Shown here: one piece after another, positions 1-64,000 of the stretch | How positions within the stretch are numbered: the first letter of the stretch is position 1 | Layout: the number at the start of each line of letters is the position of its first letter | Assembly (NCBI GenBank): GCA_003220435.1 | Contig: QHSL01000059.1 | Span: 96,077-160,076, forward strand | From: Candidatus Rokuibacteriota bacterium | Lineage (GTDB): Bacteria; Methylomirabilota; Methylomirabilia; Rokubacteriales; CSP1-6 | Direction of reading: 5' to 3' | Length of the DNA stretch: 64,000 nucleotides | Made by a program: the position numbers and the translations under genes | The notes under the pieces: model-generated | Seen by the model: only the letters and a program-made list of their open reading frames with translations | Database searches by the model: none | What the model was told of the DNA's origin: nothing

Positions 1-1695
1 AGCGCGACGGCGGTGTGGGCGCCGACCGGCATCGCGCTCGCGGCGTTTCTCCGGCTCGGCTACGGCGTGTGGCCGGCGATCTTTGTCGCCGCCTTCCTGG
101 TCAACGTCACGACGGCGGGCTCGATCGTGACCTCGATCGGGATCGCGCTCGGCAACACCCTCGAGGGGGCGGTCGGCTGCTACCTGGTGACGCGGTTCGC
201 GCCGTGTAGCGCGTCGTTCAGCCGCCCCGCGGACGTCTTCGCCTTCACCGGGCTCGCTGCGCTCGCCGGCACGACGGTGAGCGCCTCCGTCGGCGTGACG
301 ACTCTGGCGCTGGGCGGGTACGCCAGCTGGGGAGACTATGGCGCGATCTGGACGACGTGGTGGCTCGGAGACGCCGCGGGCGCTCTCATCTTCGCGCCGC
401 CCGTGCTTCTCTGGAGCGGGCAGCTTCGGCGCGGGTTCCGACCGCGATGGTTGGAGACCTCCCTCTCACTGCTGGTCACGGTCGCCGTGGGTGTGGTCGT
501 CTTCAGCGGCTGGCTACCGGCACCGGTCCAGCGGCTCGAGTTCCTCGTGATTCCCCCCATCGTCTGGGTCGCCTTCCGATTCGGCCCACGCGAGGCGGCC
601 ACGGCGGCCCTCGTGATGTCGACGATCGCCCTCTGGGCCACCGTGCGCGGCGTCGGCCCATTCGCGCTCGAGGCGCCTCGGGTGGCGCTCCTCTCGCTGC
701 AGGCGTACATGAGCGTGATCACGTTGACGGCGCTCGTCCTGGCCGCCGCCGCCGCGGACCGCCGCCGGGCCGAGGAGGACCGCCTGCGAGAGGCTCGGGA
801 TCGGGTGCGGACTCACGAGGCGCTCGGGCAGAGCGAGGAGCTGCATCGCGCCATCGCCGAGCTGACCTCGGATTTCGCCGTCATCGTGCGCCTCGAGCCG
901 GACGGCTCAATCGTCCTCGAATCGGCGACCGACGGCTTCAGACGAGTGACGGGCTACGCGCCCGAGGAGCTGGCCGGCCGTTTCGACTGGCGGCGCCTCC
1001 TGGATGTCGACACGTTCACCGACGCGTCGATCGTGGGCGAGCGCCTTCGGTCGGGCGAGCGCCTCTCGCTCGAGCTCCGGATCGTCGCGAAGGACGGTGC
1101 CAGGCGGTGGCTCCGCTGTCACGCCGAGCCCTTCCGGCGCGGCGAGCCGGATCGCATCGACCGCATCATCGCCTCGGCCGAAGACGTCACCGACCGTCGA
1201 GGAGCGGACGAGGCGCTTCGACGTCATCAGGAGGTGATCCGCGAGCTGTCCACGCCGGTCCTTCGCATTCGCGACCGCCTGCTCATCCTGCCCGTGATCG
1301 GCCAGATCGACGCCCAGCGCGCTCAACACCTGACCACGGAGCTCTTGAGCAGCATCCGGATCAACCGGGCGCGGGTGGTGGTGATCGACATGACCGGGGT
1401 TCCGACGATGACCCCCGACGTCGGCCACCAGATCTTGAAGACGATCGAGGCGTGCCGGCTTCTGGGCGCGGCGATCATCGTCACCGGCCTCTCCCACGCG
1501 ATCGCCGACACGCTCGTCTCGTTCGGCCTCGACATCGGCCGGGTGACGAGCCTCGGCGACTTGCAGAGCGGCATGGAGGAAGCCGAGCGGCTCCTCGGCG
1601 CCGGCAGGACCCTCGCCGGCACCGATTCCACTGGGACGAGCGGAGGAACGTCGAGCCTCACCGGAGGAGAGCGGCCGCACCGACAATCGCCCTGA
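1..1695 (+). CDS. MASE1 membrane sensor - PAS - STAS (RsbR-like) protein, 5' truncated by window edge
   Basis: Frame is open from base 1 (SATAVWAPTGIALAAFLRLGYGVWPAIFVAAFLVN, MASE1-like); PAS region (ADEALRRH upstream, GYAPEELAGRFDWRRLLD) and C-terminal STAS (ARVVVIDMTGVPTMTPDVGHQILKTIEACRLLGAAIIVTGL). Confidence 0.85.
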   Translation, partial: SATAVWAPTGIALAAFLRLGYGVWPAIFVAAFLVNVTTAGSIVTSIGIALGNTLEGAVGCYLVTRFAPCSASFSRPADVFAFTGLAALAGTTVSASVGVTTLALGGYASWGDYGAIWTTWWLGDAAGALIFAPPVLLWSGQLRRGFRPRWLETSLSLLVTVAVGVVVFSGWLPAPVQRLEFLVIPPIVWVAFRFGPREAATAALVMSTIALWATVRGVGPFALEAPRVALLSLQAYMSVITLTALVLAAAAADRRRAEEDRLREARDRVRTHEALGQSEELHRAIAELTSDFAVIVRLEPDGSIVLESATDGFRRVTGYAPEELAGRFDWRRLLDVDTFTDASIVGERLRSGERLSLELRIVAKDGARRWLRCHAEPFRRGEPDRIDRIIASAEDVTDRRGADEALRRHQEVIRELSTPVLRIRDRLLILPVIGQIDAQRAQHLTTELLSSIRINRARVVVIDMTGVPTMTPDVGHQILKTIEACRLLGAAIIVTGLSHAIADTLVSFGLDIGRVTSLGDLQSGMEEAERLLGAGRTLAGTDSTGTSGGTSSLTGGERPHRQSP

Positions 1696-1728
1696 GCTCT
1701 CGACGAATGTCGAGTGAGCCCATCTGTC

Positions 1729-1968
1729 TCACACGCCCGAGTAGCGGCCTGTCCCGCGCGCCTGGAGCTGGGCATAGCAGGCGAGCGCCAGCGAAAGCTG
1801 GCCTCGCATGTGCTTGATCTTGGAGAACAGGCGGAGGGCTTCGAGGTCGTCGGCGCTGTCCTCGAGGATCGCCGCGACCTCCGCCTCGGCCTGGGTCAGC
1901 TCGCCGAGCTCGACGAGCACGCGAGCTTCCTCCAGGCGCTGCTCGCGCCGTACCGTTGCTTCCATCAT
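1729..1968 (-). CDS. small TPR-like protein
   Basis: 79 aa ORF with TPR-like helical pattern (ELTQAEAEVAAILEDSADDLEALRLFSKIKHMRGQLSLALACYAQLQ); same strand as the dsrE-like gene. Confidence 0.5.
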   Translation of the reverse strand: MMEATVRREQRLEEARVLVELGELTQAEAEVAAILEDSADDLEALRLFSKIKHMRGQLSLALACYAQLQARGTGRYSGV

Positions 1969-2108
1969 TTTGTAGCCGCGCCTCTGCCGGCGGGTCCCCA
2001 GCCCCGCGACGGCTTGCGGCGCGCACCACGACTCGCGGAAGGGAGCCGGGACCTCACGGCTCTTGATCGAGGGTCGAGTCAGAACGCTCGACCGTCAAGC
2101 CGATGTCG

Positions 2109-2471
2109 TCAATAGCTGACGCAGGTACTCCCCTCGGACAGAAACTCGACGAGCTTCGCCCCGCCGACGATCGCCGCGCTGGCCACCAGGTTGTGCTCGT
2201 CGAGCTTGCGCTTCTTGAAGCAGGGCGAGCACACGAAGATCGTGCCCCCCGCCTTCGCGAAATTCTCGATGAGCTCGCGCAGCGGGGTGAACCCCTCCTC
2301 GCGGACATCGTCGGCGTACCCCTTCTGAGCGAGACGGACGCCCTCGACGCTCAGGAAGACGAGCGTCTCCTTGCCCGAGCCGACCGCGGCGTTGGCGATC
2401 ACGAAGCCCACGGTCGCCTTGTCCGGGTTGTCTTTCGCGTGTGTGAGGCTGACGCAGAATCGATTGGCCAT
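2109..2471 (-). CDS. DsrE family protein
   Basis: MANRFCVSLTHAKDNPDKATVGFVIANAAVGSGKETLVFLSVEGVRLA...IFVCSPCFKKRKL, DsrE/F-type fold; 2 nt after the tusA-like gene. Confidence 0.8.
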   Translation of the reverse strand: MANRFCVSLTHAKDNPDKATVGFVIANAAVGSGKETLVFLSVEGVRLAQKGYADDVREEGFTPLRELIENFAKAGGTIFVCSPCFKKRKLDEHNLVASAAIVGGAKLVEFLSEGSTCVSY

Positions 2472-2473
2472 GA

Positions 2474-2719
2474 TCAGCTCTCCTTTCGGCGGATCCGATA
2501 CACCGGATGCTGCTGGGTCATGAGCGTGTGTCCGGTCATGCGGCACCAGGCGGGAATGTCGGCCCGGGCACCCGCATCGAACGCTATGAGCTTCAGCTCC
2601 TGCCCGGGCGCCATGCCCTCCAGGCGGAAACGAAGCTCGACCAAGAGCTTGCCGCAGCCGAGCTCACCGGCATCCCACTCACGGTCGGCGTCACGCCGGT
2701 CCGACGGGTCAGGGCTCAT
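2474..2719 (-). CDS. TusA/SirA-like sulfurtransferase family protein
   Basis: DAGELGCGKLLVELRFRLEGMAPGQELKLIAFDAGARADIPAWCRMTGHTL; TusA-type core. Confidence 0.8.
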   Translation of the reverse strand: MSPDPSDRRDADREWDAGELGCGKLLVELRFRLEGMAPGQELKLIAFDAGARADIPAWCRMTGHTLMTQQHPVYRIRRKES

Positions 2720-2806
2720 GCGACCGATACGTCCCCTCCGCTCAGGCGAAGCCTATAAGCAAACCTCGGTTTCGCAAGTCGCGCTCGCGGAGGAGGGCGA
2801 GCCCAC

Positions 2807-4381
2807 TCAGGCGGTGTGTCTGAAGCGTGCCCAGTCGATCCCGAGTCTGCGCATCCGGGCTCGGAGGGTGTGCGGGTTCACCTTCAATAGTCGAGCCGCG
2901 CCGTGCGGCCCCTCGATACGGCCGAGGGTGACGGCCAGGGCGGCTTCGATGTGCTTGCGGATGGCGCCGTCGAGCGCGCCGATAGAGTCGGCGGCCGCCT
3001 CGAGATGGCCCGGCGGCGTGCTCGGGGAGCGAGTCGGCGCGACCGGGATGGCCGCGGTGCCGAGGGCCGTCGCGACGTCCAGCCGCGCGCCGTTGCCGAG
3101 GATGGTGGCGCGATCGATCACGGCCCCGAGCTCGCGAACATTGCCCGGCCACGCGTACGAAACGAGCGCGGCCATGTCCTGCGCCGACGGCATCTGCACC
3201 GGCAGCCCGAACCGGGTCGCGGCTCGCTGGGCGAAATGACGCGCGAGGGCGGGTATGTCCTCGCGCCGCTCGCGCAGGGGCGGGAGCAGGACGGGGAACA
3301 CCGCGATCCGGTACCAGAGGTCCTCGCGGAAGCGGCCCTCGCGGACCATCGCGGTCAGATCGCGGTGGGTGGCCGTCACGATGCGCGTGTCGACCTTGAT
3401 CGCCTCCTGACCGCCGATTCGCTCCAGATAACCGTCTTGCAGCACGCGGAGCAGTCGCACCTGCGCGGCCGGCGGGAGGTCGCCGATCTCGTCCAGGAAC
3501 AGCGTGCCGCCGTCGGCGCGCTCGAACCAGCCCTTGCGCGTGTCCACGGCCCCGGTGAAGCTCCCGCGCTCGTGGCCGAACAGCTGCGAGTCGATCAGCT
3601 CGGGCGGGATCGCGCCGCAGTTGACGCGAACGAACGGCCCGGCCGACCGCGGCGAGCGCGTGTGGATCGCGCGCGCCACCACTTCCTTGCCGGCGCCGGT
3701 CTCGCCCAGGATCAGGATGGGCACGTCCGACCTCGCGACCAGCTCGACGCGCTCCAGCACCGAGCGCAGCCCGCCGTCGGCTCCCACGATCGTCTCGCCG
3801 CTCTGCGTTCGACCGAGCCGGGTCAGGAGCGACTGCTTCTCCGCCTCCGCCGTCTCGCGCAGCGCCGTGAGCTCGCGAAGGCGATGATGGTTCTCGAGCG
3901 CGACCGCGAAGGGGTCGAGGAGCGTGTGGACGAGCTCGACGTGGCGCGCGTCGAAGCGCTCGCCCTGGCGCGATAGCACGACCAGGATTCCCTGGAGGCC
4001 GCGCGGGCTCTCGAGCGGGCCCACGAGGGCCTCACCGCGGACGCCCCGCGGCACGCAGGGCGCCCAGTCCGCCACCGGCGACGCGCGCTCCGCACGGTGG
4101 GCGACTTCGCCGCGCTGGCACCATGCGAGCAGTCGCGCCGCGTCGCCCGACGAGCACTCGGTTGGACCCGTGTCGAGCGCGGCTCTTGATCCCGGCGGGC
4201 CCAGGGCCACGGTCTCGAGTCGGGAGCGCCTGACGTCGAGCTCTCGAATCAACACCGCCTCGAGCGGGAGCCAGTCGGCCAGGAGCCGGGCGATTGCCGC
4301 TGTCGATCGTGGGACCTCGATGTGGCGGCAGGCCTCCCTCCACACAGTCAGAAGAAGCTCTTGGAAGTCATTTGACGACAC
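2807..4381 (-). CDS. sigma-54-dependent Fis-family transcriptional regulator with N-terminal GAF-like domain
   Basis: Walker A GETGAGKE, GSFTGA loop, GGTLFLDEIGDLP, C-terminal HTH (GAARLLKVNPHTLRARMRRLGI). Confidence 0.93.
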   Translation of the reverse strand: MSSNDFQELLLTVWREACRHIEVPRSTAAIARLLADWLPLEAVLIRELDVRRSRLETVALGPPGSRAALDTGPTECSSGDAARLLAWCQRGEVAHRAERASPVADWAPCVPRGVRGEALVGPLESPRGLQGILVVLSRQGERFDARHVELVHTLLDPFAVALENHHRLRELTALRETAEAEKQSLLTRLGRTQSGETIVGADGGLRSVLERVELVARSDVPILILGETGAGKEVVARAIHTRSPRSAGPFVRVNCGAIPPELIDSQLFGHERGSFTGAVDTRKGWFERADGGTLFLDEIGDLPPAAQVRLLRVLQDGYLERIGGQEAIKVDTRIVTATHRDLTAMVREGRFREDLWYRIAVFPVLLPPLRERREDIPALARHFAQRAATRFGLPVQMPSAQDMAALVSYAWPGNVRELGAVIDRATILGNGARLDVATALGTAAIPVAPTRSPSTPPGHLEAAADSIGALDGAIRKHIEAALAVTLGRIEGPHGAARLLKVNPHTLRARMRRLGIDWARFRHTA

Positions 4382-4592
4382 GATATCGGTAACCTATCAC
4401 GGAATCACTACCACATATCACGGACGGGGAGCCCTTCGGTGCGCTCGACGCCAAGGTGATGGCTCCGCCGGCCTTCTGGCCGAAGTCGCTCACGAGCGCT
4501 GCCGCGAGCTCGGCCTCCACCGGGCGCGGTGGTGGCGGTGGTGCCCCGCCGCATCGAGGTCTTCGTCGACCGGCCCCGCTGAGGGCCCGCGC

Positions 4593-5750
4593 TCAATCGC
4601 GCTTGAGCGTGGGCAAGACCTTCTCGCTGAAGAGCCGGATGTTCTTCATCGTGAGGTCGTGGGGCATGGAGCCGAACTGCAGGAGCGCCACCAGGACACC
4701 GGCGCCCACCTCGCGCGTTTGCGCGCGGATCTCGCGGATCACGTAGTCGGGGTCGCCCACGATCGACAGCCCTTCCTTCTGGCACAGGTCGAAGTCGAGC
4801 TCGTAGAGCGGCAGCTCCTCGGTTCTCGTGGCCGGCTGCCGCGTCGTCGCCGACTGCCCCATGAGCGCCATCGAGCCGCGGTGGTAGCTCAAGAGCTTCT
4901 GCCAGAAGTAGTTGAGGTGCGACTCGACCTCCTGGCGGGCGCGCGCGTTGGTCTCCGCGACGTAGATGTGGCGGACCAAATGGCAGTCCTCGGGAGTCGC
5001 CGTCCAACCGTGCTTGAGCGCGAGTTGCCGGTAGCGGTCGAAGACGGCGCGCGCGCGGCCGATCGTCCGGTACGCGGAGCCGGTTGGCACCCCGCGGCTG
5101 GCCGCGATCTCGAGCCCCTCCTCGCTGTCGGCGGGCAGGATGATCGGCGGGTGGGGCTGCTGGAGCGGGCGCGGCCAGATCGAGACCCGGTCGTAGGTGA
5201 AGTACTTTCCGCGCCACTCGAAGGGCGCGCGCTCCGTCCACGACTTCACGATCAGGTCCCACGCCTCGGTCATGCGGGGGCGAGCGTCGACCAGCGGAAT
5301 GCTGTAGGCGAGGAACTCCTGGGGCACCCCCCGCACGAATCCCGAGATGACGCGTCCGCCCGACATCACGTCGAGCATCGCGACCTCTTCGGCGAGCCGG
5401 AGCGGATGCGCGTGGAGCGCCGGCAAGTTCCCGAAGATGCCGATCTTGATCTTCTTCGTCCGCTGGGTGAGCACCGCCGCGATGAGGTTGGGTGAGGGCA
5501 TGAGCCCGTACGGTTTGGCGTGGTGCTCGTTGATACAGATCGCGTCGTAGCCGCACTCCTCGTAGAACTCCATCTGACGGAAGTGCTCGTCGTAGACCTG
5601 CCGCCCGAGCGCCGGGTCGTAGAGTCCGTTCGGGTCCGGATAGTAGGAAGCCTCGGCGAGGTGTGGCCACGGCATCAGATCGAACGCGTACACTCGCATG
5701 GTCATCTCCCCGCCCTCGCCGGCCTCGGTCGGAGGGTTCGAACGAATCAC
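4593..5750 (-). CDS. LLM class flavin-dependent oxidoreductase
   Basis: Bacterial-luciferase-like: EFYEECGYDAICINEHHAKPYGLMPSPNLIAAVLTQRTKKIKIG...EEVAMLDVMSGGRVISGFVRG. Confidence 0.9.
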   Translation of the reverse strand: MIRSNPPTEAGEGGEMTMRVYAFDLMPWPHLAEASYYPDPNGLYDPALGRQVYDEHFRQMEFYEECGYDAICINEHHAKPYGLMPSPNLIAAVLTQRTKKIKIGIFGNLPALHAHPLRLAEEVAMLDVMSGGRVISGFVRGVPQEFLAYSIPLVDARPRMTEAWDLIVKSWTERAPFEWRGKYFTYDRVSIWPRPLQQPHPPIILPADSEEGLEIAASRGVPTGSAYRTIGRARAVFDRYRQLALKHGWTATPEDCHLVRHIYVAETNARARQEVESHLNYFWQKLLSYHRGSMALMGQSATTRQPATRTEELPLYELDFDLCQKEGLSIVGDPDYVIREIRAQTREVGAGVLVALLQFGSMPHDLTMKNIRLFSEKVLPTLKRD

Positions 5751-5807
5751 GGCAAGAGTATCACCGGGCCGTGCGAGCGAGCGGGCGAGTGTCGAGCCGG
5801 ACCGCCG

Positions 5808-8800
5808 CTACGGGATCGTCGTCGCGACGGTGACGACGGAGCCGTCGGCGAAAGACGCCGTCACGGTGAAGGTCTGGCCCGACACGAACGGCGATGGGTT
5901 GTAGTCGGAGGCGAACACGAAGAAGCTCCCGCCGTCGGCGACGGCGAAGTTCACGGTGCCGTTGGCGGCGTTGAGAAGCGCGCCATCGAGGCTGGCGGCG
6001 GCGCCGAGCGCCCAGGGCGACGAGGCCGAGTTGGAGTCCCAGGTGTCGATGCTTCCGCTGCGGCGCAACTCGAGGTTCGTGACCGTTCGCGGACCGCTGC
6101 CGGCCAGGACGGTCACCTGGAAAGTGCCGTCGAGCTTGGTGTCAGGCGCGAAGGCCGAGGAGCTCGCGCCGACCTTGTCGCGCAGCTTGCCAAGGAACGT
6201 CAGGCTGAGCGTCGGCGGCGGCGGCTTCACGGTGAAGCCGGCCGAGCGAACACCCGACTGGCCGTCCGGGTTCGTGACCGTGACGTCGCGCGGGCCCGTT
6301 GTCGCGGTCGAGGCCAGCGCGAGCGCGACCGAGATCTGAGTCGACGAGACGACCATCGTCGAGGTCACGGTGACGCCAGCGCCGAACGAGACGGTCGCCC
6401 CGGGCTGGAAGCTCGCGCCCGCGACCGTCGCGGTGAGCGTGGTTCCCTGAACCGCGCTACTCGGCGTCACGCTCGAAATCGACGGCACGGGCGGCAGCGT
6501 GACGGTCGTGGCGGCCGAAGTCCCGTCGGCGAAGTTCGCGGTGACGGTGAAGCCGGCCCCGCCATAGAACGGCGTGGGGTTGTAGTCCGAAGCGAACACG
6601 TAGAAGCTCCCGCCGTCAGCGACGCCGAAATTCACGGTGCCGTTTCCGGCGTTCAGGAGCGCGGTGTCGAGGCCGGCCCCGGCGCCGAGGGCCCAGGCGC
6701 CCGTCGCCGGGTCGGTGTCCCACGTGTCGATGCTCCCGTTGCGGCGCAGCTCGAGGCGTGCGACCGTCCGCTGACCGCTGCCGACCAGGACGGTCACCTG
6801 GAAGGTGCCGTCGAGCTTGCTGTCAGGCGCGAAGGCCGACGAGCTCTGCCCCACCTTGTCGCGCAACCTGCCCAGGAACGCGAGGCTGAGCGTCGGCGCC
6901 GGGGGCTGGACGGTGAAGCCGTTCGGGCGGACCGCGGACTGGCCGTCGGGGTTCGTGACCGTCACGTCACGCGGGCCGACCGCCGCCCCGCCGGCGATCG
7001 AGAGCGCGACGGAGAGCTGGGTGGCCGAGGCGACCGTCGTCGAGTTGATGGTGATGCCGGCGCCGAACGAGGCGCTCGCGCCTGACTGGAAGCTCGTGCC
7101 TGTCACGGTCACGCTCAGGCTCGCGCCCCGGGTGCCCGCGCTCGGCGCCACGCTCGAGATCGAGGGCATCGCGGGCAGGGTCGCGGTCGCCGTCGCCGTG
7201 GTCCCGTCGGCGAAGCTCGCGGTGACGGTGAAGCTGGCCCCGCCGACGAACGGTGTCGGGTTGTAGTCGGATGCGAACAGCTGGAACGTGCCGCCGTCGG
7301 CGACGGTGAAGCTGACCGTGCCGTTCCCGGCGTTCAGGAGCGCGCTGTCCAGCGTCGCCGCGGCGCCCAGAGCCCAGGGTGACGTGGCGGAGTTGGCGTC
7401 CCAGGCGTCGATGCTGCCGTTACGCCGAAGCTCGAGGCCCGTGACGGTCCGCTGACCGCTGCCGGCCTGGAGCGTGACCCGGAAGGTGCCGTCGAGGGCC
7501 CCGTCGGGCGCGAAGGCGGCGGAGCTCTGGCCCACCTTGTCGCGCAGCCGGCCCAGGAACGCGAGGCCGAGCACGGGCGGCGGCGACTGGACGGTGAAAC
7601 CGTTCGAGCGGATCACCGACTGGCCGTCGGGGTTCGTGACCGTGACGTCACGCGGGCCGACCGTCGCCGCGGTGGCGATCGAGATCGCGACCGAGAGCTG
7701 AGTCGACGAGACGACCGTCGTCGAGCTGATCGTGATCCCGGCGCCGAAGGACGCGGTCGCTCCCGGCTGGAAACCGGTGCCGGCCACGGTCACCGTGACG
7801 TTGGCGCCCTGCGCGCCGATGCTCGGCGTCACGCTCCCGATCGTCGGCATCGCGGGCAGGGTGAGGGACGCGCTGGCGGAGGTCCCGTCGGCGAAGTTCG
7901 CCGTGATCATGAACGCTGCGCCGCTCACGAACGGCGTCGGATTGTAGTCGGAGGCGAACACGTAGAAGGCGCCGCCGTCGGCGACGGCGAAGTTCACGGT
8001 GCCGTTCGCGCCGTTCAGCAGCGCGCTGTCGAGGCTACTCGCGGCGCCCAGCGCCCAGGGAGCCGAGGCGGAGTTCGAATCCCACAGGTCGATGCTTCCG
8101 GTGCGACGCAGCTCGAGGTTCGTGACCGTGCGGCCGCCGCTGCCGGCCTGGAGCGTGACTCGGAAGGTGCCGTCGAGGGCCCCGTCGGGCGCGAAGGCGG
8201 CGGAGCTCTGGCCCACCTTGTCGCGCAGCCGGCCCAGGAACGCGAGGCTGAGCGTCGCCGGCGGGGGCTGCACAGTGAAGCCGCCGGCGCGAATCGCCAG
8301 CTGGCCGTCGGGATTCGTGACCGTGACATCGCGTGGCCCGATCGTCGCGGTCGCATTGATCGCGAGGGTGACCGACAGCTCGGTGGACGACACGACCGTC
8401 ATCGAGCTGACCGTGATGCCGGCGCCGAAGGAGCTGGTCGCTCCGGTCTGGAAGTTCGTGCCGGTCACCGTGACGGTGAGACTCGCGCCCTGCGACCCGA
8501 CGCTCGGCGACACGCTCGAGATCGTGGGGATCGCCGGCAGGTTCAGGCTTGCGCTGGCCGACGTCCCGTCCGCGAAGTTGGCGGTCAGCGAGAAGGCCAT
8601 CCCGGTCGTGAACGGCGAGGGGTTCAGGTCAGACGCGAACAAGAAGAATGTCCCGCCGTCGGCGACGGGGAAGTTCACGGCCCCGTTCGATCCGTTCAGG
8701 AGCGCGCCGTCCAGGCCCGACGTCGCGCCCAGGGCCCAGTAGGCCGTCGCGGAGTTGGAGTCCCAGATATTGATGCTGCCGGCCTGGCGCAGCTCGACGC

Positions 8801-9210
8801 TGGTGACCGTTCGGGGCCAGATCCCGCCCTGCACGGTGACCCGGAAGGTGCCGTCGAGCGCGCCGTCCGGGGCGAAGGCCACGGAGCTCTGGCCGACCTT
8901 GTCGCGCAGCTTGCCCAGGTACGCCAGGCTCATCGTCGGCGGCGGCGGCACGACCGCGAACGCGCCCGCGCGGGTACCGACCTGCCCGCCGGGATTCGTG
9001 ACCGTGACGTCGCGCGGCCCGACCGCCGCGGTGCTCGCGATCGCGAGGGCGATCGAAAGCTGGGTGGGCGAGACGACCGTGGTCGAGTTGACCGTGACGC
9101 CGGCGCCGAACGCGGCCGTCGCCTCCGGCTGGAAGTTGATGCCGTTGACCGTCACGGTGAGGCCCGTGCCCACCGTCCCGCGCGCCGGCGAGACGCTCTT
9201 GATGATCGGC
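5808..9210 (-). repeat. five in-frame tandem coding repeats of about 680 bp (about 227 aa)
   Basis: The motif encoding GSI(D/N)xWDxxxAxxxWALGA recurs at about 6040, 6720, 7400, 8080 and 8760; each unit has IPT (PxIxSVxPSxGxxGxxLTVTVxGxxFQ) plus FLGKLRDKVGQSSxAFAPD... Confidence 0.9.
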
Positions 9211-10619
9211 GCACCCGGGTTGAGAAGGTCGCTCAGCGCGAAGTCGACCTGGATCCGCGGCCGGGTGGTGCCGGTGGAGGCTCGCTGGTCCGCGATCATC
9301 ACCCCGGTGTCGCTGAGGGCCTGAAGGATTTCGTCGACGGTCGCGGTCGGCTTTGCTTGTTTCAGGATGGCCCACGCGCCGGTGACGTGCGGAGCCGCCA
9401 TCGACGTCCCGCTCGCGATCACGAAGACGTCGCCGGGGTACGCGGAGATAATGCTGTCGCCGGGTGCCAGCAGGGACAGGAACGGTGCGACGTTGGAGAA
9501 GTCGGCGACCTGGTCGTCCTTCGTCGTCGCGCCCACGCTCACGGCGCTGGAGACGCAGGCCGGCGCGCTGATCTGGTCGGTCGCGCCGTCGTTGCCCGAG
9601 GCCACGACGGTCGCGATGCCCGCGGCGCGCAGGTTGTCGATGAACGGCTTGTAGGGCTCGTCGTCACAGGACGCGCTGAACAGCCCGCCGCCGAGGCTCA
9701 TGTTGACCGCGGCGAAGGCGTGGATCGTCCGCAGGGCGTAGACGCGATCGAGGGCGGCGAGGATGTCGGAGGTGTAGGCGCCGAGGCACGGCGGCGCGAA
9801 GCCGCAATCGAAGAACCCGTTGATCTGGGAAAAGACCTGGACCGCCATGATCGACGCGCCGCGGCCGACGCCCCAGATGGCCTCGCCCATGGGCGTTCCG
9901 TTTCCAGCGGCGATGCCGGCGACGTGGGTGCCGTGCCAGCAGCCTTCCAACTCGAGCGGGCAGTTCACCGCGGCCCCCGGACCGATCTGCTGCTCGGCGC
10001 CGCTCGGGCAGAGCGTCGTGCTCGCCGCGCCGTCCGTGGTCGAGTAGCACGCCTCTTCGACGACCTTGCCGGCCAGGAACGCGTGCGACGAGTCGACGCC
10101 GCTGTCGATCACCGCCACGACCATCCCGGTGCCGTCGAATCCCTGAGCCCAGGCCTGGTCGGCGCCGATGAGCGGGACGCTGTCCACGAGGACCGGCTTG
10201 TGGATCCGGTCCTCGATCACACGCTTGACCAGGAACCTCGCCGCCTCCAATTCCTGTAAACCGTTCGGGCCGACGCGAAGGGCGATCAGCGGTGTCGCCG
10301 CGTACCGGCGAAGCACGCGATGCGGATGCGTCGACAGCCGGTTCAGCAGACGCGACGTGGCGTCGGCGATCTCCTTCCGGAACGCGGGCCGCGCGTTCGG
10401 CGCGACGCTGCTCTCGGCGATGCGGCCCGAGGGGAGTAAGAGCTCGACGAGCACGCGCACCTCGCCCTCGGCCAGCGCGCGGTCGTAGATCCTGGTCGGC
10501 ACCACGCGATACGCGTCGTCGGCCGGCGCCGCGAGGGCCCGTGCGGGAACGATGACGCCGAGCAACAGCAGGCTTGCGGCAAGGAGCGGACGCATCGCGA
10601 GCGCGGGTCGCCCTGACAT
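5808..10619 (-). CDS. secreted S8 (subtilisin) family serine peptidase with five tandem IPT/TIG + unknown-domain repeats
   Basis: Catalytic triad motifs VVAVIDSGVDSSH, HGTHVAGIAAGNG, GTSMAAPHVTGA; propeptide; signal peptide from MSGRPALAMRPLLAASLLLLG. ORF extends upstream to 10727. Confidence 0.9.
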   Translation of the reverse strand: MSGRPALAMRPLLAASLLLLGVIVPARALAAPADDAYRVVPTRIYDRALAEGEVRVLVELLLPSGRIAESSVAPNARPAFRKEIADATSRLLNRLSTHPHRVLRRYAATPLIALRVGPNGLQELEAARFLVKRVIEDRIHKPVLVDSVPLIGADQAWAQGFDGTGMVVAVIDSGVDSSHAFLAGKVVEEACYSTTDGAASTTLCPSGAEQQIGPGAAVNCPLELEGCWHGTHVAGIAAGNGTPMGEAIWGVGRGASIMAVQVFSQINGFFDCGFAPPCLGAYTSDILAALDRVYALRTIHAFAAVNMSLGGGLFSASCDDEPYKPFIDNLRAAGIATVVASGNDGATDQISAPACVSSAVSVGATTKDDQVADFSNVAPFLSLLAPGDSIISAYPGDVFVIASGTSMAAPHVTGAWAILKQAKPTATVDEILQALSDTGVMIADQRASTGTTRPRIQVDFALSDLLNPGAPIIKSVSPARGTVGTGLTVTVNGINFQPEATAAFGAGVTVNSTTVVSPTQLSIALAIASTAAVGPRDVTVTNPGGQVGTRAGAFAVVPPPPTMSLAYLGKLRDKVGQSSVAFAPDGALDGTFRVTVQGGIWPRTVTSVELRQAGSINIWDSNSATAYWALGATSGLDGALLNGSNGAVNFPVADGGTFFLFASDLNPSPFTTGMAFSLTANFADGTSASASLNLPAIPTISSVSPSVGSQGASLTVTVTGTNFQTGATSSFGAGITVSSMTVVSSTELSVTLAINATATIGPRDVTVTNPDGQLAIRAGGFTVQPPPATLSLAFLGRLRDKVGQSSAAFAPDGALDGTFRVTLQAGSGGRTVTNLELRRTGSIDLWDSNSASAPWALGAASSLDSALLNGANGTVNFAVADGGAFYVFASDYNPTPFVSGAAFMITANFADGTSASASLTLPAMPTIGSVTPSIGAQGANVTVTVAGTGFQPGATASFGAGITISSTTVVSSTQLSVAISIATAATVGPRDVTVTNPDGQSVIRSNGFTVQSPPPVLGLAFLGRLRDKVGQSSAAFAPDGALDGTFRVTLQAGSGQRTVTGLELRRNGSIDAWDANSATSPWALGAAATLDSALLNAGNGTVSFTVADGGTFQLFASDYNPTPFVGGASFTVTASFADGTTATATATLPAMPSISSVAPSAGTRGASLSVTVTGTSFQSGASASFGAGITINSTTVASATQLSVALSIAGGAAVGPRDVTVTNPDGQSAVRPNGFTVQPPAPTLSLAFLGRLRDKVGQSSSAFAPDSKLDGTFQVTVLVGSGQRTVARLELRRNGSIDTWDTDPATGAWALGAGAGLDTALLNAGNGTVNFGVADGGSFYVFASDYNPTPFYGGAGFTVTANFADGTSAATTVTLPPVPSISSVTPSSAVQGTTLTATVAGASFQPGATVSFGAGVTVTSTMVVSSTQISVALALASTATTGPRDVTVTNPDGQSGVRSAGFTVKPPPPTLSLTFLGKLRDKVGASSSAFAPDTKLDGTFQVTVLAGSGPRTVTNLELRRSGSIDTWDSNSASSPWALGAAASLDGALLNAANGTVNFAVADGGSFFVFASDYNPSPFVSGQTFTVTASFADGSVVTVATTIP

Positions 10620-10736
10620 GCCGGCTATAGTGGGCAACGGTCGTGCCATCCGCAAGACCCACAAACGAAAAGGGTTTCCGTAAATCAGGGGTGACGGTTT
10701 GGCAGCCCGGGTGCCCCGGGGCGTCACTCGGCCCGA

Positions 10737-11114
10737 TCAGCGGTGGGGCGCTCGACCGTCGTTGGGGCGAATGATAGCGTCGGCGCGTACGCGCGCGACG
10801 AGCGTCGGCATCGCCTCGAGTCGCGCGAGCGCCGCCCCGTCGATCTCGAGCGCGATCAGCGGCGCCGTCGCGTAGCGGCGCGCGACGCGCGCGCCGGTGC
10901 CGGCGAGGCCGCCCACGACCTCATCCTGCGCCGCGCGGATCGCCGCGGCGTCGTCGCGCGGCGCGCGGAGCTCCACGAGGACACGCAGCGTACCGCCGCG
11001 GGCCACGGCGCGGACCTCGGGGTCGATCAGGGGCCCGTCGTCAGCGCCGCGCGCGGCACTCGGCGCGCCGGCCAGCGCGATCACGATCACGGCGACCGTC
11101 GACGGCCATCTCAT
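10737..11114 (-). CDS. secreted stand-alone subtilisin-propeptide-like (I9-like) protein
   Basis: Signal peptide MRWPSTVAVIVIALAGAPSAARG; TLRVLVELRAP...RVARRYATAPLIALEIDGAALARLEAMPTLVARV resembles the propeptide of the adjacent protease (VRVLVELLLP...RVLRRYAATPLIALRVGPNGLQELEAARFLVKRV). Confidence 0.7.
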   Translation of the reverse strand: MRWPSTVAVIVIALAGAPSAARGADDGPLIDPEVRAVARGGTLRVLVELRAPRDDAAAIRAAQDEVVGGLAGTGARVARRYATAPLIALEIDGAALARLEAMPTLVARVRADAIIRPNDGRAPHR

Positions 11115-11202
11115 CTCGCTCCACCTCTGTCTTGAACGGCGCGCTATCATCGGGGCGACGGGACCCGAACGCGGTGTCACATCGTAACAAAAGGAGGACC
11201 CG

Positions 11203-11679
11203 ATGGCAGCCAAGGGCGAGGCATTGGCGAAGCAGTTCCAGGCGAAGGCGCAGGAGGCGACCACGGTGCTCGAGCGCCTCAGCGATGCCGACTGGAAGAA
11301 GACGACGTCGGCCGAGAAATGGACGGTGGGCGTAGTCGCCCATCACATGGCGGGCGCGCACGAGGCGATCGCCGGGATCGTCAAGACGGTCGCCAGCGGA
11401 CAGTCCATGCCGAACTTCACCATGGACATGCTCCACGACATGAACGCCAAGCACGCCCAGGAGCACGCCAAGGCCACCAAGGCGGAGACCGTCGCGCTCC
11501 ACAAGAAGAGCGCGGCAGCGGCCGCCGCCGTCCTGCGCGGGCTCAGCGACGCCGACTTCGCCAAGAGCGGCACCGTCCTCGCCGGCATGCCGGCGATGAG
11601 CGCCGAGCAGGCCGTCGGCGGGATACTGCTCCGCCACATCGACGAGCATCTGGGCAGTATCCGCGCCACCGTCGGGTAG
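11203..11679 (+). CDS. DinB-like four-helix protein
   Basis: LERLSDADWKKTTSAEKWTVGVVAHHMAGAHEAI...ILLRHIDEHLGSIR; AGGAGG ribosome-binding site upstream. Confidence 0.75.
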   Translation: MAAKGEALAKQFQAKAQEATTVLERLSDADWKKTTSAEKWTVGVVAHHMAGAHEAIAGIVKTVASGQSMPNFTMDMLHDMNAKHAQEHAKATKAETVALHKKSAAAAAAVLRGLSDADFAKSGTVLAGMPAMSAEQAVGGILLRHIDEHLGSIRATVG

Positions 11680-11697
11680 CAGCCCGCATCTGCTTTC

Positions 11698-11845
11698 TTG
11701 GGGGGCCTCGAAGGGCCCCCCAAGCCCCCCCTCGCTCGGAAGCGCCCCGGCGGAGCCGTGGCGCTCCTCGATTGTGCCTCGCGTCCTGGGGGCCTCGAAG
11801 GGCCCCCGGGGCGCGGGGGCTGGGGAGCCCTTCTAGGCCCCCCAT
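11698..11845. repeat. intergenic array of GC-rich hairpins (REP/BIME-like; possible bidirectional terminator)
   Basis: TTGGGGGGCCTCGAAGGGCCCCCCAA (11698-11723), GGGGGCCTCGAAGGGCCCCC (11788-11807), and related GGGGAGCCCTTCTAGGCCCCCC (about 11822-11843); between them AGCGCCCCGGCGGAGCCGTGGCGCT (11741-11765). Confidence 0.75.
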
Positions 11846-13098
11846 CTTTTTGACCGCAGGTCGACGACGAGCAGGGCGAGGGCGACCAGGACAACGACTA
11901 TCGAGCTCGCGGCGAGCGACCACTGCACGCCGATCACGGCGCCCAGGACGCCGACCGTGAGGCCGCTGCCGGCGCGCAGCCCCAGGATCGCGGTGTTGAA
12001 GAGTCCCACCATGCCGCCGCGTAAGTGGGGTGGCGCCAGCAGCTGGATGATCGTCTGCGCCATCGATGTGAACGCGATGTTGAAGGTGCCGGCGAGGACC
12101 AGCAGCGCCACCGCCGCCGGGTAGCTCTGCGCCGCCGGAAACAACGCCATCACCACGCCCCAGATCGCCGCGCAGCCGATCGCCGTCCGCGCGCTGATTC
12201 CGATGAAGGAGACGCTCTCGAGGAGCAGCGCGCCGATGATGGCGCCGGCGGCGTTGGCGGCCAGCAGCACGCTGTACCAGGTGCCGGCCTCGTCGGTGCC
12301 GAGGTGATGCGCGTACTCGGGCATCTGGGCCTGGAACGCGTTGCCCACGAAGAACGACGTGGTCCCGCCGAGCACCATCATCATTATGATGCGGACGTCG
12401 GAGCGCGCCTCGGTGAGGAGCCGACTGGTCTCGGCCAGGCCGAAGCGGTTCCCTGGCCGCTTGCCGGCGGCGTCGCGGAGATGGCCGGTGTAGGGGATGC
12501 GCAGCAGGAGGATCGTGAGCGGGAGATAGATGAGGATGTTGGTGAGGAGTCCGAGACCGGGGCCGAGAAGCAACATCATCCCGCCGCCTACCGCGGGCCC
12601 GAGCAGGATCGCGAGGTAACGGCTGGTGGCGTTGAGTCGGATCGCGCTCGGCAGGCGCTCCGGGCCGACCATGTCGTAGATGATGAGCTGGGTGGCGGCG
12701 ACCCCGATGACGCCGGCGGCGCCGTGGACCAGGAGGATCACCGCCGCGTGCCAGACGCGCAGCGCTCCGGTGAGGAAGAGGACGGCCCAGGCCAGCGACG
12801 CGAGCGCGAAGAGCCCCTGGGAGATCTGGATGAGCCGCCGGCAGTCGTAGCGGTCGGCCAGCGTGCCCGCGTACACGGAGAAGAGCAAGAACGGCACCCA
12901 GTGGCTGATGACCGCGAACCCGGCGAGCGTCGGCGAGTGGAACGCCTGGAAGATGACCCAGTAGCTGATCACGTGCTCGATGTTGTCGGCGGTCGCGGAC
13001 AACAAGATCAGGACGAAGTAGCGGCGGTAGTCGCGATGCTGGAGCGCCCCGAACCTGGTGGACGAAGGCCCGGAGGCCTCGAGCGGCGATCGACTCAC
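11833..13098 (-). CDS. MFS transporter
   Basis: About 12 hydrophobic segments; MFS-type loop FSVYAGTLADRYDCRRLIQISQ. Confidence 0.9.
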   Translation of the reverse strand: MSRSPLEASGPSSTRFGALQHRDYRRYFVLILLSATADNIEHVISYWVIFQAFHSPTLAGFAVISHWVPFLLFSVYAGTLADRYDCRRLIQISQGLFALASLAWAVLFLTGALRVWHAAVILLVHGAAGVIGVAATQLIIYDMVGPERLPSAIRLNATSRYLAILLGPAVGGGMMLLLGPGLGLLTNILIYLPLTILLLRIPYTGHLRDAAGKRPGNRFGLAETSRLLTEARSDVRIIMMMVLGGTTSFFVGNAFQAQMPEYAHHLGTDEAGTWYSVLLAANAAGAIIGALLLESVSFIGISARTAIGCAAIWGVVMALFPAAQSYPAAVALLVLAGTFNIAFTSMAQTIIQLLAPPHLRGGMVGLFNTAILGLRAGSGLTVGVLGAVIGVQWSLAASSIVVVLVALALLVVDLRSKRWGA

Positions 13099-13115
13099 TG
13101 ACGCGATTATAATCC

Positions 13116-13574
13116 GTGCCTCAGGTGGGCTTCGGGAACGCCGGCGTGCACATCCCGCACGCGCTCGGCTATCCGATCGCGGGGCTGGTGCGCGACTACG
13201 TGCCGAGCGGATACCGGACGAGCCACGCGCTTGTCCCGCACGGCGTCTCGGTCGTCCTGGCAGCGCCGGCCACGTTCCGCTTCACCTACGCAACGTCGCC
13301 CGAGCGCCACCTGCGCGCAGCCGAGCTGATGGGCGTGCCGACCGCAGGCCTCTCGGATCGCGAAGCCCGCGAGGCGTTGCCGAACGCGCTGCTCGCGCTC
13401 GTGCGCGACATCGGCATTCCGAACGGCCTCACGGCCCTCGGCTACGCCGAGCGCGACATCCCTGCGCTGGTCGACGGCACGCTCGAGCAGCCGCGCCTGC
13501 TCAGCGGCTCGCCCCGCACCGTCGGCGCCACGGAGCTCGCCGCCATCCTCCACGACTCTCTTCGCTTCTGGTAA
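13116..13574 (+). pseudogene. C-terminal remnant of an iron-containing alcohol dehydrogenase (hydroxyacid-oxoacid transhydrogenase-like)
   Basis: GFGNAGVHIPHALGYPIAGLVRDYVPSGY...HGVSVVLAAPATFRFTYATSPERHLRAAELMG matches the C-terminal part of that family; the Rossmann and metal-binding N-terminal region is absent and the divergent MFS gene begins 18 bp upstream. Confidence 0.75.
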
Positions 13575-13650
13575 CCCCGCCATAGCCGTCACGGCGCGTG
13601 GTCGCCGGACCGAACCCGGAGCGAGGGGTCGTGAACGCCGCCCGCGAAGC

Positions 13651-13807
13651 CGGCGGCGGCGAGCGGGTGCGGTAGGGGCCGCAGGGACCCGTTCCCTCCA
13701 AGCGTCGGCGGACGTAGGAGCGCCCAGATGGAGCCCAGCCGCCACGGGGCAGCGAGCGCGTGCCGCGTGGTCCTCGCGACCCCTACCGCACCCGCTCGCC
13801 GCCGCCG
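13651..13807. repeat. perfect 28-bp inverted repeat with 101-bp spacer
   Basis: 13651-13678 CGGCGGCGGCGAGCGGGTGCGGTAGGGG is the exact reverse complement of 13780-13807. Confidence 0.9.
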
Positions 13808-13824
13808 ACTCGAAGCGTGAGCGT

Positions 13825-15270
13825 TCAGGCTCCGCGCACGGGATAGCTCGGCGGGACGATGTCGTCGAGAGGGCGAGCGCTCCAGTGCCACTGGGGGACG
13901 GCGTGCCATAGACGCTCGCCTTCGGCTTGGACTGAGCGAAGGAGCGCGGCTTCGTCGATGCGCAGGGCGCGGCCGTTCTCGACGAGGGTCTGGCCGTCGA
14001 CGATGACGGTGTCGATGTCGCGGCCGCTGCCGCACTCGACGAGCGACTTGATCGGATCGTGCACGGCGCCGTAGTGCATCTGGAGCAGGTCGACGACGAT
14101 GATGTCGGCCTTCGCCCCCGGCGCCAGCCGACCGAGGTCGTCGCGCCCGAGATGGCGCGCGCCGCCGAGTGTAGCGGCGTCGAACACGTCCTGCGGCCGC
14201 CCGACGCGGAAGCTCTCGTCGGCCATCCGGCACATCAGCGCGGCCCAGCGCATCTCGTGGACGAGATCTTGAGGATAGGTGTCGGTGCCGAGAGCCAGAT
14301 TGATCCCGAGGGCGCGGTAGCGCTCGAACGACTCGAACTTCACGCCCATCTTGGCGTACTTGTACGGCGCGTGCACGACGGTGACGCCGCTGTCGGCCAG
14401 CAGCTTCAGGTCGTCCCCGTAGGGGTAGTGGCACCAGGAGTGGTCGTTGTGGAACACGCAGTGGCCGAGCCCGGTGCGCGGCTTGAGGAAGCCGATCGAG
14501 TGCAGGAGCTGGATCGGTGTCTGGCCGTGCTGCTCGAGGATGTGGTGGAACTCGCGCTGGTTCATCGCAGCGTGCAACTGCATCGGCACGCCCAGATCGT
14601 CGGCCCACCGGCGCGCGTGCCGCAGGAGCTCAGGCGTGCACGTGTCGAGCTGGCCCGGGTAGAGCATCGTCCGGATGCGACCGTCGTAGGCGCCGTCGTA
14701 CTCCTTGATGTACGACACCGCGCGCTCGAGACCGGCCAGGCCGGCGGCCTCGTCCCACTCCCAGACGATCCGGCTCCCGTCGAAGGCGTAGCCCGCCGAG
14801 CGGAACGCCGGGCCGAGGTAGGCCCGAACTCCGAGCTCGCCCGCGATCTTCGTGAACGGCGCCGCGCCGCCGGGCATCGTGCCGACGTCCAGGATCGTCG
14901 TGGAGCCGGCGCGGAGCGCAGCCCAAAGGCCGTAGGTGCCGGCGAGATCGGCGCGGTCGCCCATGCGGGGCGGGGCGGCGCCGCGACGAGGCGCGACGTA
15001 GCCGACGAAGTTGCTCGCGAAGTAGTCGGCCTTCAGCCCGTCGAGGAACACCGACTGGGTCGCGTTGGTGGCGGCGTGCAGGTGACAGTTGATCAAGCCC
15101 GGCGAGACGAGCTTGCCAGCGGCGTCGACGCGCCGGTCGACGGTGCCGGTGAACGCGCGCCCGACATGGGTCACGCGATCGTTCTCGAAGACCACGCATC
15201 CGTTCGGGATCAGCTCGTGTCCGTTGGCGCCGTAGCCGACCACCCAGCCGCCCTGGATCAAGGTTCTCAT
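13825..15270 (-). CDS. amidohydrolase family protein (cytosine deaminase/chlorohydrolase type)
   Basis: GKLVSPGLINCHLHAATN metal-binding motif, GHCVFHNDHSW, GTDTYPQDLVHEMRWA. Confidence 0.88.
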   Translation of the reverse strand: MRTLIQGGWVVGYGANGHELIPNGCVVFENDRVTHVGRAFTGTVDRRVDAAGKLVSPGLINCHLHAATNATQSVFLDGLKADYFASNFVGYVAPRRGAAPPRMGDRADLAGTYGLWAALRAGSTTILDVGTMPGGAAPFTKIAGELGVRAYLGPAFRSAGYAFDGSRIVWEWDEAAGLAGLERAVSYIKEYDGAYDGRIRTMLYPGQLDTCTPELLRHARRWADDLGVPMQLHAAMNQREFHHILEQHGQTPIQLLHSIGFLKPRTGLGHCVFHNDHSWCHYPYGDDLKLLADSGVTVVHAPYKYAKMGVKFESFERYRALGINLALGTDTYPQDLVHEMRWAALMCRMADESFRVGRPQDVFDAATLGGARHLGRDDLGRLAPGAKADIIVVDLLQMHYGAVHDPIKSLVECGSGRDIDTVIVDGQTLVENGRALRIDEAALLRSVQAEGERLWHAVPQWHWSARPLDDIVPPSYPVRGA

Positions 15271-15341
15271 CGCGTCGCCCTCCGCGACCGGATGCTAGGC
15301 GGCGCCGCCCGACGTGTCAACGCCGGGGCCGGTGACGTGTA

Positions 15342-15372
15342 GGGAGCGCCCCGGCCGAGCCGGGGCGCTCCC
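15342..15372. terminator. perfect 14-bp stem hairpin between amidohydrolase and OmpA-like genes
   Basis: GGGAGCGCCCCGGC-CGA-GCCGGGGCGCTCCC; no clear U-tract. Confidence 0.6.
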
Positions 15373-15377
15373 CTCCT

Positions 15378-15917
15378 TCACGGTCTCTGCTCGATCACGC
15401 GCGCGACGAGGATGTCGGCGCGGCGGTTCGCGGCCCAGCACGCAGGGGTGTTCAGGCGGCACGCTTCGCGGACCTCGCCGTAGCTCACGACCGCGATGCG
15501 CTCGACCCGAACGCCGCGGGCGACGAGCTGGTCGCGCACCCACGCGGCTCGGCGCTCGCCCAGCGCCAGGTTGTACCCCTCGGTACCCCGCATGTCGGCG
15601 TAGCCTTCGATCAGGATGGGATAGGTCGGGTTCGCCTTGAGCCACGCGGCGTCGGCGTCGAGGGCCTCGGCGTCGGCCGAGCGTGCCGCCGCCTTGGCGA
15701 CGTCGAAGTGCACCGAGCGAAGCTCGGCGACAGGCTCGTAGTCCTGCCAGTCGCGCGGCTGCTGCGCCGCGCTCGTGCCGTCGGCGGTCATCTTCGACAG
15801 GAAGGTGCGCAGCCGCGATTCCGGCGCGGCGGCGCTCACGGTGATGAGCGACACGATCAGTGCGGTCACCCCGCAGAGGGCGAGCTTGCCAACGAGCTGC
15901 GTCCTGCGTCTCGTCAT
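15378..15917 (-). CDS. OmpA/Pal-like C-terminal domain protein with signal anchor
   Basis: VHFDVAKAAARSADAEALDADAAWLKANPTYPILIEGYADMRGTEGYNLALGERRAAWVRDQLVARGV. Confidence 0.85.
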   Translation of the reverse strand: MTRRRTQLVGKLALCGVTALIVSLITVSAAAPESRLRTFLSKMTADGTSAAQQPRDWQDYEPVAELRSVHFDVAKAAARSADAEALDADAAWLKANPTYPILIEGYADMRGTEGYNLALGERRAAWVRDQLVARGVRVERIAVVSYGEVREACRLNTPACWAANRRADILVARVIEQRP

Positions 15918-16096
15918 GGGCGATTTCCTCCCGCCGGATTTCTCATCCGGCCGATGGTTCTCGAGGAGCAACGGCCATGCCACCGGCGCGCCCGGCCGGC
16001 GGGCCCGCGATCGACACGATCGCGGGCCGACATACACGACGTGAAAAATCTGCCGAGTACGATTTCCCAGGCAGGGCTTACACGCCGCGGGAAGAC

Positions 16097-16630
16097 TTAC
16101 CCTCGGGCGAATCCCTGAGGCGCCAGGTCGAACGCCTTGGCGAACTTGCTCGCGAACGTCTGGTATCCCACGATGAACGTCAGCTCGACGACCTCGCGCT
16201 CCGAGAAGTGCTCGCGCAGCCGGACAACGCACTCGTCGGTCACGGCCTGGTCATTGCGCGTGATGCGCTCGGCGTACTCGAGCGCCGCCTTCTCCCGCGC
16301 CGAGAACCGGTCGCTCTCCCGGTAGCGCTCGAGCTCGGCGAGCTTCTCGTTGGGGATTCCCACCCGCGCGCCGCCGGCGCGTCGGATGTCGATTCAATAT
16401 GCGCTGCCGTAGAGCGCCGCGACGTGCACGTTGAGCAGCGCCCGGAGCGTGGCCTCGATGCGGCCGGCCCATTCCAGCGCCGCGTAGAGCCCGCCGAGCC
16501 CCAGCATGAGCACGACCCGGTGGGCCATGATCCGCTGCGGCGTGGGCACCTGGCCGAACATCGCCTTGCCGATCCCGTAGAACACGCGGGTTGCGAGCCC
16601 CGGCCGTTCGACCTCGCTGATCCTCGTCAT
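16097..16630 (-). CDS. AhpD-like/carboxymuconolactone decarboxylase family protein with in-frame TGA (candidate selenoprotein)
   Basis: MTRISEVERPG...LLNVHVAALYGSAY-[TGA 16396-16394]-IDIRRAGGARVGIPNEKLAELERYRESDRFSAREKAALEYAERITR...; both halves are in one frame, with TGA at the position of the second Cys of the family CxxC(I/L/V)DI motif. Confidence 0.7.
16364..16385 (-). promoter_or_regulatory. putative bacterial SECIS-like hairpin downstream of the TGA
   Basis: Minus strand CCG-A-CGCGCC-GGC-GGCGCG-CGG begins 9 nt after TGA; apical loop is 19-21 nt after TGA and starts with G. Confidence 0.4.
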
Positions 16631-16697
16631 GAGTGTCCTCCTCGCGTCGTGGTCGGTTGTGGGGGCGCGTCGCTCGTATGGTACCCTGGGCCACCTC

Positions 16698-17627
16698 ATG
16701 GCGGCCGGCGGACGCGTCGGAGCGAATGGAGCGCTGGAGCGCCGGCGTCTCGGCCGCACCGACATCGTGGTCAGCGTGCTCGGCTTCGGCGGCTCCGAAA
16801 TCGGTTACCAGAGCGTGAGCGCCCGCACCGTCGCCCGCCTGCTCGGCGGCGCCCTCGACGCCGGCCTGAACGCGATCGACACCGCCGAGTGCTACGGGGA
16901 CAGCGAGATCCTGATCGGCAAGGCGATCGGCTCGCGCCGGCGGGAGGTCTATCTGTTCACCAAGTGCGGGCACGCCGGCGGCTGGGGGCGCGCTGACTGG
17001 CGGCGGGCGCCGCTGCTCACGAGCATCGAGCGCAGCCTGCGTCGCCTCGCCACCGACCACGTCGACCTCATCCAGCTCCACAGCTGCTCGCTCGACCAGC
17101 TACGCCGCGGCGAGGCGATCGAGGCCCTCGCGCGCGCGCGCGAGCGCGGCTGGGCGCGCTACATCGGCTACAGCGGTGACGGCGCGGCGGCGCGCTACGC
17201 AATCGAGTGCGGGCGCTTCGACACGCTGCAGACCTCGATCAGCATCGCCGATCAGGAGGCTGTCGAGCTCACGCTCCCACTGGCGGTCGCCCGCCAGATG
17301 GGCGTGATCGCGAAGCGGCCACTGGCCAACGTAGCGTGGCGCTACGAGCGGAAGCCCGCCGAGTCGTACTACGAGACCTACTGGTCACGCCTGCGGAGGC
17401 TGGACTATCGATTCTTGAAGTCGCCCGACACGGCCGTCGCCACCGCGCTGCGCTTCACGCTGAGCGCGCCTGGAGTCCACACCGCGATCGTCGGGACCAC
17501 GAAGCCGGAGCGATGGCTGGAGAACGCGGCGCTGCTGCGCGACGGCGCCCTGGCGCCCGCCGAATTCGAGCGGATCCGCGCGCGCTGGCGCGAGGTCGCC
17601 GACGCGTCGTGGGACGGCCAGACCTGA
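16698..17627 (+). CDS. aldo/keto reductase
   Basis: RRLGRTDIVVSVLGFGGSEIG, LNAIDTAECYGDSE, VDLIQLHSC; AKR motifs. Confidence 0.9.
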   Translation: MAAGGRVGANGALERRRLGRTDIVVSVLGFGGSEIGYQSVSARTVARLLGGALDAGLNAIDTAECYGDSEILIGKAIGSRRREVYLFTKCGHAGGWGRADWRRAPLLTSIERSLRRLATDHVDLIQLHSCSLDQLRRGEAIEALARARERGWARYIGYSGDGAAARYAIECGRFDTLQTSISIADQEAVELTLPLAVARQMGVIAKRPLANVAWRYERKPAESYYETYWSRLRRLDYRFLKSPDTAVATALRFTLSAPGVHTAIVGTTKPERWLENAALLRDGALAPAEFERIRARWREVADASWDGQT

Positions 17628-17633
17628 CGCGCT

Positions 17634-17654
17634 CCGGCGCGTCCGACGCGCCGG
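17634..17654. terminator. palindromic hairpin between convergent genes
   Basis: CCGGCGCGTC-C-GACGCGCCGG between stop codons at 17627 (+) and 17667 (-). Confidence 0.5.
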
Positions 17655-17666
17655 CCCGGCGGCGCG

Positions 17667-18944
17667 TCAGACCGTGTGGAGGATCTCCGCCGCGCCGAGG
17701 TCGGGCGTCAAGATCGTCCGCCAGTCCGCATCGCGCGGCAGCACGCCCTCGCCCGCCTGGATCGCGTAGTACGACGGGTTCACGCCGCGCGGAGTCCCGC
17801 CCTCTTCGACGGTCTTGATCGCCTGCAGGAGCAGCCGGCGCGCCTGGATGATGGCCTTGTCGGCAGGGCCGAGGTGCTCCTTGCTGCGATCGACGATCGG
17901 ACCCATGCCCTCCTGGATCGCGCGGTCCTGGGTGTTGATGCCGTCGATCCCGGTGAACGTCTCCGTCTTCTGCACCTGCCGGTCCAGCCGATAGTTGTTC
18001 CGCTTGTTGCGGATCGAGCGGAACGTCGTCTGATCGACGTCCAGCGGACCGTTGCCGAGGAAGCGCCCGAGCCGGTCCGCCTCGGTGAGAGGCTCGCCCA
18101 GCGAGTACTCCCAGTTGAACACCATCGTGGTCTCGTCGTCCTGCGGCACCCAGATGTGTCCGGCCACCGCCGCGGAGCCGGCGTCGGTTTGCGACGGGCG
18201 GATCTGGTGGAACGGCATGACGAAGTGGTAGGTGCGGATGTGCGCCTCGGCGTCGTCGAGACGCCGGATGCCCGCGTAGTGATAGCCGTAGTCGGTCAAG
18301 TCGACCACGATGTGCGGGGCGGCGCCGCGCACGAATGGGCTCTGGGCCGCGAGGCCCGGCCGATTGGAGCTGGGCGAGATGACCCGGTGCAGGATCGGCG
18401 CGTGCGAGGTGTCGACCCCGCCTTCGACTCCCTGCAGCCAGTTGCTCTCCTGGATGACCTTGGAGACCTCACGATGCGTCGCCGGCGTCTTCGTCCACGC
18501 GAAATGGGGGAGCGGCGGTCTCAGCGCCGGAGGACCCATGTAGGCCCACAGGATGCCGCCCGCCTCCACCATCGGGTACGAAGTGATGCTGACCTTCTGC
18601 TTGAAGCTCAGCTCGGTCGGCTCGTTCATCATGTCCACGCACCGGCCCTCGACGTCGAATTTCCAGCCGTGGTAGACACAGCGCAGCCCGCACTCTTCGT
18701 TCCGCGCGAAGAACAAGGAAGCCCGCCGGTGCGGGCAATACTCGTCGAGGAGCGCGAGCCGACCCATCGTGTCTCGGAACGCCACCAGCTCTTCGCCCAG
18801 GAGCTTGACGCGCACGGGTGGGCAGTCGGGCTCGGGCAGCTCCGACGCGAGCAGCGCCGGAATCCAGTACCGGCGGATGGTGTTCCCCATGGGGGTGCCG
18901 GGTCCCACCTGCGTCAGCAGCGCGTTCTCTTCGCGTGACAGCAT
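17667..18944 (-). CDS. Rieske [2Fe-2S] aromatic ring-hydroxylating oxygenase-type protein
   Basis: Rieske motif CPHRRASLFFARNEECGLRCVYHGW near the N-terminus; start MLSREENALLTQVGPGTPMG. Confidence 0.9.
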   Translation of the reverse strand: MLSREENALLTQVGPGTPMGNTIRRYWIPALLASELPEPDCPPVRVKLLGEELVAFRDTMGRLALLDEYCPHRRASLFFARNEECGLRCVYHGWKFDVEGRCVDMMNEPTELSFKQKVSITSYPMVEAGGILWAYMGPPALRPPLPHFAWTKTPATHREVSKVIQESNWLQGVEGGVDTSHAPILHRVISPSSNRPGLAAQSPFVRGAAPHIVVDLTDYGYHYAGIRRLDDAEAHIRTYHFVMPFHQIRPSQTDAGSAAVAGHIWVPQDDETTMVFNWEYSLGEPLTEADRLGRFLGNGPLDVDQTTFRSIRNKRNNYRLDRQVQKTETFTGIDGINTQDRAIQEGMGPIVDRSKEHLGPADKAIIQARRLLLQAIKTVEEGGTPRGVNPSYYAIQAGEGVLPRDADWRTILTPDLGAAEILHTV

Positions 18945-19058
18945 GCGCGGGCCTCCTCGCCGAGAATCGGTCAACACCCCGATACACCGGGCGCCACCGG
19001 GGCGTCAAGCGACGGCGATCCCCCGGCCCCACGCCCAGGCGAAGTCTGGGTCGGCGTT

Positions 19059-19072
19059 TGTCAGATCTGACA
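19059..19072. promoter_or_regulatory. 14-bp perfect palindrome TGTCAGATCTGACA, putative operator
   Basis: In the divergent intergenic region between the Rieske gene (-) and the PhnD-like gene (+). Confidence 0.4.
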
Positions 19073-19213
19073 CGCTTTCTTGACCCTCAGGGTTCCCAAT
19101 TCTCCGGTTATGATTCCTAAACGGCTGAACTCAAGGTGGAAAGCAATCTGGCCCGGGTCTTGCCTAACAAAGGGCGAATTTGACTGTCGGCTCAGGACAT
19201 GTGGGGGAGACCT

Positions 19214-20071
19214 ATGCGAACGAGGTGGCTCGCGACCGGGTCCGTCGTCATCTTGCTGCTCGTGGCCCTCGAGTCGAAGGGCTGGACGCAGAACCAGCAG
19301 CTGTCGTTCGGCGTCATCATCTGGCGCAGCCCGACGTTGACGGCGCAGTTCTGGAATCCGATTCTGCGGTACGTCTCGGACAAGAGCGGGGTGTCGCTTC
19401 ATCTGAAGGTCGCCCCGACCGGACCGGAGCACTCCGCGATGGTCCGGCGCGGCGAGCCGCACTTCCTCTATTCCAACCACAACTTCATCAAGGAGAACGA
19501 GGAGAGCGGATACCGCGTGTTCGCGCGGCCCAAGGGAGACGCGCAGAGCGGCGAGATCGTGGTCCTGAAGGATTCGCCGATCCGGTCGCTGGCCGATCTC
19601 GAGGCCACGGAGATGGCGTTCCCGCACACCGCCGCGTTCCTGGGCTACCACCTGCCCATGGACGCGCTGCTCCGCAAGGGCATCCAGGTCAAGGGACACT
19701 TCGCCGGCACCCAGGAGGGTGCGATGACGCAGCTCAAGGCGGGGCGCGTGGTCGCCGCGGGCGTGAACGCGGAGGTGATGCGCGCCTTCGCCCAGCGCGA
19801 GAACATCGCGTATCGCGTGCTGTGGAGCTCGGACAAGTTTCTGAATCTCGCCCTCTCGGCCCACCCGTCCGTGCCGGCCGACACCGTCAAAGCCGTGCGC
19901 GCGGCGTTTCTCCAGATGGCCGACGACCCGGAGGGTGCGAAGGTGCTGGCGGCGAGCGCCGACGTCCTCAAGCAGGGGTCGCCTCTGGTATTCATCGCCG
20001 CCCGCGACAGTGAGTTCGAGAACATGCGGCGCTTCTACCGCAACACTCTGGTGAAGGTCGAGCTCCAGTAG
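19214..20071 (+). CDS. PhnD-like (phosphate/phosphonate-type) periplasmic substrate-binding protein
   Basis: Signal peptide MRTRWLATGSVVILLLVALESKGWTQ; LSFGVIIWRSPTLTAQFWNPILRYVSDKSGVSLHLKVAPTGPEHSAMVRRGEPHFLYSNHNF; lacks any Cys. Confidence 0.8.
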   Translation: MRTRWLATGSVVILLLVALESKGWTQNQQLSFGVIIWRSPTLTAQFWNPILRYVSDKSGVSLHLKVAPTGPEHSAMVRRGEPHFLYSNHNFIKENEESGYRVFARPKGDAQSGEIVVLKDSPIRSLADLEATEMAFPHTAAFLGYHLPMDALLRKGIQVKGHFAGTQEGAMTQLKAGRVVAAGVNAEVMRAFAQRENIAYRVLWSSDKFLNLALSAHPSVPADTVKAVRAAFLQMADDPEGAKVLAASADVLKQGSPLVFIAARDSEFENMRRFYRNTLVKVELQ

Positions 20072-23000
20072 TGACTCGGTCGTTGGGTGAGTGGCGGCCG
20101 GGCAAGCTTTCGTTCATCGCCCGTCTGCTGCTCGGCTGCGGCCTGGCCCTGGCCGCGTGCGCGGTCGCGTTGCTGTACTCGATCCTGCGCGGAGAGATCA
20201 CCGATCAGCGCGCCACGCTCACCGAGCACCTCCGCGAGGAGATGCTGTTCGCCCTCCCCGCGATGAGCGGGCCTGCGGTCGTGGGCGAGTACTCGGTGAT
20301 CGAGCAGATGGTGAAGGCCCGCGCCCGCCAGCCCGTGATCGCCCGGTTCGCCTGGATCGACAACTCGGGGCACGCGGTCGCGGCCAATGGACCCGACATC
20401 AAGGTCGAGGCCCCGGACTGGTTCGTCCGGTGGCTCGACCTTCCTGTCCTCGAGCAGGCGCAGCCCGTCGTGGTGGGCGGGGAGAAGTACGGCACGGTAT
20501 CGCTGCGGCTCAACCCCGCGGCGTCCGTCAACAAGCTGTGGCGAGGCTTCTGGGAAGAGCTCGGCATCCTCATGCTGGGGACCGGGCTGTCGATGGGCGT
20601 CACGCTCATCGTGCTGCGTAGCGGCGTGCGACCGCTGCACGCGCTGGCGGCGAGCGCCCGCCGGTTCGGCCAGGGCGAGTACGGCGTCCGGGTCACCGTC
20701 GAGGGCCCCCCGGAGACCGCGCAGTGCGTCCAGGCGTTCAACAGCATGGCGTCGAGCATCGAGTCCCTGCTGGGCTCGCTGAGCCAAAGCGAGGAGAAAA
20801 ACCGGCTGCTCGCCATGCAGGTCGAGCAATCGAGCGACGCCATCTTCTCCCACGACCAGGGTGGCGCGGTCACCTCGTGGAACCGGGGCGCGGCCCGACT
20901 CTACGGCTACAGCGCGGCGGAAGCGATCGGCCGGACGCTGCGCGAGCTCGACCTGTGGGACAGCCGGGTCGGCCCGGGCCAGAACGCTCCCTCGCCCGCT
21001 GACGGCGCGGCGTCGTTCGAGGCCTGCGCGAAGACCAGGACGGGGCAGCTCGTCGAGGTGTCGGTCGCGACCACGCCGCTCCTGGATGCCGCAGGGCGCC
21101 CGCTGGGCGAGCTCACGATCGTCCGCGACATCAGCGCGCTCAAGCAGAAGGAAGTCGCCGCCGAGGCCGCCAACCGCGCGAAGTCCGAGTTCCTGGCCAC
21201 CATGAGCCACGAGATCCGCACGCCGATGAACGGCGTGATCGGCATGACCGCGCTCCTGCTCGACACCCAGCTGACGCCGGAGCAGCGGGAGTACGCCGAG
21301 ACGGTGCACCGCTCGGGCGAGGCGCTGCTCACGATCATCAACGACATCCTCGACTTCTCGAAGATCGAGGCCGGCCGCCTCGAGCTGGAGCCGGTGGAGT
21401 TCGTGCTGCGCGAGACCCTGGGCGAGACCGTCAAGACGCTGGCGCCCCTCAGCAACGCCAAGGAGCTCGAGCTGACGTACGAAATCCAGTCGGACGTGCC
21501 CGACGACCTGATCGGCGACAGCGGCCGGCTCGGCCAGATCCTCCTCAACCTGATCGGCAACGCGATCAAGTTCACCGAGCAGGGCGAAGTCGCCGTGCAC
21601 GTCGACACCGAGGCGGTGACGCCGGAGACGGTGACCCTTCGCGTGGCCGTCGTGGACACCGGGATCGGAATACCCGCCGACAAGTGCCGCGTCATCTTCG
21701 ACGCCTTCGCGCAGGCCGACGCCTCGACCACGCGCCGCTTCGGTGGCACCGGGCTGGGGCTCGCGATCTCTCGCCAGCTGGTCGAGCAGATGGGCGGGCG
21801 AATCTGGCTCGACAGCGAGGTGGGTCGGGGCAGCACGTTCTACTTCACGGTGGTGCTGAGGCGGGCCCCGGTATCGGCTCCGCGACGCGTGGCGGCGCCG
21901 CCGCAGGCGCTGCGGGGGCTGGCTGTGCTGGCCGCCGATGACAACGCCACCAACCGCCAGCTGCTCGCAGCGACGCTGACCAGGTGGGGCGTCGCTCCGA
22001 CGATCGTGTCCGATGGACAGTCGGTCTTCGACGCTCTCGAGAAGGCGCGGGTTGCCGGCCGACCGTTCGGCCTCGTGTTGCTCGACGCCCGAATGCCGGA
22101 CCTCGACGGGCTGGCCGTGGCCGAGTGCATCCGCAAGGAGCCACGACTGGCCGACCTGACGCTCGTGCTGTTGACGTCGGATGTGATGGTCGGCGATCTC
22201 GCCCGCTGCCGCGAGCTCCGCATCGCGCGCCATCTGGTCAAGCCGTTCACGCCGTCCGAGCTGCTCAACGCCGTGCTGCTGGCCCTGGGACACACGGTGG
22301 GGGGGCAGGCCGGCGCGCTGTCGGGAGCCCAGAGCGGCGCCGCGACCGCCTTCCCGCGCCTGAACGTGCTGGTGGCGGAGGACAACCCCGTCAACCAGCT
22401 CTTGATCGGACGCCTGCTGGAGAAGATGGGCCACGTCCCCGTCATCACCTCCAACGGCCAGGAAGCGGTCGACGCGTACGCGACCCAGTCGTTCGACGTG
22501 GCGCTGATGGACGTGCAGATGCCGTTGATGGACGGGCTGGCGGCGACCGCGGCGATTCGCCAGCGGGAGGCGCGCAACCCCGGCGGCCGCCGACTGCCGA
22601 TCATGGCCCTCACCGCGTTCGCGATGCGCGGGGATCGCGAGCGCTGTCTGGCGTCCGGGATGGACGAATACCTGACCAAGCCGATCAAGCCGGAGGATCT
22701 CTCCGCCGCGCTGGGCCGGCTCCTCGGCGACTACCGCACCGCGACCGTTCCGCTCGCGGCGCCGGCGACCGAGGGCGAGTCCACGACGGAGGCGGGATTC
22801 GATTTCACGGCCGCCCTCAAGTACGTCGGGGGCGACCAGGAGCTCCTCGACGAGCTGCTCGGCATCTTCAACGAGGACGCGCCGGTCCGCATCGAAGCGA
22901 TTCGTCACGCGATCGCCAGCGGCGACACCACCGTGCTGACCCGGGAGGCTCATACCCTCAAGGGGGCGTTGAAGGTCATCGGCGCCACGACGGCGGCGGG

Positions 23001-23127
23001 GCTCGCGCTGGCGCTCGAGGAAGCGTCGCGGGCGGGGGACGCGGACAACTCCGAGAAGCTCGCCAAGGAGCTGGAGCGCGAGATGGACCGGCTCCTGCAG
23101 TCCTTGATCGCGTCGAAGCACAGCTAG
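20071..23127 (+). CDS. hybrid sensor histidine kinase (periplasmic sensor - HAMP - PAS - HisKA - HATPase - REC - REC - Hpt)
   Basis: KSEFLATMSHEIRTPMNGVIGM H-box; GTGLGLAISRQLVEQMGG; two receiver domains (LLDARMPDLDG, LMDVQMPLMDG); Hpt AHTLKGALKVIGA; GTG start overlaps preceding TAG. Confidence 0.95.
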   Translation: MTRSLGEWRPGKLSFIARLLLGCGLALAACAVALLYSILRGEITDQRATLTEHLREEMLFALPAMSGPAVVGEYSVIEQMVKARARQPVIARFAWIDNSGHAVAANGPDIKVEAPDWFVRWLDLPVLEQAQPVVVGGEKYGTVSLRLNPAASVNKLWRGFWEELGILMLGTGLSMGVTLIVLRSGVRPLHALAASARRFGQGEYGVRVTVEGPPETAQCVQAFNSMASSIESLLGSLSQSEEKNRLLAMQVEQSSDAIFSHDQGGAVTSWNRGAARLYGYSAAEAIGRTLRELDLWDSRVGPGQNAPSPADGAASFEACAKTRTGQLVEVSVATTPLLDAAGRPLGELTIVRDISALKQKEVAAEAANRAKSEFLATMSHEIRTPMNGVIGMTALLLDTQLTPEQREYAETVHRSGEALLTIINDILDFSKIEAGRLELEPVEFVLRETLGETVKTLAPLSNAKELELTYEIQSDVPDDLIGDSGRLGQILLNLIGNAIKFTEQGEVAVHVDTEAVTPETVTLRVAVVDTGIGIPADKCRVIFDAFAQADASTTRRFGGTGLGLAISRQLVEQMGGRIWLDSEVGRGSTFYFTVVLRRAPVSAPRRVAAPPQALRGLAVLAADDNATNRQLLAATLTRWGVAPTIVSDGQSVFDALEKARVAGRPFGLVLLDARMPDLDGLAVAECIRKEPRLADLTLVLLTSDVMVGDLARCRELRIARHLVKPFTPSELLNAVLLALGHTVGGQAGALSGAQSGAATAFPRLNVLVAEDNPVNQLLIGRLLEKMGHVPVITSNGQEAVDAYATQSFDVALMDVQMPLMDGLAATAAIRQREARNPGGRRLPIMALTAFAMRGDRERCLASGMDEYLTKPIKPEDLSAALGRLLGDYRTATVPLAAPATEGESTTEAGFDFTAALKYVGGDQELLDELLGIFNEDAPVRIEAIRHAIASGDTTVLTREAHTLKGALKVIGATTAAGLALALEEASRAGDADNSEKLAKELEREMDRLLQSLIASKHS

Positions 23128-23152
23128 GGCGCCCGGTCCTCGACCACGTCCG

Positions 23153-26100
23153 TCATGACAGCACCAGCAGCAGATCGCGCGGGCTCACCGCGTCACCCGG
23201 CTTGACGTACACCTCGGCGATCGTGGCGTCGCGCTCGGCGACGATGCGCGTCTCCATCTTCATCGCCTCGATCGCCAGGAGCGTCTCGCCCCGGGCGACG
23301 CGCTGACCGGGCCGCACGGCCACCGCGACGACGGTGCCGGCCAGGGCGGCGCCGACGTGGGCCGGATTGCCGTCCTGGGTCTGGGTGCGGGTCGCCGGCG
23401 GGCTCGTGGCGGCGGCGACCCGCATCATCTGAAGGCGGCCGTCCAGCGCGAAGTAGAGCGTCACGAAGCCGTCCGCGTCGACGGACGTGCGCGCGAGCAG
23501 AGCGATCACGTGCTTCTTCCCGGGTGCCACCTCGACCTCGATCTCCTCCCCCTCCGCCAGGCCGTAGAAGAACGCCGGGGTCGGCAGCGCGGACACGTCC
23601 CCGAACACCTCGCGATGCTGCGCGTAGTCGCGGAACAGCGCGGGGAACAACAGCGAGGACGACACGTCGCGCTCGCTGACGGGGCGCCCCAGCGTGGCCT
23701 CGAGGCGGCGACGCTCCGCCGCCAGGTCGACCGACGGCAGCAGCGCCGCGGGGCGCCCGTAGATCGGCGCCTCGCCCTTGAGCACCTTGCGCTGCAGCGC
23801 CGCCGGAAATCCCTCCGGCGGATGGCCGAACTCGCCGCGAAACAGCGCCACCACCGACTTCGGGAAGCCGAGGTCGCGGCTCGGGGCGAGGACGTCGTCG
23901 GCGCCGAGGTCATTCGCGACCATGTAGAGCGCCATGTCGGCGACCGCGGTCGACGTCGGCGTGATCTTGACGAGGTCGCCGAACATCATGTTGACCTCGG
24001 CGTACCGCCGACAGATCTCGTCCCAGCGATCCTCGAGCCCGAGTCCGCGGGCCTGCTCGCGGAGGTTCGTGTACTGCGGCCCCGGCATCTCGTGGCGGTA
24101 GGCGTCCGCCGCGCCGGCGCGCATGTCGGCCTCGAACGGCGCGTAACCGCGCCGCACGACTTCCCAGTACCGGGACAGCGCCTGCAGGACCTCGAGGCTC
24201 AGGCCGGGATCCTGCGCGGTGCCGGTCAGCGTCGCCGCCAGGGCGCTCAGATTCGGCTGCGAGGTCAACCCGCTCATCGCGTCGACGGCGCCGTAGACCG
24301 CGTCGGCCCCGGCGTCGACGGCGGCCAGCACGCTGGCCGCGGCGATGCCGCTTGTGTCGTGCGTGTCGAAGTGGATGGGCAGCCGCACCTCGTTGCGCAG
24401 CGCGGCCACCAGCGCCCGCGCCGCGCGCGGCCGGCACACCCCCGCCATGTCCTTGATGCCGAGGATCTGCGCGCCGGCCTTCTCGAGCTGCCGGGCGAGG
24501 TCGACGTAGTAGCGCAGGTTCCACTTCGGGCGCGCCGGGTCGAACAGATCGCCCGTGTAGCAGATCGCCGCTTCGCACAGCGCCCCTGACTGGCGCACGG
24601 CGTCGATGGCCAGGCGCATGTTGTCGACCCCGTTCATGGAGTCGAAGACCCGGAACAGATCGATGCCCGTCTGCGCCGCCTGGGCGATGAAGTGCTGCAC
24701 GACGTTGTCGGGGTAGCTGGTGTAGCCGACCGCGTTCGAGGCCCGCACCATCGTCTGCAAGATGATGTTGGGGACGGCCTCGCGCAGTCGCGCCACCCGC
24801 TCCCACGGGTCCTCGCGCAGGAACCGCAGCATCACGTCGAACGTCGCGCCGCCCCAGCACTCGAGCGAGAAGAGCTGTGGCGCCAGCCGGGCGTAGGCCG
24901 GCGCGATGGCCAGGATGTCCCGGGTGCGCATGCGTGTCGCCAGCAGCGACTGCTGGGCGTCGCGCACCGTCGTGTCCGTCAAGAGCACGCGCCGGTCCCG
25001 GCGCATCTCGGCGACGAAGCGGTCCGGACCGAGCTCGCGGAGCCGGTCGCGGCTGCCCGGCGGAATCGGGCCGTCCATGCCGGCCGGGAGAGGCGCCGCC
25101 GCGGACGGAAGCGTCTCCGGCCGCGCGCGGCCCTGCAGGCCTGGATTGCCGTTGACGATCACTCCTCCAAGGAACCGCAGCAGTCCGGCGGCGACGTCCC
25201 TGGGCGGCGGTGCGTACACGAGCTCCGGCGTGTCCTCGACGAACCGCGTCGTGCACTCACCAGCCGCGAACACCGGGTGCGCGATCACGCGCTCGAGGAA
25301 GCTCAGGTTGGAGGGGATGCCCTCGATCCGGGACTCGCGGAGCGCACGGGCCATCCGGCGCATCGCCTCCGCCGGCGAGTCGCCCCGGACGATGACCTTC
25401 ATGAGCAGGGAGTCGTAGAACGGCGTGACGACCGCTCCGGTCGCGACGCTTCCCGCATCGACCCGGACCCCGAAGCCGGCTGGAGTCCGGCACGCGGTGA
25501 GCCGCCCGTGCGCTGGCGCGAAGCCGCGGGCCGGATCCTCGGTGGTCACCCGGCACTGGAGCGCGTGGCCGGAGAGCGTGATCGCTTTTTGCAGCGGCAC
25601 GCCGGAGTCGAGGTCGCCGATCCGCGCCCCGGCGGCGATACGCAGCTGCGCCTTGACGATGTCGATCCCGGTGACTTCCTCGCTGACGGTGTGCTCGACT
25701 TGAAGCCGCGGGTTCACCTCGATGAAGTAGAACGCCCGCGTGTCGACGTCCAGGAGGAACTCCACGGTCCCGGCGTGCGTGTAGCGGGCCGCGCGCGCCA
25801 GCGCGAGCGCCGCCTCGCAGAGCTCGCGGCGCTGCCCGTCGGTCAGCAGCGGCGCCGGCGCCCGCTCGACGATCTTCTGATGACGGCGCTGGACGGAGCA
25901 GTCCCGCTCGAACAGGTGGACCAGGTTGCCGTACAGGTCGCCCAGGATCTGGACTTCGATGTGACGCGCCCGCGACACGAGCTTCTCGAGGTAGACTTCG
26001 TCGCTGCCGAACACGGCGCCCGCTTCGCGTCGGGCCGCCTCGACGAGCGCGGGGAGCTCGCGGGCCGACTGCACCACGCGGATGCCGCGCCCGCCGCCGC

Positions 26101-26632
26101 CCAGGCCGGCTTTGACCATCAGCGGATAGCCGATGCCCGCCGCGAGATCGGCGACTTGGGCGGCGTCACGCGGTAGCTGTCCGGTCGCGCGCAGGACGGG
26201 CAGCCCGGCCCCGAGCGCCAGGGCCCGCGCCGCGACCTTGTCGCCGAGCGTGCTCAAGATCTCGGGCGAGGGACCGACGAACACGAGATCGGCCCGCGCG
26301 CACGCCGCCGCGAGCTCGGAGCGCCCGGCGAGGAACCCGTAGCCCGGATGAACGGCGTCCACGCTCGCCCGGCGCGCCACGCGAACGATGTCGTCCGCGT
26401 CCCGGTAGGCCTCGACGGGGGCGCGACCGGCTCCCACCAGGTAGCTCTCATCGGCGGCGAAGCGGTGAAGCGAACCGCGATCCTCGTGTGAGTAGAGCGC
26501 GACCGTCCGGAGATCCAGCTCCTGGGCCGCGCGCACGACGCGGACGGCGACCTCGCCGCGGTCGGCGACGAGCAGACTACCGATCCTCCGGGGCCGTATG
26601 GGTCCGTTGGTGCCGGACGCGGGATCTCGCAC
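23153..26632 (-). CDS. pyc: pyruvate carboxylase (biotin carboxylase - carboxyltransferase - biotinyl domain)
   Basis: BC domain (FIEVNPRLQVEHTVSEEVTGIDIVKAQ), HMGL-like CT (TTVRDAQQSLLATRMRT, ECWGGATFDVMLRFL), biotinylation motif AIEAMKMET. Confidence 0.95.
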   Translation of the reverse strand: MRDPASGTNGPIRPRRIGSLLVADRGEVAVRVVRAAQELDLRTVALYSHEDRGSLHRFAADESYLVGAGRAPVEAYRDADDIVRVARRASVDAVHPGYGFLAGRSELAAACARADLVFVGPSPEILSTLGDKVAARALALGAGLPVLRATGQLPRDAAQVADLAAGIGYPLMVKAGLGGGGRGIRVVQSARELPALVEAARREAGAVFGSDEVYLEKLVSRARHIEVQILGDLYGNLVHLFERDCSVQRRHQKIVERAPAPLLTDGQRRELCEAALALARAARYTHAGTVEFLLDVDTRAFYFIEVNPRLQVEHTVSEEVTGIDIVKAQLRIAAGARIGDLDSGVPLQKAITLSGHALQCRVTTEDPARGFAPAHGRLTACRTPAGFGVRVDAGSVATGAVVTPFYDSLLMKVIVRGDSPAEAMRRMARALRESRIEGIPSNLSFLERVIAHPVFAAGECTTRFVEDTPELVYAPPPRDVAAGLLRFLGGVIVNGNPGLQGRARPETLPSAAAPLPAGMDGPIPPGSRDRLRELGPDRFVAEMRRDRRVLLTDTTVRDAQQSLLATRMRTRDILAIAPAYARLAPQLFSLECWGGATFDVMLRFLREDPWERVARLREAVPNIILQTMVRASNAVGYTSYPDNVVQHFIAQAAQTGIDLFRVFDSMNGVDNMRLAIDAVRQSGALCEAAICYTGDLFDPARPKWNLRYYVDLARQLEKAGAQILGIKDMAGVCRPRAARALVAALRNEVRLPIHFDTHDTSGIAAASVLAAVDAGADAVYGAVDAMSGLTSQPNLSALAATLTGTAQDPGLSLEVLQALSRYWEVVRRGYAPFEADMRAGAADAYRHEMPGPQYTNLREQARGLGLEDRWDEICRRYAEVNMMFGDLVKITPTSTAVADMALYMVANDLGADDVLAPSRDLGFPKSVVALFRGEFGHPPEGFPAALQRKVLKGEAPIYGRPAALLPSVDLAAERRRLEATLGRPVSERDVSSSLLFPALFRDYAQHREVFGDVSALPTPAFFYGLAEGEEIEVEVAPGKKHVIALLARTSVDADGFVTLYFALDGRLQMMRVAAATSPPATRTQTQDGNPAHVGAALAGTVVAVAVRPGQRVARGETLLAIEAMKMETRIVAERDATIAEVYVKPGDAVSPRDLLLVLS

Positions 26633-26639
26633 CGTCGTG

Positions 26640-27437
26640 CTACGCCAGCGCCACCAGCATCTTCAGACCGAGCGCCCCGATGACAATGGCGAAGATCCGC
26701 TTGAGCGAGCGCTCAGAGGTGCGATGCGCGAGCCGCGCGCCGATGGGAGCCAGCACGATGGAGCCCACCGTGAATCCGATCAGCGCGGGCACGTAGATGT
26801 AGCCCACGCTCTGCGCCGGGAGCCCGGCGGCCTGCCATCCGTTCACGAGGTAGCCGATCGACCCGACCACGGCGATCGGGAAGCCCACCGCCGACGCCGT
26901 GCCGATCGCGGTGTGGAAGGGCACGTTGCAGAAGACCAGGAACGGGATCGTCAGCGTCGCGCCACCCATGGCCGCGAGCGCCGAGCACACGCCGATCACG
27001 GTGCCGGCGGCGAAGATGCCCATCGGCCCCGGCAGCTGACGCGTCGGCTTCGGCTTCCAGCTGAACAGCATGCTCGAGGCCATATAGAGGACGAACGCCG
27101 TGAAGATCACCGCCAGCGGAAAGGTCGGGATGTGTCGGGCCAGCACGGTCCCGAGGCCGGTCCCCACGACGATCCCCGGGAGCAGCCGCCGCAAGACGCT
27201 CCAGCTGACCGCCCCGTGCCGGTGATGGGCGCGCACGCTCGAGATCGACGTGAAGATCACGGTCGCCATCGCGGTGCCGAGCGCGACGTGCAGCATGTGC
27301 TCGCGCGGAAAGCCCTGGGCCGCGAACGCCATCGTCGTCAGGGGCACCTGGATGCCCCCGCCGCCCATGCCGAGCATCCCGGCAAGGAAGCCGATGAAGG
27401 CGCCGATTGCCACGTAGACGAGCAGCCACTGGTCCAT
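26640..27437 (-). CDS. TSUP family (TauE/SafE) membrane transporter
   Basis: MDQWLLVYVAIGAFIGFLAGMLGMGGGGIQVPLTTMAF; conserved GxxGGGGG region and TM segments. ORF extends to 27494. Confidence 0.85.
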   Translation of the reverse strand: MDQWLLVYVAIGAFIGFLAGMLGMGGGGIQVPLTTMAFAAQGFPREHMLHVALGTAMATVIFTSISSVRAHHRHGAVSWSVLRRLLPGIVVGTGLGTVLARHIPTFPLAVIFTAFVLYMASSMLFSWKPKPTRQLPGPMGIFAAGTVIGVCSALAAMGGATLTIPFLVFCNVPFHTAIGTASAVGFPIAVVGSIGYLVNGWQAAGLPAQSVGYIYVPALIGFTVGSIVLAPIGARLAHRTSERSLKRIFAIVIGALGLKMLVALA

Positions 27438-27573
27438 CCACTCCTCCCCCTCGGCGGGCAGGCCGAACTTCCTCCAGTCGAGAGGCGGAATCAATGTCCG
27501 TGGCTGCTGAATCCGTGTCCCGGTCTGTGGGCGAGCGAGCTGCCGATGCCCGGGAGGAGCGAGGGCCCAGCCG

Positions 27574-28761
27574 TCAGCTGGCCGATCGGCGGTACGCTCT
27601 CGGCGGCCTTCCCGTGATCCGCTGGAACACGTGGGCCAGGTGCGAGGTGTCGGCGAACCCCAGACGCTCGGCGACGGTTTCGAGCTTCTCGTCGGTGTGC
27701 GCCAGGAGATCCTGGGCGACCGCCACGCGCACGCGGGTGAGATAGTCGCGCACGCTCATGCCGATCTCGGAGCGAAAGAGATGCGCGAGGTGGCTGCTGG
27801 AGATGTCGATGATCTCGGCGATGCCCTCGACCGTCAGCTCCTCGGCGAAGTGATGGCCGAGGTAGTCCACGGTGCGACCGACGGCTTCGCCGAGCTGAGG
27901 CCAGGCGCCGCTCGCGCCGCCGCCTGACGGCAGGACGGCGCCGATCTGTCGCACCAGGTCGCTGGAGCTGACCGGCGGCCGCAGCACACCGCGGATGTTC
28001 AGCGCCTCCCAGACCGGCGGGTCGCCGAGATACGCGTCGTCGCTCACGACGAGCACCGGGCAGGCGGGCGATTGCGCGTTCAGCGCGCCGAGGAAGCGCG
28101 CGGCTTCGTCCGCCGCGCTGCCCACGTTGAGGACCACGCAGGTCGGCCGGAACCTGAGCACGCGGTTGAGCCCGTCGACGAGGGTGGCCGTCGTTTCCAC
28201 GCTGGCCACGCGCTCCAGCGCGACCGCGAGGGTGGCGCGCCACCCGAGCGGACCGCCCACCACGAGAAGGCGCTGCGTGCGGGGTTGCTGGGCTTCGTGC
28301 TCGGATCGGTCACGGTTCGCCGGGGCTCCGGATCGGCCGGTGCGCTCCTCGAGTACCCGGCGGACCGTGGCGAGCAGCTCCTCGTGCCGGAACGGCTTCG
28401 TCAGGTAGTCCGACGCCCCGAGCTTCATGGCCGCGACCGTCGTCCGCACGGTCTTCACCGCAGTCATCATGATGACCGGGAGATTCGGTGCGACCGCCTT
28501 GATCTCCTGCAGGACCTCGAGCCCGTCGACGTCGGGCATGAGGATGTCGAGGACCACGAGATCGACGGTTTGGGACAGCAGCAGATTGAGCGCCGTCCGT
28601 CCGTGAGCCGCCTCGATCACGGCGTATTCCTCGTCGAGGACGACGTGAAGGGCGTCACGAATCCCGGCGTCGTCGTCGACGACGAGCACGACGGCGCGTT
28701 CGCGGGGCAACGTCGCGTCGCCCGGAGCCTGGGATGGAAGCGTGCCGGGGGAGCGTCGCAC
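27574..28761 (-). CDS. response regulator with AraC-type DNA-binding domain
   Basis: N-terminal REC (VVLVVDDDAGIRDAL...LVVLDILMPDVDGLEVL), C-terminal AraC HTH (HLAHLFRSEIGMSVRDYLTRVRVAVAQDLLAHTDEKLETVAERLGFADTSHLAHVFQRITG). Confidence 0.92.
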   Translation of the reverse strand: MRRSPGTLPSQAPGDATLPRERAVVLVVDDDAGIRDALHVVLDEEYAVIEAAHGRTALNLLLSQTVDLVVLDILMPDVDGLEVLQEIKAVAPNLPVIMMTAVKTVRTTVAAMKLGASDYLTKPFRHEELLATVRRVLEERTGRSGAPANRDRSEHEAQQPRTQRLLVVGGPLGWRATLAVALERVASVETTATLVDGLNRVLRFRPTCVVLNVGSAADEAARFLGALNAQSPACPVLVVSDDAYLGDPPVWEALNIRGVLRPPVSSSDLVRQIGAVLPSGGGASGAWPQLGEAVGRTVDYLGHHFAEELTVEGIAEIIDISSSHLAHLFRSEIGMSVRDYLTRVRVAVAQDLLAHTDEKLETVAERLGFADTSHLAHVFQRITGRPPRAYRRSAS

Positions 28762-28805
28762 GCACCGAGCCTGCCACAGAGGGCCGCAGTCTCATACAGA
28801 AATTC

Positions 28806-28828
28806 GGCAGTCCTGAACATTGACTGCC
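28806..28828. promoter_or_regulatory. putative operator GGCAGTC-N9-GACTGCC
   Basis: 7-bp inverted repeat in the divergent region between the AraC-type regulator and the ABC operon; a third half-site-like GACTGTG follows near 28843. Confidence 0.4.
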
Positions 28829-28925
28829 TCACGGCGGTCCCCGACTGTGTGCGCACCCGATGCACGATTAACGGGAGGGGTATCCCTCGCCCAGCGGCCG
28901 GCGTCCGGCGAAGGGAGAAAACGCT

Positions 28926-30350
28926 GTGAGGCTCGCGACAACGGTTCTCGCCGGGGCCATGCTTGCGCTCGTGCCTGCGCCCGCGGCAACGCAAGAGACG
29001 ATCCGGATTGGGATCGGCCACCAGAGCATGTGCACGGACACCTATTCGGGCGGGATCACCGTCAAGCAGCTCGGCCTGCTCGAGAAGCATCTACCGCGGG
29101 TGGGAAAGTACGCGGGCGCGAAGTACGACATCGTGTGGGAGGACTATACCTCGGGCCCGCCGATCACCAACCAGATGCTGGCCGGCAAGCTCGACATCGG
29201 GGTGATGGGCGACTATCCGCTGCTGGTGAACATCGCCCGCTTCCAGGAGATGCAGAGCATCCGCTCGGTGATCGTGTCGATGACCGGGTACAACTTACAC
29301 GGGTCCGGCAACTCGATCGTGGTGCCGGCGGATGCGGCCATCTATCGGTTCGAGGATCTCAAGGGCAAGCGGATCTCGGTGCCCTTCGGCTCCGCCGCCC
29401 ACGGGATGGTCCTCAAGGCGCTGGTCGACCGCGGCCTGAGCATGGACTTCTTCAATCTGATCAACCAGAGCCCGCCGGTGGGTGCCACCAGCATTCAGGA
29501 GAAGAAGATCGACGCCCACGCCGACTTCTGTCCGTGGGGCGAGCTGATGGAGTTCAAGGGGTTCGCGCGGAAGATCTTCGACGGCAGCCGGGCCGGCGTG
29601 GCCTATCTGCACGGCCCGGTGGTGCGCAAGGACTTCCTCGACAAGCACCCGGAGATCGTCGTCGCCTACCTCAAGGCGGTCGTGGAGGCCAACGACTGGA
29701 TCACCAGGCACCCGGAGGGGGCGACCACGAGGCAGGAGCAGTGGACGTCGATCCCCAAGGAGGTGCTCTATCTCTACTTCGGGCGCGGCGGCTTCCTGAC
29801 CCTCGACGCCACCATCAAGCCCAAGTGGGTGGAGGTGCTCAAGTACGACGCGACCGTGCTCCAGAAGATGGGGATCATCAAGCAGGTGGACGTCGAGGGT
29901 GTCGTCGACGACCGCTTCGTGAGGCAGGCGTACCGGGAGCTCAGGCGCGACTACGCGAAGGAGCAACGGGTGATGGTGGCGGGCACCTCGCCCATGGAGG
30001 GCAAGGACGCGGCTACCGGGGCGCCGATCAAGGATCCGCGCGCCGCGGGCGAGCTGTGGCCGAAGGGTGAGCCCATCAAGCCCTACGCCGCGCTGGCGAC
30101 GCTGATGGCCGCGCTCCGGGAGGCGGATCAGACGGGCCGCGCGGTCAACGCCGCCTACGTCTTCGACTATCCGACCGGGCTGAAGCTCTTCGCGCACCGG
30201 GCCTTCTATGTCGCGGGCGGCAGCGGCCGGGCCGTCAGCGCCTCACTGGTCGCCTTCGCCTGGAAGGAAGAGGCGGAGGCGTTCGCCGGCAAGTACGGCG
30301 GCACGGTCCTCTCGCTCGAGGACGCCAAGAAGCTCGGGGCCGCGAAGTAG
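28926..30350 (+). CDS. ABC transporter substrate-binding protein (NMT1/taurine-nitrate-type) with C-terminal NosL-like domain
   Basis: IRIGIGHQSMCTDTYSGGITVKQLGLLEKHLP...DIGVMGDYPLLVN; C-terminal AAYVFDYPTGLKLFAHRAFYVAGGSGRAVSASLVAFAWKEEAEAFAGKYGGTVLSLEDA resembles NosL. Confidence 0.8.
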   Translation: MRLATTVLAGAMLALVPAPAATQETIRIGIGHQSMCTDTYSGGITVKQLGLLEKHLPRVGKYAGAKYDIVWEDYTSGPPITNQMLAGKLDIGVMGDYPLLVNIARFQEMQSIRSVIVSMTGYNLHGSGNSIVVPADAAIYRFEDLKGKRISVPFGSAAHGMVLKALVDRGLSMDFFNLINQSPPVGATSIQEKKIDAHADFCPWGELMEFKGFARKIFDGSRAGVAYLHGPVVRKDFLDKHPEIVVAYLKAVVEANDWITRHPEGATTRQEQWTSIPKEVLYLYFGRGGFLTLDATIKPKWVEVLKYDATVLQKMGIIKQVDVEGVVDDRFVRQAYRELRRDYAKEQRVMVAGTSPMEGKDAATGAPIKDPRAAGELWPKGEPIKPYAALATLMAALREADQTGRAVNAAYVFDYPTGLKLFAHRAFYVAGGSGRAVSASLVAFAWKEEAEAFAGKYGGTVLSLEDAKKLGAAK

Positions 30351-31214
30351 ATGGGCGCGGTTCCGGAAGCGGGCACGGCACCTCTCGTGAGCACCGCGGT
30401 CGTGCCGGCCGACGCGCCCGCGCTCCCGCAGTTCGTGCGTTGGGGGCGACCCGTCCGCCGCGTCCTGTCCATCGGGCTCTTCTTCGTGATCTGGCATCTG
30501 TTGACGAAGTGGGACGTCGACCTCTACGTGCGCTTCCAGAACATCCCCGCCCCGTGGGAAGTTCTCGAAGAGGCAGTCGCGCTGCTTGCTGGTCGGGCCT
30601 TCTACGTGCACATCCTGGCGAGCCTCGAGCGCATCTGGCTGGGCTTCGCCATCGCCACCGTGCTCGGCGTCATGCTCGGGCTGCTCATCGGCTGGTTCCG
30701 GTTCGCCGAGGACACGCTGTTCCCACCCATCGAGCTGCTGCGCCCGATCCCGGCGGTGGCGTGGGTGCCGCTCAGCATCATGCTCTGGCCCACCGAGCGC
30801 TCCAGCATCGTGTTCATCACCACGCTCGGCGCGTTCTTCCCGATCGTGCTCAACACGGTTCACGGCGTCGAGGCCATCGATCGCCAGCTCGTGCGCGCCG
30901 CCACCAGCCTGGGCGCCGGCCGCGCGGCGATCTTCCGGGAGGTCGTGATCCCGGGCGCGCTACCGTCGATCGTGACCGGCCTCTCGGTGGGGATGGGGGT
31001 CTCGTGGATCTGCCTCATCTCGGCCGAGATGATCTCCGGCCAGTTCGGCGTGGGGTACTTCACGTGGCTCGCCTACGGGATCGTGAAGTACTCGCAGGTC
31101 GTGGTCGGCATGCTGACGATCGGGATCCTCGGGATGCTGTCGAGCGCGCTCATCCGGGTGATCGGCGCACGCTGCATGCCGTGGCTTCCTCGCCGCGTGA
31201 AGGACGAGGCGTGA
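30351..31214 (+). CDS. ABC transporter permease (SsuC/TauC-type)
   Basis: LERIWLGFAIATVLGVMLGLLIG...LVRAATSLGAGRAAIFREVVIPGALPSIVTGLSVGMG; EAA-loop-like motif. Confidence 0.92.
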   Translation: MGAVPEAGTAPLVSTAVVPADAPALPQFVRWGRPVRRVLSIGLFFVIWHLLTKWDVDLYVRFQNIPAPWEVLEEAVALLAGRAFYVHILASLERIWLGFAIATVLGVMLGLLIGWFRFAEDTLFPPIELLRPIPAVAWVPLSIMLWPTERSSIVFITTLGAFFPIVLNTVHGVEAIDRQLVRAATSLGAGRAAIFREVVIPGALPSIVTGLSVGMGVSWICLISAEMISGQFGVGYFTWLAYGIVKYSQVVVGMLTIGILGMLSSALIRVIGARCMPWLPRRVKDEA

Positions 31215-32014
31215 CCAACGGGGGCGCGACCGGCCGCATCGAGATCAACGACCTCGGCATCGCGTTCAGCCGCAACGGCTGGACGGTGGAGGCGGTGCGG
31301 CGGTTCACGCTGATGACGACGCCGGGCGAGTTCGTGGCGCTGCTCGGCCCCTCGGGCTGCGGCAAGACCACCCTGCTCAACGCGGTGGCGGGCTTCGTCA
31401 CGCCGACGGCCGGGCAGGTGGTGGTGGACGGTGAGGTCGTCGCCGCGCCCGGCGCCGATCGCGGCATGGTCTTCCAGCACCACTCGCTGTTCCCGTGGAA
31501 GACCGTCATCGGCAACGTCGAGTTCGGCCTCAAGATGCGTGGCGTGAGCAAGGTGGAGCGGACGGCGCAGGCCCGCGACTATCTGAACCTCGTCGGCCTC
31601 GCCGGCTTCGAGCGTGCGTATCCGGGCGAGCTCAGCGGCGGCATGCAGCAGCGGGTCGGCATCGCGCGCGTGCTCGTCAACCGGCCGCGGGTGATGCTGA
31701 TGGACGAGCCCTTCGGCGCCCTCGACGCCCAGACGCGGCTGACGATGCAAGAGCTGCTGCTCGGGGTCTGGCGCGAAGTGCGGACGACGATCATCTTCGT
31801 CACCCACGACATCGACGAGGCGCTCTTCCTCTCCGATCGGGTCGCGGTGATGACGGCCCGTCCCGGCCAGATCCGCGACCTGGTCACGGTGAAGCTCGAG
31901 CGGCCTCGCGCCGCGGCGGTCATCGCGACCCCCGAGTTCATGGCCCTCAAAGCGCGCGTCCTCGTCCAGGTGCGCGAGGAGAGCGCCCAGGCCCTGTCGG
32001 GCCCGCGCCCGTGA
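31211..32014 (+). CDS. ABC transporter ATP-binding protein (SsuB/TauB-type)
   Basis: GTG start overlapping permease stop; LLGPSGCGKTTLLNAVAG, ELSGGMQQRVGIARVLVNRPRVMLMDEPFGALD. Confidence 0.95.
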   Translation: MTNGGATGRIEINDLGIAFSRNGWTVEAVRRFTLMTTPGEFVALLGPSGCGKTTLLNAVAGFVTPTAGQVVVDGEVVAAPGADRGMVFQHHSLFPWKTVIGNVEFGLKMRGVSKVERTAQARDYLNLVGLAGFERAYPGELSGGMQQRVGIARVLVNRPRVMLMDEPFGALDAQTRLTMQELLLGVWREVRTTIIFVTHDIDEALFLSDRVAVMTARPGQIRDLVTVKLERPRAAAVIATPEFMALKARVLVQVREESAQALSGPRP

Positions 32015-32637
32015 GCGCGTTGCGCGCGCTGGCGCAACGCATCCGCGCGCGCTGGTGGACGATCGCGGTCGTGACGCTCGCGGTCTTTGCGGTCTATCAG
32101 GCCGTGATCCTCGTGATCCTCGTCGGCGGTCTCGGCGGCGCGCCCAACTACGTGCGGCGCCACGCGGCGTGGGAGAACGCGCGCCGCATCGTTCGGCTCA
32201 CGCCCTCGAGGCTCGACATGGCCGTGCTCGTCGCGCGCGAGCCGCTCGTCGAGTACGGGCGCCTCCATCCGCTCTTCGGCGTGGCCGTGTGGAGCTTCGA
32301 GCTGACGTGGTCGAGTCTCGTCTTCTTCGGCTCGTTCTCGGCGCTGGTGGGGGTCTATCTCGGGATCGGCGGACCGGCGGGGCGCTGGGGCACGATGAGC
32401 TCGCTGGGCGGCGCCGGCGCCGTCGGGCTCCTCGGCGCCAGCGTGTCGTCGCTCACGCACTGCGGGCTCGGCTCCTTCGGGGTGCTGCTGGCGGTCGCCG
32501 GCATCTCCGCCGACACGATCCGGTGGTTCGCGCGGCTCGAGCCCGTGCTGATTCCGGCGGGGTACGCGCTGATCGTGCTGGCGATCCTGACTCGCGCCCG
32601 CGGAGCCGTCCCGATGGCGGCGCCGGCCGCCGCGTGA
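32011..32637 (+). CDS. polytopic membrane protein of unknown function
   Basis: GTG start overlapping the ATPase stop; several hydrophobic segments; SSLTHCGLGSFGVLLAVAGIS. Confidence 0.7.
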   Translation: MSALRALAQRIRARWWTIAVVTLAVFAVYQAVILVILVGGLGGAPNYVRRHAAWENARRIVRLTPSRLDMAVLVAREPLVEYGRLHPLFGVAVWSFELTWSSLVFFGSFSALVGVYLGIGGPAGRWGTMSSLGGAGAVGLLGASVSSLTHCGLGSFGVLLAVAGISADTIRWFARLEPVLIPAGYALIVLAILTRARGAVPMAAPAAA

Positions 32638-33173
32638 AGCGCCTCGCCGCCACCCTCGCCGTCCTCGTCCTCGGCGCCTGCGCCCGGGGGCCGGCCGAGA
32701 TGATGCCGCCCTTCGCGCTGGTCGATCAGTCCGGCGTGACGGTGAAGTCCGAGGGCCTGCAAGGGCGCGTGCTCGTGGTGAGCTTCGTGTTCACGACGTG
32801 CCGGGAGGCGTGTCCGCTGATCACGGCGCAGCTGGCACGCGTCCAGGCGCGGGCCCGGGCCGAGAAGCTCGGCGGGCGGGTCCAGTTCGTCTCGATCACG
32901 CTCGATCCCGTCACCGACACGCCCGAAACGCTGCGCCGCTACGCCGTCGCCCACGGCGTCGATCTCGCCAGCTGGCACTTCCTGACGGGCCCGCCGGATG
33001 ACGTGGCCCGCGTGATCCGGGCCTTCGGCCTCGCGACCGTCGCGGGCGATCGGATCGTCCACGGAAGTCTCGTGGTGCTGGTCGACGGCGAGGGCCGCAT
33101 CGCCGAGAAACGGACCGACCTCGAGCTGGATTCCGACCGGCTGCTGGCGTCGCTTCGCAAGCTCGTCGGCTGA
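32634..33173 (+). CDS. SCO1/SenC family protein
   Basis: FALVDQSGVTVKSEGLQGRVLVVSFVFTTCREACPLITAQL (CxxxC), VQFVSITLDPVTDTPETLRRYA; GTG start overlaps upstream stop. Confidence 0.9.
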   Translation: MKRLAATLAVLVLGACARGPAEMMPPFALVDQSGVTVKSEGLQGRVLVVSFVFTTCREACPLITAQLARVQARARAEKLGGRVQFVSITLDPVTDTPETLRRYAVAHGVDLASWHFLTGPPDDVARVIRAFGLATVAGDRIVHGSLVVLVDGEGRIAEKRTDLELDSDRLLASLRKLVG

Positions 33174-33189
33174 GCTACACTAGGCCGCC

Positions 33190-34143
33190 ATGCGCCTGGG
33201 CATCCTGATCCCCACCCGCGGAGCTGTGATGCAGTCGGCCCGCCGGCCCGCCGTCGACGAGTGCTGGGCGATGGCGCGGCACGCCGACCGGGCGGGCTAC
33301 GACGCCGTGTGGGTGGGCGACAGCATCGTGGCCAAGCCGCGCCTCGAGCCGCTGACGACGCTCGCCTATCTCGCCGGCATCACCGAGCGGGTGCGGCTGG
33401 GCACCGCGGTGCTGCTGCCGGCCCTGCGCCACCCGGTGGTGCTGGCCCACCAGATCAGCAACGTGGACCAGATCTCCCGCGGCCGCCTGGTGCTCGGGCT
33501 CGGCGTCGGCTGGAGCCTGCCCTCGGCCGAGCGCGAGTGGGCGGCCTGCGGCGCGGACCACAAGCGCCGCGTCCGCCGGCTGGAGGAGCACGTGAGGATC
33601 TGGCGGATGCTGTGGCGCGCCGAGCCCGCGAACTACCACGACGGCGACGTGGAGCTGACCGATCACACGGTCGGACCGCTGCCGTGGAGCCCGGAAGGCC
33701 CGCCGGTTCTGATCACTGCAGCGAACCGGGGCGAGATGCTCGACGCCCAGTTCGACCGGCTCGGACGTCTCGGCGACGGGATCATCACGACGTACGTGCA
33801 CGCCGAGGAGTGCCGGCTCGTGCGCGAGCGGGGAGAGGCGGCGCTGGCTCGTCACGGTCGCGCCCGTGGGAATTTTCCCGTGTGCGTGTACACGACGGTC
33901 CGGATGGAGGACGATCCGCGCACCGCGGAGCGGGTCACCGCGGAGTTCCTGGCCACTTACTACGGCGGTGGCGTGCACTCGCGCGGCACGATGGGCCTGG
34001 GCCCGGCAGAGGTGGTGACGGCGGCGCTCGAGCGCTACGAGGCGGCCGGCGTCAGCGACCTGTGCATCCGGTTCGTGGGCGACGACCAGCTCGCCCAGCT
34101 CGAGCGGTTCACCGCGGAGGTCTTGCCCGCGCTTCGCGGCTGA
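33190..34143 (+). CDS. LLM class (F420/flavin-dependent) oxidoreductase
   Basis: RHADRAGYDAVWVGDSIVAKPRLEPLTTLAYLAGITERVRLGTAVLLPALRHPVVLAHQISNVDQISRGRLVLGLGVGW. Confidence 0.92.
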   Translation: MRLGILIPTRGAVMQSARRPAVDECWAMARHADRAGYDAVWVGDSIVAKPRLEPLTTLAYLAGITERVRLGTAVLLPALRHPVVLAHQISNVDQISRGRLVLGLGVGWSLPSAEREWAACGADHKRRVRRLEEHVRIWRMLWRAEPANYHDGDVELTDHTVGPLPWSPEGPPVLITAANRGEMLDAQFDRLGRLGDGIITTYVHAEECRLVRERGEAALARHGRARGNFPVCVYTTVRMEDDPRTAERVTAEFLATYYGGGVHSRGTMGLGPAEVVTAALERYEAAGVSDLCIRFVGDDQLAQLERFTAEVLPALRG

Positions 34144-34169
34144 CGCTCATATCCAGGGGAGGAGCGATC

Positions 34170-35078
34170 ATGAAGGTTCGTTTCGACCAGACCGCGCCAT
34201 ACGAGGTCGAGGAGACTGACGTGCCGTTCGCCCGACCGGAGGGCAAGGAGCTCCTGGCCCGCATCTACCGGCCCGCAGGCGAGCCAGAAGCTCCGCTGGC
34301 AGCGCTGGTCGACGTGCACGGCGGCGCCTGGAGCCGTGGTGACCGCACCACGGGAGCCCATCACTGCCGGGCGCTCGCCGCCTCCGGTCTGGTCGTGGTC
34401 TCGCTCGACTTCCGCCAGGGCTCGGAGCACAAACATCCTGCCGCGAGCGCCGACGTGGCCGCGGGCGTCCGCTTCACGCGCGCTCGCGCGGGCGCGCTCG
34501 GAATCGATCCGACGCGTATCGGCCTGGTGGGGAGCTCGAGCGGCGGTCAGCTCGTCCTGCTCGCCGCGGTCACGGCCGGATCCGACGAGCATGCCGGGAC
34601 GCCGATCATCCTGGCCGACGGCTCGCTCGGCGCCACGAACGGTGGCGAGTCGGTCGCGATCGTCCTGGCGCTCTATCCCGTCGCCGACCCGCTGGCGCGT
34701 TACCGCTACGCGGTCGGGCGCCAGGACGACGGATCGGGGTTCGACGCCACGCGCCTCGTCAACGCTCACCACGGCTACTTCAAGGACGAGGCGGCGATGG
34801 CCGCGGCGAGTGTCACCCGCATCGTCGAGTCCGGCGAGGCTCGCGCGTTGCCGCCGGCGTGGGTGGCCCAGCCGGAGCTCGACGACAACGTGCCGCCGGC
34901 GATCACCGAGGCGCTCGTGCGCGCCTGGCAGCAGGCCGGCGGCGAGATCGAGCGCGTTCACTTCCCGGGCGCGCGCCACGGCTTCATCCAGCAGTCCACG
35001 GCGGACTCCGAGCGGGCCATCACGTTGATGCGCGACTTCATCGGCCGCCGGCTCGCGGCGAAGTCGCGGGCGTCCTAG
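34170..35078 (+). CDS. alpha/beta hydrolase
   Basis: VDVHGGAWSRGDRTT (HGG oxyanion region), GLVGSSSGGQLVLLAA nucleophile elbow, FPGARHGF. Confidence 0.9.
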   Translation: MKVRFDQTAPYEVEETDVPFARPEGKELLARIYRPAGEPEAPLAALVDVHGGAWSRGDRTTGAHHCRALAASGLVVVSLDFRQGSEHKHPAASADVAAGVRFTRARAGALGIDPTRIGLVGSSSGGQLVLLAAVTAGSDEHAGTPIILADGSLGATNGGESVAIVLALYPVADPLARYRYAVGRQDDGSGFDATRLVNAHHGYFKDEAAMAAASVTRIVESGEARALPPAWVAQPELDDNVPPAITEALVRAWQQAGGEIERVHFPGARHGFIQQSTADSERAITLMRDFIGRRLAAKSRAS

Positions 35079-35080
35079 CG

Positions 35081-35122
35081 TTTTCGGCGCGCTACGAGGA
35101 CTTGAAGCTCCGGACCAAATAG
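35081..35122 (+). pseudogene. possible relict 3' end of a third family-5 substrate-binding protein
   Basis: FSARYEDLKLRTK* parallels C-termini FSGPYEDVKLKAQ* (38978) and WSGPYEDVKLKSK* (37425) of the downstream paralogues. Confidence 0.4.
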
Positions 35123-35172
35123 GGCACTCTCGCTCCACCTGGGGGGGTGTCCTCCTCTCTCTGGAGGCCGAC

Positions 35173-35850
35173 ATGAGCGTGACCAAATCCCCGATGTCCG
35201 AAATCATCGCCGTCAGCGACCTCCCGTGGCAGGACCGCCAGCCCGGACTCCGGATGAAGAGCATCTGGGAGGACTCGGCGACGAAGCGACGGGCCGTCAT
35301 GACCCGGATCGAGCCCGACGCGAAGCCCCCGCTCCACCGCCACGTCGGCGACGAGCTGATCTTCGTCATCGAGGGTGCTCTCTCGGACGAGTTCGGAACC
35401 GTCACCGCCGGGAGCATGGGCTACCGGCCCAACGGCTGCGTGCACACGATCTCGACGAAGCAAGGCGCGACGGTTCTGGCGATCATCACCGGTGGAGTGG
35501 AGCCGGTCGCGCGGCGTGTCGCCGGTCCGCACTCGCAAGTGTTCACCTTGAGCGACCTTCCCTGGATCGAGACGCGCCCCGGCGTCCGCCAGAAGAAGAT
35601 CTGGGAGGATCCCGCCGGTCAAGGCCGCCGCGCGATCCTCGCGCGCTTCGAGCCGGGCGCCACGCTGGCACGTCATCGCCACGTGGGCGACGAGCTGATC
35701 TTCGTCGTCGAGGGCGCGAACGCGGACGAGTCGGGCCCCGTGACCACCGGCAACATGAACTACCGCCCGAACGGTTGCGTCCACACCGTGACCACGAAGC
35801 ATGGCGCGACGGTCCTGGCCGTGGTCTGGGGCCGCACCGAGCCACTCTGA
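35173..35850 (+). CDS. bicupin protein (two duplicated cupin domains)
   Basis: Two copies of LSDLPWxxxxPGxRxKxIWED...HRHVGDELIFV(I/V)EG...MxYRPNGCVHT(I/V)(S/T)TKxGATVLA. Confidence 0.85.
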   Translation: MSVTKSPMSEIIAVSDLPWQDRQPGLRMKSIWEDSATKRRAVMTRIEPDAKPPLHRHVGDELIFVIEGALSDEFGTVTAGSMGYRPNGCVHTISTKQGATVLAIITGGVEPVARRVAGPHSQVFTLSDLPWIETRPGVRQKKIWEDPAGQGRRAILARFEPGATLARHRHVGDELIFVVEGANADESGPVTTGNMNYRPNGCVHTVTTKHGATVLAVVWGRTEPL

Positions 35851-35889
35851 GAAGGAGCCGTCACCGCAAACAAACAACTGGAGGCTTCC

Positions 35890-37425
35890 ATGAGACACGT
35901 TCGAGGCCTCTTCGTTTCGCTGCTCGTCCTCACGTCCGTGACTGTTGGTCCGTCGCCGGGCGCCGCCGCCCCCGAAGGTCAGATGACCTGGGCGGCTCAC
36001 ATCTCGCTCGCGCCCACGTGGTTCGATCCCGCCGAGACCTCGGGGATCATCACGCCGTTCATGGTGATCTATGCCTTGCACGACGCGGTGCTGAAGCCGA
36101 TGCCGGGCAATCCCATCGCGCCGAGCCTCGCCGAGTCGTGGTCCATGTCGCCGGATGGTCTCGTGTACGAGTTCGTTCTCCGCAAGGGGGTGAAGTTCCA
36201 CAACGGCGAGCCCGTCACCGCCGAGGACGTCAAGTTCTCGCTCGAGCGCTACCGGGGCGCGTCGGCCAAGCCTCTCAAGGACAGCGTCGCGGCGGTGGAG
36301 ACCCCGGACCCAGGACGTGTCCGCATCCGCCTCAAGCGGCCGTGGCCCGATTTCATGACCTTCTATCTCGGGGCCACCGGCGCCGCCTGGATCGTGCCGA
36401 AGAAGTACGTCGAGAAGGTCGGCGACGACGGCTTCAAGAAGGCGCCGGTGGGGGCCGGCCCGTACCGATTCGTCTCGTTCACGCCGGGCGTGGAGCTGGT
36501 CCTGGAGGCCTTCGACCAGTACTGGCGAAAGGCGCCAAACGTGAAGCGGCTCGTCTTGAAGTCGATTCCCGACGAGACCACGCGCCTCGCGGCGCTGAAG
36601 CGCGGCGAGGTGGACATCGCCTACAACCTGCGTGGCGAGCTGGCCCAGGAGATTCGGCGGACCCCCGGGCTCACGCTCAAGCCCAACGTCGGCCAGGCCA
36701 CGCACTGGGTCTACTTCGCCGAGCAGTGGGATTCGAAATCGCCGTGGCACGACCGGCGCGTGCGCCTGGCCGCGAACCACGCCATCGACCGGCAGGCGAT
36801 GAACCAGGCGGACGCCCTCGGATTCGCCAAGCTCACCGGGAGCATCATTCCCAGCAGCTTCGAGTTCTACTGGCAACCGCCGGGCTACTCGTACGATCGC
36901 GCCCGAACCCGGCAGCTCCTCGTCGAGGCCGGGTACCCCAACGGCTTCGACGCCGGGGACTATTTTTGCGACGCCGCGATCGTCAACATCGGTGAGCCCG
37001 TGGTCAACTACCTCAACGCGGCCGGCATCCGGGTGAGGCTCCGCCCCATCGAGCGCGCCGCCTACTTCAAGGGATGGTCCGAGAAGAAGTACAAGGGGCT
37101 TATCCACGGCGCCAGCGGGGCCTTCGGTAACGCGGCGACCAGAATCGAGGCCTTCATCGCCGGGGGCGGCATGTACTCCTACGGCAGCTATCCCGACATC
37201 GACGGGCTGTTCGGAGAGCAGGCGAACGAGGTCGACCCGAAGCGCCGCGAGGCGACGTTGCACCGGATCCAGCAGCTGGTCCACGAGAAGGTGGTCGTCG
37301 CGCCGATCTGGCTGAACGCCGGCTTGTCCGGCCTCGGACCACGGGTGGAGGAATCGGGCATCGGGCTCATCGCCGGGTTCGCGTGGTCCGGCCCGTACGA
37401 AGACGTGAAGCTCAAGAGCAAATAG
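35890..37425 (+). CDS. ABC transporter substrate-binding protein, family 5 (peptide type)
   Basis: LAESWSMSPDGLVYEFVLRKGVKFHNGEPVTAEDVKFSLERY signature. Confidence 0.95.
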   Translation: MRHVRGLFVSLLVLTSVTVGPSPGAAAPEGQMTWAAHISLAPTWFDPAETSGIITPFMVIYALHDAVLKPMPGNPIAPSLAESWSMSPDGLVYEFVLRKGVKFHNGEPVTAEDVKFSLERYRGASAKPLKDSVAAVETPDPGRVRIRLKRPWPDFMTFYLGATGAAWIVPKKYVEKVGDDGFKKAPVGAGPYRFVSFTPGVELVLEAFDQYWRKAPNVKRLVLKSIPDETTRLAALKRGEVDIAYNLRGELAQEIRRTPGLTLKPNVGQATHWVYFAEQWDSKSPWHDRRVRLAANHAIDRQAMNQADALGFAKLTGSIIPSSFEFYWQPPGYSYDRARTRQLLVEAGYPNGFDAGDYFCDAAIVNIGEPVVNYLNAAGIRVRLRPIERAAYFKGWSEKKYKGLIHGASGAFGNAATRIEAFIAGGGMYSYGSYPDIDGLFGEQANEVDPKRREATLHRIQQLVHEKVVVAPIWLNAGLSGLGPRVEESGIGLIAGFAWSGPYEDVKLKSK

Positions 37426-37430
37426 GAGCA

Positions 37431-38978
37431 ATGATGAATCGAGTCGCGGCCCGGCCCAGTCGTCTGGTCGTCCTTTTCGCTCTCGCATTCGTTCTTCTCG
37501 TCCCGCCGGGGCCGGCTTCCGCCGCCCCCGAGGGCCAGATGATCTGGGCCGTGCACACGACCCTCGTGCCGGCGTGGCTGGATCCCGCGGACAACATCCA
37601 GGGCACACCGTTCATGATCCAGATGGCGACACACGATGCTCTCGTGAAGCCCATGCCCGGAAGGAGCATGGCGCCCAGCCTCGCCGAATCGTGGAGCGCC
37701 TCGTCCGACGGGCTCGCCTACGAGTTCGTGCTCCGCAAGGGGGTCAAGTTCCACAACGGCGAGCCCGTCACCGCAGAGGACGTGAAGTTCTCGTTCGAGC
37801 GCTATCGGGGCATCTTCGCCAAGACGCTCAAGGAGCGCGTCGCGGCGGTCGAGATCGTCGATCCGGGCCGCGTCCGGTTCCGGCTCAAGCAGCCCTGGCC
37901 CGATTTCATGACCTTCTACGGGACGCGGACGACGGGCGCCGGGTGGCTCGTGCCGAAGAAGTACGTCGAGAAGGTGGGCGACGACGGATACCGGAAGGCT
38001 CCGATCGGCGCCGGCCCCTATCGCTTCGTGTCCTTCACTCCCGGAGTCGAGCTCGTGCTCGAAGCGTTCGAGCAGTACTGGCGCAAGGTGCCGAACGTGA
38101 AGCGGCTGGTCTTCCGGGTGATTCCCGACCACGCGACGCGGCTGGCGGCGCTCAAGCGCGGTGACGCCGACGTCGTCTATCTCATTAGCGGCGAGCTCGC
38201 CGGAGAGGTCCAGCGAACGCCCGGGCTCACGTTGAAGGCCGTGTTTCCGTCCAACCACTGGTTGATCTTCCCCGATCAGTTCGACCCGAAGTCCCCCTGG
38301 CACGACAAGCGCGTGCGTTTGGCCGCTAACCTGGCGATCGATCGCAATACCCTCAATCAGGCCGCGACGCTCGGTCTTTCGAAAATCACCGGGAGCATCG
38401 TGCCGTCGAGCTTCGACTTCTATTGGCCGGCCCCCCCGTACCCCCACGATCCAGCCCGCGCGCGGCGACTGCTCGCCGAGGCCGGATACCCGAACGGCTT
38501 CGACGCCGGCGAGTTCTTCTGCGACCTCCAGGTCTGCAGCTGGGGCGAAGCGATGCTCACCGATTTGAAGGGCGTGGGCATTCAGCTCAAGCTGCGTCCG
38601 CTCGAACGAGCCGCGTTTTTCAAGGGCGTCGCGGAGAAGAGATACAAGAACCTCGTCTACCTCTTCATCGGCGCTTCGGGCAACGCCGCCACCTGGCTGG
38701 AAGCTCTCGCGGTCACCGGCGGCACGTATGCGTACGGGGGCTACCCCGACATCGATGGCCTCTTCCGGGAACAGGCCGTGGAGCTGGATCGCGCGAAGCG
38801 CGAGGCCATCCTGCACAAGATCCAGCAGCTCATCCACGAACGGGCGATGTTCGCGCCAGTCTGGGACTTCGCTTTCCTTCACGGCGTCGGGCCGCGCGTG
38901 GAGGAATCCGGACTCGGCCTCCTCGGCGCCTGGGGGTTCTCGGGGCCCTACGAGGACGTCAAGCTGAAGGCTCAGTAG
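37431..38978 (+). CDS. ABC transporter substrate-binding protein, family 5 (tandem paralogue)
   Basis: LAESWSASSDGLAYEFVLRKGVKFHNGEPVTAEDVKFSFERY; highly similar to the preceding gene and 5 bp downstream of it. Confidence 0.95.
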   Translation: MMNRVAARPSRLVVLFALAFVLLVPPGPASAAPEGQMIWAVHTTLVPAWLDPADNIQGTPFMIQMATHDALVKPMPGRSMAPSLAESWSASSDGLAYEFVLRKGVKFHNGEPVTAEDVKFSFERYRGIFAKTLKERVAAVEIVDPGRVRFRLKQPWPDFMTFYGTRTTGAGWLVPKKYVEKVGDDGYRKAPIGAGPYRFVSFTPGVELVLEAFEQYWRKVPNVKRLVFRVIPDHATRLAALKRGDADVVYLISGELAGEVQRTPGLTLKAVFPSNHWLIFPDQFDPKSPWHDKRVRLAANLAIDRNTLNQAATLGLSKITGSIVPSSFDFYWPAPPYPHDPARARRLLAEAGYPNGFDAGEFFCDLQVCSWGEAMLTDLKGVGIQLKLRPLERAAFFKGVAEKRYKNLVYLFIGASGNAATWLEALAVTGGTYAYGGYPDIDGLFREQAVELDRAKREAILHKIQQLIHERAMFAPVWDFAFLHGVGPRVEESGLGLLGAWGFSGPYEDVKLKAQ

Positions 38979-39061
38979 GTGCCGCACACTGTCAAGGTCT
39001 GATCGCTTGACAGCGAGGGGGCCCGGCGCTATGTCTCGTCGCGCTGGAGGAGACTGACGCG

Positions 39062-39253
39062 ATGGATCGCCAACGACAGCGGGCCGAGTACGCGGCAGGG
39101 CTGAGGGCGGAGGCCGCTCGACGGTTCGGGGCCGAGCGCGCAGCGGCGCTCGGGCCGATCATCGAGGACGTGGCGGGCTGGATGGTCGAGGTGGCGACCT
39201 TCCCCGTCGACGCCGACGAGCCGCCGGCCTTCTACATCGAGCCCGCCTCGTGA
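39062..39253 (+). CDS. AtzG-like/DUF4089-like small amidase partner
   Basis: 63 aa acidic ORF overlapping the start of a GatA/AtzE-type amidase; position and size match AtzG/GatC-like partners. Confidence 0.55.
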   Translation: MDRQRQRAEYAAGLRAEAARRFGAERAAALGPIIEDVAGWMVEVATFPVDADEPPAFYIEPAS

Positions 39254-40590
39254 GCCTGCACACCTTCGGCGTGCTCGCCGCGGCCCGGGCGATCCGCGAG
39301 AAGGTGCTCTCGCCCCTCGACCTGGTCGAGGCGCTGCTGAAGCGCATCGAGATGGTGGACGGTCGCGTCCACGCCTGGGCGCTGGTCGACCGCGACGGTG
39401 CGCGCGCCGCCGCGCGTGCGATGGCCGACGAGGCCGCGCGGGGTGTCCTTCGCGGCCCCCTGCACGGCGTGCCCTTCGGCGTCAAAGACATCTTCTACAG
39501 CGCCGGCTTGCGTACCGAGGCGGGCTCGAAGGTCATGGCCGGCTTCGTCCCGGAGTACGACGCGACCTCGGTGGCCCGGCTCAAGAGCGCCGGGGCGATC
39601 CTGCTGGGCAAGCTCCACACGACGGAGTTCGCGACCACGGATCCGGCGCCCACGCGCAACCCGTGGAATCTTGCCTGTACACCGGGCGGCTCGTCGAGCG
39701 GCTCGGCGGCTGCGGTGGCCGCGCGCATGGTCCCGCTGGCACTCGGAAGCCAAACGATCGGGTCGAACGTGCGCCCGGCGTCGTACTGCGGGCTGGTGGG
39801 TCTCAAGCCGACCTTCGGCCGGATCAGCACGCGCGGAGTGATGGCGCTCAGCTACACGCAGGACCACGTCGGGCTCATGGCCCGGAGCGTCGAGGACATC
39901 GCGCTCGGCCTGGCCGTCACCGCCGGCTATGACCGCGACGATCCGAGCTCCTCGCAGGCGCCGGTGCCCGACTACCTGACCGCGATCACCTCTCGGCGCG
40001 CGCCGCGCCTCGGCGTCTTGCGCGAGTTGTTCGAGATCGCGACCGCGGAGGTGGCCGACATCACGGCGCAGGCGGTGCGCCGCCTGGCGCGCGCCGGCGC
40101 CGTCGTGGAGGAGCCGAAGCTGCCCCCTTCGTACCGGGTGGTCCGCGCGGCCGCGCACATGATCACGCGCGCCGACACGGCCAGCATCCACGCCGAGCGG
40201 TTCGCATTGAAGGCCGACCTCTACCGTCCAGGAATCCGGGCCGCGATCGAGCTGGGAATGCTGGTCCCCGGCGAGCTCTACGTGCGGGCGCTGCGGATTC
40301 GCGGCCAGCTTCGCCGCGAGCTGCAGCCCCTGCTCGACCGGTACGACGCGCTGCTGACACCGACGACGACGACGCCCGCCCCGGAGGGTATGCCGACGGG
40401 CGATCCGCAGTTCCAGACCCCGTGGTCGCTCAGCGGCCTGCCCTCGATCACGGTGCCATGCGGGCTCACGCCCACCGGGCTTCCGCTCGGTATCCAGCTC
40501 GTGAGCGGGGCCTTCACCGAAGCGTCGCTGCTCGCGACGGCGGCGTGGTGCGAGGACATCCTGGGCCGCGCCGCCGCGCCGAGCCTCTAG
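39250..40590 (+). CDS. amidase signature family protein (GatA/AtzE-like)
   Basis: GVPFGVKDIFYSAGLRTEAGSK, PGGSSSGSAAAVAARMVPLALGSQTIGSNVRPASYCGLVGLKPTFG. Confidence 0.95.
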   Translation: MSLHTFGVLAAARAIREKVLSPLDLVEALLKRIEMVDGRVHAWALVDRDGARAAARAMADEAARGVLRGPLHGVPFGVKDIFYSAGLRTEAGSKVMAGFVPEYDATSVARLKSAGAILLGKLHTTEFATTDPAPTRNPWNLACTPGGSSSGSAAAVAARMVPLALGSQTIGSNVRPASYCGLVGLKPTFGRISTRGVMALSYTQDHVGLMARSVEDIALGLAVTAGYDRDDPSSSQAPVPDYLTAITSRRAPRLGVLRELFEIATAEVADITAQAVRRLARAGAVVEEPKLPPSYRVVRAAAHMITRADTASIHAERFALKADLYRPGIRAAIELGMLVPGELYVRALRIRGQLRRELQPLLDRYDALLTPTTTTPAPEGMPTGDPQFQTPWSLSGLPSITVPCGLTPTGLPLGIQLVSGAFTEASLLATAAWCEDILGRAAAPSL

Positions 40591-40615
40591 GCGGGACCAT
40601 ACGATGGAGAGAACC

Positions 40616-40873
40616 ATGAGCGACTCTCTCGAGCGAGCGATCGAGCATCTGGCGGCGGGCGAATGGCAGAAGGCGCACGAGATCGTGCAGAAGGACAAAT
40701 CCACGCTGGCGGCGTGGCTGCACGGCATCGTCCACATCCTCGAGGGTGACCTCGACAACGCGCGCGGCTGGTACACGCGGGCCGAGCGCCCGTTTCCGGG
40801 CGGCGCCGCGGCGCCGACGGAGATCGCGGCCGCCCGGCGCGCCGTCGAGAGCGCCGCGTCGCGCACGTCGTGA
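40616..40873 (+). CDS. small helical hypothetical protein
   Basis: MSDSLERAIEHLAAGEWQKAHEIVQKDKSTLAAWLHGIVHILEGDLDNARGWYTRAERPFPG; TPR-like composition. Confidence 0.65.
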   Translation: MSDSLERAIEHLAAGEWQKAHEIVQKDKSTLAAWLHGIVHILEGDLDNARGWYTRAERPFPGGAAAPTEIAAARRAVESAASRTS

Positions 40874-41013
40874 GCCCGACGCCGCACCGGCGCCGGTCGT
40901 TGTATAGTGCGAGCGCATCACGGCGTTCACGGTGAATCAGTGGTGCGCGCCGCAGGCCGTCGCGGGGCGGGGGCCCCGCCGGCCGAGGCGCGGCTATCAA
41001 CAGGAGGTGGAGC

Positions 41014-42000
41014 ATGACGATCAAGGGGAACATCCTGGTCGGAACCGTCGGGCAGGGCGTCATGATGAGCGCCGACGATGGCGAGAGTTGGACGCGCGCC
41101 AGCGTGCGCCAGGGCATGCACTCCGACTCGATCGTCCGCATGCTGCGGGCGGACGCCCGTCGGCCCGAGGTGGTCTACGCGGGAACCGACATGGGGCTTT
41201 ACCGGAGTGACGACCGCGGCGGCCAGTGGCGTCTGCTCGACAACCCGATGAAGGGCTCGGTGGTCTGGAGCATGGCCATCGACCCGGTCGATCCGGCCGT
41301 CATGTTCGCCGGTACCGGCACGCCCAGCCGGCCGGGCATCTTCCGCTCGACCGACGGGGACAAGAGCTGGACGCAGTTGAACGTGGCGATCGCCGACGAC
41401 TGTCCGAACGTCGGCGTCCCGCGGCCAACCGGCATCGCGGTCGATCCCACCAACGACCGCAACGTGTGGGTTGGCCTCGAGGTCGACGGCGTTCGCTACA
41501 GCCGGGACGGCGGCGAGACGTGGACCAAGGTCAACGGCCAGATCCCGAACCAGGACGTCCACAACATGCTGGTGGTGGAGGGCCCGCCGAAGACGGTGTT
41601 CACCGTGGTCAACGACGACATCTGGCGCAGCACCGACGACGGCAAGACGTGGCAGGCCGCGCGCGCCCGGGAGGTCTTTCCGTGGCACTATCCGCGGGGC
41701 ATCGCGGTGCGGCCCGACGATCCGCGCACGGTGTTCCTGACGCTCGGCGACTCGACGCCGGGCCGCGTCGGGACGGTCATGCGCTCCCGCGACGCGGGCG
41801 CTTCGTGGGAGAACCTGAAGCTCCCGGGGCAGCCCAACTCGGCCATCTGGACCGTCAGCATCTCGGCGGCGGCCCCCGACACGATGTTCGCCGCCAGCCG
41901 GTACGGCTATCTCTATCGCAGCGACGACGGTGGCGACTCCTGGCGCAAGCTGTGGCGGGAGTTCGGCGAGGTGTCGTCCGTCCTCTGGGTGCCTCAATAG
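41014..42000 (+). CDS. BNR/Ycf48-like beta-propeller repeat protein
   Basis: Repeated GxYRSDDRGxxW, FRSTDGDKSWTQL, YSRDGGETWTKV, WRSTDDGKTWQ, YRSDDGGDSWRKL. Confidence 0.9.
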   Translation: MTIKGNILVGTVGQGVMMSADDGESWTRASVRQGMHSDSIVRMLRADARRPEVVYAGTDMGLYRSDDRGGQWRLLDNPMKGSVVWSMAIDPVDPAVMFAGTGTPSRPGIFRSTDGDKSWTQLNVAIADDCPNVGVPRPTGIAVDPTNDRNVWVGLEVDGVRYSRDGGETWTKVNGQIPNQDVHNMLVVEGPPKTVFTVVNDDIWRSTDDGKTWQAARAREVFPWHYPRGIAVRPDDPRTVFLTLGDSTPGRVGTVMRSRDAGASWENLKLPGQPNSAIWTVSISAAAPDTMFAASRYGYLYRSDDGGDSWRKLWREFGEVSSVLWVPQ

Positions 42001-42041
42001 CTCGCCGTGCGAGGCGAGTCTAGAAGGAGGAGCACACGCTG

Positions 42042-43004
42042 ATGAAAGCGATCCGCGTCTCGGAGTACGGCGGGCCGTCCGTCCTGAAGCTCGAAGAGGT
42101 GTCCGCGCTCAAGCATGGTTCCACGCAGGTCCTCGTGCGCAATCACGCGGTCGGCGTGAACCCGGTCGACACGTACCTGCGCTCGAACACCGACAACCGC
42201 GGCCCGAAGCTGCCGTACACGCCAGGCTCGGACTCGGCGGGCGTCGTGGAAGCCGTCGGCGAGAGCGTGAAAGGCGTCAAGGCCGGCGATCGAGTCTACG
42301 TGGGAGGGACGGTGTCCGGCGCCTACGCCGAGCAGACACTGTGCGAGCAGACGCAGGTGCACCCGCTGCCCGGCAACGCCAGCTTCGCGCAGGGCGCGGC
42401 AGTGAACGTGCCGTACGCGACCGCGTTCCATGCCCTCTTCCATCGGGCTCACGGCGAAGCCGGCGAGTCCGTGCTCGTGCATGGCGCCAGCGGCGGCGTG
42501 GGCATCGCGGCGGTCCAGCTCGCGCGGGCGCGCGGCCTCACCGTCATCGGCACCGCCGGGACGGACAAGGGACGGCGGACGGTCGCCGAGCAGGGCGCGC
42601 ATCACGTTCTCGATCACAACGCGCCGGGTTACCTCGACGAGGTGGTGAAGCTGACCAGCGGGCAGGGTGTCGACGTCATCCTCGAGATGCTCGCGAACGT
42701 AAACCTCCAGAAGGATTTCGGCGCGCTCGCGATGCGCGGCCGCATCGCGGTCATCGGCAACCGGGGCAGTGTCGAGATCAACCCGCGCCTGGCCATGAAC
42801 AAGAACGCGGCGATCCTCGGCGTGGCGCTCTTCCACGCCTCGCCGGCCCAGCTCATCGGCATCCACGGGGCACTCGTCGAAGGGCTGCGCAACGGCTCGC
42901 TGCGGCCGGTCATCCACCAGGAGCTGCCGCTGGCCCAGGCCTCGAAGGCCCACGAGGCCGTCATGCAGAATGGGCACGTCGGTAAGATCGTGCTGGTTCC
43001 CTGA
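42042..43004 (+). CDS. NADPH:quinone reductase-like MDR family oxidoreductase
   Basis: MKAIRVSEYGGPSVLKLEEV, VGVNPVDTYLR, VLVHGASGGVGIAAVQLARARG. Confidence 0.93.
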   Translation: MKAIRVSEYGGPSVLKLEEVSALKHGSTQVLVRNHAVGVNPVDTYLRSNTDNRGPKLPYTPGSDSAGVVEAVGESVKGVKAGDRVYVGGTVSGAYAEQTLCEQTQVHPLPGNASFAQGAAVNVPYATAFHALFHRAHGEAGESVLVHGASGGVGIAAVQLARARGLTVIGTAGTDKGRRTVAEQGAHHVLDHNAPGYLDEVVKLTSGQGVDVILEMLANVNLQKDFGALAMRGRIAVIGNRGSVEINPRLAMNKNAAILGVALFHASPAQLIGIHGALVEGLRNGSLRPVIHQELPLAQASKAHEAVMQNGHVGKIVLVP

Positions 43005-43013
43005 TCTCCCGGC

Positions 43014-43037
43014 GACCGGGGGCGCTTGCACCCGGTC
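43014..43037. terminator. hairpin between convergent genes
   Basis: GACCGGG-N10-CCCGGTC between stops at 43004 (+) and 43068 (-). Confidence 0.4.
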
Positions 43038-43067
43038 GGCCTGGCCAAGGTGTCGCGTGGCCCGACG

Positions 43068-43958
43068 TCAGCTACTGTCGGCCGCTGCGCGCGTTACCGC
43101 TTCGATCGCCCAGGCGCGCGTCTGATCCGGAGTCCGTCCCGTACGATGCTGCTCGTCCGGCCGGCGCAATGCCCAACCGTATTGGGCGAGCGCGGCCAGC
43201 GCGTGCGCCCGTTTGAGCCTTACCTCGTCGATGACGGCGTCCGTCCGTGCCCGGTAGACCTCGAGCACGCGGCGCACGAACCGATCACCGTACGACGGCA
43301 GCCACCGCATCTCGTGATGCCTATCTCCGGCCGCTGACTCCTCGAAGTCGAACAGTCCTGCGATGCGCCCGGTGCCATCGACGACGAGGTTGTGGCTTCC
43401 GACGTCGCCATGGAGGAATGTTCGGTCGGCCGGCGCGACGACCTGCGCCCGATGGGCCTCGATGAGCGCGAGCGCGATGGCTCGATCCGGCATCGCCTCG
43501 GCACCTCGAATCACGTCGTCGAGGTCGAGCTGAGCCACGGCCGGCAGTCCCGCCGCGACGAATGCATCCAGCTCGTTGGACGAAAACGCCGTGTGCAGCG
43601 CCGCGAAGAGCGCGCCGTAATCTCCGGCGTACGCGTCGGCAATCGAGCCATTCGCGAGTGCGTACTCATGGTGCCGGAGACCGGGACCGCCGACCACCTT
43701 CGTGCGCAGGCACACCGGGCCGTCCGCGAGCACGGGCAGGGGGATCGCGACCGGCAAGCGACCGGCCAGGCGGTTTAGGACGAGGCGCTCGCCGGCGGTC
43801 TTTCGCGTCGTCGCGTCGTCGTGCGCGACGAAGGCGACGTGCGTCGCGAAGATGACGACCGTGCGAGCTCCGCGCGCCTCGACCGAGAGTGGTGTGCTGG
43901 TGATCCCCGCCCGTCGCGCGACCGATATCGCGAGCGCAGCGGCCTGGCGCGCGTTCAT
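43068..43958 (-). CDS. aminoglycoside phosphotransferase-like (APH) family protein
   Basis: FLHGDVGSHNLVVDGTGRIAGLFDFEESAAGDRHHEM (HGDxxxxN...DFE). Confidence 0.85.
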   Translation of the reverse strand: MNARQAAALAISVARRAGITSTPLSVEARGARTVVIFATHVAFVAHDDATTRKTAGERLVLNRLAGRLPVAIPLPVLADGPVCLRTKVVGGPGLRHHEYALANGSIADAYAGDYGALFAALHTAFSSNELDAFVAAGLPAVAQLDLDDVIRGAEAMPDRAIALALIEAHRAQVVAPADRTFLHGDVGSHNLVVDGTGRIAGLFDFEESAAGDRHHEMRWLPSYGDRFVRRVLEVYRARTDAVIDEVRLKRAHALAALAQYGWALRRPDEQHRTGRTPDQTRAWAIEAVTRAAADSS

Positions 43959-43999
43959 GGCTGCGGCGTCCGCCGATGTGCCGAGCGCCTCTGCCCGCC

Positions 44000-44398
44000 T
44001 CAGGCGCGGTCGCCGATGACCGCGATCGCCTGGATCTCGAGCTCGATGCCGGGGCGCGCGAAGTTCGTGACGGTGATCAGCGCGCTGCCCGGGAAGCGGC
44101 CGTCCGGGAACTTCCCCTTGCGGAGCTCGACGAAGCGGTCGCCGTAGCGCGATTCCTTGATGAAGACCGTCATCGTGACGAGGTTCGCGAGCGTGCCGCC
44201 GGCCCGCCGTAGCGTCTGATCCATCAGCTCGAACACCCGATGCGTCTGCGCCTCGAAGTTGCCGGAGATGTCCTTGCCGGCGCCGTCCACCATCGCGATC
44301 TGCCCCGCCAACCAGATGGTGCGCCCGCCCTCGGTGATGACCGCGGGCGAGTAGGCCCGGCTCTTCTGCTGCTCGCTCCCTTCGAGATATTGCGCCAT
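44000..44398 (-). CDS. RidA family protein
   Basis: AYSPAVITEGGRTIWLAGQIAMV...NFEAQTHRVFELMDQTLRRAGGTLANLVTMTVFI...LEIQAIAVI. Confidence 0.9.
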   Translation of the reverse strand: MAQYLEGSEQQKSRAYSPAVITEGGRTIWLAGQIAMVDGAGKDISGNFEAQTHRVFELMDQTLRRAGGTLANLVTMTVFIKESRYGDRFVELRKGKFPDGRFPGSALITVTNFARPGIELEIQAIAVIGDRA

Positions 44399-44468
44399 TC
44401 TGACCCTCCGTTCCAAAAGCCACCGACTCGGTGCCCGAGAGTATACCGACGGGAGGATACCGGCCGAG

Positions 44469-44485
44469 CGAGTCTGATAGACTCG
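44469..44485. promoter_or_regulatory. 17-bp dyad CGAGTCT-GAT-AGACTCG, putative operator
   Basis: Perfect inverted repeat in the divergent RidA/SDR intergenic region. Confidence 0.4.
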
Positions 44486-44522
44486 CGAGCGTCCATCCCG
44501 CGGCGACGAAGGAGAGCGTGCA

Positions 44523-45317
44523 ATGGATCTCGGCTTGAAGGGCCAGGTGGCGCTGGTGACCGGCGGCAGCAAGGGGATCGGCAAGGCCGTCGCGCGCGGG
44601 CTCGCCCAGGAAGGCGCGCGCGTGGCGATCTGCGCGCGCGGCAAGGACTCGCTCGAGGCCGCAGCGAAGGAGCTCGCGGCGGCGACGGGCGCCGAGGTGT
44701 TCGCGGTGGCCGGCGACCTCACGCGGGCCGACGACGCCAAGCGGATCGTCGACGCGACGGCCACGCGCTTCGGGCGGATCGACATCCTGATCAACAACGC
44801 GGGCGCCGCGCCCGGCGGCGAGATCCTGGACCTCACCGAGGAAGACTGGCAGAAGGCGCTCCAGCTCAAGTTCATGGGCTACGTGCGGTGCATCAAGGCG
44901 GTGATCCCGCACATGCAGCGGCAGGGCGGTGGGCGCATCGTGAACATCGTCGGCAACGACGGCGTCAAACCCATCGGTATCGAGCTCTCGCCGAGCGCCG
45001 CGAACGCCGCGGACCTGGCGATGACGGTGGCGCTGGCCGAGCAGTACGGCCGCCAGAACATCCTCATCAACGCGATCAACCCGGGGCCGGTGGCCACCGA
45101 GCGGTGGGGCGAGCTCATCAGTGGCATCGCGCGCATGCGGAAGATCAGCGTCGACGAAGCGCAGAAGCGTGCGGATCGGTCCATCCCCCTCGGGCGGATC
45201 TGCACGCCGGAAGAAGTCGCGAACGTGGCCGTCTTCGTCGCCTCGTCACGGGCGAGCTTCATGAACGGGGCGATCATCACGCTCGACGGCGGCCAGCGGA
45301 AGGCGCTCCTCGACTGA
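44523..45317 (+). CDS. SDR family oxidoreductase
   Basis: ALVTGGSKGIGKAVARGLAQEGARVAICARG; INNAGAAPGGE. Confidence 0.95.
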   Translation: MDLGLKGQVALVTGGSKGIGKAVARGLAQEGARVAICARGKDSLEAAAKELAAATGAEVFAVAGDLTRADDAKRIVDATATRFGRIDILINNAGAAPGGEILDLTEEDWQKALQLKFMGYVRCIKAVIPHMQRQGGGRIVNIVGNDGVKPIGIELSPSAANAADLAMTVALAEQYGRQNILINAINPGPVATERWGELISGIARMRKISVDEAQKRADRSIPLGRICTPEEVANVAVFVASSRASFMNGAIITLDGGQRKALLD

Positions 45318-47695
45318 GCCCGTCGGCGTCTCGCGTCATCGGCGTTCCGGTCAAGCGGAAGGAAGACTTCCGGCTCCTGACCGGGCGCGGAAAGTTCGCG
45401 GCCGACGTGCGGCTGCCGGGCCTGCTGCAGGCGGCCGCCCTGCGCTCGCCGCATCCGCACGCGCGCATCGCCGCCATTCGTGCCAACGCGGCCCTGGCGC
45501 TTCCCGGCGTCGTCGCCGTGGTCACCGCCGCCGACCTGGGATCGGTGGGCCGCATCCCCGTACGCCTCGGCCAGCGCTCGGGCGCGGGCCCGATCGCGTG
45601 CCTGCAGCCGCCGCTCGCCACCGGCGTCGTCCGCTACGTGGGCGAGCCCGTCGCGTTCGTGATCGCATCGAGCCGTTATCTCGCCGAGGACGCGCTGGAG
45701 CTGATCGAGATCGACTGGGAGCCGCTGCCTGTCGTCAGCGACGTGAACCGCGCGCGCGAGGCCGATGCGCCCGTGCTGCATCCGGCGGCCGGCTCCAACG
45801 TGATCGAGCGTCTGTCGGTGCGCGCCGGCAGCCCGAACGAGGCGCTCGCCGGCGCCGACCGGTGCTTGCGCGAGCGTTTCGCCATCCAGCGCCACACCGG
45901 CGTGCCGATGGAGACGCGCGGGCTCACGGCCGCTCACGATCCCGGCACCGGCGTCCTGACCCTCTGGGGCGTGGCCAAGGTGCCGCACTTCAATCGCCGC
46001 GTCCTCGCCGATCTGCTGGGCCATCCCGAGCATTTGATTCATTTCATCGAGCTGGAAGTGGGCGGCGGCTTCGGGGTGCGCGGCGAGTTCTACCCGGAAG
46101 ACTTCGTCGTGCCGTGGGCGGCGATACGCCTGGGGCGCCCCGTGCAGTGGGTGGAGGACCGGCGCGAGCACCTGATGGCCACGAACCACTCGCGTCAGCA
46201 GTACCACGACGTCGAGATCGGCGTCCGCCGCGACGGCACCATCGTGGCCCTGCGCGACCGGTTCATGGTCGACCTCGGCGGGTACATCCGCACGCACGGC
46301 GTCGTCGTTCCCGAGCTGACGATGGCGCTGCTGCCCGGGCCCTATCGCATTCCGCACTACGAGTGCGAAGCGCTCTGCGTCATGACCAACAAGACGCCGA
46401 CCGGGACCTATCGCGGTCCCGGTCGCTACGAGGGCACGTTCGTCCGCGAGCGATTGATGGACCGTGTGGCGGTCGAGCTGCGGCTCGATCCGGCCGAAGT
46501 CCGCCGGCGCAACTTTATAAGCGTCGGCGAGATGCCCTACGAGGTCGGCGGCGTCTCGCTGGGCCAGCGCACCGTGTACGACTGCGGCGACTATCGCTCG
46601 GCGTTCGACCAGGCGCTGGCCGCCGCGGACTACGAAGCGGTGCGAGCCGAGCAAGCGCGTGCGCGCGCGCAGGGGCGCTATCTCGGGGTCGGCATCGGCT
46701 GCGTGCTCGAGAAGGCCGGCCTCGGGCCCTGGGAGTACGCGCGCGTCGAGGTCGACGGCTCGGGGCGCGTCGTCGTCTACTCAGGCGTCGCCGCCGTGGG
46801 GCAGGGGATCGAGACGACGCTCGCCCAGGTCGTCGCCGAGGAGCTCAACCTGGCCCCCGAGGACGTCACGGTGGTCCACGGCGACAGCGCCCAGGTGCCG
46901 TTCGGCGTCGGTGGCTTCGCGAGCCGCGGCGCCGCCGTCGCGCTCCCGGCCGCGCTCCAGGCGGCGCGCAAGGTCCGCGACAAGATCTTCTGTGTCGCCG
47001 CCGGGCTGCTCGAGGCTCACGAAGGCGACCTCGTGCTCGAGAACGGGGCGGTTCACGTGCGAGGCCTGCCCGGCAAGTCAGTGGCGCTTCGCCAGCTCGC
47101 GCGCGCCGCGGTGCCGGGCCCGCCGGGCATGGAGCCCGGGCTCTACGCCGCGCATTTCTTCGAGGCGCCGAAGATGACCTATCCGTACGGGACGCACGTG
47201 GCGGTGGTCGAGGTCGACCCCGCGACGGGCCGCGTGGCGCTCCGCAAGTACGTCGTCACCTACGACGTCGGCCGCGCGATCAACCCGATGATCGTCGACG
47301 GCCAGATCCTGGGCGGGCTCGCCCAGGGCCTCGGCGGCGCGATCCTCGAGGAGCTGGTCTACGATGACCAGGGCCAGCCCCTGACGACGACATTCATGGA
47401 CTACCTGGTGCCGACGGCGATGGAGATGCCCGAGGGGACGATCGTGAAGATCCTCGAGGAGACGCCGACGCCGCTGAATCCCCTCGGGGTCAAGGGCGTG
47501 GGCGAGGGTGGAAGCTCCGGCGCCGGCGCCGCGATCGCGAACGCGGTGGCCGACGCGCTGGCGCCGTTCGGCGTCACGATCAGGGAGCTGCCGCTCTCGC
47601 CCGGCCGCATCGTGGGGCTCCTCCGCGCTGTCGGCTCGCCCGCATCGCTCGACGCCCACGACCCCCGGGCGCCCCAGGAGATCGCTCATGACTGA
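45314..47695 (+). CDS. xanthine dehydrogenase family molybdopterin-binding subunit
   Basis: RLLTGRGKFAADVRLPGLLQAAALRSPHPHARI, GTYRGPGRYEGTFVRERLMDRVA, GVGEGGSSGAGAAIANAVADAL; probable CTG start overlapping the SDR stop (CTGA). Confidence 0.88.
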   Translation: MSPSASRVIGVPVKRKEDFRLLTGRGKFAADVRLPGLLQAAALRSPHPHARIAAIRANAALALPGVVAVVTAADLGSVGRIPVRLGQRSGAGPIACLQPPLATGVVRYVGEPVAFVIASSRYLAEDALELIEIDWEPLPVVSDVNRAREADAPVLHPAAGSNVIERLSVRAGSPNEALAGADRCLRERFAIQRHTGVPMETRGLTAAHDPGTGVLTLWGVAKVPHFNRRVLADLLGHPEHLIHFIELEVGGGFGVRGEFYPEDFVVPWAAIRLGRPVQWVEDRREHLMATNHSRQQYHDVEIGVRRDGTIVALRDRFMVDLGGYIRTHGVVVPELTMALLPGPYRIPHYECEALCVMTNKTPTGTYRGPGRYEGTFVRERLMDRVAVELRLDPAEVRRRNFISVGEMPYEVGGVSLGQRTVYDCGDYRSAFDQALAAADYEAVRAEQARARAQGRYLGVGIGCVLEKAGLGPWEYARVEVDGSGRVVVYSGVAAVGQGIETTLAQVVAEELNLAPEDVTVVHGDSAQVPFGVGGFASRGAAVALPAALQAARKVRDKIFCVAAGLLEAHEGDLVLENGAVHVRGLPGKSVALRQLARAAVPGPPGMEPGLYAAHFFEAPKMTYPYGTHVAVVEVDPATGRVALRKYVVTYDVGRAINPMIVDGQILGGLAQGLGGAILEELVYDDQGQPLTTTFMDYLVPTAMEMPEGTIVKILEETPTPLNPLGVKGVGEGGSSGAGAAIANAVADALAPFGVTIRELPLSPGRIVGLLRAVGSPASLDAHDPRAPQEIAHD

Positions 47696-48461
47696 CCGGA
47701 TCGCGTCGCGGTTTCACTCGCTCGCGCTCGCGTCGCTCGGGCTGGCGCTGATGTTAACCGCCGCGCCCGCGCCGGCGCGGGCCACGGAGACGATCAAGGT
47801 GGGCTTCATGGCGCCGCTGAGCGGCATCTTCGCCCAGGCGGGAACGGACATGCTCGAGGGCATCAAGCTGGCCTTCGAGCAGATCGGCTATCAGACCGCT
47901 GGTCGCAAGATCGAGCTGATCGAAGAGGACGACGAGGGTAACCCGGCCGTCGCGCAAGCCAAGTACCGCAAGCTGGTCTCGCAGGACCGAATTCACATGC
48001 TCACCGGCGTCTTGTTGTCGAACATCGGCGACGGGCTCATCCCGCCGATCGAGGGCGAAGCTCGCGAGCGTGCCGAGCGTCGCGCGCTGCGCGTGATCGG
48101 CACTTGCTTTCTGCTGCTCGTGGTCTACGTCGCGTACGAGTCGATCGCGGTGCTCGTCACGCGCCGGGCGCCCGATACGAGCACGATCGGGATCGTCCTT
48201 GCTGCGTCGTCGCTGATCGTCATGCCGATCCTCGTGCACTTCAAGCGGCGCGTGGCGCGCGAGCTCGGAAGCGGCGCGCTGGAGGCCGAGGCGCGGCAGA
48301 CCCGCGTGAGCGCCTACCTCTCGGCGATTCTCGTCGTCGGTCTCGGACTGAACGCGGCCTTTGGCTGGTGGTGGGCGGATCCGGTCGCGGCGCTCGGCAT
48401 GGCGCCGCGCATCGCCCGCGAGGGCGTCGACGCGGTCCGCGGGCGCACGTGCTGCGACTGA
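47688..48461 (+). CDS. chimeric ORF: N-terminus of a Leu/Ile/Val-type ABC binding protein fused to a truncated cation-efflux (CDF-like) protein
   Basis: Residues about 1-120: IKVGFMAPLSGIFAQAGTDMLEGIKLAFEQIGYQTAGRKIELIEEDDEGNPAVAQAKYRKLVSQDRIHMLTGVLLSNIGDGLIPPIE; then ERAERRALRVIGTCFLLLVVYVAYESIAVLV...LSAILVVGLGLNAAFGWWWADPVAALGMAPRIAREGVDAVRGRTCCD. Confidence 0.75.
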   Translation: MTDRIASRFHSLALASLGLALMLTAAPAPARATETIKVGFMAPLSGIFAQAGTDMLEGIKLAFEQIGYQTAGRKIELIEEDDEGNPAVAQAKYRKLVSQDRIHMLTGVLLSNIGDGLIPPIEGEARERAERRALRVIGTCFLLLVVYVAYESIAVLVTRRAPDTSTIGIVLAASSLIVMPILVHFKRRVARELGSGALEAEARQTRVSAYLSAILVVGLGLNAAFGWWWADPVAALGMAPRIAREGVDAVRGRTCCD

Positions 48462-48490
48462 CCGCCGGTCCATTCGGTGCACATGCTAAG

Positions 48491-48775
48491 ATGTCGATGA
48501 TGCGATGTGTCCTTCGCCCGGTGCTGATCGTGATCACGCTGGCACTCTGGGTCGTCGCCGGCCCAGTCGGCATGGCCTTCGACGGTTGCGCCATGATGAG
48601 CGCGATGTGCGCGGCGCCCTGCGGCGTTCTGCCCTATATCGTGGCGCCGGTGGCCCCCGACCTCGCCGTCCGGTCTCCGCTCGCTTACCTGGGAGCGTCG
48701 TTCGACGAACAGCCCACGGTTCTCAGCGTCCGGCCTCTTACACCGCCGCCCAAGTCCGCACTCCTCTCCGCGTAG
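48491..48775 (+). CDS. small Cys/Met-containing membrane protein upstream of cusA
   Basis: 94 aa with one TM segment (VLIVITLALWVVAGPVGMAFDGCAMMSAMCAAPCGVLPY). Confidence 0.5.
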   Translation: MSMMRCVLRPVLIVITLALWVVAGPVGMAFDGCAMMSAMCAAPCGVLPYIVAPVAPDLAVRSPLAYLGASFDEQPTVLSVRPLTPPPKSALLSA

Positions 48776-48860
48776 CGTCCTGACGTTCGTCGCGTTGTCA
48801 CGATAGGCGTCGCGCCTCGCGCGCTCCTGTGCGCGTTCGCGATGCGGTGGAGGACCGTGC

Positions 48861-51800
48861 GTGATCGACTGGCTCATCGAGTTGTCACTGAGGAACCGCT
48901 TTCTCGTCGTCGCGTTTTTTCTTCTGGTGGGCGGCTGGGGCTACTGGGCTTTGCTCACCACGCCGATCGACGCGATCCCGGATCTCTCCGACAACCAGGT
49001 GATCGTCTTCACCGACTGGACGGGACGGTCGCCGCAGGAGGTCGAGGATCAGATCACGTATCCGCTGACGGTGAGCCTCCAGGGGCTGCCGGGCGTGCGG
49101 GTTGTCAGGTCCTCGTCCGCCTTTGGCTTCTCGATGATCAACGTCATCTTCGAGGATAACGTCGACCTCTACTTCGCGCGCTCCCGAGTGCTCGAGCGGC
49201 TGCAGCTCCTGAGCAAGTCGCTGCCGACGGGCACCGTGCCCACGCTGGGTCCTGATGCGACCGGGGTCGGCCACGTCTTCTGGTACACCGTCGAGGGGAA
49301 GGGCCACTCGCTGCGCGAACTCCGCTCCATCCAGGACTGGTTCATCCGCTACCAGCTCAACGCCGTGCCCGGGGTGGCGGAGGTCGCCAGCATCGGCGGC
49401 GTCGTCAGGCAATACCAGATCGACGTGGATCCGAACCGGCTCCGCGCCTATAAGATCCCGCTGTCGGCGGTCGTCGACGCGGTCATGCGGAGCAACCGCA
49501 ATGTCGGTGGCAATGTGGTCGAGGCCAGCGGCACCTGGTCCGTGGTACGGGGGCTCGGGCTCGTCGAGAGCACGCGCGATCTGGAGGACGTCGTCGTTGC
49601 GGCTGAGAACGGGGTGCCCATCTTCGTCCGCCAGGTCGCGGCCGTGAAGGTCGGCGACGCCTTCCGGGCGGCCGCGCTCGTCAAGGGCTCGAACGAGGCG
49701 GTCGGCGGCGTCGTGGTCGCGCGCTACGGCGTCAGCACCGTGGACGTGATCAACCGGGTGAAGGGGAAAATCCAGGCGCTCCAGGCGGGACTGCCGGCAG
49801 GCGTCAAGATTGTGCCCTTCTATGACCGCTCGGCGCTGATCGAGCGCGCCGTCAACACGCTCCGGCGCGCGCTCATCGAGGAGACGATCGTCGTCACGCT
49901 CGTCAACATCATCTTCCTGCTGCATTTCCGGTCCGTGCTCATCGTCACCATCCCGCTGCCGCTCGCCGTCCTGACGGCGTTCCTCTTCATGCGGTATCTG
50001 GATATCAGCTCCAACATCATGTCCCTGGCTGGCATTGCCATCGCCATCGGCGTGCTGGTCGATGCGGCCATCGTCGTGACCGAGAACGCTTTCCGGTTCA
50101 TGGAGAAGCGTCGGGTCGACCCGCGCGATCGGAGGCGCGTGACCGAGACGGTGCTCGACGCCACCCGGCTCGTGGGCCGTCCGATCTTCTTCTCGATGGC
50201 GATCATCATCCTGGCCTTCATCCCGGTCTTCGCCCTCACCGGGCAGGAGGGCAAGCTCTTCCATCCGCTCGCCTTCACCAAGACGTTCTCCATGGTCGGC
50301 GCGACGATTCTCTCCGTGACGCTCGTCCCGGTGCTCTGCAGCTTGCTCATCGGGGGGAGGATCCGTGGTGAGGAGAGCAACCCGATCATGCGGCCGCTCG
50401 TCTGGCTGTACCGGCCGGTGCTGGACTTCGCGCTGCGCCATCGGGCCGTCACGCTCGGAATCGCCGCCGTCGCGGTGGCGGGCGCCCTGGCGCTTGTCCC
50501 GCGTATCGGCAAGGAGTTCATGCCGCCGTTGAACGAGGGCGATCTGATGTTCATGCCGGTGACCGACCCCGCAATCTCGCTCACGCAGGCCATCGAGATC
50601 GTCAAGACGCAGAACGCCGCCATCGGCAAGTTTCCGGAAGTCGCCTCGGTGGTCGCGAAGATCGCGCGCGCCGATACGTCGACGGACCCGGCGCCGGTGA
50701 ACATGACCGAGACCATCGTGAGCCTCAAGCCCGAGACCGCATGGCGGCGGGGCATGACGCGCGAGAAGCTCATCGGCGAGATGGACGCCGCGACGACTCT
50801 GCCAGGCGTGTCGAACATCTGGACCCAGCCGATCATCAACCGGATCAACATGCTGACGACCGGGATCCGCTCGGAAGTCGGCGTGAAGGTGTTCGGCAAC
50901 GACCTCCAGGTCCTCCAGGAGCGGGCGGCGACGGTCGCGGACGACCTCGACGTCCGCATCAATCGGCAAGCCGCGGCACGCTACGGGATCACGGTGGGAG
51001 CGATCCAGGACGTGATCGAGACCGCCGTCGGCGAGACCCACCTCACGGTGACCATCGAGGGCCGCCAGCGCTTCCCGGTGCGCGTGCGCTACGCCCCCGA
51101 GTACCGCGCGAACGCTCAGGCGCTCGGAAGCGTTCTCGTCGCGGCGCCGAATGGGACGCCGGTCCCGCTCGGTCAGCTCGCCGCGATCAGACAGGTGTCG
51201 GGGCCGGCCATGATATCGAGCGAGAACGGTTTGCTCGTCGTCACGGTGCTCCTGAACGTGCGCGGCCGGGACGTCGGCAGTTTCGTCGATGAGGCCCGGC
51301 AGGTGATCGCGCGAACGGTTCCGCTCCCCCAGGGCTCCTACGTCGAATGGAGCGGCCAGTACGAGAACGAGATCCGGGCCCGCCAGCGGCTGCAGATCGT
51401 CATCCCGATCGTCCTGCTGGTGATCTACTTCCTTCTCTACCTGACATACCGCTCATTTCTCGACGCCGCGCAGGTGCTTCTCGCGGTGCCGTTCGCGCTC
51501 GCCGGGGGCATCTACCTGCTGTACGCGCTCGGCTACCACATGTCGGTGGCGGTCTGGATCGGGTTCATCGCCCTGTTCGGCACGGCCGTCCAGACGGCCG
51601 TCGTCATGGTGATCTACCTGGAGGAGGCCGTCGCCCGGGAGCGCGAAGAGCTTGGCGGCCGTCTGACGCCGCAGGCGCTCCTGGAGGCGGTGAAGGAAGG
51701 GGCGTTGCTAAGGCTGCGGCCGAAGGTCATGACGGTCTCGACGATCGTGGCCAGCTTGCTGCCGATCATGTGGAGCCACTCGACGGGCGCCGAGGTCATG

Positions 51801-51968
51801 AAGCCGCTGGCCACCCCCGTGCTCGGCGGCATGGTGAGCTCGCTCGGCCTCGTGCTCATCGTGACGCCTGTCATCTTCTATTGGTTGAGGGAACGAGACC
51901 TGCGGCGCGTGGAGGCCGAGGGGCTACGCAATCTGACAACACACAACGAGGAGGGGGCACGAGCATGA
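48861..51968 (+). CDS. cusA: CusA/CzcA-type heavy-metal RND efflux transporter
   Basis: [17 protein letters not shown]...[38 protein letters not shown]4 region [30 protein letters not shown]. Confidence 0.93.
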
Positions 51969-52375
51969 TGCGGCTGATGGCGACTCTCACGGTGGCGGCC
52001 CTGTTCGTGGTGGCCGCAGCGCACGTCGCGGCTGCCGAGCTGAAGCCGATTCACACGCAGAAGACGAAGGACGTGGTCGTGGCCCTGGCGAGCGAGTCGG
52101 GGCAGTGGAAGCAAGGGAAGAACGAGTTCGTCCTCGAGTTCACCTCGGCCAAGGACAAGCAGCCGGTGGACGCCGGCAAGGTGACCTTGAATACGAGCAT
52201 GACGATGAGCGGAATGGCCCCAATGATCGCCGGAGCGACGCTATCGCCGGACAAGTCGCCGGGCCGCTACACCGGCACGATCACCTTTCCAGACAGCGGG
52301 GCCCGACAGGTCACCGTGACCTGGGACGGACCCGCCGGCAAGGGCTCCACGAAGTTCTCCGTCTCGGTACGGTAG
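51965..52375 (+). CDS. FixH/YtkA-like periplasmic protein
   Basis: Signal peptide; [76 protein letters not shown]. Confidence 0.75.
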
Positions 52376-52383
52376 GCGCGGCA

Positions 52384-53670
52384 ATGCGACGCGCCGTGGC
52401 GGTGTGGACACTCGTGACGATCGGTCTCGCCGCGCTCGCGCACGGGCTCGCCGTCGGTCAGACGGCGAGCGAGCTGACGGTGGACGAGCTCGTCGGCCGC
52501 GCGCTGGCCGACAACCCCGACCTCATGGCGGCGAGGATCGAGGTGGAGGCGGCGGCGGCCCGGGTGCAGCAGGCGGGGCTTCGGCCCAACCCCACGCTCG
52601 AGCTGGGGGGCCAGAAGGCGATCAGCCCGGACAACAATCTAAACGTCGGCCTGTCGTTGCCGCTCGACCTCAACGGTCGCAAGGCGGGCCGCGTGGGTGT
52701 GGCGGAACGCGAGCTGGACGTCAGGCGTCGGCAGGTCGCCGATCGCGAGCGCCGTCTGCGCGCCGATGTACGCATGAAGGCCGGCGAGGTCCTGGGGGCG
52801 CAGCGGAGCCTGCGGGTGATCGATGAGCTGCTGCAAGTCAATCGGGACGGGCTCGCGCTCGTGGAGAGCCGCGTACGTGCGGGCGCGGCGCCAGCGTTGG
52901 AGGAGAGCCTGCAGGTGGTCGAGGTCAACCGGCTCGATGCGAGCCGTCAGCTCGCCCAGAGCCGCGTCGAGATCGCGACGCTGCAGCTCAAGGCGCTCGC
53001 CGGCATGGCCCCGGAAGCGCCGCTCGTCGTGACAGGCGACCTGGCGCCCGCGCCGTCACCCCTCAGCCCGACCGAGGCCATGCGGCGCTCGATCAGCGAG
53101 AGGCCGGACCTGGCGGCGGCGCGGGCAGAGGTGGCCGTGGCGGCCGCGATGGTGAAGAAGGAGCAGGCCGAGGGGCGCTGGGACGCCAGCATCAGCGTAG
53201 GCTATCAGCGGCAGGACTTCGGCTTCAATTTGAATGGTCTGACGGCCAGCGGCCAGACCCGGCCCATTCAGGACGTCTTCCACTACTTCGGCGGCGGCAT
53301 CAGCATCACGCTACCCGTGCGCAACGGCAACGAAGGAAACATCGCCGCGGCGATCGCGGCCGAACGCGCCGCCGCGCGCCGCGTCGAATTCACGGTGTTG
53401 ACGGTGCAACAGGAGGTGGCCGCCGCGTTCACGCAGTTCGATGCGGCTCAGCGGTCGCTCCAGCTCTACGAGCGGGGCGTCCGCGACGTGGCGCGTCGCA
53501 ATCTGGCGGTCGTGCGGCAAGCCTACCAGCTGGGCCGGGGCTCGCTGCTCGACGTTGTCGCCGAGCAGCGGCGATACATCGAGGTCGAGAACGGCTACAC
53601 CGACGCGCTGAAACAGGTCTATGACGCGGCGGTCGACATCGAGCGCGCGGTCGGCGTCGCCGGCCGCTGA
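52384..53670 (+). CDS. cusC: TolC family outer-membrane protein
   Basis: LTVDELVGRALADNPDLMAARIEVEAAAARVQQAGLRPNPTLELGGQ...; efflux OEP repeat architecture. Confidence 0.9.
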   Translation: MRRAVAVWTLVTIGLAALAHGLAVGQTASELTVDELVGRALADNPDLMAARIEVEAAAARVQQAGLRPNPTLELGGQKAISPDNNLNVGLSLPLDLNGRKAGRVGVAERELDVRRRQVADRERRLRADVRMKAGEVLGAQRSLRVIDELLQVNRDGLALVESRVRAGAAPALEESLQVVEVNRLDASRQLAQSRVEIATLQLKALAGMAPEAPLVVTGDLAPAPSPLSPTEAMRRSISERPDLAAARAEVAVAAAMVKKEQAEGRWDASISVGYQRQDFGFNLNGLTASGQTRPIQDVFHYFGGGISITLPVRNGNEGNIAAAIAAERAAARRVEFTVLTVQQEVAAAFTQFDAAQRSLQLYERGVRDVARRNLAVVRQAYQLGRGSLLDVVAEQRRYIEVENGYTDALKQVYDAAVDIERAVGVAGR

Positions 53671-53683
53671 ACGAGGGACGAGC

Positions 53684-54952
53684 ATGGAACGCGGCGGACG
53701 CCCACGGCATCCGATGCGACGGCACCTCTGGCAAGGTCTGATCGGTATCGCGTTGATCGCCGCCGGTCTCGCGAGCGGTGTCGTCTGGAGCGAGCGGCGC
53801 GGCGTGCAGAAGCAGACTGCTTCGAGCGCGTCGACGCCGACCGGTGCAATGCCCGCCATGCCAGGGATGCCGGCGAAGGCTTCGATGCCGCCCGGCGACG
53901 ATGTGGTCGAGGTGTCGTTGACTCCCGAGGCGATCGAGCGGGCCGGAATCAAGACCGCTGTCGTCGGGGTGCAAAGCACGGTGTCGGGAATCACCGTGCC
54001 GGGCACGGTGACCACGAACGCCTACCGTGATATCAAGGTCAACTCCCTGGTCGGAGGCATCGTGCGGCAGGTGTCCGCCGACCTCGGCGCCACCGTCAGC
54101 CACAGCCAGCCGCTCGCCGTGGTCTTCAGCGCCGAGCTGGCCGACGCGCAGGTGAAATACCTGTCGATGCAAGCAATGCTGGAAGCCGATCACCAGAAGC
54201 TCGTGCGTAGCGAGAAGCTCGTGGCCCTCGGCGCCGCCAGCCGCCAGGAGCTCGAGGAAGTGACGGCGACCCACGCCGGGCACGCGACGGAAGTCGCGGC
54301 GGCTCGACAGCGATTGCTCTTGCTCGGGATGGCACCGGAGCAGGTTGCTGGCCTGACCGACGCCTTCCACGTCGTCTCGGATGTCGTCGTCCGCGCGCCG
54401 GTCGACGGCACGGTGATCGCGCGGAGCGTGAATCCCGGGCAGGTGGTGGGCGCGGCCCAGGAGCTCTTCGTCGTGACCGACCTGCGCACCGTCTGGGTGA
54501 TCGGCGATCTCTACGAGAAGGACTTCGCGAGCGTCAGAGTCGGATCGCCGGCGACCATCACGATTCCGGCCCGGCCGAGGGCCGTCTCGAACGGTCGGGT
54601 CGCGTACATCGATCCGCGCGTGGATCAGACGACCCGGACGGCGAAGGTGCGAGTCGAAGTGCCGAACCGGGACATGGAGCTTCGGCTCGGCATGTATGTG
54701 ACGCTCGACTTTCGTACCGGCGCAGGCGAGCGGAGCATCGTTGTGCCGCGCGAGGCGGTTCAGGCGGTCGGTGAGCGCAGCGTCGTCTACGTTCCGGTCG
54801 AGGGTGACGAAGGACGTTTTGCGGAGCGCCCCGTGAAGCTCGGTGCTGCGGTAGGGGAGTTGGTGCAGGTGCTCGAGGGCGTGAAGGCGGGCGAGCGCGT
54901 CGTCACCGCCGGCAGCTTCTTTCTGAGGGGAGAGGCGGCGCGCAGCCGATAG
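53684..54952 (+). CDS. cusB: RND efflux periplasmic adaptor (CusB-type)
   Basis: Met-rich N-terminal linker TGAMPAMPGMPAKASMPPG; barrel-sandwich hybrid GGIVRQVSADLGATVSHSQPLAVVFSAEL...VVRAPVDGTVIARSVNPGQVV. Confidence 0.9.
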   Translation: MERGGRPRHPMRRHLWQGLIGIALIAAGLASGVVWSERRGVQKQTASSASTPTGAMPAMPGMPAKASMPPGDDVVEVSLTPEAIERAGIKTAVVGVQSTVSGITVPGTVTTNAYRDIKVNSLVGGIVRQVSADLGATVSHSQPLAVVFSAELADAQVKYLSMQAMLEADHQKLVRSEKLVALGAASRQELEEVTATHAGHATEVAAARQRLLLLGMAPEQVAGLTDAFHVVSDVVVRAPVDGTVIARSVNPGQVVGAAQELFVVTDLRTVWVIGDLYEKDFASVRVGSPATITIPARPRAVSNGRVAYIDPRVDQTTRTAKVRVEVPNRDMELRLGMYVTLDFRTGAGERSIVVPREAVQAVGERSVVYVPVEGDEGRFAERPVKLGAAVGELVQVLEGVKAGERVVTAGSFFLRGEAARSR

Positions 54953-54973
54953 GGCGGATGGCCGGCAATCTCC

Positions 54974-55543
54974 TCACACCAGCCACCGCGCCAGTCGCAT
55001 GAGCCGGTTGCCGCGCGCGGCCGCGCGCTCGAAGGGACCGGCAAGAAAGGCGTCGATCCCGAAGGAGCGGCCGGCCCCGGTCAGGAGAAAGACTGCGGGG
55101 AGCATGATGAGCATCGTGTAGGTCCAGCCCCACTCGTGCGGGACGTTCAGGATCCCGATCGTGATGTTGGCCGCCATGCCGAGGGCGACGAACGACCCCA
55201 GGCGCGTGAACAGGCCAAGGATCAGCGTGACGGCGATGAAGGTCTCGGTGATCAGGGTCATCCAGCCGAAGAAGGTCCAGTGGGGAATCATGACGTTGAC
55301 GAGGAAATCTTTGTAAGCCGGCACCGTCGGGAACTGGATCTCCTGGTGGACCCAGTACCAGAGGCCGCCACCCGAGCGGCGTCCGAAGTCGTCGGACGGA
55401 ACCTTCCACTTGGACTGCTGCCACCACAGCACGCCGTAGAGAACGCGCGCCAGCCCGAGCGGCCAGAGCGGTGCGGTCGCCCGCAGCCAGCCGGCCAGCC
55501 CGTGTTGAGCATCGTCCGATGAAGTCTCGGCGTTCGCGCTCAT
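54974..55543 (-). CDS. DoxX family membrane protein
   Basis: LARVLYGVLWWQQSKWKVP...GWMTLITETFIAVTLILGLFTRLGSFVALGMAANI. Confidence 0.8.
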   Translation of the reverse strand: MSANAETSSDDAQHGLAGWLRATAPLWPLGLARVLYGVLWWQQSKWKVPSDDFGRRSGGGLWYWVHQEIQFPTVPAYKDFLVNVMIPHWTFFGWMTLITETFIAVTLILGLFTRLGSFVALGMAANITIGILNVPHEWGWTYTMLIMLPAVFLLTGAGRSFGIDAFLAGPFERAAARGNRLMRLARWLV

Positions 55544-55704
55544 CGCATCCCCCTTTGCGCCTGCTTCGTGGCAAGATCCACGCGGCCGGCACCAACGTCG
55601 ACCAGGAGGCTCACTCGCGTCCCCATCCTTCAGACACCGGATCGCGGCCGCCGGTTCCGCCGGCCTTTCACCTGCACCAGTATCGCTCGCTTCTGACGGG
55701 AATA

Positions 55705-57045
55705 GTGGCGCCGGCCGCGGGTCTCGGCCTCGTGGCGAGCGTGCTGGTGCTCGCCCGCCTGCCCAATCTCGTCGCGGCCGCGGGAAGCTTCCTCGCGATC
55801 TACGGCGCAGCGTTCGCCTGTTACGTCGGGGGAGCCTGGGCGATCGAGCGCGCCGGCGGTGCGCCACGGGCGACGCTGGGGCTCGTGCTCGGCGTCGCCC
55901 TGGTGTCGAGGCTCGCGCTCTTGCCGACGCTGCCCACGCTCTCGACCGACGCCTATCGCTACGTCTGGGACGCGCGGGTGGCGCGTGCGGGGCTGAGCCC
56001 CTACGCCTACCCGCCGGTGGCGCCCGAGGTCAGCCGTCTCCGCGACCACGAGATTTATCCCAGCCTCAACCACTCGACGTGGCGCACGATCTATCCGCCC
56101 GGAGCTCAAGCCTTCTTCCGCGCCGTCTACGCGCTCGCCCCTGACAGTGTGCGCGCGATGAAGGTCGGCGTGGCGCTCGCAGAGCTGGCGGCTCTCGGTC
56201 TCATGGTCTTGCTCGTGAACCGGCTCGGCCTGCCGACCTCCCGGGTCGTCGTCTACGCCTGGAATCCGCTCGTGCTCGTCGAGGTGTGGGGCAGCGCCCA
56301 TCTCGACGGCCTGGTCCTGCCGGCGGTCGTGGGCGCGACGCTCGCCGCGGTCACGCACCGACCACGGTTGGTCGCGACGCTGCTCGCGGCGGGCGCGCTG
56401 GTCAAGCTTTACCCGGTCTTGTTGTTGCCGTTGCTGCTCGGGGCCGCGCTCGAGCGAAAGGGCGAAGGGTCGGAGCCCGCGACGCGCGCCGCACGGGTGG
56501 CGCTGGCCACACGCTGGACCATGCCGGCGGCGATCTTCGTCGCCATCCTGGTGCTGGGGTACGCGCCGCTGGCCGGCCTCGGACGCGAAGCACTCGGGTC
56601 GCTGCCCCGCTACGTGAGCGAGGAGTATTTCAATCCCGGGCTCCTGCGGAGCCTCGTCGACCACTCGGCGCTGACGCTCGGCGCGGTGCTGGTCTGGGCC
56701 GCGTGGGCCACCTGGTGGCGCGACGGCGCTCCGCTCGCCGCCCGCGCTCGGCGGCTGGCCGGCGGCGCCACCGTGCTCGGGCCCAACGTTTTTCCCTGGT
56801 ACGCGGCCTGGGTCGTGCCGTTTCTCGCCCTCGCTCCCTCGCCGAGCTGGATCGCCTTCACCGGCACCGTGATGCTCGCCTACACGTTCTTCCTTGGGAC
56901 GCCGTGGGCCATTCCGTCGTGGGCGCGCGCGGTCGAGTTCACGCCGGTGGGGCTGGCGGCGTTGGGATGGGTGTGGACTCGCCGAGGGGCGAAGCGGGCG
57001 TGCCCGGCCCGTGTCTCGCCCCCACGCGATTTCACAAGCTCGTGA
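55705..57045 (+). CDS. GT-C/GT87-like membrane glycosyltransferase (start uncertain)
   Basis: Multi-TM; STDAYRYVWDARVARAGLSPYAYPP; NPLVLVEVWGSAHLDGLVLPAV; ALVKLYPVLLLPLLLG. ORF open from 55471. Confidence 0.8.
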   Translation: MAPAAGLGLVASVLVLARLPNLVAAAGSFLAIYGAAFACYVGGAWAIERAGGAPRATLGLVLGVALVSRLALLPTLPTLSTDAYRYVWDARVARAGLSPYAYPPVAPEVSRLRDHEIYPSLNHSTWRTIYPPGAQAFFRAVYALAPDSVRAMKVGVALAELAALGLMVLLVNRLGLPTSRVVVYAWNPLVLVEVWGSAHLDGLVLPAVVGATLAAVTHRPRLVATLLAAGALVKLYPVLLLPLLLGAALERKGEGSEPATRAARVALATRWTMPAAIFVAILVLGYAPLAGLGREALGSLPRYVSEEYFNPGLLRSLVDHSALTLGAVLVWAAWATWWRDGAPLAARARRLAGGATVLGPNVFPWYAAWVVPFLALAPSPSWIAFTGTVMLAYTFFLGTPWAIPSWARAVEFTPVGLAALGWVWTRRGAKRACPARVSPPRDFTSS

Positions 57046-57119
57046 CACATCGAGCTCGGGGCCGGTGCTAAGATCGCACTCACCGGATACCGCGGGGCTC
57101 GTGTCTCTGAGGAGCGCGC

Positions 57120-58127
57120 ATGGAATTCAGTGTCGGGGTCGGTCTCACGAACGCCTGCGATCTGGCGTGCGCCCATTGCTATCGCGATACGACCCGGATC
57201 GACCAGCTGACCCTCGACCAGGTGATGGGGGTGTGCGACACGTTGCCGGTGCGCTCGATCAATCTCGGCACCGGTGAGAACGGGCTCCATCCGGACTATG
57301 ACGCGATCGTCGACGCACTCGCGGCCCGCGGCGTCAAGCTCTCCCTGACCTCGAACGGCTTCACGCTCGACCGGTCCTCGGACGACACGCTTCGGACGTT
57401 TCAGGAAGTCGAGGTGTCGATCGACTTTCCGAGCGAGGCCGAGCAGGACGCCTTCCGGGGCCCCGGGAACTGGCGGCGCGTCATGGCCGCGATCGATCGC
57501 GCGCGCCGGCTCGGCGTCACCGTCACGGTGCTCACGGTGATGATGAAGCCCAACTACCGCCGACTCGCCGAGATCGCGCGGCTCGCCTTCGGCGCGGGCG
57601 CGAACTATCGCGTCAATGTCTATCAGCCCGTCAAGACCGACGCCTTCACGCTCTCGTACGAGGAATTCTGGGACGGCTTTCGGCGCCTGCTCGCCGAGAC
57701 CCGGCTCGTGAGCACGAGCGAGCCGATCCTCGACGCCATGCTGGGTGCGCCCTTCGCGACCGGCTCAGGGTGCGGGCGGCAGACGGTGCGGGTCACGCCG
57801 CGCGGTGACATCGTACCCTGCGTCTACTGGAACCGGTCGGATCTCCGCCTCGACGACCTGCCGCGCACGGGCGGCGCGGGCGTGCTCGAGTCCCCGCAGT
57901 TCGTTCGGGTGCGCCAGGTTCCGGCGGCATGTCGTGGCTGCCCGTTCGTGTCCACCTGCCACGGCGGCTGCGCGGCGCGGCGGGAGCTGGCCGGCGGCGT
58001 GGAGGAGCCCGACCCGTATTGCCCGCTCGTGCGAGGCAAAACGGTGACGCTCGACTGGGCGCGCGCCGAGTCGCGCGACCTCCTCAAGACCGGCAGCGCC
58101 TGCACGAGCGTGTTCGCGCCGGCCTGA
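57120..58127 (+). CDS. radical SAM protein with SPASM-like C-terminal Cys cluster
   Basis: LTNACDLACAHCYRDT (CxxxCxxC); C-terminal CRGCPFVSTCHGGCAARRELAGGVEEPDPYCP. Confidence 0.92.
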   Translation: MEFSVGVGLTNACDLACAHCYRDTTRIDQLTLDQVMGVCDTLPVRSINLGTGENGLHPDYDAIVDALAARGVKLSLTSNGFTLDRSSDDTLRTFQEVEVSIDFPSEAEQDAFRGPGNWRRVMAAIDRARRLGVTVTVLTVMMKPNYRRLAEIARLAFGAGANYRVNVYQPVKTDAFTLSYEEFWDGFRRLLAETRLVSTSEPILDAMLGAPFATGSGCGRQTVRVTPRGDIVPCVYWNRSDLRLDDLPRTGGAGVLESPQFVRVRQVPAACRGCPFVSTCHGGCAARRELAGGVEEPDPYCPLVRGKTVTLDWARAESRDLLKTGSACTSVFAPA

Positions 58128-58134
58128 GACGGCG

Positions 58135-58833
58135 ATGACCGCGTCCGGCCAGACAGCGAGATCGTGCCTCGTCATCCCCGCCCTGAACGAGGCCGCCGTC
58201 ATCGGCGACGTCGTTCGCCGCGTGCCGGCCGGCGTCGTCGCCGACGTCGTCGTGGTCGACAACGGCTCGACCGATGACACCGGCGCGGTGGCCTCCCGAG
58301 CAGGAGCTCGGGTCGTCGTCGAGGCTCGTCGCGGCTACGGGGCTGCGTGCTGGGCGGGGGTCGAAGCGCTGGCGCCCGACACCACGATCGTCGCGTTCCT
58401 CGACGGCGACGGCAGCCAGTTCCCCGAGGAACTGCCCCGCGTCCTCGGCCCCGTTCTGGCGGGCGAGGCCGACCTCGTCCTCGGCGTGCGACAGATGCGG
58501 GGGACGCACCCGCTCCACGCTTCCCTTGGGACGCGCCTCGTGGCCGCGCTCGTGGCGTGGCGGTTCGGCGTCCGCCTCGGGGATCTGGGTCCGTTCCGCG
58601 CCATCCGCGTCGATCTCCTGCGCCGCCTCGGTATGCGCGACCGCGCCTTCGGGTGGCCTGTCGAGATGGTCGTCAAGACGGCCGCGCTTGGCGCACGCAT
58701 CGTCGAGGTCGACGTCACGCACGCCCCGCGCCAGGGCGGCCGCTCGAAAGTCTCCGGCACCCTTGGCGGCAGCGTCAGGGCGGGGTACGCGTTCCTCACG
58801 ACCGCGGTGCGCGCCGCGCGCGAGGTGTCGTGA
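58135..58833 (+). CDS. family 2 glycosyltransferase
   Basis: CLVIPALNEAAVIGDVVRRVP...VVVDNGSTDDTGAVA...FLDGDGSQFPEELPRVLGPV. Confidence 0.92.
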   Translation: MTASGQTARSCLVIPALNEAAVIGDVVRRVPAGVVADVVVVDNGSTDDTGAVASRAGARVVVEARRGYGAACWAGVEALAPDTTIVAFLDGDGSQFPEELPRVLGPVLAGEADLVLGVRQMRGTHPLHASLGTRLVAALVAWRFGVRLGDLGPFRAIRVDLLRRLGMRDRAFGWPVEMVVKTAALGARIVEVDVTHAPRQGGRSKVSGTLGGSVRAGYAFLTTAVRAAREVS

Positions 58834-59831
58834 CGGCGACGGCGTTGTCGGCGAGGCCACCGTTGCCCCGGTCGCTCTACCTCGAGACGACCAGCCGCTG
58901 CAACTCGCTCTGCGAGACCTGCATTCTGACGTTCGGCGGCCGGGAGCCCCAGAAGGACCTGGGGTGGGAAGAGTTCCGGCGCGTGGTCGACCAGTTTCCA
59001 GCGCTCGACCGCGTGCTCCTGCACGGAATCGGCGAGCCGCTACTGAACCGCGCCCTGCCGCGCATGATCGGCCATCTCAAGGCGCGCGGCGCCACCGTCC
59101 TGTTCAACTCCAACGTCATCACGCTCGGGCTCCGCCAGGGACGCGCGCTGATCGAGGCCGGACTCGATGAGCTCCGGGTCTCGCTCGACGCATCCACGCC
59201 GGCGACCTACGCGCGGGTGCGGGGCGTCGACGCCTTCGCGCGCGTCGTCGCCAATCTGGAGAAGTTCGCGGCGCTCCGCGACGAGCTCGCGAGGCCGGCG
59301 CCGCGCGTCTCGCTGTGGTTCACGGCGCTCCGCGACAACATCGAGGAGATCCCCGGGCTGGTGCCGCTGGCGACGAGGGTCGGAGCGGAGGCCATTCACC
59401 TCCAGCGGCTCGTCTACAACGGGCTCGGGCTCGCGACGGCCGAGCAGTCGCTCTACGGCCGGCTTTACGACCGCGAGGCGGCGCTGCTCGAGGCCACGGG
59501 CGCCGCCGCGCGCGCGGCCGGCGTCGAGTTCTCGGCCTCCGGCGCCACCGCGCCGGAGGTGAGCCTGACGCCCGACGACGCCGCACGGCCGTGGAGCGCA
59601 TGCCGGCGGCCGTGGACGCTCGTCTACGTCACCGTCCACGGCAACGTGCTGCCCTGTTGCATCGCGCCGTGGATCACCGAGGACTACCACGGCATCGTGC
59701 TCGGCAATCTCTTCGAGCGCCCGCTCGCCGACGTCTGGTGGGGCGAGCGCTACGCCAGATTCCGGCAGGCGATCCAGACGGACGAGCCGCCGGAGCCGTG
59801 CCGCGGCTGCGGTGTCAAGTGGAGCCTCTAG
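58830..59831 (+). CDS. radical SAM/SPASM protein
   Basis: LYLETTSRCNSLCETCILTFGG; C-terminal GNVLPCCIAPW...PPEPCRGCGVKWSL; GTG start overlaps upstream stop. Confidence 0.92.
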   Translation: MTATALSARPPLPRSLYLETTSRCNSLCETCILTFGGREPQKDLGWEEFRRVVDQFPALDRVLLHGIGEPLLNRALPRMIGHLKARGATVLFNSNVITLGLRQGRALIEAGLDELRVSLDASTPATYARVRGVDAFARVVANLEKFAALRDELARPAPRVSLWFTALRDNIEEIPGLVPLATRVGAEAIHLQRLVYNGLGLATAEQSLYGRLYDREAALLEATGAAARAAGVEFSASGATAPEVSLTPDDAARPWSACRRPWTLVYVTVHGNVLPCCIAPWITEDYHGIVLGNLFERPLADVWWGERYARFRQAIQTDEPPEPCRGCGVKWSL

Positions 59832-60523
59832 CGCGCGCCCGCGCCCGGACGACTGCCGGGCGCGCGCCGGCCGTCGCCGTGATGGCGAAGGTGCCGGGGG
59901 CGACACCGGTGAAGTCACGGCTCCATCCCGCGCTCACGCCCGACCGCGCGACGGAGCTCTACCGCTGCTTCCTGCTCGACCGCCTCGACGCGCTCGCGAG
60001 GGTGCCGGGCATCGAGCCGGTGGTCGCGTTCACCCCGGCCGCCGCCGCCGATACGCTGCAGGCGCTCGTGCCCACCGGGTTCCGCTGCATCGCCCAGCAC
60101 GGGCCGGACCTCGGCGCGCGGCTCGACACGGTCCTCGCCACGCTGATCGCCGACGGGCACCGGGGCGCGATCGCGATCGACAGCGACAGCCCCACGTTGC
60201 CGATGGACTACGTGGCCGAGGCCGCGCGGGTACTGGAGTCCGGCCTCGCCGATGTCGTCGTCGGGCCCTGTGACGACGGCGGCTACTACCTCATCGGGGT
60301 CGCTGCGCCGCGGCCGGCGCTCTTCGAGAAAATGCCCTGGAGCACCTCGGAGGTCTTGCCGCTCACGCTTCAGAGGGTAAAGGATCTCGGGCTCTGCCTG
60401 CACCTCTTGCCCTCGTGGTTCGACGTCGACACCGAGGCCGACCTTCGGCGACTGCACGCGGAGATGGGATCGGACGACGGGCCGGCGCGTACGCGCGCGT
60501 TCGTCCGCGCGCTCTTCGGCTGA
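59819..60523 (+). CDS. TIGR04282/DUF2064-like glycosyltransferase
   Basis: VAVMAKVPGATPVKSRLHPALTPDRATELYRCFLLDRLDAL...AIAIDSDSPTLPMDYVAEAARVLESGLADVVVGPCDDGGYYLIG; alternative ATG 59882. Confidence 0.88.
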   Translation: MEPLARARARTTAGRAPAVAVMAKVPGATPVKSRLHPALTPDRATELYRCFLLDRLDALARVPGIEPVVAFTPAAAADTLQALVPTGFRCIAQHGPDLGARLDTVLATLIADGHRGAIAIDSDSPTLPMDYVAEAARVLESGLADVVVGPCDDGGYYLIGVAAPRPALFEKMPWSTSEVLPLTLQRVKDLGLCLHLLPSWFDVDTEADLRRLHAEMGSDDGPARTRAFVRALFG

Positions 60524-60540
60524 GCGGGTCCACGGTTCTG

Positions 60541-61290
60541 GTGTCGCCCGCCGACTCTGATACCCCGAGCTCGCGGGCACCCGGCACCGATGGACGCTGG
60601 TGCCTCGGCTTCGTGCTGGTGTCGGCGGCAATCGCGCTATTGTGGTGTGCCGGCGTCGGCGCCGACGCGCTCAAGTTTCCGAAGCCCGATCGCCCGGTCG
60701 CCCGCATCATCTCGCCGGCGTACTCCACCGAAGACAAGCGCGACCGTCACGGCGAAGCCGAGCGCGTGATGGACCGCCTCGGTGTGAGGACAGGGCTTAG
60801 GGTGGCCGACCTGGGCGCGGGCGATGGCTATTACACCGTGCGGCTGTCCCGACGACTCGGATCGCGCGCGACGGTCTACGCCGAGGACGTCGAGGTCGAG
60901 TACCTCCAGCGTCTGCGGGCGCGGCTCGCACGCGATGGGATCACCGGAGTCACCCTCGTGCACGGCACGCCGGCCAACCCCAAGCTGCCCGTGGCCTCGA
61001 TCGATCTCGCGATCCTGTCGCACATGTACCACGAGATCGAGAACCCGTACGAGTTCATGTTCCGGCTGCGCCCGGCCCTGGCGCCCGGCGGGCGCGTTGC
61101 CATCATCGATCTCGATAAGCCGACGGGCGAGCACGGCACGCCGCCCGAGCTGCTGCGCTGCGAGCTCGCGGCCGTCGGTTATCGCGAGGTCGACGTGGTG
61201 TCCCTGGCGCCGGCCGATGGCTACCTGGCGGTGTTCGTTCCGCCGGCGAGCCTTCAGGCGCCGGAGGCGATCCGGCCGTGCCGGCAATGA
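60541..61290 (+). CDS. class I SAM-dependent methyltransferase with N-terminal signal/anchor
   Basis: GLRVADLGAGDGYYTVRLSRRLGSRATVYAEDVE...LAILSHMYHEIENPYEFMFRLRPALAPGGRVAIIDLD. Confidence 0.9.
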   Translation: MSPADSDTPSSRAPGTDGRWCLGFVLVSAAIALLWCAGVGADALKFPKPDRPVARIISPAYSTEDKRDRHGEAERVMDRLGVRTGLRVADLGAGDGYYTVRLSRRLGSRATVYAEDVEVEYLQRLRARLARDGITGVTLVHGTPANPKLPVASIDLAILSHMYHEIENPYEFMFRLRPALAPGGRVAIIDLDKPTGEHGTPPELLRCELAAVGYREVDVVSLAPADGYLAVFVPPASLQAPEAIRPCRQ

Positions 61291-61309
61291 GGCTCTCGGA
61301 AGAGATCGC

Positions 61310-61340
61310 TTGACCTGGCCCCATGGGAGAAGGTTTACCC
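61310..61340 (+). promoter_or_regulatory. MerR-type promoter/operator
   Basis: -35 TTGACC (61310-61315), 19-bp spacer, -10-like TTACCC (61335-61340); dyad ACCTnnn(n)CCATGGnn..AGGT (61313-61334) lies in the spacer; merR ATG at 61349. Confidence 0.6.
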
Positions 61341-61348
61341 TCGGGAGC

Positions 61349-61777
61349 ATGGGAGGCGACGGGTTGCGCATTGGTGAGATCTCCAGGCGGAGCGGTCTCA
61401 GCCGCAAGGCCCTGCGGCTCTACGAGTCCAACGGCATCCTGCCGGTGCCCCGTCGGTCGGCCGCGCGATATCGCATGTACGGCCCCGAGACGCTGGAGAT
61501 CCTCACGTTCGTGACGCAGGCTAAACGACTCGGGTTCCGCCTGAGAGAGATCCACGAGATCGTCGCCATCAGGCGGGCCGGTCGCGCACCCTGCGCCCAC
61601 GTGCGGATGCTCGTGGAGCGAAAGAAGACCGATCTCGAGAGGCTGCTCGGCGAGGCGACGGTCGTCCGCGACAGGCTGCGTCGGATCCTGCGCGGCTGGT
61701 CGTCGATGCCGCAGCGTGCCGCTGCCGTGTGTCCCCACATCGAATCCGGCAACGCCAAGACGACGAGGAGGATGTGA
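61349..61777 (+). CDS. MerR family metal-type transcriptional regulator
   Basis: LRIGEISRRSGLSRKALRLYESNGILPVPRRSAARYRMYGPETLEILTFVTQAKRLGFRLREIHEI; C-terminal CAHVR and VCPHIES. Confidence 0.92.
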   Translation: MGGDGLRIGEISRRSGLSRKALRLYESNGILPVPRRSAARYRMYGPETLEILTFVTQAKRLGFRLREIHEIVAIRRAGRAPCAHVRMLVERKKTDLERLLGEATVVRDRLRRILRGWSSMPQRAAAVCPHIESGNAKTTRRM

Positions 61778-61947
61778 TGGAAACCGTGAAGATGTCCCTG
61801 TGCCCGGCGTGCACGGCCTGCCCCGGGGTGGAGATCGCCGGCGACGAGGTCCGCATCGGCGAGGCCGGCAATCTGGCCGTCCTGCAGAAGGACGAGTGGA
61901 ACGTGCTCGTCGACCTGATCCAGACAGGTAAGCTCGGGCGCGTTTAG
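61777..61947 (+). CDS. 56-aa Cys-rich microprotein (CPACTACP)
   Basis: METVKMSLCPACTACPGVEIAGDEVRIGEAGNLAVLQKDEWNVLVDLIQTGKLGRV; start overlaps merR stop (TGATG). Confidence 0.75.
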   Translation: METVKMSLCPACTACPGVEIAGDEVRIGEAGNLAVLQKDEWNVLVDLIQTGKLGRV

Positions 61948-61986
61948 AGAATCGCGCAGGCGCAAGCGCTCGGCGCCGCAGTTTGC

Positions 61987-62015
61987 TTGACACGGCGCCG
62001 GGCCTTCCCTAGTCT
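61987..62015 (+). promoter_or_regulatory. putative sigma-70 promoter
   Basis: TTGACA (61987-61992), 17-bp spacer, TAGTCT (62010-62015); ATG at 62024. Confidence 0.45.
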
Positions 62016-62023
62016 GAACCGCA

Positions 62024-62356
62024 ATGAACCGCCGCCTGTCGCCCTGGCTGCTCGTCGGCGTGGCGCTGTTCGTCGTGCTCGGTCATATCTGCGCCGCTCC
62101 GGTGCACGCCCACGCCGGGACGATGACGACCCACAGTGAGGACCATCCCGAGGGTGGCGCCGACGAGGCCGCCCACGGCGGCTCGTGCGAGACCCTGCGC
62201 GCCGATTTCAACGTTCATGCGCCGGCGCTCTTGCCGACCGGCGTCGTTCTGCGGGTCGTGTCCGGTCTCGAGATCCATCGCCGGTATGCTGAGCCGGCGC
62301 CGGCGCCCACGAGCTCGCCACCGCTCTTCCTGCTCCACGCCGCGCTGCTGATCTAG
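62024..62356 (+). CDS. small secreted/membrane His-rich protein
   Basis: N-terminal TM LLVGVALFVVLGHICAAP followed by HAHAGTMTTHSEDHPEGGADEAAHGGSC. Confidence 0.6.
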   Translation: MNRRLSPWLLVGVALFVVLGHICAAPVHAHAGTMTTHSEDHPEGGADEAAHGGSCETLRADFNVHAPALLPTGVVLRVVSGLEIHRRYAEPAPAPTSSPPLFLLHAALLI

Positions 62357-62428
62357 TCCGCTCCCTCCGCGCCCGGCTCGTCGTCCTTCACGGGGAGAAG
62401 TCCACCTTGTTCGCGCGGGGGAGCCTCC

Positions 62429-63886
62429 ATGCTCAGGCGCTCGATCGTCGTCGTGGCGCTGCTCGCCGCGGCGGCTGGATTCGCCACGGTCGTTCCATAC
62501 GTGCAGGTGCAGCCCGCGGCAGCGGTCCCGGCCTTCGCTCGCCAGTACGATCTGCAGTGCAACGCCTGTCACACCCGCCCGCCGCGGCTGAACCGGTTCG
62601 GCGAGCAGTTCCACATGATGGGCTTCCAGATCCCCAGCGCGTCTCGTCCCGACGGCCTGCTGGGGAGCTTGAAGGAGGACGGCCCAGCCAAGACGCTCAT
62701 CGATAGCCTGGCACTCCGTGTCGTCGGCGGCCTCCTCGAATACTCCGAATCGCCGCGCGAGACGGAGACCAGGCTCGAGCCGCCTCACGAGGTCGAGTTC
62801 TTCATCGCGCGGCCGATCACGCCGAGCCTCAGCCTCTACGCGGAGCTCGAGTACCAGCCGAACGGCGTCGCGTTCTCGCGCGACCGCGGCTTCTTCGACA
62901 GCGGTCACACGTTCGGCCTCGGCAAGGAAGCGTTCTTCATGTGGAACATGGGCGCCCTCCTCGGCGCCGTCGGCGCGCCGACGATGGAGATGGGCGGCCA
63001 GACCATGATCGGCCGGCACGGCGGCTTCACGATGCACGGCCCGATGCTGATGGCCGGCAAGGTCGACCCCAACACCAACTTCTCGTACTCGACGAACCGC
63101 CAGATGCTGCTCGACACCGAGCTCGAGTTCGAGAGGGAGCCCGGCGAGGACCGGAGCGAGGTGCACCGGCTGCCGATCGTCCCGTACGCCTTCGCGTCGA
63201 AGTTCTTCGGGCTGTTCAAGAACCGCAGCGAGCGCGAGCCGCAGCTCGTGACCGATCAGGTCATGTACAACACGACGGGTGCGCCGGGCGCCGACTTCCA
63301 CGCGATGATCAACGACGTCGTCCTGGCTGAGGTCGGCTTTCTCAGCGAGAACGAAGGCTTCAACACCTACGGCATGCTCCGGTACGACCTTCTGGACCGG
63401 CGGGAGCTGACCTTCAACGTCTCGGTGCTCCTCAACTGGGGATTCGGCGTCGTCCGCGCCCCCGATCCCGAAGACCACGACCATCCTGGCGACACACGCC
63501 TCGACCGCTTGCGGTACGGGATTGCGGCCAACCTGAAATGGAAGGCGCTCGACGTGTACGGCGCTGTCATCATCGACCGCCTGTACGGGCTTCCGGGCGC
63601 GCTGCGGGGCGACTTCGACCGCTCGGCCGCCGGGCTCACGCTCGAGGTCGACTACCTCGCTCACGAGAAAGTCATGCTGTCCGGGCGCTTCGACCAGCTG
63701 TGGGCTGGAGGGCTCAAGGACGACAAGCTCGACGCCACGGTGCTCTCCGCGCAGGCCAAGTTCTACCCCTGGCAGAACATCGCGTTCTTCGTCCGCGACA
63801 GCGTGAACTTGCGCCCCTTCAAGGAAGACAACGCGCTGCGGAACTGGCGGAACCAGCTCTTCGTCGGCATCGACTGGGATTTTTAG
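62429..63886 (+). CDS. predicted fused monoheme c-type cytochrome - outer-membrane porin (Cyc2-like)
   Basis: Signal peptide, then VPAFARQYDLQCNACHTRPPRLNRFGEQFHMMGF (CxxCH), followed by about 400 aa of amphipathic beta-barrel-like sequence ending in aromatic F (FVGIDWDF). Confidence 0.75.
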   Translation: MLRRSIVVVALLAAAAGFATVVPYVQVQPAAAVPAFARQYDLQCNACHTRPPRLNRFGEQFHMMGFQIPSASRPDGLLGSLKEDGPAKTLIDSLALRVVGGLLEYSESPRETETRLEPPHEVEFFIARPITPSLSLYAELEYQPNGVAFSRDRGFFDSGHTFGLGKEAFFMWNMGALLGAVGAPTMEMGGQTMIGRHGGFTMHGPMLMAGKVDPNTNFSYSTNRQMLLDTELEFEREPGEDRSEVHRLPIVPYAFASKFFGLFKNRSEREPQLVTDQVMYNTTGAPGADFHAMINDVVLAEVGFLSENEGFNTYGMLRYDLLDRRELTFNVSVLLNWGFGVVRAPDPEDHDHPGDTRLDRLRYGIAANLKWKALDVYGAVIIDRLYGLPGALRGDFDRSAAGLTLEVDYLAHEKVMLSGRFDQLWAGGLKDDKLDATVLSAQAKFYPWQNIAFFVRDSVNLRPFKEDNALRNWRNQLFVGIDWDF

Positions 63887-63894
63887 GAGACCCC

Positions 63895-64000
63895 ATGCGA
63901 GACAAAACGGTTGCGCTCCTGGCGGTCTCGGGGGTCCTCCTGGCGCTGGCTCTCTGGGTCCCACGTCCACCGGCGAGCCTGGCGAACGGCGACAAGCACG
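63895..64000 (+). CDS. signal-peptide-bearing protein, truncated by window end
   Basis: MRDKTVALLAVSGVLLALALWVPRPPASLANGDKH...; 8 bp after the cytochrome-porin gene. Confidence 0.6.
   Translation, partial: MRDKTVALLAVSGVLLALALWVPRPPASLANGDKH

Follow-up and report, generated by a model that had tools for sequence, protein, structure and literature searches.

A predicted AhpD-fold selenoprotein with a single selenocysteine and a relocated lone cysteine in Candidatus Rokuibacteriota

Described relatives and the gene in the window

Selenoproteins related to AhpD and carboxymuconolactone decarboxylase (CMD) have been established since 2005, include the Sargasso Sea and GOS families, and fall under TIGR01926/PF02627; all those listed in the reports are of the CxxU type (PMC1088965, PMC2398784, PMC13188914). 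An earlier sequence-only reading of the locus described here had called AhpD-like selenoproteins an established bacterial group, and this literature bears it out. The proteins are abundant in environmental genomes, and their function is not established. In the AhpD relay, the participating residues in PA0269 numbering are Glu36, Cys48, Tyr50, Cys51, and His55 (PMC3141380). The debrominase Bmp8 (6ohi, 6ohj), from a bromopyrrole cluster, has the same fold with a single Cys nucleophile. A further CMD family member, TTHA0727 of T. thermophilus, is presumably a Cys-type protein and not a selenoprotein. By its description, this protein has Ser in place of the resolving Cys (PMC3141380), as does ours.

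The gene lies on the minus strand of a 64,000-nt stretch of contig QHSL01000059.1 (the window), part of a 5.4-Mb metagenome-assembled genome (MAG) of a soil bacterium, with 147 contigs and 95.5% completeness. From 16630 to 16097, 177 codons run from ATG to TAA with the TGA at 16396-16394 as their sole interruption, in the context ALYGSAY-U-IDIRR, where U is selenocysteine (Sec). The sequence-only reading had joined two ORF calls in one frame into a protein of about 177 residues, and a single TGA is indeed all that separates them. An AGGAGG-like site stands before the same ATG in nearly all orthologues, and the start position is likewise common to them. The mechanical ORF start at 16765 is therefore too early, and that call too long, the real start being the ATG at 16630 behind GAGGAGG, a strong ribosome-binding site. 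Genes of this kind end up split or truncated in ordinary gene calling. The features of the gene are as follows.

16097..16630, minus strand: coding sequence of the predicted mono-Sec CMD/AhpD-fold protein, 177 aa with Sec79; from sequence and translation, with start, frame, and TGA common to orthologues
16628..16630, minus strand: ATG start codon of this coding sequence
16097..16099, minus strand: TAA stop codon of this coding sequence
16637..16643, minus strand: Shine-Dalgarno sequence GAGGAGG, 6 nt before the ATG, read from the sequence
16394..16396, minus strand: in-frame TGA, predicted Sec79, at the nucleophile column of AhpD, Bmp8, and PA0269

To look for TGA-bridged coding signal across the entire window, we took third- minus second-position GC on either side of each TGA. 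The TGA at 16396-16394 gave 0.48 before and 0.47 after, elsewhere in the window the values did not exceed 0.35 before or 0.43 after, and no other TGA-bridged frame in the scan was as convincing. The TGA-bridged frame is far beyond chance.

Compared with the described CxxU selenoproteins, the protein is alike in its CMD/AhpD fold, in having Sec at the second Cys position of CxxC, and in the bacterial SECIS (bSECIS) after the UGA; it differs in belonging to a clade, here called mono-Sec, that lacks the first Cys (S/A/T/V instead) and has an invariant Cys134. The clade would thus be a variant that has one Sec and a relocated lone Cys and lacks the CxxU motif; we found no description of it in the literature searched.

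Decoding of the in-frame TGA

Full-length orthologues are present in 19 of the 95 genomes of the phylum, and two further genomes hold fragments that end before the TGA site. All 19 full-length sequences retain the TGA, so that the conservation among relatives, which the sequence-only reading proposed as a test, holds wherever a relative covers the site. At E ≤ 1e-30, no Cys orthologue of the mono-Sec clade was found in the 95 genomes, and the orthologues are set apart from the next clade by a score gap of 293 vs 137 bits. Comparison of eight congeneric genes gives a dN/dS of 0.23 for the part ahead of the TGA and 0.30 for the part beyond it, the latter value arguing that the downstream part is translated and under selection; by this estimate, purifying selection acts on the codons on either side.

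The named relatives are mostly Candidatus Rokuibacteriota, plus one NC10 genome. Outside the phylum, the scan, which relies on short conserved peptides and may miss distant relatives, returned only two other titles. One of these contigs (L057, VAYX01000028.1), titled Actinobacteria, matches a Rokubacterial contig (L058) from a similarly named soil sample at 98.8% identity over 5.6 kb and is probably misbinned. The other (L063, JACPFL010000096.1), titled Deltaproteobacteria, carries a mono-Sec gene together with the kinase/regulator pair described below and has about 79% DNA identity to the Rokubacterial locus L070, which may reflect transfer or misbinning.

The Sec machinery for which the sequence-only reading proposed a search is found in the source genome: a tRNA-Sec with anticodon UCA, selA (568 bits) adjoining selB (352 bits), both over cut-off, and selD (341 bits). 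Of the 19 MAGs with an orthologue, 17 have a selB above threshold, but so do 84 of the 95 genomes overall, which makes co-occurrence with the orthologue a weak test. The selD gene (L050, G000:C100:66727-67671) has one in-frame TGA, and the SelD of this genome is probably itself a selenoprotein, as is known from other bacteria. Besides this gene, at least four others of the CMD family in the source genome have a TGA in frame at the Sec column (CPFU, CRYU, CEYU, and CHYU), at loci L045 (G000:C108), L047 (C16), L048 (C32), and L049 (C130); read in this way, the genome has an expansion of predicted CMD-type selenoproteins.

Downstream of the TGA lies a hairpin.

16367..16381, minus strand: putative bacterial SECIS 18 nt after the TGA, stem CGCGCC/GGCGCG (16381-16376 with 16372-16367), loop GGC (16375-16373)

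The bSECIS model specifies a loop of 3-9 nt, a stem of 4-16 bp, a G in the first two loop positions, a distance of 16-37 nt from the UGA, and an MFE ≤ -7.5 (PMC13188914). The putative element fits this model with its 3-nt loop, 6 bp, G at loop position 1, and 18-nt spacing. Its MFE is -22.4 kcal/mol, that of the orthologues' 48-nt stretch ranges from -15 to -24 kcal/mol, and the folding energy z of -1.75 is not extreme given the GC-rich sequence. Within the 48 nt from the TGA, the hairpin is paired in 19/19 sequences (C16-C21 with G25-G30, loop G22-N-N), and RNAalifold recovered it unprompted. A compensatory change occurs at pair 17-29 (AU in 10, GC in 7, GU in 2), the only pair that varies on both sides, so that the covariation amounts to few events. 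In the orthologues, Arg84 goes with Ala88 and His84 with Val88, a covariation that the hairpin accounts for and a case in which the protein sequence is shaped by a signal in the mRNA. Independently, synonymous variation is at its lowest among 158 gene windows over the nine codons that follow the TGA (0.14 vs a mean of 0.39), coinciding with the hairpin. An Rfam scan of the window returned no family match.

The reading of UGA 16396-16394 as Sec79, aided by the downstream hairpin and by SelA, SelB, tRNA-Sec, and SelD, is strongly supported, and the proposal of the sequence-only reading that the gene is an AhpD-like selenoprotein candidate draws support from TGA conservation, the Sec machinery, and the Cys in homologues. 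The frame is interrupted under table 11, as it would be if the TGA were a true stop between two ORFs or the mark of a decaying pseudogene; against this stand the TGA in 19/19 orthologues, the dN/dS of 0.30 beyond it, the conserved SECIS, and the complete Sec machinery, and on the conservation and dN/dS we take this reading, of very low probability, to be ruled out. An error of sequencing or base calling is untenable, as the same TGA is present in 19 genome assemblies. Recoding of UGA as Cys or another residue without selenium occurs in a few lineages. It would agree with the Cys that homologues carry at the TGA column; however, with tRNA-Sec (UCA), selA, selB, and selD present and a SECIS-like hairpin conserved, such recoding is scarcely probable here.

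Fold, active-site columns and the lone cysteine

The mono-Sec protein scores 33.5 bits against Pfam CMD PF02627 (cut-off 23), and its best solved relatives by profile are the PA0269/AhpD-like structures 2ijc, 2o4d, and 7xw1, Atu0492 (2gmy), and Bmp8. A structure model of medium confidence (mean pLDDT 74.5) retrieves 2ijc, 7xw1, 2gmy, and 6ohi in Foldseek at probability 1.00, and on this model the protein is an all-helical CMD/AhpD-fold enzyme. No signal peptide is evident in it. The TGA column aligns with the second Cys of CxxC in 2ijc/2o4d and with the Cys of Bmp8; the sequence-only reading had suggested looking for Cys at this column in homologues, and PA0269, Atu0492, and Bmp8 all have it. 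Two further codons bear on the chemistry.

16403..16405, minus strand: Ser76 codon, at the resolving-Cys column of CxxC/CxxU relatives; Ser in 13, Ala in 3, Thr in 2, and Val in 1 of the clade, and Cys in 11/11 of the CxxU clade
16229..16231, minus strand: Cys134 codon, the only Cys of the protein and candidate partner of Sec79; invariant in 19/19

With AhpD of M. tuberculosis and PA0269 of P. aeruginosa (2ijc, 2o4d, 7xw1), the protein shares the helical-hairpin active site and the nucleophile column, and with PA0269 also the Tyr before the nucleophile. The alignments place Ala64, Ser76, Tyr78, Sec79, and Arg83 at the relay columns. Of the five relay residues of AhpD, three are thus absent: Ala64, Ser76, and Arg83 stand in for the Glu, the first Cys, and the His, respectively. 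Ala64 and Arg83 are each found in 18/19 clade members, and the Tyr preceding Sec79 is invariant. As there is no Cys at the first position in any of the 19, CxxC and CxxU motifs are absent from the clade. The SxxU motif of the sequence-only reading stands as regards Sec at the second position and falls as a conserved motif, given the variable first position; judged from the alignment, the resolving Cys is lost and its site drifts in the clade. The term AhpD-like can likewise be kept for the fold, on the CMD match and Foldseek, but not for a canonical AhpD with three of five relay residues gone: "AhpD" names the fold of the protein, not an established function. Bmp8, the closest mono-thiol relative of solved structure, is alike in fold, in a single nucleophile after a Tyr, and in a resolving column without Cys; unlike our protein, it has Cys in place of Sec, has no Cys at 134, and belongs to the bromopyrrole cluster.

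For all 19 members, the top NCBIfam family is NF053654 GroundWater_YciW, "YciW-related (seleno)protein" (best E 5e-35). The window protein scores 104.5 bits and the CxxU sister-clade member from the same genome 144.1 bits against a cut-off of 310, and by these scores neither is a member of NF053654. Among the matches listed, neither the mono-Sec members nor the one CxxU member scored above the threshold for any NCBIfam seleno-family.

In 17 of the 19 proteins, Sec79 is the only Sec and Cys134 the only Cys; both residues are invariant in 19/19, and Cys134 is also present in both fragments and in the extra orthologue L063. The CxxU sister clade (11 sequences, NGCPFU-IDIN, one from the same genome) has Leu at 134 in 11/11, as do two more distant relatives. 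In a maximum-likelihood tree each clade forms one side of a branch, with support of 82/97 for the mono-Sec and 98/97 for the CxxU clade. This pattern of residues would make Cys134 a likelier partner of Sec79 than the Ser76 column. AhpD sites are isolated within the protomer, according to a published remark, and the Cys134 partner might thus come from a neighbouring subunit. The loss of the adjacent Cys, together with a different single Cys, suggests an altered redox chemistry.

Gene neighbourhood and candidate chemistry

In the window genus the gene has as neighbours a divergent aldo/keto reductase and, downstream, an amidohydrolase; other genera differ. The amidohydrolase (13825-15270, minus strand) scores 454 bits against a cut-off of 416 for the NCBIfam "chlorohydrolase family protein" and, in those congeneric loci that were examined, lies near the mono-Sec gene. 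Four genomes from three genera (L070, L073, L074, L075) have, on the same strand and within about 5 kb after the mono-Sec gene, genes for MsrP (471 bits, cut-off 207) and MsrQ (169 bits, cut-off 130), for a thioredoxin-like protein, and for a two-component system of sensor kinase and response regulator. A thioredoxin-like protein and a kinase are near the gene in L072, and a kinase, a regulator, and another molybdopterin oxidoreductase in L063. The window genome has its HK-RR-MsrPQ block on the same contig, about 96 kb from the mono-Sec gene. As the window genus lacks MsrPQ neighbours, and so do over half of the other genera, the link to MsrPQ is suggestive and not universal across genera.

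Just upstream of the mono-Sec gene in L073, L074, and L075 is a small methionine-rich lipoprotein (MMKKDDGMMKKEG...), two of which gave no match in NCBIfam. It is reminiscent of methionine-rich hypochlorite scavengers; a methionine-rich-peptide system was reportedly described by Melnyk in 2015. MsrP/YedY repairs methionine sulfoxide and has been linked to hypochlorite stress (PMC7464077). A clade with one Sec, one other Cys, and msrPQ nearby in several genera offers a direct handle on the substrates of AhpD/CMD-like selenoproteins.

The best overall explanation, which we consider moderately probable, is that the protein is a selenoprotein in which Sec79 would attack an oxidant and Cys134 would resolve it, within a stress response that includes MsrPQ. 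The Sec79 selenol, at the AhpD nucleophile site beside the invariant Tyr, would attack a hydroperoxide, a reactive-chlorine product, or a similar electrophile. The oxidised Sec79 would then be resolved as a Se-S bond by Cys134, within the subunit or across the oligomer, or else by an external thiol, and a thioredoxin-like reductase would open the Se-S bond. The protein would probably act in an oxidative or reactive-chlorine stress response alongside MsrPQ.

A serious rival, though an unlikely one, is a Sec version of a Bmp8-type mono-thiol reductive dehalogenase, in which Sec79 would attack C-Br, C-I, or N-Cl and an external thiol or Cys134 would regenerate the selenol, since in Bmp8 the same fold can reduce carbon-halogen bonds (PDB titles) using one Tyr-Cys nucleophile without a resolving Cys. 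The match to Bmp8 is significant (sequence E about 1e-11, Foldseek E 7e-4), the resolving column of Bmp8 holds Ala, its nucleophile likewise follows a Tyr (GAMYC vs GSAYU), a crystal structure of its C82A mutant with tribromopyrrole exists (PDB title), and MsrPQ neighbours would suit reactive-chlorine stress (PMC7464077). However, no halogenase or organohalide genes were seen adjoining the mono-Sec gene, overall identity to Bmp8 is about 20%, and Bmp8 has His and not Cys aligned at column 134.

Alternatively, the protein could be a 1-Sec peroxidase or adaptor, with Sec79 reducing hydroperoxides, free low-molecular-weight thiols regenerating it, and Cys134 being structural. Sec is a stronger nucleophile than Cys, an advantage where the proton relay is absent; AhpD-fold relatives such as PA0269 are, moreover, weakly peroxidase-active (PMC3141380). 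The relay Glu and His are missing, however, and the invariance of Cys134 while nearly all other Cys are lost is hard to square with a structural role, which leaves this reading rather improbable. The Bmp8 strategy presumably resembles that of iodothyronine deiodinase. By analogy, a single Sec might attack an electrophilic halogen (C-X or N-chloramine) in a deiodinase- or Bmp8-like manner, with the relocated Cys134 resolving it, in a reactive-halogen defence with MsrPQ; we view this as a speculative and doubtful proposal.

Elsewhere in the window, a 1639-aa ORF (5808-10727, minus strand) encodes a subtilisin-like protease followed by several highly similar repeated domain pairs (LRDKVGQSSAAFAPDG...).
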